A stretch of DNA of 43,281 bases. It comes from Fimbriimonadaceae bacterium. Its GTDB lineage: Bacteria; Armatimonadota; Fimbriimonadia; Fimbriimonadales; Fimbriimonadaceae. Positions 1 through 43,281 of the stretch are shown in pieces. Each line of letters opens with the position of its first letter. Within the stretch, counting starts at the first letter, position 1. The notes under the pieces are model-generated. The model saw only the letters and a list, made by a program, of their open reading frames with translations. It did no database searches and was not told the origin of the DNA. The stretch spans positions 1-43,281 of the forward strand of contig JALOLT010000006.1 of the NCBI GenBank assembly GCA_025455775.1, read 5' to 3'. The translations under genes and the position numbers were made by a program.

Positions 1-1
1 A

Positions 2-157
2 TCTTCCCACCTCTGGGCGCGTCTGGATCTTTTTGGACGTTCCGACGAACCCAGCGCCGCCAGGGGGCAGACCGGACGAGTGCTTGGATTTTGCTCACCC
101 GATGAGGAACCGGTCGGGCGTGGCCGTGGGCCCGGCGGCGCGGCGAATTACCCTTGA
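2..157 (+). other. possible 3' end of an upstream gene
   Basis: The frame starting at base 2 stays open to a TGA at 155-157 and would encode a 51-residue Arg/Gly/Pro-rich tail ending in AANYP. A second plus frame is open to a TGA at 192-194, and one minus frame is open as well, so the choice is uncertain. Any plus-strand gene here would converge on pilB. No recognisable domain. An RNA gene was considered, but no known consensus was seen. Confidence 0.25.
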
Positions 158-226
158 ATTCCTAAATCCCTTACCCCTGCATTCATCCCTGTGAAGCCAC
201 TTTGGATCAAAAGGTCTCTCCATGAA

Positions 227-260
227 CCCCTTTACCTGGTATTTTTACCAGGTAAAGGGG
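227..260. terminator. perfect 15-bp hairpin with TTTT loop downstream of pilB
   Basis: The arm CCCCTTTACCTGGTA (227-241) and its exact reverse complement (246-260) are separated by TTTT. It lies 65 nt past the pilB stop in the direction of pilB transcription. No U-tract follows on either strand, so it is not a classical intrinsic terminator. A transcript-end-stabilising hairpin or a bidirectional terminator for convergent genes is the likeliest role (inference). Confidence 0.6.
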
Positions 261-325
261 CCAGGCAGTCCATGTCCCTGAGCTGGCCGCAGACTTCAGT
301 CCACAACCCCCAAAGCAACTGACGA

Positions 326-2113
326 CTAGAAACCAGCAGTGAAGACGACGCGCATAACTTCTTGTGGGTCTGTGATCCCTGCCAAGACTTTCTCGAGCCC
401 GTCTTCCCTGAGTTCCTTCATTCCATTCGCCTTGGCTGCCGCCTTGAGATCTCCGAGGGGAGCGCGGCGAACGATCAATTCGGCGATCTCTCCGTTCAGG
501 ATCATGAGTTCGTGGAATCCAGTTCGACCTCGGTACCCTGTCATTCGGTTTTGCTCGGCAGGAACACCTCGGTACAGAGTTACATCCTCATCAGGATCCG
601 TGACTGGGAAGCCAAAACGACGAAGGTCAATTGCTTTCACCGGGTAAGGCTCTCGGCTATCTGGATCAACCTTGCGGCCCAACCGTTGGGCCAAAACTCC
701 GATGACTGTCGCTGAGATCAGATAGGGCTCAACCCCCATGTCAATCATACGAATCGCAGCCGAAGGAGCGTCGTTCGTGTGGAGAGTGGAAAGAACCAAG
801 TGGCCAGTAAGTGATGCTTCAATCGCAATCTCTGCCGTTTCCAAGTCGCGCATTTCCCCAACCATGATGATGTCTGGGTCTTGACGCAAGAAGGCGCGCA
901 GGGCAGTTCCAAAGGTCAATCCAGCTTTCTTATTCACACCGACCTGAGCAATACCGTTGAGCTGATACTCGATCGGGTCTTCAACCGTGATAATGTTTCT
1001 CTCGATCGAGTTCAGGATATGGAGAACCGAGTACTGGGTCGTGGTCTTTCCGGAACCGGTCGGGCCGGTACAGAGGAACATGCCGTTTGGCTGGCTTACG
1101 AGCTCCTCGATCTTCGCTTGGTTTTCGGCAGTGAAGCCCAGCTTCCCCAAACCGATCATGGCGTTGCCCTTGTCGAGAATACGCATAACGATCTTCTCGC
1201 CAAATGGCGTTGGGATCGAGCTGACGCGGAGGTCAAACTCTTTGCCTTGGTTTCTAACTTCGATACGACCATCCTGAGGAACACGGCGCTCAGCGATGTT
1301 CATTTCCGACATGATCTTGATACGGCTAATGAGAGGAGCCTGAAGGTTCTTGGGAACCATCATCGCTTCCATCAAAACACCGTCAATGCGGTATCGGATT
1401 CGCACAGAGCGGACGCCTGGTTCAACGTGGATGTCCGAAGCTCGGTCGAGGATCGCTTGCTGGATCACAGCATTCGCCAGCTTGATAATAGGAGCCTGTT
1501 CGGCTAACTCAACCCCGTCCCCCTCGGCATCTTCGGCAGAAGACATCTTGTCACTATCGCGGCCGACCTGGGCTTGTGCGATCATGGCACGAATGTCCCC
1601 GCGACTCGCTGCGGCAGACTCCATAACAGGAGCAGCAGCAGCAACAGGCGCAGTCGCCGAGCCACCCTCAGAACCTGAGCCGGAATAATACTTACGGATC
1701 GCATCCTCGATCGCATCAGGTACTGCCATTACTGGCTTGACCATGCAGCCGGAAGCCAAACGAACAGCATCCAATGCTTCGAGATTGTTTGTATTCGCCA
1801 TCGCAAGCCACAAAGTCATGCCATCTTTGCGAACCGGCAAAACTGTGTGGAGCTTAACAAGACGCTCTGGAACAACGTTGATCGCACTGCTCTCCACCTG
1901 GATATTGTCTACGTCAGCGAAAGGCATTCCTTGCTCGGCGGCCTTTCCTTGGAGCATGTCTTTCTCTGTGACAAAGCCCAAATTGACGAGAACTCGCCCG
2001 AGGTCTGGTTCGTTCGTTTGTCGTTGGACTTTCTGAGCTTCTTCCAGTTGTTCGTTATTGATCAACTGCCGTTGGATCAGAAACTGAGCCATCGTGATGC
2101 GCGGTAACGCCAT
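326..2113 (-). CDS. pilB: type IV pilus / type II secretion assembly ATPase PilB/GspE
   Basis: A 595-residue cytoplasmic hexameric ATPase that drives pilin polymerisation. The N-terminal MshEN-like domain covers residues 1-140. An Ala/Ser-rich linker at 143-170 leads to the GspE core. Walker A GPTGSGKTT is at 350-358, the Asp box around TVEDPIEY at 376-383, Walker B around DPDIIMVGEMRD at 412-423 and the His box HTND at 445-448. The C4 zinc region usual in PilB/GspE is present in outline (RKVDPDSREPY at 480-490; LYRG...GYRGRTG at 513-532), but all four cysteines are replaced. The ATG at 2113 follows GAGGACC at a long spacing. It is divergent from argS. No other pilus-machine gene is adjacent, although two prepilin genes lie 33 kb away. 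A GspE role is equally possible. Confidence 0.93.
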   Translation of the reverse strand: MALPRITMAQFLIQRQLINNEQLEEAQKVQRQTNEPDLGRVLVNLGFVTEKDMLQGKAAEQGMPFADVDNIQVESSAINVVPERLVKLHTVLPVRKDGMTLWLAMANTNNLEALDAVRLASGCMVKPVMAVPDAIEDAIRKYYSGSGSEGGSATAPVAAAAPVMESAAASRGDIRAMIAQAQVGRDSDKMSSAEDAEGDGVELAEQAPIIKLANAVIQQAILDRASDIHVEPGVRSVRIRYRIDGVLMEAMMVPKNLQAPLISRIKIMSEMNIAERRVPQDGRIEVRNQGKEFDLRVSSIPTPFGEKIVMRILDKGNAMIGLGKLGFTAENQAKIEELVSQPNGMFLCTGPTGSGKTTTQYSVLHILNSIERNIITVEDPIEYQLNGIAQVGVNKKAGLTFGTALRAFLRQDPDIIMVGEMRDLETAEIAIEASLTGHLVLSTLHTNDAPSAAIRMIDMGVEPYLISATVIGVLAQRLGRKVDPDSREPYPVKAIDLRRFGFPVTDPDEDVTLYRGVPAEQNRMTGYRGRTGFHELMILNGEIAELIVRRAPLGDLKAAAKANGMKELREDGLEKVLAGITDPQEVMRVVFTAGF

Positions 2114-2339
2114 ATCTTTATTCGGTCCTCAATCCCAAAACAGGTCACTTTCGGGAAACGCCAGCACACCAAAGCCAGGATTCCGCCTCCATTCGATGAC
2201 CCGAATGAACCCTATTGTATTCGGTCGAAGCCCCAGACTGCACCCCTTAAAGAGAGGGATTTTTGGAAACTTCACTAGAGCGACATCCGGGCGGGCCTTG
2301 TCGCGGCACTTCCCCCCAAGACAAGGTAAACCTTTTCCC

Positions 2340-4403
2340 TTGATTCGCCCATACCTCACCAAACTCACCCACAAAGCAATCTCGCAATTGGTTTCGACAG
2401 GCACCTGGCCTCAGGAAGCCCTGAGAATCCCTGTCGAAGTGGACATCCCCAAAACGGCAGGACACGCAGACTTCATGACCAATTTTGCCCTCATCGCGAG
2501 CAAAAAACTCGGCCAAAACCCCCGCGCCATCGCCGAGGCTCTCGCGGAAACCCTGAAGGAACAAACCCAGATCTTTCAGGAAGTCGAAGTCGCTGGGCCT
2601 GGTTTTGTGAATTTTCAGCTTCGACCAGGGGCCGTGGCGGAATTTGGAAGAGAAGTCCTGCAAAAGGGAGCAGCTTTTTGCCACCTCACCCCTGACATCA
2701 GGCGAAAGATCAACATTGAATTCGTCAGTGTCAACCCGAACGGCCCCATCACAATCGGATCCGGAAGGGGGGCTGCCTTCGGCTCAACCCTCGCGAACGT
2801 TCTGGAAGCAGCCGGCCACGAAGTCCACCGCGAGTACTACATCAACGATGGCGTCAACTCAACCCAGATGAGGCTCTTCTCTGACTCAGTGAAAGCCCTC
2901 GCTCTCGGGGAGCCGATTCCAGAGAAGGGGTACCAGGGCGACTACGTCCAAGCCGTCGCTCACGACCTCCCTGACCAAATTCAGCGACTCGCCGAACTTG
3001 ACGACCTCACCGAGCGACCCTACCTCGCCACCTTCGCTAGGGCATCTTCCAAGGCAGAAGTCGCAATGCTCGCGAAGGTCACAACCCTGCTCGCAAGTAT
3101 CAAAGCCAAGTGGCAGAACGACCTCCCCTCATTTTTGGCCAGAGCCACCGAAGAAGAAATGCTCTTCATCGTGACCGATGCAATGGTCGCCAAGCAGCAA
3201 AGTGACCTCTCCGCCTTTGGGGTGCATTTCGACACCTGGTTTAGCGAGCAGTCTTTGCACGAGGCAGGAATGGTTGCAAGCGATATCGAGAGCCTTGTAA
3301 CAAAGGGAGTTGCAGATAGCAAAGCCTTTCGAACCAAGCTTCAAATGGCAAAGGGAGGAGAAATCAAAGCCGTCACCAAAGAAGCCCAAGTGGTGGATGA
3401 AGACGACGCGGAAGGAGAAGGAGTTACCCTTTGGCTCCGCTCCACCAAGTTTGGCGACGACATGGATCGTGTCTTAAGGCGAAAAGATGGTCGCCTCACC
3501 TACATCGCGAGCGACGTCACCTACCACAAGGACAAACTCAAGCGTCCGGAGGGTGCCGATCAACTCCTCACCGTCCTCGGGCCAGACCATCACGGCTATA
3601 TCAGCCGCCTCCATTCCGTCCTGGCTGCTGTTGAGATGATCCCCGGCGTCACCCCCGACGGAGAAATGAGTGAATTCGAACAAGAAATCTACTCGTCGCC
3701 CCAAGACTGGGCAGACTGCCGCGCTGCCAAGGCCCTGAGCGAAGAACGCCTGAAGGTTCTGATCTTCCAGATCGTAAGGTTCCTGAAGGACGGAAAACCA
3801 GCTCCAATGCGAAAAAGAGATGGGAATATTTATGCGCTCATCGACTTACTGCATGAAATTGGAATAAAAATGAAGCCATCTGGGTCTCTCGCCGAACAAG
3901 AAGAGTCGGGAGGCGACGTCGCACGCTTCTTCTATCTAATGAGGCACCACGATACAGCCATGGATTTCGACCTCGACCTTGCTGCTCGCCAAGGAGACGA
4001 AAATCCTGTTTTCTACGCTCAATATGGTCATGCGCGAATCTGCAGCGTCATCGACCGTGCCGAGAGCCTTGGCCTTTCCCTCGCTCCAGAAGTGGACTGG
4101 TCCTGCCTGACCCACGACAAAGAGAAAGCACTCATGACCAAGATCTGCGACTTGCCTTACGAAGTCGAGAGATGTGCGGCAGATTTTGCCGTGAACCGCC
4201 TTACAACCTACGTGATCGAACTCGCCAGACTCTACCACTCCTTTTATGATTCGTGCCGGGTGATCCAGCCAGAGGAGCAAACCCTGAGCAAAGCAAGGCT
4301 CGCCCTCTGCCATGCCACCCGCATCGCATTCCGCTCTGCGTTCCGTCTGCTAGGGATCAGTGCTCCCGAGAGGATGGAACGGCCGGAAACGCAAGAATCC
4401 TAA
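2340..4403 (+). CDS. argS: arginyl-tRNA synthetase
   Basis: Charges tRNA-Arg (class I synthetase). I place the start at the TTG at 2340 because the sequence from there (IRPYLTKLTHKAI) matches the usual ArgS N-terminus. The frame stays open further upstream to 2094, but that stretch is low-complexity, lacks similarity and overlaps pilB. AAGG lies 13 nt before the TTG. The product is 687 residues, longer than the usual 550-600, with extra sequence around 210-260 and 320-360. The catalytic HIGH element in the NPNGPxxxG context reads TIGS (residues 138-141). The KMSK-equivalent loop reads PMRKRDGN (Met490). The GADHHGY-like element is LGPDHHGYISR, and the C-terminal DALR anticodon-binding domain is recognisable. 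Its stop overlaps the stop of the convergent barrel gene by 4 nt. Confidence 0.93.
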   Translation: MIRPYLTKLTHKAISQLVSTGTWPQEALRIPVEVDIPKTAGHADFMTNFALIASKKLGQNPRAIAEALAETLKEQTQIFQEVEVAGPGFVNFQLRPGAVAEFGREVLQKGAAFCHLTPDIRRKINIEFVSVNPNGPITIGSGRGAAFGSTLANVLEAAGHEVHREYYINDGVNSTQMRLFSDSVKALALGEPIPEKGYQGDYVQAVAHDLPDQIQRLAELDDLTERPYLATFARASSKAEVAMLAKVTTLLASIKAKWQNDLPSFLARATEEEMLFIVTDAMVAKQQSDLSAFGVHFDTWFSEQSLHEAGMVASDIESLVTKGVADSKAFRTKLQMAKGGEIKAVTKEAQVVDEDDAEGEGVTLWLRSTKFGDDMDRVLRRKDGRLTYIASDVTYHKDKLKRPEGADQLLTVLGPDHHGYISRLHSVLAAVEMIPGVTPDGEMSEFEQEIYSSPQDWADCRAAKALSEERLKVLIFQIVRFLKDGKPAPMRKRDGNIYALIDLLHEIGIKMKPSGSLAEQEESGGDVARFFYLMRHHDTAMDFDLDLAARQGDENPVFYAQYGHARICSVIDRAESLGLSLAPEVDWSCLTHDKEKALMTKICDLPYEVERCAADFAVNRLTTYVIELARLYHSFYDSCRVIQPEEQTLSKARLALCHATRIAFRSAFRLLGISAPERMERPETQES

Positions 4404-5161
4404 AATCGATAGCGAACGCCGAGAGTGACACTGTTGAACTGAGTGAAGTTGAAGACAGTATCGTTATCGGCACCACCTTCCAGGGTTCGCCAACCGAGCG
4501 TCGCGCTGAAATTCGGATTTATGTCATAAGTAACCCGAAGGGCGAGGTCTACAGCTCTACCCTGGGGAGCAGCAGCTCCATCAATATCGAATTCAAATCG
4601 AAAAGCGTCGGAGATCTGGCTCGAGCCTGCCAAGTGGAGCAGGGGCACGACTCCGACGTCCTTTTTGCTTCGTCGCTCGCTGCCCTGGCGAACAGTGACT
4701 TCTGCATCCCGCACCTTCAACGTGAACCCGACCCGAAGATCCGAACTTGCGCCAACGTTCCACCGATTCCGGTAAGTAACGCGCCATGAGTTAAAGCGAT
4801 AAATCCCTTCCGTATCCACTCCGGGAGCAAAGTTGAAGCCCTCGAACTGAGTCGATGCCGAAAGACGCCCCACACCAGAAATGCGAAAAGGAGCCAGAAA
4901 GAGACGCCAACCAGGGCCTGTCTGCCCCTCGTAAAGCAGAATCGCCTTGAAGTTGGTAAAAGGCCCCTCGCCAGTCAGGGACCGAAAGGCGAAGGGAGTT
5001 CCCCCCGCCCCAGGAATGGCGACATTATTCTTGGGCATCGTTGTCGAGGCAAACTCGAAGTCAAGAGTCCATTTCTTGCCGATCTCACCCTCGCCTGAGG
5101 AGGCTAAGGCAAAAGGAGCCAGGGTGCCGATCGCAACAACGAAAAGGAGAGGACGAAGCAT
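4400..5161 (-). CDS. putative outer-membrane beta-barrel protein
   Basis: A 253-residue protein with a signal peptide (MLRPLLFVVAIGTLAPFALA, cleavage near residue 20). It then shows alternating hydrophobic/polar strands and ends in a terminal aromatic (GVRYRF), typical of barrels inserted by BAM. No named family recognised. AGGG lies immediately before the ATG, which makes a poor Shine-Dalgarno spacing. Convergent with argS: the two stop codons share CTAA. It could be a monocistronic porin-like or structural barrel; the function is unknown. Confidence 0.7.
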   Translation of the reverse strand: MLRPLLFVVAIGTLAPFALASSGEGEIGKKWTLDFEFASTTMPKNNVAIPGAGGTPFAFRSLTGEGPFTNFKAILLYEGQTGPGWRLFLAPFRISGVGRLSASTQFEGFNFAPGVDTEGIYRFNSWRVTYRNRWNVGASSDLRVGFTLKVRDAEVTVRQGSERRSKKDVGVVPLLHLAGSSQISDAFRFEFDIDGAAAPQGRAVDLALRVTYDINPNFSATLGWRTLEGGADNDTVFNFTQFNSVTLGVRYRF

Positions 5162-5314
5162 AACCCTGGTCTACGAGCCCCGAGAGGAGGACGTCGCAGG
5201 GAAAGAAGACCTGAGGCAAGAGGCTGGGGCATGAGGCGAGCCAGCACTTCATCAACACCCCTACGAACAAACTCCACAACAAAGCCGAAGATTATTCGGA
5301 TTTTAACAACTCCC

Positions 5315-5344
5315 TAGACCCCAAGACAAAACGATCCGTATAAT
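5315..5344 (+). promoter_or_regulatory. promoter of the transsulfuration enzyme gene, predicted leaderless
   Basis: TATAAT at 5339-5344 ends exactly 6 nt before the ATG at 5351. TAGACC (4/6 to TTGACA) at 5315-5320 gives an 18-nt spacer. Transcription would start at or next to the ATG, and there is no Shine-Dalgarno sequence. Confidence 0.7.
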
Positions 5345-5350
5345 CACTCC

Positions 5351-6520
5351 ATGAGATTTGCAACTTTGGCACTGAGGGTTGGCCAAGAGCCGGACAGCGA
5401 CTTCAAGGCAGTTGTCCCACCCCTTTACCAATCCACCACCTTTGCCTGGGACAGTCTGGAAGATATCCCGTCAATCGACTACACCAGGTGTCAAAACCCC
5501 AACCGTTTGATGCTCGAAAAGGTGATTGCAGCCCTGGAAGGAGGGAGCCATTGCACAGTCTACGCCAGCGGAATGGCAGCCATCGCTGCCTCATTCAGTC
5601 TCTTGCGCCAAGGCGACCACATCCTCATGGCGACAGATATCTATGGAGGCACCCATCGCATGGTGGAGCAATATCTCCCCCGCCAAGGAGTGACCCATGG
5701 ATTTTTCGACTCAATGAATCCGGACTCCATTCACCAAGCGGTGCGGCCAGAGACAAAGATGCTCATCTTTGAGACGCCGAGCAATCCGAACCTCAAGGTG
5801 TGTGATATTGAGGCAGTCGTGAGTGCAGCCAAAAAACATGGCCTCATTGTCGTTTTTGATAACACTTTTGCCTCTCCTGCACTGCAAAACCCTCTTGCCC
5901 TCGGAGTCGATATCGTCGTACATAGCACGACTAAGTACATTAGTGGCCACAGTGATGTCTTGGGGGGAGCGACAATCACAAACGATCCAGAAATTGGCCA
6001 TGCCTTGTATGAATGGACGAAGGCTTATGGCGCAACTCCTTCTCCCTTTGACTGCTGGCTATCGCTGAGGGGTCTCCGCACTCTCTCGGTGCGAATGGAG
6101 AGACATTGCAAGAACGCCCAAGCAGTCGCAGAAGCGATGGAAGGGCACCCGGCGGTTCGAAAAGTTCACTATCCCGGGCTCAGAACCCACCCACAACACG
6201 AAACCGCCAAAAAGCAGATGAAGGGCTTTGGTGGGATGCTTGCTGTTGAGTTTGTGAGTGAGGCGATCGCGCGCGAAGTCGCTCAAACAACAGAAATTTT
6301 TCTCCTCGCAGAGTCTCTCGGTGGGGTAGAGAGCCTCATTGCCTTCCCTCCTCTGATGTCCCACGCGACCATGACCGAAGACCAGAGGCTTGAACGGGGG
6401 ATTCCCCCCTCCCTTCTGCGCATTTCTTGTGGTATCGAAGATCCAGAGGATCTGATCGAAGACCTGAAGCAAGCCATCTCCCGGGCAGAGGCAAAACTTG
6501 CCGTAGTCTCTAACGCTTAA
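5351..6520 (+). CDS. PLP-dependent transsulfuration enzyme (cystathionine gamma-synthase/lyase family)
   Basis: A 389-residue Cys/Met-metabolism PLP enzyme of the family that includes MetB, MetC, cystathionine gamma-lyase and methionine gamma-lyase. The N-terminal PPLYQSTTF and YTRCQNPNR segments, ASGMAA, ETPSNP and FDNTFASP are all family signatures. The PLP Schiff-base lysine is K195 in HSTTKYISGHSD. The C-terminal AESLGGVESL and HATM segments are also typical. Length is normal. The substrate cannot be decided from sequence by eye. The gene stands alone, with a TATAAT six bases upstream of its ATG. Confidence 0.9.
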   Translation: MRFATLALRVGQEPDSDFKAVVPPLYQSTTFAWDSLEDIPSIDYTRCQNPNRLMLEKVIAALEGGSHCTVYASGMAAIAASFSLLRQGDHILMATDIYGGTHRMVEQYLPRQGVTHGFFDSMNPDSIHQAVRPETKMLIFETPSNPNLKVCDIEAVVSAAKKHGLIVVFDNTFASPALQNPLALGVDIVVHSTTKYISGHSDVLGGATITNDPEIGHALYEWTKAYGATPSPFDCWLSLRGLRTLSVRMERHCKNAQAVAEAMEGHPAVRKVHYPGLRTHPQHETAKKQMKGFGGMLAVEFVSEAIAREVAQTTEIFLLAESLGGVESLIAFPPLMSHATMTEDQRLERGIPPSLLRISCGIEDPEDLIEDLKQAISRAEAKLAVVSNA

Positions 6521-6545
6521 CGAACTGTCATTTGACCAGAAAAAG

Positions 6546-6574
6546 AGGCCGCCTCCATGAACGGAATGCGGCCT
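6546..6574. terminator. hairpin after the transsulfuration gene
   Basis: AGGCCGC (6546-6552) pairs with GCGGCCT (6568-6574) around a 15-nt loop, 25 nt after the stop codon. There is no T-run after it. A second small hairpin with a T5 loop (CTCCC/GGGAG) follows at 6597-6612. Confidence 0.4.
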
Positions 6575-6730
6575 TGACCATGAACCAGGCTTCTCTCTCC
6601 CCTTTTTGGGAGTTTGGATTTCCCCTTATGGTCTCTGAAACGACAGGCCGGACTCCCCCTTACACAAAAGATTTCTGAGGGGCCTTTTGTCCCAAATCGA
6701 ACCCTGCAGAACCCCTCCACCAAGCCCAAT

Positions 6731-6736
6731 ATAAAA
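6731..6736 (+). promoter_or_regulatory. candidate -10 box for the TPR/OGT-like gene
   Basis: TATAAA lies 36 nt before the ATG at 6773, so this transcript would carry a leader of about 30 nt. The rest of the 252-nt gap 6521-6772 holds the two hairpins and G/C-rich runs; no gene is seen in it. Confidence 0.35.
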
Positions 6737-6772
6737 GGGGGGGTTCTGGGAACCACACAGGTCAATCTTGAG

Positions 6773-8995
6773 ATGAGTCAACCGAGTCGAACAGTGAGCG
6801 CCCGGTCTGAGCGGACGAACATCGATCCGCTCTTGCGTCAGCTTTCGAGCCGCGATCTGCCAAATCCCCTTTCCCAATCGGTGAAGTTACTGAAAGAGGG
6901 GGAAATCAACCACGCTGAAACAGAACTCCTCGCGTTTCTGGCCCAAACACCGAACCAGGCCGAAGCTCTCGCCCTCCTCGCTTGCATAGACCTTGCGCAA
7001 AACCGTCCCGATCTAGCCAGGATTCGCCTGAACGAGGCGAGTCTGACCCTTGGCTCGATCCCTGAGATCTGGTTCTTCCTCGGTCTGGCACAGTGGCGCT
7101 CGGGACACTCAAAGGACTCAATCGCCAGCTTTGACGAGGCGATTGAACTCGTTTCCGGCTACGGGGATGCTGCCTACCAGAAAGGCCTCGCTCTTCTCTC
7201 CCTCAAGCAATTCAACCAAGCGGCAGACGCTTTTCGCCGAGCTGCGATGGTCGATCACCAAGACGTTCAGGCCGTCACCTTCCAGGCTCAATGCCACTAC
7301 GAATCAAGGCAGTGGGAGGAGGCGATGGGGGCGGCTCAAAGAGCGATCCAGCTTGACCCGAAAAACTTTCAGGCCTACAATATCCTTGGACTGACACTCA
7401 ATTCGCTTGGTCAGATAAAAGAAGCTGGTGCTTGTTTCCGGGCCGCGATCAAGATTCAGCCAACCTTTGCCGCTGCCTACAGCAACCTTGGCCAGACCTA
7501 TCTTTCGCTCGGTCAGCCAGCCCAGGCGTTGGAGGCTTGCATTCAGGCGGTTCAGCTCGATGACCGCCTGGCGAGTGCTCACTGCAATCGGGCCGCTGCC
7601 CTCCGAGCCCTTGGCCACCTTGACGAAGCCTTGAGTGCGCTGCAAAAAGCACTGCAAAATGACCCAAGCATCAGCGAAGTACACAGTGCCCTGGGGGGAG
7701 TCTATCTGGATGCAGCTCAGCCCAACCAGGCCATCGATTCATACCGCGAGGCCCTTCGAATTCGGCCTGATCTGAAGGAAGTCCAAAGTCAGCTCGTCAT
7801 GGCCCTTCAGTATTCTCCCTTGTCGATTCCCCAGGAAATAAAGGCAGAAGCCTGTGCATGGGCGGAGAAATTTACTCCTGATCTCCGCGAGCCATTACGT
7901 CCCAAGGGACAGCTTCGAAAGATCGGATTTGTGAGTGGCAGGCTTGGAAACCAGCCAATGGGCTACTTGCTGGAGGGGCTCCTGGCTGGAATCGATCCCA
8001 GCCTCTATGAGGTAACAATCTACGCCAACCAGGGAGCCAGGGACGAGCAAGGAGACCGCCTGGCACGCTATTGCCAGAATTGGCGCGGAATCATGGGACT
8101 CGACGACGAGACAGTCACCCAAATCGTGTCAGAAGATCAAATGGACGTTCTGATCGACCTTGCTGGCCACCTTTCCACGAACAAGCTCTCTGTTTTTGGC
8201 AATCGCGTGGCTCCCCTTCAGGCGACTTGGCTCGGCTTCTGCGGTACGACCGGCATGCCCCAAATGGATGTCCTGATCGGCGATCGCGTCGCCACCCCAG
8301 CTACTGAGGATCATTTGGTAGTTGAGAAAGTCGGGAGAATGCCTCACTCCTTCTTCTGCTACACTCCCCCCCGCGAAGAAGTGATGATGAGGCCAGCCCC
8401 GAGCCAAAGGGGCGAGCCATTCACGTTTGGTTGCTTCGCCCAAACGCGCAAGATCAACCGCCAGACCATTGAGGCTTGGTGCGAGATTCTCAACGAAGTG
8501 CCTGGCTCCCGGATTCTGCTCAAAACCAAGGGGCTTTCGAGCCAAACCATGAGGTCTCAGTACACGAGGTGGTTTGAAGAAGGGGGAGTCACGCCAGATC
8601 GGGTCGTCTTTATGGCATCCACGAGCTGGGTTTTGCACCTGATGGCCCATAACCAGATCGACGCTCTCCTGGATCCCTTCCCCTATAGTTGTCCTATTCT
8701 CACATGCGAAGCTCTGTGGATGGGGGTTCCTGTCCTGACAATGGCTGGCCCAGGATTTGTCGGAAAGCTCGCAGCCAGTACCTTACACCAGGTGGGGCTG
8801 GATCAGCTGGTGACCTCCTCGGTTGAAGACTATGTTACGATGGGAGTCCGCTTGGCCAACGACTTGGATCAAATTACCGAGTGGCGGGCTGGATTGAGAC
8901 AGACTTTGCTCGATTCACCCTTGTGCGATTCGGCAGGATTCGCGATGAGCTTTTGCCAACTTCTGGAGCAGGAGTTCTCCCTCAGAGCCGGCTAA
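6773..8995 (+). CDS. TPR-repeat protein with O-GlcNAc-transferase-like (GT41) domain
   Basis: About 740 residues from ATG 6773; the open frame extends upstream without similarity. The N-terminal half contains roughly nine TPR units (for example the repeats around AYNILGLTLNSLGQIKEA and AYSNLGQTYLSLGQPAQAL). The C-terminal half is a GT41/SPINDLY-type catalytic domain: DLAGHLSTNKL, QATWLGFCGTTGMPQMD, FGCFAQTRKIN, and LDPFPYSCPILTCEALWMGVPVLTMAGP, which is the UDP-sugar-binding region of OGT. It probably transfers a sugar from a nucleotide donor to Ser/Thr of proteins. Bacterial homologues often glycosylate secreted or pilus proteins; this is inference here. No signal peptide. Stands alone. Confidence 0.85.
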   Translation: MSQPSRTVSARSERTNIDPLLRQLSSRDLPNPLSQSVKLLKEGEINHAETELLAFLAQTPNQAEALALLACIDLAQNRPDLARIRLNEASLTLGSIPEIWFFLGLAQWRSGHSKDSIASFDEAIELVSGYGDAAYQKGLALLSLKQFNQAADAFRRAAMVDHQDVQAVTFQAQCHYESRQWEEAMGAAQRAIQLDPKNFQAYNILGLTLNSLGQIKEAGACFRAAIKIQPTFAAAYSNLGQTYLSLGQPAQALEACIQAVQLDDRLASAHCNRAAALRALGHLDEALSALQKALQNDPSISEVHSALGGVYLDAAQPNQAIDSYREALRIRPDLKEVQSQLVMALQYSPLSIPQEIKAEACAWAEKFTPDLREPLRPKGQLRKIGFVSGRLGNQPMGYLLEGLLAGIDPSLYEVTIYANQGARDEQGDRLARYCQNWRGIMGLDDETVTQIVSEDQMDVLIDLAGHLSTNKLSVFGNRVAPLQATWLGFCGTTGMPQMDVLIGDRVATPATEDHLVVEKVGRMPHSFFCYTPPREEVMMRPAPSQRGEPFTFGCFAQTRKINRQTIEAWCEILNEVPGSRILLKTKGLSSQTMRSQYTRWFEEGGVTPDRVVFMASTSWVLHLMAHNQIDALLDPFPYSCPILTCEALWMGVPVLTMAGPGFVGKLAASTLHQVGLDQLVTSSVEDYVTMGVRLANDLDQITEWRAGLRQTLLDSPLCDSAGFAMSFCQLLEQEFSLRAG

Positions 8996-9025
8996 ACTTG
9001 GATCAACCTGGCCCCTTGGTCTTCA

Positions 9026-9041
9026 TCATCCCTTGGGATGA
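9026..9041. terminator. small hairpin between convergent genes
   Basis: TCATCCC and GGGATGA flank TT, 31 nt after the TPR gene stop. The stem is short and no U-tract follows. The rest of 8996-9152 shows nothing else. Confidence 0.25.
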
Positions 9042-9152
9042 ATTGACCCAACTTTTCACCAAAGACGTGGGATTGCTGAATGTGAAACCGGCTTGACGAA
9101 ACTGTAAGCATCTGCCTGAAGGTGACTAGCTTTTCGAAAGGGAAACAGAGCT

Positions 9153-10604
9153 CTACGGATTCGGTTCCCACCTGACACTGCCATCCAGATACGCTATAGC
9201 GCGGCCATAGCGAGTGGTAATTGTTCCCATGATCACCTTGCTCGGCCCTTCGGGAAAGCCTCCGCCAGGAAAGACATAGTCAAATCCGGAAAGAAGGTCA
9301 CGAGATCTGATGTAAGGCATAACGGCATCCGCAAATTTTCCATCGTTCAGTGGAAGTTTATCGTCGTAGTCAGATGCGTATATCAGAACAGCTACTGCCA
9401 CTTGCTTTGCCGCGCTTGTTGCCAGAAGCTTTGTTCTCTCGACCTCTAGTTGCCGAAAGGCCTCAAGAGACATGCGCTCGATATCTTGACGATAAAGGAC
9501 TTGGTTTCGCATGTAGTAGAGCGTCGAACTATTCTGAGTAATCGCCCCAGGTTTCAGGTCATACCCGAGAAGGGTACGCGAGTACGCCTTATCTTCTTTA
9601 GCAATTACCGGAGGCTGATAGTCGAGTCCTTGACCATCGAGAGTCGTAGCAAAGTTCCTATTATATTGGACGGTCTGGCGGTCAAGACCCGATGGCGCCA
9701 TCGTTGAGACGAGCCAGAGAGCGGAGCCCTTGTCGCGGCTCCCATCTAACTCTGTTTGCGCGTCGGTTGTGTAAAAGTGCAAGCGGTCAACCAGAGGTCC
9801 TTCGAGAGATTTCGGGTCTAGGATAGTAAGGCTAGCCGTTTTTAAATCCCAAAGATAGAAGGTCTGCTCCCCTCCGCGCCGATAGCCAGTCACAATGGCC
9901 TTGCCGGGCTCCTGGAAAGCCACTTCTGCGCCGAGATGGTTGATGCGGTTTTGAGCTACAAGACTCCCATCGAGTCGGCTGACTGTCAGGATCGTGTCTT
10001 TCTCACCAGGCTGAACTCTCGACCAGATCTTTTCAAATCGTGAAAAGGTAATGCTAGAAGAGTAAATGGTTCTGGGATCTGAGAGAGGGTCTGGCAAAGG
10101 CGATAGCTGAAGAGTGTTAAGATCAAGAAGTCTCGCAGAGACTTCACCATCCTCCCGGGTCAAGGTGATGACAGCAGTGTCGGGCAATGGGATGATGCTG
10201 ATTTGGTATCTTGGAAAGTCATAAGGGAGCAAAGATGTGCGGCGAGTTGCTGCATTGTATATGAAATAGCGTATTTCTGGTTGGATAGATTGCGGTTCTC
10301 GTAAGGACGTGACCGCACCAGGATTCATCACTTTGCTAAAGAGGATCTTAGATCCATCTGGAGTCATCTGAAAAGCCGCAACATTTTCCGCGACGACCTC
10401 TTCCATCCGAAGTCCGAAGGCAACAGTCTGTGATAGAACAGTTGGCCTTCTAGCTGACTCCCCATCTGGATCGAACTCAGAAGCGATGCTAGGCGAAGAT
10501 CCCTGGCCACTCCGGCCCATCGGCACCTGGGGAATAGCAAGTCCTGCACCAGCCAGAACCACGCCGAGGCAAGCAGCAGCTGGGGCAAAGTGAGAAAGTT
10601 GCAT
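9153..10604 (-). CDS. secreted beta-propeller protein with pseudopilin-like C-terminal domain
   Basis: A 483-residue protein starting at ATG 10604. The frame extends nine codons further upstream, but TATAAT sits 6 nt before this ATG and the signal peptide (MQLSHFAPAAACLGVVLAGAG) begins here. Residues about 60-370 have the short strand pattern and Asp/Gly turns of a WD40/TolB-like propeller (TPDGSKILF, LYRQDIERM). Residues about 385-483 resemble the post-helix part of H-X9-DG prepilins: SAAKQVAVAVLIYASDYDDK, then GRAIAYLDGSVRW. The prepilin N-terminal helix is missing. Exported; function unknown. Convergent with the TPR gene. Confidence 0.7.
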   Translation of the reverse strand: MQLSHFAPAAACLGVVLAGAGLAIPQVPMGRSGQGSSPSIASEFDPDGESARRPTVLSQTVAFGLRMEEVVAENVAAFQMTPDGSKILFSKVMNPGAVTSLREPQSIQPEIRYFIYNAATRRTSLLPYDFPRYQISIIPLPDTAVITLTREDGEVSARLLDLNTLQLSPLPDPLSDPRTIYSSSITFSRFEKIWSRVQPGEKDTILTVSRLDGSLVAQNRINHLGAEVAFQEPGKAIVTGYRRGGEQTFYLWDLKTASLTILDPKSLEGPLVDRLHFYTTDAQTELDGSRDKGSALWLVSTMAPSGLDRQTVQYNRNFATTLDGQGLDYQPPVIAKEDKAYSRTLLGYDLKPGAITQNSSTLYYMRNQVLYRQDIERMSLEAFRQLEVERTKLLATSAAKQVAVAVLIYASDYDDKLPLNDGKFADAVMPYIRSRDLLSGFDYVFPGGGFPEGPSKVIMGTITTRYGRAIAYLDGSVRWEPNP

Positions 10605-10610
10605 AGACCT

Positions 10611-10616
10611 ATTATA
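10611..10616 (-). promoter_or_regulatory. -10 box, predicted leaderless promoter
   Basis: On the minus strand TATAAT is followed by AGGTCT and then the ATG at 10604: a gap of exactly 6 nt and no Shine-Dalgarno sequence. Confidence 0.7.
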
Positions 10617-10723
10617 AAGGAGATCTACCAAAATTGGCCAAGATTTGACAAGTAGTGCCTTAAGAATTCGCTACTGGAGCTCCTGCGACTCTTGCCTGGG
10701 GATCCATGGCCCTCATCCCAGGA

Positions 10724-10753
10724 CTCTTCTCCCCAGAAGGCTGGGGAGAAGAG
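10724..10753. terminator. perfect 13-bp hairpin downstream of the barrel gene
   Basis: CTCTTCTCCCCAG, loop AAGG, CTGGGGAGAAGAG. It lies 63 nt beyond the stop of the minus-strand gene ending at 10817, with no U-tract on that side. In architecture (long perfect stem, 4-nt loop, about 65 nt past the stop) it matches the hairpin after pilB. The remainder of 10617-10816 shows no gene. Confidence 0.55.
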
Positions 10754-10816
10754 GTTCTTTACCTTATCAGATAGCCGCTCAGTCCCTTCTCTTTCCGAAG
10801 AACCTAACCGCCCGAC

Positions 10817-11377
10817 TTAGAATCGGAAGAGGCCATAGGCTACAGACAAGCTCAGGCCGTCAAAGCGCAAGCCATCGGCTTCGCTAAAAATGTCATAACG
10901 AGCCGAAATCACGAAGTTCTGACCCAGGGCGTACCCCAGCTCCGCATTTCCGTTAAACCCGATCTTCTTGCCAGACCTGCGTCCCCCCGGCAGAGTGACT
11001 GCATAATCTTGATAGGCGATTCCGCCCCGAAGGCTGAAGAACAGACCGCTCACTTGGCCGCCTCTCATCCCTCGGTCATCGCCACCCAGGGGTCGCGTCA
11101 CGCCGAGGCTATAGGCAGCAAGGAAGATGCGGTTCCCATTCGCATCCTTACTGATAAAGTTCAGGTTGCTTTGCAGGTTGTCGCGACCTCGGTTTGCCCG
11201 AGGCGTCCCAACGCGACCCAGGCCAAACGAAACCCACTGGTCGCCAAGAGCCTTGCGCAAGTTGGAATCAGACGGGAAAAAGATTCCGTACTCCAGACCC
11301 AAGTTGTTTCCTTGAGCAAAGGCGCAGGGGGTCAGGGCCAGCAAACCGGCAGCGGCAGTGATGATCCTTTTGGTCAT
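10817..11377 (-). CDS. putative outer-membrane beta-barrel protein
   Basis: A 186-residue protein with a signal peptide ending at AFA-QG (about residue 21), Gly-rich amphipathic strands and a C-terminal Phe (YGLFRF). It resembles small OmpA/OmpW-like barrels; no specific family recognised. The gene lies 21 nt downstream of tkt on the same strand. Its own -10-like box in that gap suggests independent expression, although readthrough from tkt is possible. Confidence 0.68.
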   Translation of the reverse strand: MTKRIITAAAGLLALTPCAFAQGNNLGLEYGIFFPSDSNLRKALGDQWVSFGLGRVGTPRANRGRDNLQSNLNFISKDANGNRIFLAAYSLGVTRPLGGDDRGMRGGQVSGLFFSLRGGIAYQDYAVTLPGGRRSGKKIGFNGNAELGYALGQNFVISARYDIFSEADGLRFDGLSLSVAYGLFRF

Positions 11378-11383
11378 AGTCCC

Positions 11384-11389
11384 AGAATA
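11384..11389 (-). promoter_or_regulatory. -10-like box in the 21-nt tkt-barrel gap
   Basis: TATTCT (4/6 to TATAAT) on the minus strand, then GGGACT and the ATG at 11377. The 6-nt gap equals that of the clear TATAAT cases. Confidence 0.45.
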
Positions 11390-11398
11390 CCCTCTGAC

Positions 11399-13390
11399 CT
11401 AGAATCGCGCGAGAATGTCGCTCACCACCCGCTCAACCGTCATACCAAGCTCGCGGTACACGACTTCGCCAGGGGCAGACTCACCAAACCGGTCAATACC
11501 GATCGTGATTCCTTCTGACCCGACGTACTTGTGCCAACCCAGCGTCACTCCTGCTTCGAGGCTCACCTTGATCGCCGTACCTCCCAGGACTTCGAATCGG
11601 TAGTCGGCATCTTGAGCGTCAAATGTTTCCCAGCAAAGAGCAGACACAACTTTTGCCGTCTTACCTTTCTCCTTCAGGGCCTCCGCCACAGACAAAGCCA
11701 GGCTCACTTCGCTCCCAGAGGCAATCAACAAGACATCCGCTTGGCTCGGGCCTGCCAAGTGGTAAAAGCCTCGTCCAGCCCCAGCCTTGATCGTGTCTCG
11801 ATAAGACGAAAGGGTGGGAAGTTTTTGGCGAGTCAGAATCAAGCAGGAAGCCTTGCCCGAGGCCACGATGTGGCGATAGGCTTCGCCAGTTTCAATCGGA
11901 TCAGCCGGGCGGTAAACGTGTAACCCAGGAACGGTTCTCAGAGCCATCACTTGCTCAATCGGCTCGTGGGTGGGGCCATCTTCGCCGACAAAGACGGAGT
12001 CGTGGGTGAAGACAAAGAGGCTTGGGAGGTGAGAGAGACTCGCCAAGCGAATCGCACCCCTCATATAGTCGCTAAAGACCAAGAAGGTCGAACCAAGGCC
12101 TCTCAGACCATGCAGGCAAAGGCCATTCACGATCGCTCCCATCGCGTGTTCGCGAACGCCATAGTAGAGGTTTCTGCCGTCTCGCTCCGTGGCACTGTAG
12201 TTGCCTGAACCGCTGAAGATCGTCTTGGTAGAACCAGAGAGATCCGCCGCTCCCCCAATGAGCCAAGGAAGCCCCTTGGCCACTGCGTTGAGGGCAGTTT
12301 TTCCTGCATCTCGGGTGGCAGCCCCTCCTTCTGGGTAGGTCGCTTCGTCAAGTGCAGCATCCCAGCCCTCCGGCAGGGTTCCGGCGGAAATGTGGCCGAG
12401 TTGGTTGGCCAGATCGGGAAACTCGGCTTGGTATCTCAACCAAAGTTGGTGCCATTCGTTCTCCAGTTGAGCTCCCTTTTCCTTGGCCTGATTGCGAATC
12501 TTTTCGATTTCCGGCGGCAAAGCGAAGGTTGGTTCGACTGGCCAGCCGAGGGCTTGCTTCGTGATGCGCGTCGCGTCTGGACCAAGGGGTGAACCGTGGG
12601 CATCGCTCGTCCCTGCCTTCGGCGACCCAAAACCAATGATGGTTCGCACCACGATCAAGCTCGGTCGATCGGTGACTTTCTGGGCACTCAGGATCGCTTG
12701 TTCGACAGCATCCATGTCGTTCCCATCCTTGACTTGGCTCACATGCCAGCCGGTCGCTTCGAACTTCTTCGCAACATCCTCGCTAAAGCTGAGGTCGCAA
12801 GGCCCGTCCAAACTGATGTCATTGGCATCATAGAGGCAAATGAGCTTACCGAGCTTGAGGTGTCCTGCCAACGAAGAGGCTTCCAAGGCCACACCTTCCA
12901 TCAGATCCCCGTCACTCACGATGGCATAGGTAAAGTGGTCGATCACGGGAAAGTTTGGACGGTTGTAGTTTGCCGCGAGCCATTGCTCTGCCATTGCCAT
13001 CCCGACGGCATTTGCCATCCCTTGCCCCAGTGGCCCGGTCGTACACTCGACTCCTGGAGTCAGTCTATATTCCGGATGACCAGGAGTCTTGCTCCCGAAC
13101 TGTCGGAAGTTCTTGAGTTCCGCAAGGGGAAGGTCATAGCCAAAGACGTGAATCAAGCTGTAGAGCAGAGCAGAGCCATGTCCTGCCGAAAGGACAAACC
13201 GATCCCTGTTCAGCCAGTTTGGGTTCAGGGGGTTGAACCGCAGCTGTCGCTGCCAGAGACTTGCCGCCACCGGCGCAGCTCCAAGAGGCAAGCCAGGGTG
13301 GCCAGAATTAGCCTGCTCCACCATGTCGACCGAAAGAAACCGGAGAGCTGAGACAAGAGTCTGGTCGAGAGCGGATGGTGTCGGGGCCAT
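11399..13390 (-). CDS. tkt: transketolase
   Basis: A 663-residue TPP enzyme that moves two-carbon ketol units in the pentose phosphate pathway. Full length. SGHPG at 29-33, SAGHGS at 69-74, GPLGQG at 119-124 and the TPP motif SDGDLMEG at 159-166 closing at N190. The pyrimidine domain has GVREHAMG and [10 protein letters not shown], with [19 protein letters not shown] as the typical second signature. The C-terminal domain is complete, ending in ILARF. It starts at ATG 13390; TAAACT lies 12 nt upstream, so any leader is very short. Confidence 0.97.
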
Positions 13391-13430
13391 GGTACGAAAC
13401 AGAGTTTACTTGACTCGCCTAATTCGCCCC

Positions 13431-13466
13431 ATATCCTGGGTCTGGTAAGCCCAGAACCCAGGATAT
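13431..13466. terminator. long hairpin between tkt and the propeller gene
   Basis: ATATCCTGGGT (13431-13441) pairs with ACCCAGGATAT (13456-13466), with an inner CTGG/CCAG stem. It begins 11 nt past the stop of the minus-strand propeller gene, so it probably ends the def-fmt operon. No U-tract on that side. Confidence 0.55.
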
Positions 13467-13477
13467 TATTATCAGAA

Positions 13478-14818
13478 TTACTGAGAGGCTGCCGGGAGCT
13501 GAGGGCTCATGACGGGACGGCTATAGTCAGCTTCGCCTCTCGTCAGTTGGCGTTCGGTGCCGTTGCTTAAGTTAACAATGAAGACGTGGCCCCTGCCGTT
13601 TACCCGCCGGATGAAGCTAAGACTCTTGCCATCAGCCGACCAGGAAGGGGAAGAGACTTCGCCGCTCAACAGAAAGCGTGTCTGGGTTCCCCCTCCTGAG
13701 ACATTGGGGACAAGAGCGATTCCTTGCGGTTGCAGCTGGTTCGGCCCGAGTACGCGGGCAACAACGACTGCGATCGCTGTTCCATCGGGAGAGATCGCTG
13801 GGTCAAGAAAGACTGTTTCAGGAACTTCTTGTTCTTCCTCTTGAGCCGGACGCCACAAAGCGATTGGCTCTACTTGAACGTCCAAGGGTCGATCTTTCTC
13901 GGAGGTAGGCTTCAGGATCACGCGAATCAGCCCGTGTTCCCAAGGGTTCCTGGCAGTTCCGTCGCGGTTTCTCATGTCTTCCGGAATTTGATCCGGCGAG
14001 ATGTACTGAAAGCCTCTCAGGGAAACAACAGCAGTTGTTCCGTCCGGCGTGACTGCCATTTGGATGGTGCGACCAGCAATCACAGGGCGAGGGCGCAAGA
14101 ACATGCCTTGGCTATCCCGACCTAGGGGGTTCATGATAAAAATCTCACCCAGATCCCGCCTCATAACCGCGAAAACGCTCGTTTGGTCTGCTCCCCACTG
14201 AGCATCCTTAAAGCTGGATCCGATGTCGCGATAGAGTTGGTCAAGCGGCCCAGTCGCCCCTTCTTCGCCAGAGGCAAGACGATTCTTCATCACAGGCGGC
14301 AGAACCTGCTCCGTGACAGTCTCTTTTGGGTCGTAGCGAAAGACAAAGCCCCCCGAGAGGATCATTCCGGAGCGACTCGGGTCAGCGAGATTCTGGGGGC
14401 CAAAAAGAGGGGTCGTCTGACTGCGGCTTCCGGTCGATCTCTGTTCCACATCCTTCCGGGCCGGATTCCAACGGTAAATATTGAAGCTCGGCGACGAACG
14501 ATTGCTCGAAAAGAAAACCTGGAACCCGTTCGGTGCCCAAGAAACGCTTTGATCATTAAAGGGCTTATCTTCTGGTTTAGCAGGATCGAATCCATCTGGA
14601 ACGGGAGAAAGAATCTCCTCGCCGTTCGGCTTCAAGACGACGACTTGGCTTACAGACCCTACTGTGCGGATTGCCGCCACATGGTCTACCGATTCAAATC
14701 GCACTGTATCGGGATCTTTGAGGAAGTCGGTGAACCAATTCCATCCGGCAAAGAGGATGGCGATGGCAAATAGGCCGACCACGAGTCGGATCGCTAGCTT
14801 TTGTTGCGTCGGGCTCAT
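13478..14818 (-). CDS. membrane-anchored TolB/WD40-like beta-propeller protein
   Basis: A 446-residue protein with one N-terminal membrane helix (residues 10-30, LVVGLFAIAILFAGWNWF) and a periplasmic TolB-like propeller. Recurring units include SVSWAPNGFQVFFSSNRSS, DPAISPDGTAIAVVV and SPSWSADGKSLSFIRR. The start overlaps the fmt stop (ATGA, 14815-14818), so it is translated with def-fmt. The role is unknown; proteins of this type usually mediate envelope protein contacts. Confidence 0.75.
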   Translation of the reverse strand: MSPTQQKLAIRLVVGLFAIAILFAGWNWFTDFLKDPDTVRFESVDHVAAIRTVGSVSQVVVLKPNGEEILSPVPDGFDPAKPEDKPFNDQSVSWAPNGFQVFFSSNRSSPSFNIYRWNPARKDVEQRSTGSRSQTTPLFGPQNLADPSRSGMILSGGFVFRYDPKETVTEQVLPPVMKNRLASGEEGATGPLDQLYRDIGSSFKDAQWGADQTSVFAVMRRDLGEIFIMNPLGRDSQGMFLRPRPVIAGRTIQMAVTPDGTTAVVSLRGFQYISPDQIPEDMRNRDGTARNPWEHGLIRVILKPTSEKDRPLDVQVEPIALWRPAQEEEQEVPETVFLDPAISPDGTAIAVVVARVLGPNQLQPQGIALVPNVSGGGTQTRFLLSGEVSSPSWSADGKSLSFIRRVNGRGHVFIVNLSNGTERQLTRGEADYSRPVMSPQLPAASQ

Positions 14819-15771
14819 AGAGATAAATCCTCTTCAGTTTGACCGGAAAGTGGTGATAAAAATTCCCCTGGCAGCAATCTCGCCCCGGAACCATAGTCTG
14901 CTCCGCTCATTTTCTTGCGACCCGCTGGCTGGACTTCTTGGAAAACAAGGGATCCCGAGCCAAAGGCAACTGTGAGATCTGGACGCACTGACAAAATTTC
15001 TCCCGGCTGCCCGTCGCCTTCTCCCAGCCTGGCAGCAAGAACCTTTAGCGCAGGATCAGCTGGAGTTGAAAATCGAGTCTTGATGCGACAAAAGGGAGTG
15101 AAGGCCCGGATGCGGTTCAAGTTCCTCTCGGCCGAGTCCTGCCAGGATAGGATTCCGTCTGCGCTGGTTACCTTGTTTGCGAGGGTCGCGAGGGAATCAT
15201 CTTGTTTTTCCACCACCAACCCAGGCGCGATCAGCCGTTCACGCCAGTCGAGAATCATCTTCGCTCCCAGTTCTGCCAATCGTTCCTCTAGGCCTTGCCT
15301 TGTTTCGGTGGGGAAGATTTCGAGGGCTCCTTTGGCGACCATGTCCCCTGTGTCCATCCCTGCGTCCATCTTCATCAGGGTGACTCCGGTCACCTGATCC
15401 CCTGCCTCTAAGGCGCGGTGGATGGGTGCGGCCCCCCGCCATCGGGGGAGCAAGGAGCCATGGAGGTTGAAGCAACCGTGGCGGGGAACATCGAGCAGAG
15501 TCTGGGGCAAGATTTGGCCATAGGCAGCCACCACAAAGAGATCTGCGTCTCGCTCCGCAAGGCTCGCAATGAAGTCCTTTGACCGACATTTGAGCGGAGT
15601 TTCCACCGATAAGCCGAGGTCTTCCGCGAGTAGCTTAACAGGGGTTTGGGTCAGCTTCATCCCCCTCCCGCTCGGACGATCTGGTTGGGTCACCACAAGG
15701 TCAACCCAGGGGCTGAGGACTTTCAAGGCAGGCAAGGCAAAAGGTGCCGTCCCGAAATAGATAATCTTCAC
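14815..15771 (-). CDS. fmt: methionyl-tRNA formyltransferase
   Basis: 318 residues; formylates initiator Met-tRNA using 10-formyl-tetrahydrofolate. The N-terminal formyltransferase domain has NLHGSLLPRWRGAAPI at 102-117 with catalytic N102, H104 and D140 (MDAGMDTGD). The C-terminal OB-like domain follows, around RIRAFTPFCRIKTRF. Normal length. Its ATG overlaps the def stop and its stop overlaps the next start, both as ATGA, giving a tightly coupled def-fmt-propeller operon. Confidence 0.97.
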   Translation of the reverse strand: MKIIYFGTAPFALPALKVLSPWVDLVVTQPDRPSGRGMKLTQTPVKLLAEDLGLSVETPLKCRSKDFIASLAERDADLFVVAAYGQILPQTLLDVPRHGCFNLHGSLLPRWRGAAPIHRALEAGDQVTGVTLMKMDAGMDTGDMVAKGALEIFPTETRQGLEERLAELGAKMILDWRERLIAPGLVVEKQDDSLATLANKVTSADGILSWQDSAERNLNRIRAFTPFCRIKTRFSTPADPALKVLAARLGEGDGQPGEILSVRPDLTVAFGSGSLVFQEVQPAGRKKMSGADYGSGARLLPGEFLSPLSGQTEEDLSL

Positions 15772-16301
15772 TGACCCTCGCGGAGGCGTTCGTTGGGATT
15801 CATCCAGTGCAGGGTAGCCAAGTCAACTTTGTCGATAAAGAGGATGCCATCCAGGTGGTCAACTTCGTGCTGGACGATCCTGGCAGCGTAACCCTCCATC
15901 TCGTAGGCAACCGGGTCCCCTTTTAACGTCAAAGCCTCGACCTCGATGAACTCGGATCGCTTGACGTCCCCATAAAGTCCCGGGATCGAGAGACACCCTT
16001 CTTCCCCGATTTCTTCGCCCTCTCGCTTGACGATAACAGGGTTCACCAGCACGATCGGCTTCTTGCCAGGATGAATGACGATGATTCGCTCTAAGACTCC
16101 CACTTGCGGCCCTGCGAGGCCGACCCCATTGGCAGCCTTCATAAGCCGAACCATGTTGTCGCCCAACTGCTGAATGCGCTTGCCGAACTTCGTGACCTCG
16201 ACTGCTTTCTTTCGCAGCACTGGCTCTGGGATCTTCACAATCGGATGATCCCGATCTGTCACGTATAGTGGCTGAAACTCTGGTGGGACGACTACGTCCA
16301 T
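15768..16301 (-). CDS. def: peptide deformylase
   Basis: 177 residues from the ATG at 16301; an upstream in-frame Met at 16388 gives a non-homologous extension. Removes the N-formyl group from new proteins. All three motifs are intact: GVGLAGPQVG (59-68), EGCLSIP (101-107, metal ligand C103) and QHEVDHLDG (144-152; metal ligands H145 and H149, catalytic E146). The usual partner fmt follows with a 4-nt overlap. CATACT lies 9 nt before the ATG, so the leader is predicted to be about 3 nt. Confidence 0.96.
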   Translation of the reverse strand: MDVVVPPEFQPLYVTDRDHPIVKIPEPVLRKKAVEVTKFGKRIQQLGDNMVRLMKAANGVGLAGPQVGVLERIIVIHPGKKPIVLVNPVIVKREGEEIGEEGCLSIPGLYGDVKRSEFIEVEALTLKGDPVAYEMEGYAARIVQHEVDHLDGILFIDKVDLATLHWMNPNERLREGQ

Positions 16302-16422
16302 GATGGCCCCAGTATGACACTCGCTCAGATCCGGTTCCAGGCCGCAGAAGCCCTTCCAAAGGGACTCGCACAGATTGTCACGCGGCAAGACAGGTCAGGC
16401 GGTTAAAATGAGCGGGAACGGA

Positions 16423-17292
16423 ATGGAACGACTCGGCTTTATTGGTTTGGGGGTCATGGGCACCCCCATGGCGCGACACCTGATCTCACAGGGAAGAGAC
16501 GTCACGCTTTGGAATCGAACCAAGAGTAAAGCCTACGACCTGGTCGCCCTGGGAGCTAAGTGGGTGGAGTCCCCTGGCCAGTTAACCGAGGCAGTCGATG
16601 CAATCCTTATCTGTGTCTCGAAGAGTGAAGACGTTCAGGCAGTGGTCAATAAGCTCCTGCCCTTTCTTCGGCCAGGACAACTCGTCATAGACCACTCGAC
16701 AATCTTGCCAAAAGTTGCAGAAGGAATCGCCAAGCAAGTCGCAGAAAAGCAAGGTTTCTTTGTGGACGCTCCTGTCACGGGGGGTTCAATGGGGGCCAAT
16801 AAGGGCACCTTGACAATCTTCATGGGGGGTGAGACAGAGGCAGTGGAAAGGGCCAAAGCAATCACAGCCCCCTTCGCCAAGCGAGCCGAGCATGTGGGGC
16901 CAAGTGGGGCAGGGCAAATGACCAAGATGGCAAATCAAATCGCAGTGGGGGGGGCTCTTCTGGGGCTGTGCGAAAGCCTCGCCTTTGCCCAAAAAGCTGG
17001 CCTCGACGTTCGAAAAACCTGCGAACTCCTCTCCCAGGGTGCTGCAGGATCGTGGGCTTTCGAGAACTACGGCCCCAAGATCCTGGCACGAGATTGGGAA
17101 CCAGGCTTTTCGGTCACTAACCAACAAAAGGATTTTCTCTACTGCCAAGAGGCAGCCAAAGACCTGAGCTTCCCCCTCCCCATGACGGAGCTGGCCCACA
17201 AACTTCTCGCCATCCTAGAACAAGAAGGACGAGGCGGAGACACGACCGCCGCCCTTTATGATGTTTATCTGGAAATGGAGAGCGAGGAATGA
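16423..17292 (+). CDS. NAD(P)-dependent beta-hydroxyacid dehydrogenase (3-hydroxyisobutyrate dehydrogenase family)
   Basis: 289 residues from the ATG at 16423, chosen because MERLGFIGLGVMG is the canonical N-terminus; an in-frame ATG at 16408 is the alternative. Rossmann motif GLGVMG at 8-13, substrate loop DAPVTGGSMGA at 115-125, catalytic lysine K168 in GAGQMTKMANQ. The family covers 3-hydroxyisobutyrate, tartronate-semialdehyde and glyoxylate/succinic-semialdehyde reductases; the substrate cannot be told here. It overlaps the ABC ATPase start by 4 nt (ATGA), so it heads the importer operon. TAAAAT at 16404-16409 is a candidate -10. Confidence 0.88.
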   Translation: MERLGFIGLGVMGTPMARHLISQGRDVTLWNRTKSKAYDLVALGAKWVESPGQLTEAVDAILICVSKSEDVQAVVNKLLPFLRPGQLVIDHSTILPKVAEGIAKQVAEKQGFFVDAPVTGGSMGANKGTLTIFMGGETEAVERAKAITAPFAKRAEHVGPSGAGQMTKMANQIAVGGALLGLCESLAFAQKAGLDVRKTCELLSQGAAGSWAFENYGPKILARDWEPGFSVTNQQKDFLYCQEAAKDLSFPLPMTELAHKLLAILEQEGRGGDTTAALYDVYLEMESEE

Positions 17293-18797
17293 GCCAGGAA
17301 ACCCCTGCGGTTCAGATGACCGACATCGTGCAGAAGTTTGGGAGCTTCACGGCGTTGGACCACGTTTCCCTTGCTGTCCAAAAAGGTGGGATCCACGCCT
17401 TGGTCGGAGAAAACGGGGCAGGAAAGACCACCTTGATGAAGGTCTTGTATGGGGCCCTGAAACAAACCTCCGGCCACGTCGAACTCAGCGGGCGACCCAT
17501 CCAGTTCAGAAATCAAGCAGAAGCGATTCAAAACGGAATCGGCATGGTGAGCCAACACTACGCCATTATTCCGGAGCTCACCTGCCTCCAAAACCTGATG
17601 TTGGGAGCAGAACCAGGCTGGGCAATCCCGGTGAAGAAAGCAGAAGAAAGAGCCTATGACCTGGCCTCGAAGATGGGATTCTCGTTTGACTGGAATTCTC
17701 CCGCGGCTGGGTTGAGTCCCGCCGGAGCGCAAAAACTCGAAATTCTCAAGCTCTTGTGGCGAAAGGCTTCCATCATGATCCTGGATGAGCCAACCGCTAT
17801 GCTCTCCCCAAGCGATAGCGATGCCCTTTACGATTCGCTCAAGAGCCTCGCGGAGGGAGGAGCCACCATCATCGTCGTCACCCACCGCTTGCCGGAAGTG
17901 ATGGAGTCGTGCCAGAACGTCACGGTTCTTCGTGGAGGAAAGTTGATCGACTCGCGACCAGTGAGCGACGTAACCACCGCCGAGCTCGCGAACCTCATTG
18001 TCGGCCGGTCGCTCGAAATTCCCACAAAGGAAGGGTTCCTGGGCTCAAATCCCTGGCTCCAAGTGAAGGGCCTGACGGTGAAAGGCGATCGGGGAAATGA
18101 GGCGGTTCGGAATGCCTCTTTCACCCTCTGCAAAGGAGAGGTGGTTGGAATTGCAGGAGTTGACGGCAACGGTCAGCGCGAACTCTTTCAGGCCCTGAGC
18201 GGCAACCGAAAGCCACAGGGTGGTCAAATCGTCCTGGCGGGAAAAGATGTGACCAAAGAAGGCCAGGCCCAGAGAATCCAAGCCGGAGTCCGCCAAATCC
18301 CGGAGGATCGTCACGCCGAAGGGGTGATTGAAGAGTGGAGCCTTGCCGAAAACGCCAGCCTCGGCCTCCAGCGTCACCCGACCTTACGCAAGGGCTCTTT
18401 CATCGACCGAAAAGCCAGGCTCGACTTCGCGAGCAAGATTGCAGAACGGTTTCGCACCAAACACTCTGGATTTCAAAAGCCGATGAAAAGCCTGAGTGGA
18501 GGAAATCAACAAAGGTTCGTTGCCGCCCGTGCCCTGGCGATTGATCCCAAGCTGGTTCTGGCCTTTCAGCCAACTCGCGGCCTCGATATCGATGGCACTC
18601 AACAGGTGTACAACGCCCTCCGCGCAACCGCCCGATCAGGAGGCGCAGCTCTCGTCGTGAGCTTTGACCTCGACGAGCTCCTGGAACACTGCGACCGGGT
18701 AATGGTGATCTGCCATGGCGTTCTGTCAGAGGTGCCGGAGAACCAAACAAGAGATCGGGCTGCGATAGGGCGCCTGATGGTGGGGGCAGAACTATGA
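17289..18797 (+). CDS. nucleoside-type ABC importer, double ATP-binding protein
   Basis: A 502-residue tandem ATPase of the RbsA/YufO type that energises BmpA-dependent nucleoside uptake. NBD1: Walker A GENGAGKTT (40-48), Walker B IMILDEPTAML, with an unusual signature LSPAGAQ (142-148) where LSVGxxQ is normal. NBD2 (about 258-502): the Walker A position reads GVDGNGQ (290-296), as is usual in this family, with intact LSGGNQQR and PTRGLDI. Lies between the dehydrogenase and two permeases with 4-nt overlaps. No substrate-binding lipoprotein gene is in the window. Confidence 0.9.
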   Translation: MSQETPAVQMTDIVQKFGSFTALDHVSLAVQKGGIHALVGENGAGKTTLMKVLYGALKQTSGHVELSGRPIQFRNQAEAIQNGIGMVSQHYAIIPELTCLQNLMLGAEPGWAIPVKKAEERAYDLASKMGFSFDWNSPAAGLSPAGAQKLEILKLLWRKASIMILDEPTAMLSPSDSDALYDSLKSLAEGGATIIVVTHRLPEVMESCQNVTVLRGGKLIDSRPVSDVTTAELANLIVGRSLEIPTKEGFLGSNPWLQVKGLTVKGDRGNEAVRNASFTLCKGEVVGIAGVDGNGQRELFQALSGNRKPQGGQIVLAGKDVTKEGQAQRIQAGVRQIPEDRHAEGVIEEWSLAENASLGLQRHPTLRKGSFIDRKARLDFASKIAERFRTKHSGFQKPMKSLSGGNQQRFVAARALAIDPKLVLAFQPTRGLDIDGTQQVYNALRATARSGGAALVVSFDLDELLEHCDRVMVICHGVLSEVPENQTRDRAAIGRLMVGAEL

Positions 18798-19801
18798 AAA
18801 AGACTCCTATCTGGGGGATGTGGCTCTTTACCGTGGGGGCTTTTGCCTTTGTCGTCGCGATTCTTGTCCTGGTGAAGGCAGTCCCTCTCGAAACCTTTTC
18901 CGGCATGGTGACAGGGGCCCTGGGAACCCCGGGGGGATGGCGCGGCACCTTGCGCGAAATGACCCCCCTCCTGATCCTGGGGGCAGCTGTCTTTCTTGCC
19001 CTCAAGGCTGGTCTGTTTAACATTGGGGCCGACGGACAATATACGGTTGGGGCCCTTGCTGGAGTCGCGACTGCCTTGGCAGTTCCCGGCCCTTTGGGAA
19101 TGGTTTTGGCCCTGGGGGCTGGGTGCCTCGCGGGAGCCTTGTGGGCCCTCCCCGCTGGCCTGATAAAAGCCTACAAAGGGGGACACGAAGTCATCACGAC
19201 CATTATGATGAACAACATCGCCAGGTTTCTGACGGTCGCTCTTGTAGCTGGCCCCCTCAGAAATCCAGCCCAGGAAAGTGCCACAACCAAGATTCTCGCG
19301 AAGGAGAGCCAGCTCCCGATCCTAATCCAAGACGGCCCTTTTAGACTCAACATTGCCCTCTTCCTGGGGCTAGGGATCGTGATTGGTGTCGGCATTTGGC
19401 TTCGCACCACGGTCAGTGGATACGAGCTGATGGCGACAGGCGCAAACAAAAGGGCGGCCGAAGCATCTGGCGTCTCTGTTGCTCAAACTCTCGTGAAGGC
19501 AATGACGGCAAGTGGGCTTTTGGCTGGCCTCGCGGGGGCAGTGCATGTCCTGGCCTACGAAAACCGATTCTACGCTGACTTTTCACCAGGGTTTGGTTTC
19601 GATGCTTTGGGGGTTGCTCTCTTGGCTGCCAGCAACCCTTTTCTCCTCATCCCAGCCGCCTTGCTTTTTGGGGCGATCAGCCAAGGGACTTCCGCCATCT
19701 CGATCCTCGGAGTTCCCAAGGGATTGTCGGGAGTGCTTCTTGGCTTGACCATTCTCGTCTTCGCTGTTTTCCGGTATCGAAAGGAGACTCCTCATGCTTA
19801 G
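18794..19801 (+). CDS. nucleoside-type ABC importer permease 1
   Basis: A 335-residue polytopic membrane protein of the branched-chain/ribose permease superfamily (YufP/NupP type). It has about nine hydrophobic segments, starting at residues 6-30. The motif GLFNIGADGQYTVGA is characteristic of the nucleoside subgroup, and GHEVITTIMMNNIA is the cytoplasmic coupling segment. Start overlaps the ATPase stop (ATGA); end overlaps permease 2 by 8 nt. Confidence 0.9.
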   Translation: MKKTPIWGMWLFTVGAFAFVVAILVLVKAVPLETFSGMVTGALGTPGGWRGTLREMTPLLILGAAVFLALKAGLFNIGADGQYTVGALAGVATALAVPGPLGMVLALGAGCLAGALWALPAGLIKAYKGGHEVITTIMMNNIARFLTVALVAGPLRNPAQESATTKILAKESQLPILIQDGPFRLNIALFLGLGIVIGVGIWLRTTVSGYELMATGANKRAAEASGVSVAQTLVKAMTASGLLAGLAGAVHVLAYENRFYADFSPGFGFDALGVALLAASNPFLLIPAALLFGAISQGTSAISILGVPKGLSGVLLGLTILVFAVFRYRKETPHA

Positions 19802-20636
19802 CCTCTTCGTCCTTTCGCTCACTTTATCCGTCCCCCTGATTCTGGCTGCGCTCGGAGGTCTGACCAGCGAACGAAGCGGCGTGATCAACATCGGACTCGA
19901 AGGAAAGATGCTCGTGGCGGCTTGTATCACTGGCCTGGTTGGCATGGCAAGCGGAAACGCCTTTGTGGGATTTCTCTGTGGAAGCGGGGCAGCAGTGGCA
20001 ATGAGCCTGCTCCACTACTTGGTCACCCAGGCCTTCCGCGTCGATCACATTATCTCTGGCATGGGGCTGAACGCTCTCGCCGTCGGTTTGACGAGTGTCT
20101 TGCACAAACGCCTCACGAACCCCGACTTCACCGATCGAATCCCAGGATTTCCCGTTCAAGTCTATTGGGTTATCGCTGGGGCGGCTGTCGTTGGGATCGC
20201 CTGGTATCTGAATCGAACCAAGGGCGGCCTTCGCCTTTCCGCTGTTGGAAATGATCCGGACAAAGCGCGGCAGATGGGAGTGCAACCGACCCTGGTCAGG
20301 TTTTACGCTCTTGTCGCAACGGGACTCTTTTGCGGCCTTGCCGGATCCCTGATCGTGACAAACGCAGGGAGCTTCACCGAGAATATGACGGCTGGTAAGG
20401 GATACATCGCCCTCGCTGCCCTTATTCTGGGTGGGTGGCGTCCCCTTCCTGCCTTACTGGCCTGCATTCTCTTCGGCTTCTTCGAAGCCCTTCAGATCCA
20501 ATTACAGGGTCAAGCGATCTTAGGGGTCGATTTACCATCATGGGTTTGGCAGTCTTTGCCATACTTTGTTACAATCGTTGCTCTCGCCGGATTTCTCGGC
20601 AAGAACCAAGCGCCTGCCGGACTCGGGCGCCCCTGA
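19794..20636 (+). CDS. nucleoside-type ABC importer permease 2
   Basis: A 280-residue permease of the YufQ/NupQ type. ALGGLTSERSGVINIGLEGKM near the N-terminus is the family hallmark, and VDHIISGMGLNALAVGLT is the coupling segment. Six to eight membrane segments. Partner of permease 1 in a heterodimeric channel. The following gene begins 4 nt after its stop. Confidence 0.9.
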   Translation: MLSLFVLSLTLSVPLILAALGGLTSERSGVINIGLEGKMLVAACITGLVGMASGNAFVGFLCGSGAAVAMSLLHYLVTQAFRVDHIISGMGLNALAVGLTSVLHKRLTNPDFTDRIPGFPVQVYWVIAGAAVVGIAWYLNRTKGGLRLSAVGNDPDKARQMGVQPTLVRFYALVATGLFCGLAGSLIVTNAGSFTENMTAGKGYIALAALILGGWRPLPALLACILFGFFEALQIQLQGQAILGVDLPSWVWQSLPYFVTIVALAGFLGKNQAPAGLGRP

Positions 20637-20640
20637 AATC

Positions 20641-21909
20641 ATGATCACCACCTTCGTTTGGGTTGCCACCCAAAACAATGTCGTCGAACTCACGCTCAAG
20701 GGGATCGAAGCAGCCTACCAACGGCTCGCTTCCGCTGAGATTCGAGCCACCCTCCGCTCTGATACGCTGGAGGGAAAGGCCAATATTCGATATCATTTGG
20801 CGTACCGCCGTCCCGGAAAATTTAGGTTGACCGTTGACCCAGGAGACACAAAAGGGAAGACGGTCTTTGTCGACGGCAAGCGAATCAATGTCTTGGTGCA
20901 TCGGTCGAACCAGCTCGCTCCTGTTCCGGTCAGCAACGAGCAACCCTTAGCCACCACGATTCAAAGTCAAGATCGGTTCATTGACCCCCTCTTCCTTCAC
21001 ATCGCAAACGGTGTCACTCTGTCAGAGTGGCTGGAGCCAATCCGAGCTGTCAAAGGGTGGCGCCTTACTTGGAAGGGTAACGAAGGACGCCTCCACTTCA
21101 AAGGAGGAGCGAGTGATCTTGAGCTTCGCTTTAACCAGAACCTCCTCCTGACTCGACTGAACTTTAGGAACGGTGACCAGAAAACCGAATGGAACTTGGT
21201 GACGAGGCCCCTAGAACCTGCGAACCTCGTGCCGCCTGCCTCGGCCAACAGAGTACGAGAGATCGACAAAGCCTTTATCCCTCCCACCTACGGTGACCCC
21301 CAAGCCAGGAGCCTGACTCAACGGATGCTCGCGACCTACGACCGAATGAGAGCGGCAAGGGTCACGGTCGTCGAGGGGGGCAAACGCACAGAGTTTTCCT
21401 TTGGCAATGGAAGGGCTTGGCAAAGAGATGAAGTAGCGGAGTGGTCTTACTCGCGCGATGGCGTCAGAATCAACGTCCCTGGCCAAAAACTCACCTTTAG
21501 CGGCAAGGCAGACTGGTCTCAAACGATTGATGCCGTCGCCACCGTTGGCTCCCGTGTTGATCCTTTCCTCAGAGCCTGGGTCAGGGGCCAAAATCCCATT
21601 CGCCAAATCCTTGGCCGAGGCGTGAAAGTCGAGACGATGGGGCAAGCGGAAGTGAACGGCGAACCTGTCACCATTCTCAAAGTCACCTCCTCTGGCGTGA
21701 CCACCGATCTCTACGTTCGTCCGCGAGATGGCATGGTTCTGGGGCTCGCCACGATTTTGGCAGAAGGGCAAAAGCGAACTCAAATCGACCAGAAAACCTT
21801 CATTTATGGAACCGGAGCAGGGAGAAGTCTCACTGCTCCGGCTGGATTCACTGCCCGTGACGTAAGAACCGTTATTAGCCCCGATTCGCTGGGGCCAGTC
21901 TCTCCCTAA
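20641..21909 (+). CDS. tandem LolA-like (outer-membrane lipoprotein-sorting-like) protein
   Basis: 422 residues from the ATG at 20641; the frame is open upstream but overlaps the permease. Two similar halves, about 14-200 and 225-422. Each begins with a helix of the form AYQRLASAEIRATLRSDT or TYDRMRAARVTVVEGG, followed by the strand series typical of LolA/LolB-like half-barrels (GKFRLTVDPGDTKGKTVFVD in the first, GEPVTILKVTSSGVTTDLYV in the second). The N-terminus (ITTFVWVATQ) is only weakly hydrophobic, so export is uncertain. Last gene of the importer operon; its end overlaps the convergent S41 protease gene by 35 nt. Confidence 0.65.
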   Translation: MITTFVWVATQNNVVELTLKGIEAAYQRLASAEIRATLRSDTLEGKANIRYHLAYRRPGKFRLTVDPGDTKGKTVFVDGKRINVLVHRSNQLAPVPVSNEQPLATTIQSQDRFIDPLFLHIANGVTLSEWLEPIRAVKGWRLTWKGNEGRLHFKGGASDLELRFNQNLLLTRLNFRNGDQKTEWNLVTRPLEPANLVPPASANRVREIDKAFIPPTYGDPQARSLTQRMLATYDRMRAARVTVVEGGKRTEFSFGNGRAWQRDEVAEWSYSRDGVRINVPGQKLTFSGKADWSQTIDAVATVGSRVDPFLRAWVRGQNPIRQILGRGVKVETMGQAEVNGEPVTILKVTSSGVTTDLYVRPRDGMVLGLATILAEGQKRTQIDQKTFIYGTGAGRSLTAPAGFTARDVRTVISPDSLGPVSP

Positions 21910-23149
21910 GCCATTTCAAACCTTGCTGAATTCCTTGGTCAACCTGGTTTGTCCGAGGAGACGGAGTCGTGAAGTCTGGCTTCCATCCATTTCCTTCGAT
22001 GCGCACTCCTGCATGAGTGACGTAGTCGGTCATTGGGATTTGAAGAATGAAGCCTGGCCCTTCGTTAATGTCAATCATCAAACTCGCGAGCACCGCCCCG
22101 GCAGATCGGCTGCCAATCAAGGCTGACTGCCTGTGCTCCTTCAAGGCCCCAGCAAACATCTCCGAGGCACTCCCACTCCCTCCGTCGATCAAGACTGCCA
22201 CGGGCCCGCGAAATGGCGTTCCATTCCGGAGCCGCTCCGCACGCACCTTCATCGGTACGCTCTGAGCGATTTTCATCAAATCATCAGTGGGGCCGTTTGC
22301 GTTTACAAACCGGTCATAGTCCTGGCGGCCGATGAAGGTACCAAGAGGTTCGGCTTGGGGATCCAGAAAGAATCCACTGAGGTGCTGCAGGTTCAAAACG
22401 AGGCCCCCTCCGTTTCCGCGCAGATCCACGATGACACCTTTGGCCTTTGGCAGAGCCTCTGCCATGAGGTTGCTCACGTTTGTTCGGCTGTAGCCTCGAT
22501 CAAAGGTGGGAACCGTGATGATGGCCACATCGCCCTCCCACCTCAGGGTTTCGGGAATGACGGTGGAGTACTGACGGCGGGTGACCTCTTTCGTGATTCG
22601 CTCTGAATCTCGAATAATCACGATCTTGCTCGACTCACCCTCTGCCCCAGCCAAATCCGCGACAGAGCGTACTGGCTTGCCGTCCCGCTCGACCACAAGG
22701 TCACCAGGCTGCAACCCAGCCTCGGCGGCAGGACTACTTGGAAAGACAAAGTTCACCCGAAGGCCCTTCTCTTCGATCTCGATGCGAATCCCGATCCCTG
22801 CCCGAGACTGAGTCGCTCTCATCTGGCGAAAGCTGGGAGGATACATGGCAATATGGCTGAACTTGTAGTCGTCTAGAGCAGTGTTGATGACCGAGACAAA
22901 CTCGTCTGGCGTCTTGGAATCCTTAATCTTTTGCTCCACGCGCTTGATCATCTCGGGAAAGGACTTAAAGTCAACCCCCGGAACAAAAGCCATCTGAGTG
23001 ATGACCCGTTCGACCCTGGCTAACACTTTCGCCTTAGCCTCGTCATCAAAGGGGGGAGCCTGGGGCGATGGCGCAGATTGGGCAAAAGAAAGTGCCGATG
23101 CAGCCAGGGCAAAGGGCACTAAGAGAGTTTTGAGTGAAGAGAACTTCAT
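21875..23149 (-). CDS. S41-family (C-terminal processing type) peptidase with PDZ domain
   Basis: 424 residues from the ATG at 23149, which has an excellent AGGAAG Shine-Dalgarno; a longer open frame upstream is not supported. Signal peptide 1-23 (ASALSFAQ). PDZ domain about 115-195 (FPSSPAAEAGLQPGDLVV). Peptidase core has DLRGNGGG at 242-249 and the nucleophile segment GGSGSASEMF, with S327 as likely nucleophile. The catalytic lysine of CtpA-type enzymes would fall at residue 352, where GKG is replaced by GAV, so it may use a different S41 mechanism or be inactive. Periplasmic. Divergent from the gene at 23354. Confidence 0.85.
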   Translation of the reverse strand: MKFSSLKTLLVPFALAASALSFAQSAPSPQAPPFDDEAKAKVLARVERVITQMAFVPGVDFKSFPEMIKRVEQKIKDSKTPDEFVSVINTALDDYKFSHIAMYPPSFRQMRATQSRAGIGIRIEIEEKGLRVNFVFPSSPAAEAGLQPGDLVVERDGKPVRSVADLAGAEGESSKIVIIRDSERITKEVTRRQYSTVIPETLRWEGDVAIITVPTFDRGYSRTNVSNLMAEALPKAKGVIVDLRGNGGGLVLNLQHLSGFFLDPQAEPLGTFIGRQDYDRFVNANGPTDDLMKIAQSVPMKVRAERLRNGTPFRGPVAVLIDGGSGSASEMFAGALKEHRQSALIGSRSAGAVLASLMIDINEGPGFILQIPMTDYVTHAGVRIEGNGWKPDFTTPSPRTNQVDQGIQQGLKWLRERLAPANRG

Positions 23150-23353
23150 TTTTCTTCCTGAACTGTTTCTGAAAAGATCCACTCGGGATCCTTTGGAGCA
23201 AAGATTCCCGTGTGATACCTTACTCATCCCCTTTGACGAAGGTTCCGACCATTGGTTTCTGTCCCCTTTTCGCAGGCCCCTGGTCGGTAGATTCTCGGGA
23301 AAGCGACCGAAACCTGGTGAGAATGCTGGGACGTCCGATATAAAGGAACAAGA

Positions 23354-24013
23354 ATGATTTCCACCCTTGCTTTCTTTGCCGTCGCCCAGGCTGCTTCGCC
23401 TGCGGCTTCCACCTACTCTCTGCGCTGGAGGCCAGTCAACCGCGACACCCTGCGCTACGAAGCGACAATCGATGTCGAACAAGACGGAAAAAGCGTGCAA
23501 ATGGTCAGTGAAGTGGACTACGAAGTGGTTTCAATCAGTCAAGAGACCATGACTCTCCGAGTCACCAATCGTGCCAAGTTCATTCGGAGCGGAGCTGACG
23601 AAATCTCTAGCCCCGATCGAACGACTTACTTCAGTCGCCATCGACTCGATGGGAGCCTGATCGACTTAGATGACAAAAATGCTGCCTCGACGACGCGCTC
23701 TGCCTTTATGAACCGCTTTGTCGCTCCACCCCAGGCGGTTGCGGTGGGTGGGTTCTGGAGCCTCGAACGCAAAGGTGGCTCCCCTCCCGGTACGCCACCA
23801 GCCAAGATCACCTTCACGCTAGAGTCTGTTTCATTCGAAAAGGCAACGGTAAAAGTCAACTACGAAGAGATCGGTGCGAGCCCCAACCGAAAAGCCAGAG
23901 GAACTTGGATCGTCGATCTCAAGACAGGGACGCCGGAGATGATGCGCTTGGAAGTTGAGAACATCTTTGCAGCGGGAACCAAGGGAGTCATCACCCTGAA
24001 GAAAATCAGTTAA
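23354..24013 (+). CDS. secreted protein of unknown function
   Basis: A 219-residue protein with a short signal peptide (MISTLAFFAVAQAA, cleavage near residue 14) and a beta-rich body with no family I recognise. The C-terminal part (ARGTWIVDLKTGTPEMMRLE) resembles proteins of the DUF6263 or TonB-dependent-accessory kind, but only by pattern. TATAAA ends 9 nt before the ATG, overlapping AAGGAA, so a very short leader is likely. Its stop overlaps that of the convergent gene (TTAA). Confidence 0.6.
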   Translation: MISTLAFFAVAQAASPAASTYSLRWRPVNRDTLRYEATIDVEQDGKSVQMVSEVDYEVVSISQETMTLRVTNRAKFIRSGADEISSPDRTTYFSRHRLDGSLIDLDDKNAASTTRSAFMNRFVAPPQAVAVGGFWSLERKGGSPPGTPPAKITFTLESVSFEKATVKVNYEEIGASPNRKARGTWIVDLKTGTPEMMRLEVENIFAAGTKGVITLKKIS

Positions 24014-24498
24014 CGCCCAATCTCTCGCTCAAACTTGCTGAGCCAGTTCCCCTGGTACGTTACTGTGCCCCTCATGCCTTCTCCCATCGTTTGCACTACA
24101 AGGGGATGGGTTTCGAGCTCGATCCTTTGGCCAGAGGCAAGGGCGATCTGAACGATGTACTTCAACTCTTCTGGGGGATACATCTCAGGATCAAAAACGT
24201 GGTCTCCGTCGCGGTTTAAGATGAGAATGTTCATGATATAAACCCCATGCTCGACCCTCATCGGCTTCGTCGCACTGTTCCCATAGGAATTCTGAAAAGC
24301 AAGAACCCCTCCCCAAATCGTGAGCCCAAGCCCAAAAAGAGAGATCATTCCAAAGAGAATCAGGAAGAGATTTCCGGCAAAGGAATTCCCCGTCGCGCCA
24401 GCGGAAACGAAGAACCCTGAGCAACAGCCACAAGACATAATCCCCAGGCCGCCGAGCAAAAGCCACAGCACCTTTTTTTGTTCTGCTATCCCAAACAC
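24010..24498 (-). CDS. small membrane protein of unknown function
   Basis: A 162-residue protein starting with GTG at 24498. Two hydrophobic segments at about 9-33 and 41-67; the first contains a cysteine cluster CGCC. A soluble C-terminal beta domain follows (about 78-162). No family recognised. It lies 9 nt downstream of the ABC exporter and is probably co-transcribed with it, although TAGGAT ends 6 nt before the GTG and could start a leaderless message. Confidence 0.6.
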   Translation of the reverse strand: MFGIAEQKKVLWLLLGGLGIMSCGCCSGFFVSAGATGNSFAGNLFLILFGMISLFGLGLTIWGGVLAFQNSYGNSATKPMRVEHGVYIMNILILNRDGDHVFDPEMYPPEELKYIVQIALASGQRIELETHPLVVQTMGEGMRGTVTYQGNWLSKFEREIGR

Positions 24499-24507
24499 GT
24501 CTCTATC

Positions 24508-26325
24508 CTAACTCAAAGCAGCGGCAAACTGTTGTCGGAACATACGAGAGTATAAACCCTCTGGCTCGTTCAGCAGATCCTTGTGATTGCCGATGTGAGT
24601 AATCACCCCTTCTTCCAAAACCACAATCCGGTCTGCTTTGATGATCGTACTCAGTCGGTGAGCAATCACAAAGCTCGTTCTGCCCCGGAGCAATCGATCC
24701 AGAGCATCCTGCACCAAGGCTTCGGTCTGAGAATCCAGCGACGATGTGGCTTCATCCAGGATCAGAATTCGTGGATCTGCCAAGAGGGCGCGGGCAATGG
24801 CGATCCTCTGCTTTTCTCCCTGACTCAGAGAAATCCCCTTTTCCCCGAGCCTTGTGTCATAGCCACTTTCTAGGGCGACGATCGTCTCGTGAATGTTCGC
24901 TGCTTTGGCAGCTTCCTTCACTTCCTCCGGACTCGCTTCTGGGCGGCCGTAGCGGATATTTTCCAAAATCGTTGTATTGAAGAGAGCTGGCTCCTGGATC
25001 ACATAGCCGACCTGACTTCGGTAACTCCTAACCTGCACGGTGCGCAGATCAATCCCATCGACCAGCACCTGACCAGAAGTCGGGTCAAAGTGGCGCAGCA
25101 ACAGGTTGGCGAGAGTTGTCTTTCCCGACCCACTAAATCCAACAAAAGCGATCAACTCTCCCGGTTGGACATGAAGGTTGATCCCCTTGAGGACTGGAGT
25201 GTCCTTAATGTATTCAAACCAAAGATCGCGATACTCGACCTCACCTTTGACCTTGGGCATCTCCGGCGCATTGGGCAAATCACTCACCAGGTTCTTGGCA
25301 TCCAGGGTGCGGAAAATTCGATTGAGGGCTGCGTGGGTGCGGGCCAAGGGATCCAAAACCAAAAGGAACCTTACGATTGGGCCATAGACATAGCCGACCG
25401 AATAAAGAAGGAACATGACCAAGGTGCCAGGCAACATCTCGCCCCTCAGACACATGAGAGCACCAAAGTAGAGAACTAACGCCTGTCCGATTCCCCCTAA
25501 GGCATCGGCGAAAGTCCACATGCGACTCCCGAGTCGGCTGAGATCCATGTTGAGCCCCAAAATTCCTCGGGTCAAGCTGTGGAAGGATCGCACTTCCCAC
25601 TGTTCCTTGCCGAACCCCTTCACGACAGAAATGCCAGTGAGCTTCTCCTGCATATCGCCAAACATCTCGTCCCTCTCGCGCCGGAGCTCTTCGCTCTTTT
25701 GCGAGATCGGCTTCATCGTGCGCCAGATGTTGTAGATGTAAATCGGCGTCGCGACCAAAGCAAGAAGAGCCAAAGTGGGAGAGATGGAAAACAGAATGAT
25801 CAGGACCAAAATCAGCTGAGCCGCATCGCTCGCCATCGTATTGAGGTTGCCAGTGATGAGGCTTTGCACTGTGCTCGGGTCGTTCATCACGTTACTCACC
25901 AACTTCCCAGTTTGGTTTTTATCAAAGTAGGCCAGGGGCAATGACTGCATGTGGCCGTACATCTTTTCGCGAGTGACCAAAAGAAACTGGTGACTTAACC
26001 TTTGGGTGAAGTAGCCAACCGCGTAGCTGAGTAAACCTGCCCCAACAGCGAAGCCAACCACGATCCCCAGATAAAAGAGGGTGTTGATTTCCTGGCCCTT
26101 CTGCAAGCGATTCACAATGTCGCCGAGAATCAAGGGGGGAAGAAATCCAAAAAAGGCCTGACCCAAGGTCAGAAAGAGCACGACGAACTGGAGCTTCCAC
26201 AGAGGCCTCAGCTCCTGAAACAATCGCCGGAGCACGACAAACCAAGGATCGTATGAACCACTGCTTTCTCGTTCCGGACGGCGCCGATGCTTGCGGCGCC
26301 GATGCTGATCCCGCGCCTTTGCCAT
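24508..26325 (-). CDS. ABC exporter, fused permease and ATPase (MsbA/multidrug type)
   Basis: 605 residues. A basic His/Arg-rich N-terminus (RRRKHRRRPER) precedes six membrane helices (about 35-325) and a C-terminal ATPase. Walker A GFSGSGKTT near 395-403, signature LSQGEKQR, Walker B ILILDEATSSLD, H-loop IAHRLST. A homodimeric lipid or drug exporter; the substrate is unknown. Flanked on the same strand by two small membrane-protein genes 9-10 nt away. TAAAAT ends 7 nt before the ATG. Confidence 0.93.
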   Translation of the reverse strand: MAKARDQHRRRKHRRRPERESSGSYDPWFVVLRRLFQELRPLWKLQFVVLFLTLGQAFFGFLPPLILGDIVNRLQKGQEINTLFYLGIVVGFAVGAGLLSYAVGYFTQRLSHQFLLVTREKMYGHMQSLPLAYFDKNQTGKLVSNVMNDPSTVQSLITGNLNTMASDAAQLILVLIILFSISPTLALLALVATPIYIYNIWRTMKPISQKSEELRRERDEMFGDMQEKLTGISVVKGFGKEQWEVRSFHSLTRGILGLNMDLSRLGSRMWTFADALGGIGQALVLYFGALMCLRGEMLPGTLVMFLLYSVGYVYGPIVRFLLVLDPLARTHAALNRIFRTLDAKNLVSDLPNAPEMPKVKGEVEYRDLWFEYIKDTPVLKGINLHVQPGELIAFVGFSGSGKTTLANLLLRHFDPTSGQVLVDGIDLRTVQVRSYRSQVGYVIQEPALFNTTILENIRYGRPEASPEEVKEAAKAANIHETIVALESGYDTRLGEKGISLSQGEKQRIAIARALLADPRILILDEATSSLDSQTEALVQDALDRLLRGRTSFVIAHRLSTIIKADRIVVLEEGVITHIGNHKDLLNEPEGLYSRMFRQQFAAALS

Positions 26326-26332
26326 ATTGGCT

Positions 26333-26338
26333 ATTTTA
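26333..26338 (-). promoter_or_regulatory. -10-like box before the ABC exporter
   Basis: TAAAAT (5/6 to TATAAT) with a 7-nt gap to the ATG at 26325. It overlaps the stop codon of the upstream gene. Confidence 0.45.
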
Positions 26339-26944
26339 CGACCCGGGAGGAGTCTGGGCGTAGTCCTGTATTTGCTTCCGCAATTGTTGCGTGAGAATCC
26401 TGTTGCCCCAAAGAGTTTTTCGCTCGCGAGCCTCTACCAACACCACGACCGGCGACCCGTCTTCCTCTGCTTCAATTCGAATGAACTTCCCCAAAAAGAG
26501 AAAACTGTGGGGGTTTGCCTGGAACTTAACCTTCTGGATTGAACTGCGTCGGAAGCTAAAGTTCAAGTGCCCTCCATAGAACTCTAAGTCTGATTCCCCC
26601 AGAATCAAGAAACCAACGTCCTCGTGGGGGTCTAAAGCGTCCCGATATTTGGGGGTCGAAAATCCGACAAAAAACTTGTCGCCCTTCGTCTCTGGCTTTT
26701 CGGCTAAAAACCGATTTTCGATTTGCCGACGGAGCCCTTTGTTTCCCATCAGGGCCAGAAAGTTCACTGCCAACCAACCCACCACAGGGAATGCTCCCAG
26801 CCAAATCAGAGCAGACGGCACCAATCCCTCACGCAAGAAAGTCCAGACGCCAACCCCCAACAAAGGGCATGCGACCAGAAGAGGAACCACGTTCCCGACC
26901 CACTTTCTGCCGGTCGTCCAAACAGGAGCTTTTCGAACTGGCAT
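26336..26944 (-). CDS. two-helix membrane protein of unknown function
   Basis: 202 residues. Two adjacent hydrophobic helices (about 16-36 and 43-65) are followed by a cytoplasmic-looking beta-rich domain of about 130 residues that resembles a PH-like/bPH fold only in length and strand pattern. First gene of a three-gene minus-strand set with the ABC exporter. Its start codon is only 14 bp from that of the divergent AddB-like gene. Confidence 0.6.
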   Translation of the reverse strand: MPVRKAPVWTTGRKWVGNVVPLLVACPLLGVGVWTFLREGLVPSALIWLGAFPVVGWLAVNFLALMGNKGLRRQIENRFLAEKPETKGDKFFVGFSTPKYRDALDPHEDVGFLILGESDLEFYGGHLNFSFRRSSIQKVKFQANPHSFLFLGKFIRIEAEEDGSPVVVLVEARERKTLWGNRILTQQLRKQIQDYAQTPPGS

Positions 26945-26958
26945 AATCTCTATACACT
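26945..26958. promoter_or_regulatory. 14-bp divergent start region
   Basis: Only 14 bp separate the two divergent ATG codons, with TATACA/TGTATA in the middle. CATAAT at 26942-26947 could serve as -10 for the plus gene with a leader of about 5 nt. There is no room for a Shine-Dalgarno plus promoter on either side without entering the other gene. Confidence 0.5.
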
Positions 26959-29811
26959 ATGGCAGAAGGGAGCATCAAGCTTTGGCTCTTTTCAGCGGGC
27001 GGAATCGGCTGCACCCAGGCGATTCTGAAGGCTGTGCCACGAGACTGCTGGATTACGAGCTTCGACGATAGCCTCCTTCGACTCGCGGCTGATCTCCTCG
27101 GCAGAAATGAAGAGAGGGACTTCCTTCTTTTCGGCGAACTTGTGAGGCGAGTCCTTAGCATTCTGGGAGGGGAAGCCAAGATCCTCGCAAGCCGGGCCCT
27201 GATCCTGCCGATCCTAGAAGCAGACTTGCGAAAACAACTTCCGGGAAGCGTTTTCCACGATTCCGCCCAAATGCCTGGATGTGCCCCCTCGGTTTGGGAA
27301 GCTCTCCACGACCTCTCCCTTTATGGATGGACCTCCGATTCTCTACGCGAAGTGGCGGCTGAGCTGGGAGAAAAGCAGGAGGGATCCAAAACTGCCAATC
27401 AGTCTAAGTTCGTCGAGATGGCCTCGGCATGGGAATCGGTTGATTCGAAACTGGCAGAGGTAAACCGAGTCACCATCTTTGGCCTCGTCCAGCATCTCTT
27501 GCAACTGGAAGCCAATGATGTCCCGATCCCTCGGGACATCATTGTGCTCTATGGTTCTGAACACAAGCCCCTCTACGACGAAGTTTTGAAGTGGCTAAGC
27601 GCTCATGGATTTCGAGTGACAGTTCTCGTCGAAGCCTTTGAACCAAGCCACAATCTCTTTCCCCTCTCTCAACGCCTCACCGAATCGCTTAAACCGAAGG
27701 TGATTGTCCGCAAAGACAAGCCAAACTGGACAGCCAACCTCTTCACCCCCTTTCTCGCCGAAAAAGCGCGACCGGAGCTGGAAGTGTGGCGCGCCCCTGA
27801 TCCTCTTGCCGAGTGTGAATGGGTGCTGCGCGAGTGCATCCCCCTCGTGACCCAAGGAAAGAAGATCGGGATCTACTCGCGGAATGCTGCCACCTATGGC
27901 CCCCTCATCATAGCTACAGCGGAACGACTCGGTGTAGGGGTCAATGTTAGCCTGAACCAACCGCTTTTAACCAATGGGTTAGCTCGGGTCCTGAGCCAGA
28001 TTTTGCAGACTCTCTCGCAGCCAGATGTCCGCAAGCTGCGGAGGCTCGGAGGGAGCTCCTACCTTCGCTGCACCCCCAGCCAAAGAGATCTTCTGCAAGA
28101 GCTTGTCTATGGTGCCCACCGCGACAAAGGCGAGAGTTGGGAATCACTCCTCGCGCAAGTAGCAAACCATGAAAACTCAATTCCCTGGCTCCTCCCCTTA
28201 CTCACTTGGCGGCATGAATCAGCCTCAAACCCAGCCTCTGTCGGCGAATGGAGCACGCGATTGGAGCAACTCGTGGGGGACTGTTTCATCAACGACGCTT
28301 CGGTCGAAGGTGATGAGAAAACGATTCGCCGCGACCACAACGCCAAAACAGTCCTTCTCAGATCTATCCGAGGCCGATGCCTGGTAGACGCCTCAGAGAA
28401 ACTTTCCTTAAGCGAATTCACATCGACCGTTCAGGCCATCTGGCAAAATGAAACCTACACGGATCGATCTACTGCCCTGAATGGTATCCAATTCGTGACT
28501 GATACCTCCATGGCGTCGGACTTCGACTTTTTGGCGATTTTGGGATTGCTCGAAGGTGATTTCCCCCGAAGGAGGCGCGAGCACCCAATCCTCAGCGATT
28601 CAGATCTGGCAGAGCTCAATCAGTCGGGGCGAGTCTCACACAAACTTCCAAATTCTCATGATCGCGCTGCTACCGAGAGAGAGGAGTTTGTCAGACTTTG
28701 TGGTTCTGGACGAGAAAGGGTGCTTTTCTGCTACCCAGACAGCGACGATGACACAGACGCAGTACCAGCTTTCTATCTCCATGAAATAAAGCGAATCAGA
28801 GGATCAGAGTCGGAGCGATCCTTACAGAGATCAGCCATCGTTCCTCCGCCTGAACACTGCGTCTCACCGGCAGACCTTGACCTCGCCCAGGCCCTTGCCG
28901 AACCAAAACAATATCCCGACCCGATCGAAGTCTCCAACCAGGAAATCCAAGGGTTACTGATCCCTTCGGAGGATGGAGTCCAACCGGAAGAGCTTGCCGC
29001 AGCCTTGGTTTGTCCCTTCAGGGCCGCCTTCCGCTACCGCCTTGGCCTATCATCCCCATCCGATACTCTGGGCGACTTCATCTTTGTCGCAGGAATGAAG
29101 CAGATGCACGCCATCTCCAGTCAGCCGAACGCGAACGTTTCCATCTCAGTTGCCAAAGCACTCACCAAAAGGTTGGAAGAGTTCGAAGACAGGCTTCAGC
29201 CTTGGCAAGAACAACTCGCCAGGGCAACAATCGATAAATTCGCGGTGGATTGGCCAAACCGCGAACGAGAAACGCGGGAGCGAATCATTCCTCTTGACTT
29301 AGAGAATCTAGGCCCTGTCTCATTTCAACAAGGTCCACTGATTCCCCGCGTCAAATACGGTTCTAAAGAAGTTAAACTCCAAGGTGAGATTCCGAACTTC
29401 TCGTACGCAGAAAATCGATCGATTGCTGTCATCACAATCTTTCGCCGCAGCCTCGGCAAAGATTCGGTTGAGAAGGACGAGGAATTCGGCCACTTGGTGC
29501 GTTTTCTTGCCCTGTTCTCAGGCAAACGAAACTGTGTGATCGTGGCCGACGCCCCCAGAGGGCCACGCCTCGTCTACGGCTCTTACAAGAATCGAGCCAT
29601 CAAAGCAACCCTATTGGATCGGGCAGAGAGCGTCGATCTTTTGGCAAGGTCTGTCCGGCCAAAGATCCAGGATGCCCTCGACATTTTGCACAGAGGCACG
29701 GCAGTTCCAAAGCCAGGACTCCACTGCGAAAACTGTTCCCTGGGAGAACTCTGCCGCCGCCACTCTATCTTCGGCGAGACTGAATCACCCTTTGACCTCC
29801 CTTCATCATGA
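26959..29811 (+). CDS. AddB/RexB-like subunit with degenerate ATP-binding and nuclease motifs
   Basis: A 950-residue protein. Gene order, the UvrD-like architecture and a C-terminal PD-(D/E)XK-like region point to AddB, the partner of AddA in double-strand-break resection. The Fe-S staple is kept: C685 (VCPFRAAFRYRLGL), then C923-X2-C926-X5-C932. The Walker A position at residues 13-19 reads AGGIGCT, with Cys in place of Lys. In the nuclease region the usual GxxDR and DYK elements correspond to GEIPN and TIFRR, so the catalytic acids and lysine are missing. The stop overlaps the AddA-like start by 4 nt. Probably a structural or scanning subunit rather than a nuclease (inference). Confidence 0.75.
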   Translation: MAEGSIKLWLFSAGGIGCTQAILKAVPRDCWITSFDDSLLRLAADLLGRNEERDFLLFGELVRRVLSILGGEAKILASRALILPILEADLRKQLPGSVFHDSAQMPGCAPSVWEALHDLSLYGWTSDSLREVAAELGEKQEGSKTANQSKFVEMASAWESVDSKLAEVNRVTIFGLVQHLLQLEANDVPIPRDIIVLYGSEHKPLYDEVLKWLSAHGFRVTVLVEAFEPSHNLFPLSQRLTESLKPKVIVRKDKPNWTANLFTPFLAEKARPELEVWRAPDPLAECEWVLRECIPLVTQGKKIGIYSRNAATYGPLIIATAERLGVGVNVSLNQPLLTNGLARVLSQILQTLSQPDVRKLRRLGGSSYLRCTPSQRDLLQELVYGAHRDKGESWESLLAQVANHENSIPWLLPLLTWRHESASNPASVGEWSTRLEQLVGDCFINDASVEGDEKTIRRDHNAKTVLLRSIRGRCLVDASEKLSLSEFTSTVQAIWQNETYTDRSTALNGIQFVTDTSMASDFDFLAILGLLEGDFPRRRREHPILSDSDLAELNQSGRVSHKLPNSHDRAATEREEFVRLCGSGRERVLFCYPDSDDDTDAVPAFYLHEIKRIRGSESERSLQRSAIVPPPEHCVSPADLDLAQALAEPKQYPDPIEVSNQEIQGLLIPSEDGVQPEELAAALVCPFRAAFRYRLGLSSPSDTLGDFIFVAGMKQMHAISSQPNANVSISVAKALTKRLEEFEDRLQPWQEQLARATIDKFAVDWPNRERETRERIIPLDLENLGPVSFQQGPLIPRVKYGSKEVKLQGEIPNFSYAENRSIAVITIFRRSLGKDSVEKDEEFGHLVRFLALFSGKRNCVIVADAPRGPRLVYGSYKNRAIKATLLDRAESVDLLARSVRPKIQDALDILHRGTAVPKPGLHCENCSLGELCRRHSIFGETESPFDLPSS

Positions 29812-32141
29812 GCAAACTCACCGAAGAACAATTAGCAGTTGTCCATACCCAAGAGCCTCGGCTTACCATCCAAGCGGCGGCAGGCTCTGGCAAGACCCTC
29901 ACCCTTGTCCAGCGATACATCAAACTGGTGAACGACGGAGTTGCTCAACCAGACCAAATCCTCTGCATCACATTCACACGCAAGGCAGCAGCTGTGATGA
30001 AGGAGCGAATTGTCAGAGCCCTGAACGCTCAAGGAACCCCGCTACTGGCCCAAATCGCGGAAACTGGCCCGATCCAAACGATTCACGGATTCTGCGAAAG
30101 AGTACTGAGAGAAAACGCTCTAGCGGCAGGGGTCGATCCCAACTTTGAGGTTGCCGACACTGCCCAGCAAACAGAATTTAGGACACAGGCGACTCGCGAA
30201 GCCCTTACCCAGGCACCTTACCAAGAATCACCTGTGATGGACTATATCCGCATCAGATCTGGCTTCCGAAACTATCGCCAGGGAGCCAATTTTGAAGCAG
30301 GAATCCTCGATGACGTCGCCAAGATCCTTGAAATATGGCGTGGATCTGGCAACGACCGAGAGGTTCTTAACCAGATGGTTGAGAAGCCAGAACGACTCTT
30401 CGCCGCCTGGCGAACCGCCCTCTGTGACGAACTCTCGCCAGAGCAACTCTTCCACCTTCCCAACAAAGAGTTCCAGAGCGACTTCCTGAAACTCAAGTCC
30501 GATCTAGCAACCAACAGGATCCGGTTGCCGAAATGGCTCAAAAGCTATAAATTTGAACCTGACCTTGAGAGAGATGCTTCTCTCACCATGAGTGGTCTGG
30601 GGAGGCTAGCCATTTTGGCTTGGGAGTACCTAGAAGACGCAATGAAGCAGGCGCAGCAGTTTGACTTTACTTTGATGGAAGCCCTTGCCGTCGACCTGCT
30701 CAAATGCAACCCAAGTGTCGCGCAACGTGTCAGAGACCAATTCCTCGCCGTCTTGGTTGACGAAGCCCAAGACGTGAACCCTGTCCAGGATCAGTTGATC
30801 AAGTCGATTGGCGCAAAGAGCGAGCTTTTTGTCGGAGATCCCCAGCAATCCATCTTTGGATTCCGGATGGCAGACCGCCAACTCTTCATAGACCGCGGAG
30901 CGGAAACTGGCCTGATGCAGCTCAGCAAGAATTTTCGATCCGAGCCAGGAATCCTGGCATTTATCGACCACGTCTTCTCCCAGATCTGGCCGGACGAATA
31001 CAAGGCAGCCGCCATCCCTGCCCAGCTCACCACGTCAGATAGTGATGATCCCTTTGGTGCCCCAGAAAGTCCTTTCTTGGGAGTGGAAATCTGGCCTCCC
31101 ACGGGACACTGGTATCAAACCGCCGAACTTGTTAAGCAAATGGTTGAAGAGGCCGGAGGAGTGGGTGACATCGCAATCCTGCTACGAACTGCCAAGGATT
31201 TCGCGCCTCTGCAAGAGGAGCTGCAAAAAAAAGGGGTTCCTGCCGTGGTGGTGAGTGCTACGGATCGTTTCTACTCCCGAATGGAAACACGGGACGTTGC
31301 CAACGCCCTCACTGCGACAGTGGAGCCTACCAACGACTTTGCCCTTTTTTCCTTCTTGCACAGCCCCTTTGTCGGCCTCTCGACTGACGCGATCGTCTTT
31401 TTGGCTGCGCAACATTCTGCACAAGAAGCCCTGAATCAAATCCCCGACAGCCTGCCAGAAGACCAAGCAAAGGTGAGAGAACTCCTGCAGTGGTGGCCGG
31501 CTTTGGCCGACATCGGGGATCGAGTTCCCGCGTGGGAAATTCTGGCAGCCCTCTTTCGCAAGACGCCCTACTGGGAAAACCTCGCCCGCTCCCCCGGAGG
31601 AGAAGCGCGACTGGCCAACGTTCGAAAACTCTTCGTCCAATCCTGCGGCAACCCAAAAATGGACGCCCTTACCTTTGCTGATCATATCCGCCAAATCCAA
31701 TCCATCCGACACAAAGAAGGCGAGGCTCTCACTCATGACCGCGAACAAGAAGTGGTCAAACTCCTGACCATTCACTCGGCAAAAGGGCTCGAATTCGACA
31801 CTGTGATTCTCCCAAATTCGAATGAGAAACTCTCTTGGAAACCATCGCCTATTGAGGGTGACATCAAAACTGGCCTTTTCGGCTGCCGCCTCAGCGAGAA
31901 CCGCAAGCCCCTGATCTGGGAGTACCTGGTTCACCGGCGCAGGGAACGGGAAGTTGAAGAGTCGTTTCGGCTCCTTTACGTGGCCATGACCAGAGCCAAA
32001 AAGAAGCTCTGTGTCGCAGTTGCAGAGGCACCAGGAGATTCGACCAATGGCGAAGTACTCAGCCGGTGCCTTTCGTTTGGCCCTTCAGAGCCACGGGGCA
32101 TCGTCTTCCGAGGGCTAAAGGTAGACTCAGAAGAACAATGA
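29808..32141 (+). CDS. AddA/UvrD-type superfamily 1 helicase without nuclease domain
   Basis: 777 residues. All SF1A helicase motifs are present: Q motif LTEEQ, Walker A AAAGSGKT (23-30), motif Ia TFTRKAA, II VDEAQDVNPVQ, III GDPQQSIFGFR, IV NFRSEP, V IHSAKGLEFDTVIL and VI LYVAMTRAKKKL. The segment TIHGFCERVLRENALAAGVDP is typical of AddA/RecB rather than UvrD. AddA is normally about 1200 residues with a C-terminal RecB nuclease; this protein ends shortly after motif VI. It is translationally coupled to the AddB-like gene upstream and the nitrilase gene downstream. Confidence 0.85.
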   Translation: MSKLTEEQLAVVHTQEPRLTIQAAAGSGKTLTLVQRYIKLVNDGVAQPDQILCITFTRKAAAVMKERIVRALNAQGTPLLAQIAETGPIQTIHGFCERVLRENALAAGVDPNFEVADTAQQTEFRTQATREALTQAPYQESPVMDYIRIRSGFRNYRQGANFEAGILDDVAKILEIWRGSGNDREVLNQMVEKPERLFAAWRTALCDELSPEQLFHLPNKEFQSDFLKLKSDLATNRIRLPKWLKSYKFEPDLERDASLTMSGLGRLAILAWEYLEDAMKQAQQFDFTLMEALAVDLLKCNPSVAQRVRDQFLAVLVDEAQDVNPVQDQLIKSIGAKSELFVGDPQQSIFGFRMADRQLFIDRGAETGLMQLSKNFRSEPGILAFIDHVFSQIWPDEYKAAAIPAQLTTSDSDDPFGAPESPFLGVEIWPPTGHWYQTAELVKQMVEEAGGVGDIAILLRTAKDFAPLQEELQKKGVPAVVVSATDRFYSRMETRDVANALTATVEPTNDFALFSFLHSPFVGLSTDAIVFLAAQHSAQEALNQIPDSLPEDQAKVRELLQWWPALADIGDRVPAWEILAALFRKTPYWENLARSPGGEARLANVRKLFVQSCGNPKMDALTFADHIRQIQSIRHKEGEALTHDREQEVVKLLTIHSAKGLEFDTVILPNSNEKLSWKPSPIEGDIKTGLFGCRLSENRKPLIWEYLVHRRREREVEESFRLLYVAMTRAKKKLCVAVAEAPGDSTNGEVLSRCLSFGPSEPRGIVFRGLKVDSEEQ

Positions 32142-32998
32142 AGTTTACGGTTGCTTCAGCCCAGTTCACCCCGACCAAAGGTGCGGTTGAATCGAACCTT
32201 GATCGAATCGTAGATATCGCGACAGAAGCAAGTAAAGCAGGGGCGGATCTGGTAGTCTTCCCCGAAGCCTGCACCACAGGCTACATCTTAGAAGGAGGTG
32301 TGAACGACTGTGCGTTATGGCCCAACCAGTTGGTGGAATTCTTAGGCGCGAGAGCCAAAGTTTTCGACCGTCCGGTCGATCTAGCCCTCGGCTTTTACGA
32401 ACAAACTCTGGGTCAGCCATACAACAGTGCCGCCTATCTCTCCATCACAGATGGCGAAGTCCAGCTCCTGAATGTCTACCGAAAGGTGTTTCCTCCGACT
32501 TATCATGTCTTTGACGAGGAACGGTTCCACAGTGCCGGTAGCGATCTTGGCCTGGTGCAAACGAAGCTCGGCACCCTCGGTGTTCTGATTTGTGAAGACG
32601 TCTGGCACTCGATTCTTGGGAGCCTCCTCGCGATCGCCGGAGCGGAAATGATCTTGGTTCACTCTGCCAGTCCAGGAAGAGGGTTTGCTGATGCAAAACC
32701 TCAAAACCTCCTTCGCTACGAGAGAATGCTTCAATCCATGAGTGAAGAGCACGGACTCTATGCCGTTATTTCGATGCTCACTGGATTCGAGGGCGGGAAA
32801 GGAATGACAGGCGGGTCAATGATCTTTGACCCAAGCGGTGATTTGATGTGCCAAGCCCCTCTCATGGAAGAAGCCCTCGTGATGGCGGACATTGATCTCG
32901 ATCAGGTGAGGATCGCTCGACAAAGATCTCCCCTCCTGAGTGACCTGAGAGGCAAGTGGGCAGAAATCATCCGAATGGTTGAAAAAACCAAATGGTGA
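32138..32998 (+). CDS. carbon-nitrogen hydrolase (nitrilase superfamily)
   Basis: 286 residues from the ATG at 32138, which overlaps the AddA-like stop (ATGA). Catalytic triad E43 (FPEA), K116 (YRKVFPP) and C152 (LICEDVWHS). The CEDVWH setting resembles the glutaminase domain of NAD synthetases and stand-alone amidases of that branch. Hydrolyses an amide or nitrile; the substrate is unknown. No synthetase domain is fused. Its place behind the helicase pair suggests co-transcription, not necessarily a shared pathway. Converges on mnmG with a 27-nt gap. Confidence 0.85.
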   Translation: MKFTVASAQFTPTKGAVESNLDRIVDIATEASKAGADLVVFPEACTTGYILEGGVNDCALWPNQLVEFLGARAKVFDRPVDLALGFYEQTLGQPYNSAAYLSITDGEVQLLNVYRKVFPPTYHVFDEERFHSAGSDLGLVQTKLGTLGVLICEDVWHSILGSLLAIAGAEMILVHSASPGRGFADAKPQNLLRYERMLQSMSEEHGLYAVISMLTGFEGGKGMTGGSMIFDPSGDLMCQAPLMEEALVMADIDLDQVRIARQRSPLLSDLRGKWAEIIRMVEKTKW

Positions 32999-33025
32999 GG
33001 TGGATTACGTATACCGCCGCGGCTC

Positions 33026-34945
33026 TTAACTTCTGCCAGCCCGCAGGTGACCGATCAAAAGGGCAATGTCTGCTGGGCGAACACCAGGGATGCGACTCGC
33101 TTGCCCTACTGTGGTCGGTCGAATGCGAGAAAGCTTCTCTACCGTCTCGTAGCTTAGGCTTTTTCCTTCATATTCAAAGGCCTCTGGGATGAGAAAGGCG
33201 TCCATCTTCCGAGCCAACTCCACTTCGTCACTCTGCCGCTTCAGATATCCCGAATAAACAGCATTGATCTCTACCTGTTCGCGGGAAAGATGGTGGAGAT
33301 CGCCTGGTCGTTCAAGACATTTAGCCGGGATGTGGTCCGTCGATTCTCCCAAAGCTCTGAGCAAAACCTCCAGGAGATCCAAAGTCACATGGGGCCGCTT
33401 CAAAAGGTCAAAATGACTCGCGCGGTTGCGGATGGGAGAGACCTCATAGTCTGCAAGAGTGCCGTTGACTGCCTCGGTGAGATACCTCGACTCCATCTGC
33501 GAAATCGTCTGAGAAATGATCTCGTTCTTCTTTTCCAGCCGTCTCAGCCGCAGTTCGGACGCCAGTCCAAGCCTCTCTGCGATAGGGGTTAACCTTTGGT
33601 CAGCATTGTCGTGGCGCAAGACCAACCGATGTTCGGCCCTCGCCGTCAGCATCCGGTAAGGATCCTCGACCCCCTTTGTCACAAGGTCATCAATCATCAC
33701 TCCGATGAAGCTCTGGTCGCGGCTGAAGACTTCTTCTCCCTCCTCCTTGGCAAAAAGCGCAGCATTGATTCCTGCGACGATTCCCTGACCTGCTGCCTCC
33801 TCGTAACCACTGGTGCCGTTGATCTGGCCAGCCAGAAAGAGCCCCTTGAGGAGCTTCGACATGAGCGTTGGGCGAAGCTGCAAAGGATCGGCCATGTCGT
33901 ACTCGACCGCGTAACCAGGGCGAATCATCACTGCTTGCTCAAGCCCCTCAATGTGATGGAGGGCCTCAAGTTGCACGTCAGCCGGCATGGAAGTCGAAAA
34001 GCCCTGGACATAGACAGACTCGCTATCCCATTCTTCCTGCTCCAAAAAGATCGGATGGCTTTCCTTTTGGCTAAAGCGAACGACCTTGTCTTCAACCGAA
34101 GGACAGTAGCGGGGGCCAACGCCTTCGATCTGTCCACTGAACATCGCGCTTTGGTGAAGATTTTCTCGAAGGATCTCGTGAACCTTTTGGTTAGTGTAGG
34201 TTTGCCAAGTCGGGAGGAGATCTCGCTCAGGGAAAGGAGCATCATGCAAAAAGCTCAAGGGGCCAGCTTCCCACTCGCTCGGCATGACCAGAGTTCGATC
34301 CAGGTTCAAGGTTGAGAGGGCCACGCGTGGCGTCGTTCCTGTCTTAAACCGTCGCATGTGAACCCCCAACTCGACTAAGAAGGCGCTGAGGCCAAAGACT
34401 GCTTGGTCGCCCTGCCTGGCAGCGACCGTCTTCTTTTGCCCTTCATGGCATAAACCGTTTAAAAAAGTTCCTGTCGTGATGACAACTGAGGGGGCCGCAA
34501 TCTCTACCGGCTCATCTTGACCATTTGGTCGAAAAAGGACGCCAGCAACATGATCTCCCTGAGTGAGGACTGTGAGAGCCTCCCCTTCCACCAATGTGAG
34601 GTTCGGAGTCGTGCGGAAAACTTCCTGCATGGCCTTCGGGTAAGCAGCCTTGCAAACTTGGGCTCGGATCGTTTGGACAGCAGGACCCTTTCCAGTTCCG
34701 ACCCTTCGGAGGTGGGTCAGAGTATGGTCGGTCGTCACTCCCATCTGTCCCCCAAGGGCGTCCACTTCGCGGGCGATGTGACCCTTTGCCGGACCCCCGA
34801 TGCTGCAGTTACAAGGAAGGTGGCCAATCCGATCAGACCGAAGCGTCACGCACAAAGTGAACCGCCCCATCCTGGCCGAGGCAAGTGCTGCCTCGATGCC
34901 AGCATGGCCTGCCCCAATCACAATCACCTCGAATCTGTCCTGCAC
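33026..34945 (-). CDS. mnmG: tRNA uridine-5-carboxymethylaminomethyl modification enzyme MnmG
   Basis: A 639-residue FAD/NADH enzyme that, with MnmE, modifies the wobble uridine of certain tRNAs. FAD motif GAGHAG at 11-16. Both family signatures are present: GPRYCPSVEDK and AGQINGTSGYEEAAGQG. The C-terminal helical MnmE-binding domain is complete. I choose the GTG at 34945: it gives the canonical FEVIVIGAGHAGIEAA start, and TAGAAT ends 7 nt upstream. The 38-codon extension to an upstream ATG (35059) would read through the prepilin control box. Confidence 0.95.
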   Translation of the reverse strand: MQDRFEVIVIGAGHAGIEAALASARMGRFTLCVTLRSDRIGHLPCNCSIGGPAKGHIAREVDALGGQMGVTTDHTLTHLRRVGTGKGPAVQTIRAQVCKAAYPKAMQEVFRTTPNLTLVEGEALTVLTQGDHVAGVLFRPNGQDEPVEIAAPSVVITTGTFLNGLCHEGQKKTVAARQGDQAVFGLSAFLVELGVHMRRFKTGTTPRVALSTLNLDRTLVMPSEWEAGPLSFLHDAPFPERDLLPTWQTYTNQKVHEILRENLHQSAMFSGQIEGVGPRYCPSVEDKVVRFSQKESHPIFLEQEEWDSESVYVQGFSTSMPADVQLEALHHIEGLEQAVMIRPGYAVEYDMADPLQLRPTLMSKLLKGLFLAGQINGTSGYEEAAGQGIVAGINAALFAKEEGEEVFSRDQSFIGVMIDDLVTKGVEDPYRMLTARAEHRLVLRHDNADQRLTPIAERLGLASELRLRRLEKKNEIISQTISQMESRYLTEAVNGTLADYEVSPIRNRASHFDLLKRPHVTLDLLEVLLRALGESTDHIPAKCLERPGDLHHLSREQVEINAVYSGYLKRQSDEVELARKMDAFLIPEAFEYEGKSLSYETVEKLSRIRPTTVGQASRIPGVRPADIALLIGHLRAGRS

Positions 34946-34952
34946 TGTGTAG

Positions 34953-34958
34953 ATTCTA
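34953..34958 (-). promoter_or_regulatory. -10-like box before mnmG
   Basis: TAGAAT (5/6) on the minus strand, 7 nt before the GTG at 34945; no Shine-Dalgarno sequence in between. Confidence 0.5.
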
Positions 34959-35009
34959 CTCTTGAGTGATCCAGATGCCAAAGAATCGGTCTCGCCTGAC
35001 GAGCCTGAC

Positions 35010-35085
35010 AGGGCCGACGGCCCAAAATTCCCTGAACCTAAGATCCCTAAAGGCAACAAAATACTTTTTGCAATATAATTGCAAT
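35010..35085 (+). promoter_or_regulatory. prepilin control module, copy 1
   Basis: It begins with AGGGCCGACGGCCCAAA (35010-35026), which contains the 5-bp inverted repeat GGGCC-GAC-GGCCC. It ends with TTGCAATATAATTGCAA (35068-35084), a perfect 7-bp inverted repeat with a 3-nt centre that includes TATAAT at 35074-35079. Exactly 6 nt separate TATAAT from the ATG at 35086. Copy 2 has the same parts at the same spacing within 1 nt. The dyad over the -10 box looks like a repressor operator, and the upstream box like an activator site (inference). Confidence 0.75.
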
Positions 35086-35937
35086 ATGGCTAGTGCCACA
35101 ACCAAAAAGACCGCCTTTACTTTGATTGAGCTGCTTGTTGTGATCGCGATCATCGCGATTCTCGCGGCTATCCTATTTCCCGTCTTTGCCCAGGCCAAAG
35201 CTGCTTCTCAGAAGACAGTTGCCCTTTCCAACAAGAAACAGATTGGTCTTGCTGGAATGCTCTACATGGCTGACTTCGATGACACCATGTTCCTTCACAA
35301 CTACTACCAGGACAACAACACTCGTTGGCATCTGTGGTTCTATGGCTTCGATATGGTGCTGAACCGAGGGCGGGCGGACTACGGGCTTCTCTGGCCCTAT
35401 CAAAAAAATGTTGAGCTTCAAGATGACCCTATGGCACGGAGTATCCGCACCAATGCCACTTGGGCCAATCCAACCTTTTGGCCAGCCTACGGGATCAACG
35501 CTGCCTACCTCCTCAATGGCCTGTCTCCGAGTGCTACCGTACCCTTGATCCCTGCCGTCATGACTTCGGTGGAGCGACCAGCAGAAACAATCCTCCTCAC
35601 AGACGTGGCAGGCTTTAACGCAACCACGGGAGCATTTTTCCGAGTCAATACTGTGACTCCCCCTTCCGGGATCGATCGCGGGGTTCAGGGTGGCTCTTTC
35701 GCAAGCCAATTTGGAAACACCCACTTCCGCCACAGTGGGGAGACAGTCACAGTGCTCTGGGTGGATGGCCACGTCTCAACCATGAAGCCAACTTATAAGC
35801 AAGGGGCAGCCCATGCATCGCGCCGCAACGCGAAGATTGGACACCTTTCTCGGGGCCCCATCCCAGACACCATTCCGGTCGGAGATCCGAACACTCTGCG
35901 ATATGACTATTACTTTGCCTTGCAGAAGGTGGATTAA
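35086..35937 (+). CDS. prepilin-type N-terminal cleavage/methylation domain protein (pseudopilin)
   Basis: 283 residues from the ATG at 35086; an upstream in-frame ATG would run through the promoter. Leader [10 protein letters not shown], then AFTLIELL with cleavage before Phe, E at +5 of the mature chain and one long hydrophobic helix followed by LFPVFAQAK. The body has the [17 protein letters not shown] segment and near the C-terminus H-X10-DG ([13 protein letters not shown]), typical of the large prepilin-like families of Armatimonadota and Planctomycetes. Probably processed by a PilD peptidase and assembled or surface-displayed. The next gene starts at the base after its stop. Confidence 0.92.
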
Positions 35938-36210
35938 GTGCGGATCGTTTTGTGGATTGCAACTGCCGCCCTCCTGGTTGGATGCCAGGGGGGAGGCTCA
36001 CCTTCATCGGCTCCGTCTGCCATCGCAGAAGCCCAGAAACTGGTGAAACTGGGAATGACTCTGGAGGATGTTGAAGCTGCCATGGGAGGCCCTGGGATTC
36101 CCCATCCCACCGACCCCAATTCCTTCCAATACCCTGCTGGTAATGACAGACTGGTCGTTCAGTTTGTCGATGGAAAAGTCGTTGGGTCTGCTCCGATGAC
36201 CAGTCGCTAG
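35938..36210 (+). CDS. small BamE/SmpA-like lipoprotein
   Basis: 90 residues starting with GTG directly after the prepilin TAA. Signal peptide with lipobox LLVGC, lipidated Cys16. The mature part has LVKLGMTLEDVEAAMGGPG followed by VVQFVDGKVVGS, the pattern of the BamE/SmpA fold. It could be a pilin- or envelope-assembly accessory; BamE itself is usually not next to prepilins. Translation must depend on the upstream gene since nothing separates them. Confidence 0.7.
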   Translation: MRIVLWIATAALLVGCQGGGSPSSAPSAIAEAQKLVKLGMTLEDVEAAMGGPGIPHPTDPNSFQYPAGNDRLVVQFVDGKVVGSAPMTSR

Positions 36211-36236
36211 GTGCAACAGGTTTGTTCTTGGTTGCC

Positions 36237-36313
36237 AGGTCCGACGGCCCAAATAGGAACAGAGTCGTCAGATATATCAAGCAATAAAATTCTATTTGCA
36301 ATATAATTGCAAC
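36237..36313 (+). promoter_or_regulatory. prepilin control module, copy 2
   Basis: AGGTCCGACGGCCCAAA (36237-36253) matches copy 1 at 16 of 17 positions. TTGCAATATAATTGCAA (36296-36312) is identical to copy 1, with TATAAT at 36302-36307 and 6 nt to the ATG at 36314. Between them, AAGCAATAAAATTCTA aligns without gaps to AGGCAACAAAATACTT of copy 1. Box-to-ATG distance is 77 nt here and 76 nt in copy 1. Confidence 0.75.
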
Positions 36314-37045
36314 ATGAAAAGTTCTGGGGCTCGGGATCTCGCCTTTACTCTCATCGAGCTCCTCGTTGTGATCGCGATCATCGCGATCCTGGCTGCGATT
36401 CTGTTTCCTGTCTTTTCTTCTGCTAAGGAGGCCAGCAAGAAGACAGCAGACGCCTCGAACATGCGACAGATCGCAACGGCACTCCTGATGTATGCCAACG
36501 ATAATGACGGGGGAACGCCGGGAAGCATGCATAACTCAGGCGGAAATGTCCAACGTGCTTGGGTCTTCGCTCTCAGCCCTTACACAACCAAAGTTGATGA
36601 ACTACGTGTCTCCCCTGCCGATCCCAAGGGGAGGGAGAGAGTCAGGCTCAAGGCCACGAGCTATGTTCTGAATGGCTACATCACAGACCTGACCGGAATG
36701 GAGGAGGCGATCGAGATCAAGGAAGGCATGACCAGATCGCTCGACGGGTTGCCGCGCCCATCCGAAACCATGCTGATGTGGGTTATCGCCTTCAGCGTGA
36801 GCCCCAAGACTTACGATGATCACGTCCACTCCTACTTTTGGTTTGAGTCTACGAATCCGGAAACAAGGTGGGCCAATATCATCAGCGAAATTCAACCCGG
36901 CGTTTTCCATCGACAGAGTTCCGATTCCACCAAGGGGTCGGCCAACCATGTCTATGCCGACAGCCACGTCAAAAATCTTCCCGCCTCAAAGTTAAGAGGC
37001 TGGGCGATCGAGGGGTTTGATTTTGCCAAACCGCCTCAAGATTAG
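36314..37045 (+). CDS. prepilin-type N-terminal cleavage/methylation domain protein (pseudopilin)
   Basis: 243 residues from ATG 36314. Leader MKSSGARDLA, then AFTLIELL, a hydrophobic helix and LFPVFSSAK. It shares with the first prepilin a run of identical DNA in the helix region (around 36367-36389), suggesting recent duplication or strong codon constraint there. The body has SNMRQIATALLMYANDNDGG and near the C-terminus ANHVYADSHVKN, a degenerate H-X9-DG motif (DS for DG, no His). The 22-nt gap to the PEP-CTERM gene suggests one transcript. Confidence 0.92.
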   Translation: MKSSGARDLAFTLIELLVVIAIIAILAAILFPVFSSAKEASKKTADASNMRQIATALLMYANDNDGGTPGSMHNSGGNVQRAWVFALSPYTTKVDELRVSPADPKGRERVRLKATSYVLNGYITDLTGMEEAIEIKEGMTRSLDGLPRPSETMLMWVIAFSVSPKTYDDHVHSYFWFESTNPETRWANIISEIQPGVFHRQSSDSTKGSANHVYADSHVKNLPASKLRGWAIEGFDFAKPPQD

Positions 37046-37067
37046 ATCCTTCTGGAGAACGAAAAAA

Positions 37068-37805
37068 ATGAAAAAAACCCTTCTATTGTCCTTTGCCCTC
37101 TTGGGCCTCGCTTCGTTTAGCCACGCCCAACTCATTGAGCTCTCGAGCGGTCACATCGACCTTGGCCTTGGTTACGAGAACGGCGACTGGGATCCCCACA
37201 TCCACCTTCATGGCGGTGGGGAATTCGAGCCAGACGAGGCTTACCTGTATTACGGAATAGCAGCCCGCGCCAACCGACCTGCTGGATCTGCCTACGACTT
37301 CATCGGCGTCTCGGCTGGATCCCAAATCTGGAGGAACTATTCCAACAACGTCACTGGCATCCCCTGGCTCGGTTTTGGATTCGAAGAGATCGCTCCAGGC
37401 ACCTTCGATAGTTCCGTCCAATCGGATCCCCGCCTCGATCCTGTGTCGGCAGAGTGGGTTGACGTCAACCTGATCTCCTTTACAGGCCCTGGCCAAGTTT
37501 CCTTCTTCCAGGGCGGAGGAGCCAGCCCGAAGGTATGGTTTGCCACCTCAGACGGGATCGATACAACCGACAAGTTCATCTCCACCGTGGGTGGCCACGA
37601 GCATGGATCGTTCGTCTTCACCCAGACCGGAATCTACACCCTCACGTTCCAGGCCTCAGCACTTCTGAACGGGACGCGGGTCTTTAGTGACGAGTACACC
37701 TATTCCTTCGGAGTCGAGCAAGCCGTTCCGGAGCCAATGACGATGGGATTGTTGGCCCTCGGCGCTGCTGCCCTCGCCAAGAGGCGCAAGTCTGCAAAGA
37801 AGTAA
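37068..37805 (+). CDS. PEP-CTERM protein with choice-of-anchor M-like surface domain
   Basis: 245 residues from ATG 37068, with GGAGA 10 nt upstream. Signal peptide to residue about 20 (SFSHA). SSGHIDLGLGYENGDWDPHI near the N-terminus and TGIYTLTFQASALLNGTRVF later match the surface-anchored domain found with several kinds of anchor (choice-of-anchor M, as I recall it). The C-terminal sorting signal VPEPMTMGLLALGAAALAKR is followed by a basic tail. Exported and probably processed by an exosortase, which is not in this window. It follows prepilin 2 in the same direction. Confidence 0.82.
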   Translation: MKKTLLLSFALLGLASFSHAQLIELSSGHIDLGLGYENGDWDPHIHLHGGGEFEPDEAYLYYGIAARANRPAGSAYDFIGVSAGSQIWRNYSNNVTGIPWLGFGFEEIAPGTFDSSVQSDPRLDPVSAEWVDVNLISFTGPGQVSFFQGGGASPKVWFATSDGIDTTDKFISTVGGHEHGSFVFTQTGIYTLTFQASALLNGTRVFSDEYTYSFGVEQAVPEPMTMGLLALGAAALAKRRKSAKK

Positions 37806-37821
37806 GGCGAAAAGAGTCTCT

Positions 37822-37855
37822 GGGCCGTTTGTCTGGGCAACCAGGCCAGCGGCCC
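37822..37855 (+). terminator. two-tier hairpin after the PEP-CTERM gene
   Basis: Outer stem GGGCCG (37822-37827)/CGGCCC (37850-37855) and inner CTGG-GCAA-CCAG (37833-37844), separated by a 5x5 internal loop. It begins 17 nt after the stop. No T-run directly follows. Confidence 0.5.
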
Positions 37856-37878
37856 GCCTCGTTTGAACTCAAGAGGAT

Positions 37879-37884
37879 TAAACT
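37879..37884 (+). promoter_or_regulatory. -10-like box before the ferredoxin-NADP reductase gene
   Basis: TAAACT (4/6) with a 6-nt gap to the GTG at 37891. An AGAGGA sequence is too far from the GTG (about 13 nt) for a good Shine-Dalgarno. Confidence 0.4.
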
Positions 37885-37890
37885 CTGTCT

Positions 37891-38895
37891 GTGACTGAAA
37901 GAGTAGACGTGACGATTCTGGGTGGCGGGCCGGTCGGCCTTTTTGGAGCTTTTTACGCCGGACTCCGCGGCATGAGCGTCAGGATCATTGATAGCCTGCC
38001 AGAACTGGGAGGCCAGCTCACAGCCCTCTATCCAGAAAAATACGTCTACGATATGCCAGGCTTTCCTGCCGTGCTGGCCAAGGATCTCGCCCAAGATTTG
38101 GTTCGCCAAGCCTCACGTTTTCAGCCCGATCTCGTGCTCGAAGAAACTGCGCAACACCTGCGCCAAGACGCAGACGGATATGTCATCACGACTCACAAGG
38201 GGACAGATCTGCCAACCCGAACCCTCGTCATCTCCGCAGGGGCAGGTGCTTTTACCCCCACGAAGATCGGGGTTCCCCGCGAGGAAGATCTTTTTGGCAA
38301 GGGTCTCGCCTATGGGGTGAAATCAAAGGAGCTCTACCGAGGCAAGGATGTGATGATCGTCGGAGGCGGTGACTCGGCCTTTGACTGGGCTTTGAACCTT
38401 CATCCGATCGCCAAATCCATCAAGTTAGTGCACCGGCGCGACCAGTTTCGAGCCCACGAGGAGTCGATTCGCGAACTTCAAAGCACCAGTGCAGAGTTTC
38501 ACCTTTGGAAAGTCGTCGCTGAGCTGCATGGAGAAGATCACCTCACAGGGGTGACCCTCGAAAACACCCAAACCAAGGAGCGAGAATTCCACTCTTGCGA
38601 CGAGGTCGTGGTGAACATCGGATTCAAGTCGAGTCTCGGCCCCCTGAAGGACTGGGGCCTGACGATCGAAAAAAATCAGATCGTGGTGGATCATCTTTAT
38701 CAAACGAACCTTCCCGGCGTCTTTGCTGTCGGAGATGTGTGCAATTTCGAGGGCAAGCTCAAGCTCATTGCGACGGGGGTTGGCGAAGCTGCCACTGCTG
38801 TCTGCATTGCGAAGACGATGATCGACCCCACTGCCAAGCTCTTCCCCGGCCACAGCAGCGATCTCGACCTCTCGGCCCACCCTGCTTCCTCGTAG
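37891..38895 (+). CDS. thioredoxin-reductase-like ferredoxin-NADP+ reductase
   Basis: 334 residues starting with GTG. FAD motif GGGPVG at 11-16, LGGQLTALYPEKYVYDMPGFP, NADPH motif GGGDSAFDWA, and C-terminal FAVGDVCNFEGKLKLIATGVGEAATA. The redox CxxC of thioredoxin reductases is absent. The layout fits the YumC class of homodimeric ferredoxin/flavodoxin-NADP reductases. Cytoplasmic. Flanked by two PEP-CTERM genes without apparent functional link. Confidence 0.9.
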   Translation: MTERVDVTILGGGPVGLFGAFYAGLRGMSVRIIDSLPELGGQLTALYPEKYVYDMPGFPAVLAKDLAQDLVRQASRFQPDLVLEETAQHLRQDADGYVITTHKGTDLPTRTLVISAGAGAFTPTKIGVPREEDLFGKGLAYGVKSKELYRGKDVMIVGGGDSAFDWALNLHPIAKSIKLVHRRDQFRAHEESIRELQSTSAEFHLWKVVAELHGEDHLTGVTLENTQTKEREFHSCDEVVVNIGFKSSLGPLKDWGLTIEKNQIVVDHLYQTNLPGVFAVGDVCNFEGKLKLIATGVGEAATAVCIAKTMIDPTAKLFPGHSSDLDLSAHPASS

Positions 38896-38979
38896 TTCAG
38901 CTGGATTCCACCCTCGCTTCGCCTTCTTGGCACTCTTCCTGCTCTTTGGCTCAGTGTAAGTCAACTAGAACGGGAAAAC

Positions 38980-39570
38980 ATGAAGACGATCCTAACTCTC
39001 GCCACCTTAGCCCTCGGCGCCTCTTTTGCCGTTGCCCAGTCGAGCTTCACTTTGGCCACCTTTAAGGATCCAACGAACGATAGCTCCCGACCCCTTTTCT
39101 ATGTCACAGAATCAACCGTCTCTGGCTTTTACACGGATGGCGGCCTGAATCTCTGTCTTCCTTCCACCGGCCAAACCTACAACAATCTTCGCATGGAAAT
39201 GAAGGAAGTCACAAGAGCCGGAAGTCTCTTGGGTGGCGGAACGGTTCGGTTCTACACTCCCAGTGACTCGAACGTCTTCAGTGTTTCGTGGGATAAGGCC
39301 ACCTACGCTGACTCAATTGCCTTGGGTGGAACGTTCCGCGCAGGCCAAAACGTCAAGTTTTCAGGCTCCTCGCTCAAGGATCTTCCTCCTCTGCACAAAG
39401 GCAGTTTTTCTTTCGCCTTTGCAAATGGCGAGGACAACAAGTTTGGTACGACCTACACAGCTGCCTTCACGTCTAGTGCGTCCGCTGTCCCAGAACCCAT
39501 GACCCTCACGGCACTGGCGATTGGTTCGCTCGTCGCCAGTCGAAGGCGTCGTCAGAAGAAGGCCTCCTAA
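38980..39570 (+). CDS. PEP-CTERM sorting-domain protein
   Basis: A 196-residue exported protein. Signal peptide 1-20 (LGASFAVAQ), a beta-rich body of unknown function, and a C-terminal tail of VPEPMTLTALAIGSLVASRR plus a basic end. The VPEPMT motif is shared with the PEP-CTERM protein at 37068. TAGAAC and CGGGAA lie just upstream of the ATG. A clear terminator follows. Confidence 0.85.
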   Translation: MKTILTLATLALGASFAVAQSSFTLATFKDPTNDSSRPLFYVTESTVSGFYTDGGLNLCLPSTGQTYNNLRMEMKEVTRAGSLLGGGTVRFYTPSDSNVFSVSWDKATYADSIALGGTFRAGQNVKFSGSSLKDLPPLHKGSFSFAFANGEDNKFGTTYTAAFTSSASAVPEPMTLTALAIGSLVASRRRRQKKAS

Positions 39571-39594
39571 GGGCTTCAAAACTCTCTCACCATT

Positions 39595-39624
39595 GGCTGT
39601 CCCTCTCTGGGTCAGCCTTTTTTT
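39595..39624 (+). terminator. intrinsic terminator
   Basis: GGCTG (39595-39599) and CAGCC (39613-39617) with an inner CCC/GGG pair, followed by seven T. It is the only hairpin in the window I can see with a proper U-tract; it lies 24 nt after the PEP-CTERM gene. Confidence 0.85.
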
Positions 39625-39641
39625 GTGAGTCGTGGCTTTGT

Positions 39642-39647
39642 TACACT
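39642..39647 (+). promoter_or_regulatory. -10-like box before riboflavin synthase
   Basis: TACACT (4/6) with a 7-nt gap to the ATG at 39655 and no Shine-Dalgarno. No FMN riboswitch can fit between this box and the gene. Confidence 0.4.
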
Positions 39648-39654
39648 AGCGGTT

Positions 39655-40245
39655 ATGTTTACCGGACTCATCCAAGCCAAGGGCATCAGCCTGGGGATCC
39701 AAGACTTAAAACTGCGCTTGGCCCCAGTGCCAGAGATGACCGACCTGAAACTGGGAGAGTCCATTTCAATCGAGGGAGTGTGTCTGACTTTGGTAGACCA
39801 AGGCGACTTCCTGGGGTTTGACCTCAGTCAGGAGACCCTGAACCGCACAGCTCTGGGGCAACTGGTGGAAGGAGCCTCGATCAATTTGGAGCGAGCCCTT
39901 TTGCCAACTGAGCGACTGGGGGGTCATATTGTCCAGGGCCACGTAGACCGATTGGGCAAGGTGCTGGAGATCAAGGAAGAGAAGGGATGGTGGCTGTTTG
40001 GTTTCTTTGTTGGGGCAGATGGGGATCGTTACCTGATCGACAAGGGTTCGATCTGCTTAAACGGGGTGAGCCTTACCGTGATCGAGCCAAATCTCGGCGA
40101 GTTCACAGTGGCTGTCATCCCCCACACCTACCACCACACGAGCCTCTCTCGGCTCAAGCCAGGGGATCCCGTGAACGTTGAGTTTGATGTTTTGGCGAAG
40201 CATGTAGAAAAGCTCCTTCAGCACCATCAAATCACGAGGCCTTAA
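39655..40245 (+). CDS. ribE: riboflavin synthase, alpha chain
   Basis: 196 residues from ATG 39655 (MFTGLIQAKG, the usual start; an upstream in-frame ATG at 39625 is rejected). Converts two lumazine molecules to riboflavin. Two tandem lumazine-binding barrels: 1-97 and about 98-196, the second opening with GGHIVQGHVDRLGKV and including CLNGVSLTV. Stands alone, without the other rib genes. Converges on the DppA-type gene with a 6-nt gap. Confidence 0.95.
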   Translation: MFTGLIQAKGISLGIQDLKLRLAPVPEMTDLKLGESISIEGVCLTLVDQGDFLGFDLSQETLNRTALGQLVEGASINLERALLPTERLGGHIVQGHVDRLGKVLEIKEEKGWWLFGFFVGADGDRYLIDKGSICLNGVSLTVIEPNLGEFTVAVIPHTYHHTSLSRLKPGDPVNVEFDVLAKHVEKLLQHHQITRP

Positions 40246-40251
40246 CCAAGC

Positions 40252-41094
40252 CTAGTCGCCACTCATGCGTCCGATGGTCGCAAAGGACATCGCAGTTCGG
40301 CAAGCCCTGTGAGCTTCTGGCCAAGATATTGCCGTGTAGGTCACGGTGAATCCGTCGATCCTTTTCCACCCAGGCAGGATGGCGATGGCATCTGCCTCCT
40401 CTGATCTGTTTTGCTCTAGGGTGATCGTAATCGGGGTTTGCGTGACGATCGGGGCGATTGCCGCCACGTTTTTCAGGCCTTCCGTGGCGGCTTGACGAAT
40501 TAAAGGCCCTGTTTGACTTGGATGCTTCAAGTGGGCCATGTAGCGGCCCAGTCCCACTTTTACCTCGGCACGTGAGGCCCCAGGAATCCAGTCGGCAAAT
40601 TCTTCGCACCCTGCTCGGTCGCTCGAAATCGCTACCACTGGCACTCCATAGTAACCAGCCGTGAGGGCAGAGAGGGCGATTTCTCCGGCAGGTCTCTGGT
40701 TGATCCACAGCCGGTGCAAAGAGCCAGTGATCGTGTGCTCCATCACACCCTTCATCGTGCCAGCCATCGCGTGGTAGCCAACCAAGAGTGCGGCGGAGAA
40801 CCCTGAGTCAATCCCCTCCATCATGCCGTCGAATCCACTTCCAAACCCAGAAATGAGCGTTGCCTTTGGGTGGAGTTCAGAGATCAGGAGATTCTTGCTC
40901 TTGCCGTGACCGTCTCGGACGACGATTTCCTTTGCCCCTGCATCAAGGGCTCCCTCGATGGCAGAGTTGACGTCGTGGGTCATCATCTTGCGGGCGAAGT
41001 CCCAATCCTTGAGTCCGTCGTTCGGGCCGCCACACTGGGCCCAGTTCACCAAGCCAGTCACACCTTCGATGTCGGCGGAGATGAAGACTCTCAT
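40252..41094 (-). CDS. M55-family D-aminopeptidase (DppA-like)
   Basis: 280 residues. Cleaves peptides with N-terminal D-amino acids in the characterised family member. Metal ligands by position: D8 and E10 in SADIEG, H63 (RDGHGKS), H108 (GYHAMAG) and E138 (PAGE); probable nucleophile H120 (VMEHTI). Normal length and complete. Last gene of a three-gene operon; its ATG overlaps the upstream stop (ATGA). No Dpp permease genes nearby. Confidence 0.92.
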   Translation of the reverse strand: MRVFISADIEGVTGLVNWAQCGGPNDGLKDWDFARKMMTHDVNSAIEGALDAGAKEIVVRDGHGKSKNLLISELHPKATLISGFGSGFDGMMEGIDSGFSAALLVGYHAMAGTMKGVMEHTITGSLHRLWINQRPAGEIALSALTAGYYGVPVVAISSDRAGCEEFADWIPGASRAEVKVGLGRYMAHLKHPSQTGPLIRQAATEGLKNVAAIAPIVTQTPITITLEQNRSEEADAIAILPGWKRIDGFTVTYTAISWPEAHRACRTAMSFATIGRMSGD

Positions 41095-41594
41095 CGGGTT
41101 ACTTCCACAATCTCTAAGAATTCAATTCGCCAGCGGGGGGCATTAGTGGGCCGCGAGACCCCCAGATTCACAGTGGCTGACTTGTCTCCCAGGCTGATGG
41201 GGGCAGTGGCTTTTGCAAACTGCATCGCCATATCCTCTCGCTCGCGAGCGAAGGTCTGCTTGATCGTGACTTGGCCAAAGGTGGCTCCGGCCCACTCTTG
41301 CCTCAGTCTTTCCCAACTGGCCTCGTCATTATTCCGCCGGAAGGTCGCGTTCGTTTCGTTGAAATAGTCGTCGCGGGTGAATCCCTGAAAAACCTTGGGA
41401 ATCGTCTCGTGGATGTAGGTCTTTGCCGACGAATTCAGCTTGTTGTGCATGTCGCCCCAAAAGTAGAGGAGCCCTGCCACAGGAAAGCCAAGGAAGAACG
41501 CCATTAAGAGAATCGCCCCCAGGGCAGCCCTCTTTTTGGGGGGTGCCCCCAAGCCTTCGGGATAGGAAGCAGGTTCAGAAGTTGGAGCGTTCAT
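41091..41594 (-). CDS. single-pass membrane protein of unknown function
   Basis: 167 residues from ATG 41594, which overlaps the upstream stop as ATGA; a longer open frame is not used. A Pro/Ser-rich N-terminus is followed by one membrane helix at about 24-45 (ALGAILLMAFFLGFPVAGLLYFW) and an extracytoplasmic domain (about 50-167) without recognised family. Coupled to genes on both sides. Confidence 0.65.
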   Translation of the reverse strand: MNAPTSEPASYPEGLGAPPKKRAALGAILLMAFFLGFPVAGLLYFWGDMHNKLNSSAKTYIHETIPKVFQGFTRDDYFNETNATFRRNNDEASWERLRQEWAGATFGQVTIKQTFAREREDMAMQFAKATAPISLGDKSATVNLGVSRPTNAPRWRIEFLEIVEVTR

Positions 41595-42154
41595 GGGATC
41601 TGAGTTTGAGTTAAGAATTCGTAGGCGATTGTTTGGCACAGGAAGAGGCCGACGGCAAGACCGATGCGAATGAGGTTCGACCGCCACACCTCCACAAAGC
41701 CATAGGGCATTCGAAAGAGTAAATAGCCACAGAAGATGCTTGCCCCCAGAATACCGAGGTTGTTCACCGGCCGGTAGGGGAGCTCTTGGAGAATGTAGAT
41801 GGGGTTTGGCTGGGTTGCAGTGGCCCTGATGACCTCGTACCAGGCGAGCAAAATCCCGCCGAAGGCAAGAAAACTGACGAGGGGAGAAATGAACCTTTCA
41901 AAAACTGGCTTGACGACCCACAGGAAGATAGAAACCAAGAGGATGAGATTCAGGGTCAGGGCGATTGTGTGGAGGATCGGGATCCCGGGAGTCTCGAAAT
42001 AGTATCGCTGAGCAGTCTGGCCATATTCGCTTTGGCGGCGAGTTTGGAGGAGGCTTGCGATGAGGAAGCACACAGCCAGAGAGAGCACCCATTCTGGCCA
42101 CTTGGGGCCACTGTAGGGTTTAACTGCTGCTTCTCTGGCTGCGGCGGTAGTCAC
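41591..42154 (-). CDS. multi-pass membrane protein of unknown function
   Basis: 187 residues beginning with GTG at 42154. Five hydrophobic segments (about 22-37, 60-82, 90-108, 130-147, 160-180). No family recognised. First gene of the operon with the single-pass protein and the DppA-like peptidase. The GTG is preceded by TCAG, a weak ribosome site. Confidence 0.65.
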   Translation of the reverse strand: MTTAAAREAAVKPYSGPKWPEWVLSLAVCFLIASLLQTRRQSEYGQTAQRYYFETPGIPILHTIALTLNLILLVSIFLWVVKPVFERFISPLVSFLAFGGILLAWYEVIRATATQPNPIYILQELPYRPVNNLGILGASIFCGYLLFRMPYGFVEVWRSNLIRIGLAVGLFLCQTIAYEFLTQTQIP

Positions 42155-42172
42155 CTGACTACAATTGTGTCG

Positions 42173-43267
42173 CTAATCGACCAATTCGGTCGTGGGCATT
42201 GCCAGGGGCCGTTCCGTTGAGATCACTGGCTGGATGTGACTTCCTACTTCGGCTGATTCGTGGGCAGCATGCATCACATCGAGGGCGTGGGCGGCAAACT
42301 GCCCGTTCGCTCTATGGGGTCGCCCTGATCGAATGGCAAGGCCCATATCCAAGACACCCAATCCTCGACTATTCTCTGCATAGGGGCGAGTGATCGCCAC
42401 TTCCTCGAACTCCCAAGTCCCTTTCTTGCTGATCAAGATGGGGCCACCGAAGGTGTTGGGGTCTGGCACCCGAATCGTGGCTTCACTGCCGTAGATCTCA
42501 ATGCAGGGCAGTTTACTGGGGGCCATTGTGTCGAAGCTCGTTGTGAGCTGGCCAATTGCTCCGTTCTCGAATTGCAGAGCCGTCACGATGTGGGTGGGAG
42601 TTTCTACTGTGACGGTTTGGCCGTTCAGAGGCTCGCTCGTGATGAATCGAGTGGGGAAGGTCGTCCGCGTGAAACCAGTCACCTTCGCAATCGGGCCGCA
42701 GAGTTGCAGCATCGCAGAAAGGTAGTAGGGGCCCATATCAAAGAGTGGCCCACCACCCTTTTGATAGTAGAAGGGTGGATTCGGGTGCCAGGTTTCGACT
42801 CCCGGTCCCATCATCCAACCCTGGATGCCGACAATTTCCCCGAGCTCACCGCGGTCTACGATTTCCCGCACAGTCTGGATTCCGGCTCCGAGCACTGTAT
42901 CTGGGGCACAACCCACGCGGAGACCCTTTTCTGTAGCGAGGTTTAGCAGATCAATGGCTTCTTGCCGCGAAACAGTCAGAGGCTTTTCGTTATAGACATG
43001 CTTACCAGCCTCGAGGCACTTCCTCGCAATCTCGTTGTGTGCCACAGGGATCGTAAGGTTCAAAATGATCTCAATTTCAGGGTCTGCGAGGATTTCGTCG
43101 ACAGTGAGAGCCTTCGCGATTCCATATTCTGTGGCCTTTGCCTTCGCTCGCTCGATATCGAGATCAGCCACGGCAGCAACGGTCGTTTGAGCATACTTGG
43201 TCAGGTTTTGGAGGTAAATCGGACTGATAGCTCCACAGCCGATGACACCGATCTTGATTTGATCCAT
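42173..43267 (-). CDS. Gfo/Idh/MocA-family NAD(P)-dependent oxidoreductase
   Basis: 364 residues; sugar or inositol dehydrogenase family. Rossmann GVIGCGAIS at 7-15, the catalytic E94-K95-P96 motif, and the C-terminal substrate domain with GGGPLFDMGPYYLSAM, where the conserved Asp (and usually His, here Tyr) act. The substrate is unknown. AGGACGGA just before the ATG is a good Shine-Dalgarno. Ends 18 nt upstream of the membrane-protein operon start, so co-transcription is possible. Confidence 0.92.
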   Translation of the reverse strand: MDQIKIGVIGCGAISPIYLQNLTKYAQTTVAAVADLDIERAKAKATEYGIAKALTVDEILADPEIEIILNLTIPVAHNEIARKCLEAGKHVYNEKPLTVSRQEAIDLLNLATEKGLRVGCAPDTVLGAGIQTVREIVDRGELGEIVGIQGWMMGPGVETWHPNPPFYYQKGGGPLFDMGPYYLSAMLQLCGPIAKVTGFTRTTFPTRFITSEPLNGQTVTVETPTHIVTALQFENGAIGQLTTSFDTMAPSKLPCIEIYGSEATIRVPDPNTFGGPILISKKGTWEFEEVAITRPYAENSRGLGVLDMGLAIRSGRPHRANGQFAAHALDVMHAAHESAEVGSHIQPVISTERPLAMPTTELVD

Positions 43268-43281
43268 TCCGTCCTGTATTG

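What the first reader, a model, noticed from the sequence alone, without database searches (positions are those of the whole stretch)
26959..32141. AddAB-like pair apparently without a nuclease
The AddA-like protein has every helicase motif but ends at 777 residues, without the C-terminal RecB nuclease. The AddB-like protein keeps the four-Cys Fe-S pattern (C685, C923, C926, C932) but its nuclease region lacks the catalytic Asp and Lys, and its Walker A lysine is Cys. The complex would be a helicase with an Fe-S structural partner and no cutting activity, or it would recruit a separate nuclease.
Basis: partly seen in the sequence, partly recalled or inferred. Interest (0 to 1): 0.62.

Follow-up and report, generated by a model that had tools for sequence, protein, structure and literature searches.

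The report
AddAB repair motor without any nuclease
A family of environmental bacteria keeps the AddAB DNA-break repair machine as a DNA-unwinding motor but appears to have lost both of its DNA-cutting sites, so another enzyme probably does the cutting, as in our own cells.

Summary
addB (26959-29811) and addA (29808-32141) overlap by ATGA. AddA has every SF1A helicase motif and stops about 46 residues after motif VI. AddB folds along its whole length like B. subtilis AddB (VIA Z 27.8). Its C-terminal domain, folded alone, is still an iron-staple RecB-type nuclease fold (AdnA Z 14.2, AddB Z 12.4), but the catalytic His/Asp/Asp/Lys are gone.

In the host family (Fimbriimonadaceae, Armatimonadota) and a sister family, 0 of 42 AddBs keep more than one of the four catalytic residues; in three other families of the order, 13 of 13 keep all four. 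The Fe-S cysteines are kept in 41 of 42. The dead domain is under purifying selection in the one close pair that could be tested (dN/dS about 0.04).

Loss was stepwise: the AddA nuclease first, in a wider clade, then the AddB active site. The genome has no second AddAB, but has RecJ, RecF, RecO and a separate 4-Cys PD-(D/E)XK nuclease.

Best reading: a natural counterpart of E. coli recB1080, a break-binding helicase whose 5' strand is cut in trans, most likely by RecJ. A new variant of AddAB; the trans nuclease is inferred.

The parts
26959..29811 (+). addB-like gene, 950 aa; dead N-terminal helicase-like part and catalytically dead nuclease-like C-domain with a 4-Cys Fe-S staple
   Evidence: ORF; fold match to B. 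subtilis AddB 3u4q_B, Z 27.8, 882 aligned; profile match to 3u44_B E 4.9e-14
26995..27015 (+). degenerate Walker A of AddB (AGGIGCT, residues 13-19; Lys position is C18)
   Evidence: sequence; also degenerate in relatives of the family
28939..29766 (+). nuclease-like C-domain of AddB (residues 661-936)
   Evidence: AF2 model of this stretch alone matches AdnA (Z 14.2), AddB (Z 12.4), Cas4 and Dna2 nuclease domains
29011..29013 (+). C685, first Fe-S staple cysteine
   Evidence: conserved 41/42 in the affected families, 13/13 in the others
29392..29394 (+). P812 at the first catalytic Asp position (GxxD to GEIP)
   Evidence: alignment
29428..29445 (+). residues 824-829 (VITIFR) at the xxDYK motif; no Asp/Glu and no Lys
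   Evidence: alignment
29725..29754 (+). C923, C926, C932 (CxxCx5C), the other three staple cysteines
   Evidence: conserved 41/42 and 13/13
29808..32141 (+). addA-like gene, 777 aa; SF1A helicase without the C-terminal nuclease; ATGA overlap with addB
   Evidence: Pfam UvrD-helicase 1.4e-51 and UvrD_C 1.7e-31; TIGR02785 addA 9.8e-73, partial; overlap
29874..29897 (+). AddA Walker A (AAAGSGKT, residues 23-30)
30759..30773 (+). AddA motif II (DEAQD)
31971..32000 (+). AddA motif VI (LLYVAMTRAK); the protein ends about 46 residues later
32138..32998 (+). carbon-nitrogen hydrolase gene, ATGA overlap with addA, likely third gene of the operon; no evident part in the mechanism
   Evidence: PF00795 2.1e-29; overlap; beside addBA in 12 of 19 loci of the family

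Best explanation
This is a true AddAB by descent in which both nucleases have been lost. AddB still helps bind broken DNA ends with its Fe-S-stapled, catalytically dead nuclease domain, and AddA, the only ATP motor, runs 3' to 5' and unwinds from the break. Cutting is done in trans: RecJ (or the separate 4-Cys RecB-type exonuclease) removes the 5' strand, and RecFOR loads RecA on the 3' strand. Shown by sequence: descent, intact motor motifs, kept cysteines, lost active sites, presence of RecJ, RecF and RecO. Inferred: complex formation, end binding, lack of cutting, and the identity of the trans nuclease.
For: AddA motifs are intact and largely invariant across the family. No nuclease follows motif VI of AddA in the whole order, whereas most other Armatimonadota AddAs carry one with a DYK-type motif. 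Of four catalytic AddB positions, 0 of 42 sequences keep more than one in the two affected families and 13 of 13 keep all four in three other families. Outside the order, AddB of the nuclease-less-AddA clade is live in f6, f8, f24 and most of f11. The two affected families form one AddA clade, support 0.975, so one loss is enough. The C-domain keeps its fold, is under purifying selection in the one close pair tested (dN/dS 0.043, equal to the helicase-like part), and its four cysteines are among the eight most conserved columns of the protein, although its core is one of the least conserved regions (0.17 identity against 0.46 in live family f2). [quoted passage not shown] In B. subtilis AddA cuts the 3' strand and AddB the 5' strand (PMC4824097), so a 5'-to-3' exonuclease is what would be missing. 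RecJ is in this genome (E 2.7e-153) and in 50 of 50 high-quality genomes of the set; RecO 48 of 50; RecF in this genome. The arrangement is known to work: E. coli RecB1080CD with RecJ and RecFOR (PMC3375238). No second AddA, AddB or RecB in the genome.
Against: No biochemistry or genetics in this group. RecJ and RecO are equally present in relatives whose AddB is live, so their presence does not single them out. The stand-alone nuclease is also present throughout the order. recB1080 cells repair less well than wild type (PMC3375238), a cost that the evidence does not explain. A distant or unusual active site in AddB cannot be excluded by sequence; E769 is almost invariant and of unknown role. 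RecR, SSB and ExoI were not searched.
Confidence: 0.66

Rival explanations
1. The nuclease is a third, separately encoded subunit: the stand-alone 4-Cys PD-(D/E)XK protein (276 aa, L001) docks on AddAB and replaces the lost domain.
For: It is the only PF12705 protein above the family cut-off in the genome. It keeps GRVDRVD, IVDYK and the four cysteines and resembles Cas4. Cas4 of Sulfolobus is a 5'-to-3' exonuclease (PMC3466216), the polarity needed.
Against: It is present in essentially all 61 genomes of the order, including families with a live AddB, so it was not gained with the loss. It is not next to addBA. No docking evidence.
Confidence: 0.2
2. The complex no longer resects breaks. It is a pure translocase or end-protection machine, for example for fork restart or for clearing proteins from DNA, and breaks are resected by other enzymes.
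For: Both nuclease sites are lost while the motor stays intact. RecJ is present independently.
Against: RecQ, the usual alternative resection helicase, is absent above the family cut-off in this genome and in many relatives, which leaves AddA as the obvious resection helicase.
Confidence: 0.12
3. AddB still cuts, with a rearranged active site that alignment does not reveal.
For: The fold is preserved and one Glu (E769) is conserved in 41 of 42. PD-(D/E)xK proteins with relocated sites exist (EndA, PMC1185551).
Against: E769 is just as conserved in live AddBs, so it is not a replacement. No new conserved Asp/Glu/Lys column appears in the affected families, and the core is among the most variable regions.
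Confidence: 0.06
4. The genes are decaying and the pair is on its way to loss.
For: The catalytic core diverges fast.
Against: AddB is found in 50 of 50 high-quality genomes of the order. dN/dS is about 0.04 in the dead domain in the one close pair. The Fe-S cysteines and the AddA motifs are kept.
Confidence: 0.02

Closest known systems
AddAB of Bacillus subtilis (3u4q, 4cej)
   Same: AddA SF1A motor; AddB fold over its whole length (Z 27.8); Fe-S staple cysteines; genes side by side
   Different: B. subtilis has two active nucleases, one in each subunit; here there is none by sequence. AddA lacks the whole C-terminal domain.
E. coli RecB1080CD (nuclease-dead mutant; PMC3375238)
   Same: A break-binding helicase without nuclease; the model proposed here uses the same helpers, RecJ and RecFOR
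   Different: A laboratory point mutant with reduced fitness and a RecD motor; here it is a natural state in 38 sampled genera, with the domain itself gone from AddA
RecC of E. coli (PMC1185551)
   Same: Inactivated helicase-like and inactivated nuclease-like domain in the scaffold subunit
   Different: RecC's partner RecB keeps an active nuclease; RecC is not known to carry the Fe-S staple (own knowledge)
Mycobacterial AdnAB (6ppr, 7sjr)
   Same: Best single match of the C-domain fold is the AdnA nuclease domain (Z 14.2)
   Different: AdnAB has a nuclease in each subunit (own knowledge; the D934A and D1014A mutants in the PDB titles inactivate them)
Sgs1/Dna2 and BLM/EXO1 resection in eukaryotes
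   Same: Helicase and 5' nuclease on separate proteins
   Different: Unrelated helicase family (RecQ); the comparison is of working principle only

Membership tests
AddAB helicase-nuclease | AddA with a complete UvrD/SF1A motor | tested here: met
   all motifs
AddAB helicase-nuclease | AddB partner of the same fold, encoded beside addA | tested here: met
   Z 27.8 to 3u4q_B over 882 residues; ATGA overlap
AddAB helicase-nuclease | four-Cys Fe-S staple in AddB | tested here: met
   cysteines by sequence, 41/42; the cluster itself not shown
AddAB helicase-nuclease | at least one RecB-type nuclease active site | tested here: not met
   AddA has no domain; AddB has lost the catalytic positions. 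Hence homologous to AddAB, but not a helicase-nuclease by sequence
AddAB helicase-nuclease | Chi recognition and Chi-regulated resection | not testable with these tools
   needs biochemistry; no Chi sequence for this group was found in the papers read
RecBCD | active nuclease in the RecB-like subunit | tested here: not met
RecBCD | RecD second helicase | not tested
   no genome search for recD was made
AdnAB | nuclease domain in both subunits | tested here: not met
Iron-staple PD-(D/E)XK nucleases (AddB, Cas4, Dna2) | fold with four cysteines | tested here: met
Iron-staple PD-(D/E)XK nucleases (AddB, Cas4, Dna2) | catalytic His/Asp/Asp/Lys | tested here: not met
   none of the four at the aligned columns in the window protein
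Gabija (GajAB) | GajB-like helicase beside a GajA OLD nuclease | tested here: not met
   AddA hits GajB profiles only as a general UvrD helicase; its partner AddB hits no PADLOC model

The most novel reading that the evidence does not exclude
Fimbriimonadaceae run double-strand-break resection in the eukaryotic way, with the motor and the cutter on separate proteins. A nuclease-free AddAB is the end-binding motor, and a dedicated trans nuclease (RecJ or the 4-Cys exonuclease) docks where the dead AddB domain presents the 5' strand. Chi, if it exists there, would then regulate the motor or RecA loading and not cutting.
Probability: 0.3. Interest if true: 0.78.

Novelty: new variant of a known kind. 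Interest (0 to 1): 0.62.

Why it matters
AddAB and RecBCD are the textbook cases of a helicase and a nuclease fused into one machine. Here evolution has taken the cutting away in two steps and kept the motor and the Fe-S domain, which separates the roles of the parts. The Fe-S domain is worth keeping without catalysis, which fits end binding. It gives a natural test of which enzyme resects breaks when AddAB cannot cut and of whether Chi control needs a nuclease in the complex, and it offers a nuclease-free motor for single-molecule work without engineered mutations. The phylum offers all four states (both nucleases, AddA only, AddB only, none) for comparison.

Tried and rejected
Frameshift or assembly truncation of AddA: rejected, because it ends at the same place in the whole order. 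Misalignment hiding the AddB site: checked with an alignment-free motif scan and a fold search of the domain alone. The scan found xx[DE]hK strings in two of the 42 (LAEVK in G009, FVDVK in G040); neither of these two keeps more than one of the four catalytic positions at the aligned columns. A replacement nuclease gained with the loss: the stand-alone PD-(D/E)XK gene is order-wide, so the correlation fails. A nuclease gene conserved next to addBA: the only neighbour conserved in about two thirds of loci is a carbon-nitrogen hydrolase. Gabija-like defence: rejected. One family search failed through wrong coordinates of mine and was repeated in part. Literature: no paper on AddAB in Armatimonadetes was found, the F. 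ginsengisoli genome paper does not mention AddA in its main text, and Cromie 2009 is not held, so a mention there of nuclease-less AddAB cannot be excluded.

Full report
CHECK. A carbon-nitrogen hydrolase gene follows with another ATGA overlap. The window is contig C148 of a 2.99-Mb genome, 98% complete. The best named relatives are Fimbriimonadaceae, Armatimonadota. AddA scores as UvrD helicase (1.4e-51) and, partially, as AddA (TIGR02785, 9.8e-73). All seven helicase motifs are present. AddB scores only weakly by sequence (ADDB_N E 0.03, PDDEXK_1 E 4e-4, both under the cut-offs).

WHAT ADDB IS. An AlphaFold2 model made from this protein and eight relatives (mean pLDDT 77) matches B. subtilis AddB with Z 27.8 over 882 residues, above UvrD (20.7) and RecC (19.3). 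The last 290 residues folded alone (pLDDT 75, pTM 0.74) match the nuclease domains of AdnA (Z 14.2), AddB (Z 12.4), Cas4 (11.6) and Dna2 (11.1). So the domain is an iron-staple PD-(D/E)XK fold.

THE LOSS IS REAL AND SHARED. I aligned AddB from relatives in the same order. In families f2, f3 and f4 all 13 sequences keep the catalytic His, GxxD and xxDxK (4 of 4). In the window's family f1 (35 sequences) and in f5 (7), none keeps more than one of the four; f5 still keeps the first Asp. The four Fe-S cysteines are kept in 41 of 42 and are among the eight most conserved columns of the whole protein. The core 781-880 is one of the least conserved parts of AddB in f1 (17% mean identity, with 23-35% in the helicase-like parts), but not in f2 (46%, with 39-53%). 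In the one close pair that could be tested, dN/dS is 0.043 in the dead domain and 0.043 in the helicase-like part. The domain is therefore kept for something other than catalysis.

ADDA. In all five families of the order AddA ends soon after motif VI. In most other Armatimonadota families AddA has a tail of about 290-400 residues, usually with a DYK-type motif. In f6, f8, f11 and f24 the tail is missing too. These nuclease-less AddAs form one clade in a FastTree of the helicase part (support 0.53, weak), and f1+f5 a clade with support 0.975. AddB in f6, f8, f24 and most of f11 is live. The simplest history is: AddA nuclease lost first, AddB active site later in the ancestor of f1+f5. Other states exist: f22 has AddB dead with AddA live, and one f11 genome (G079) seems to have lost both independently (MDYTT in AddB). 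Outside the phylum, L187 and L152 have AddA without nuclease and AddB live.

WHAT COULD CUT. AddA and AddB each occur once in the genome; the other AddA match is a 740-aa UvrD/PcrA-type helicase. PF12705 finds one other protein, 276 aa, with an intact site and four cysteines, but it is present through the whole order. RecJ: own genome E 2.7e-153, and 50 of 50 high-quality genomes of the set. RecO: own and 48 of 50. RecF: own. RecQ above cut-off: 25 of 61, not in the own genome.

MECHANISM. In B. subtilis AddA cuts the 3' strand, AddB the 5' strand, and after Chi only the 5' strand is cut (PMC4824097). Loss of the AddA nuclease alone would leave a machine that cuts only the 5' strand, in effect always in the post-Chi mode (inference). 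Loss of the AddB site then hands the 5' strand to an exonuclease in trans. In E. coli RecB1080CD, which has neither cutting nor RecA loading, RecJ and RecFOR do this (PMC3375238). The Fe-S cluster is reported to be essential for binding broken DNA (title of Yeeles 2009 in the reference list of PMC4824097; the paper itself was not read), which would explain its retention. Shown: motor motifs, fold, loss, retention, presence of the candidate partners. Inferred: everything about activity.

KNOWN OR NEW. RecC is a known dead nuclease in the scaffold subunit (PMC1185551), but its partner cuts. Some Wolbachia strains lose the AddA nuclease by a premature stop (PMC4224334). I found no account of a family-wide AddAB with no nuclease at all; the most relevant survey, Cromie 2009, is not held. 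I call it a new variant of a known kind.

LIMITS. E-values of genome searches are per genome and the relatives are sampled. Many genomes are drafts, so absence of RecQ in one genome is weak evidence. The AddB alignment is gappy at the core (window to relatives about 22-33% identity), so single catalytic columns may be off by one or two; the four-position census and the motif scan are less sensitive to this. dN/dS rests on one pair; a second pair (G007/G036) is near saturation at synonymous sites.

Noticed in passing
L278 (AddB) and L241:3935-6823 (AddA), genome G079, family f11: An apparently independent full loss: AddA without nuclease, and AddB with MDYTT in place of DYK and without the QxxxY motif.
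   Followed up: partly
L243:2088-8270 (family f22): The reverse state: AddB has lost its DxK motif while the adjacent AddA keeps IVDFK, like RecBC.
   Followed up: partly
L187:2212-7403 (Proteobacteria bacterium BJ13) and L152:451-6653 (Methanospirillaceae): AddA without a nuclease domain beside an AddB with an intact nuclease motif, outside Armatimonadota.
   Followed up: partly
window 32138-32998: A carbon-nitrogen hydrolase gene overlaps the addA stop by ATGA and lies beside addBA in 12 of 19 loci of the family; the reason is unknown.
   Followed up: partly
L001:1408-2238 (-): A stand-alone 4-Cys PD-(D/E)XK nuclease, conserved through the order, beside an SMC-like gene.
   Followed up: partly
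window 29263-29265 (AddB E769): E769 is conserved in 41 of 42 dead and 13 of 13 live AddBs although it is not one of the catalytic residues checked; role unknown.
   Followed up: no
window 34966-35937: ORF with a prepilin-like N-terminal stretch ([27 protein letters not shown]), typical of type II pseudopilins.
   Followed up: no
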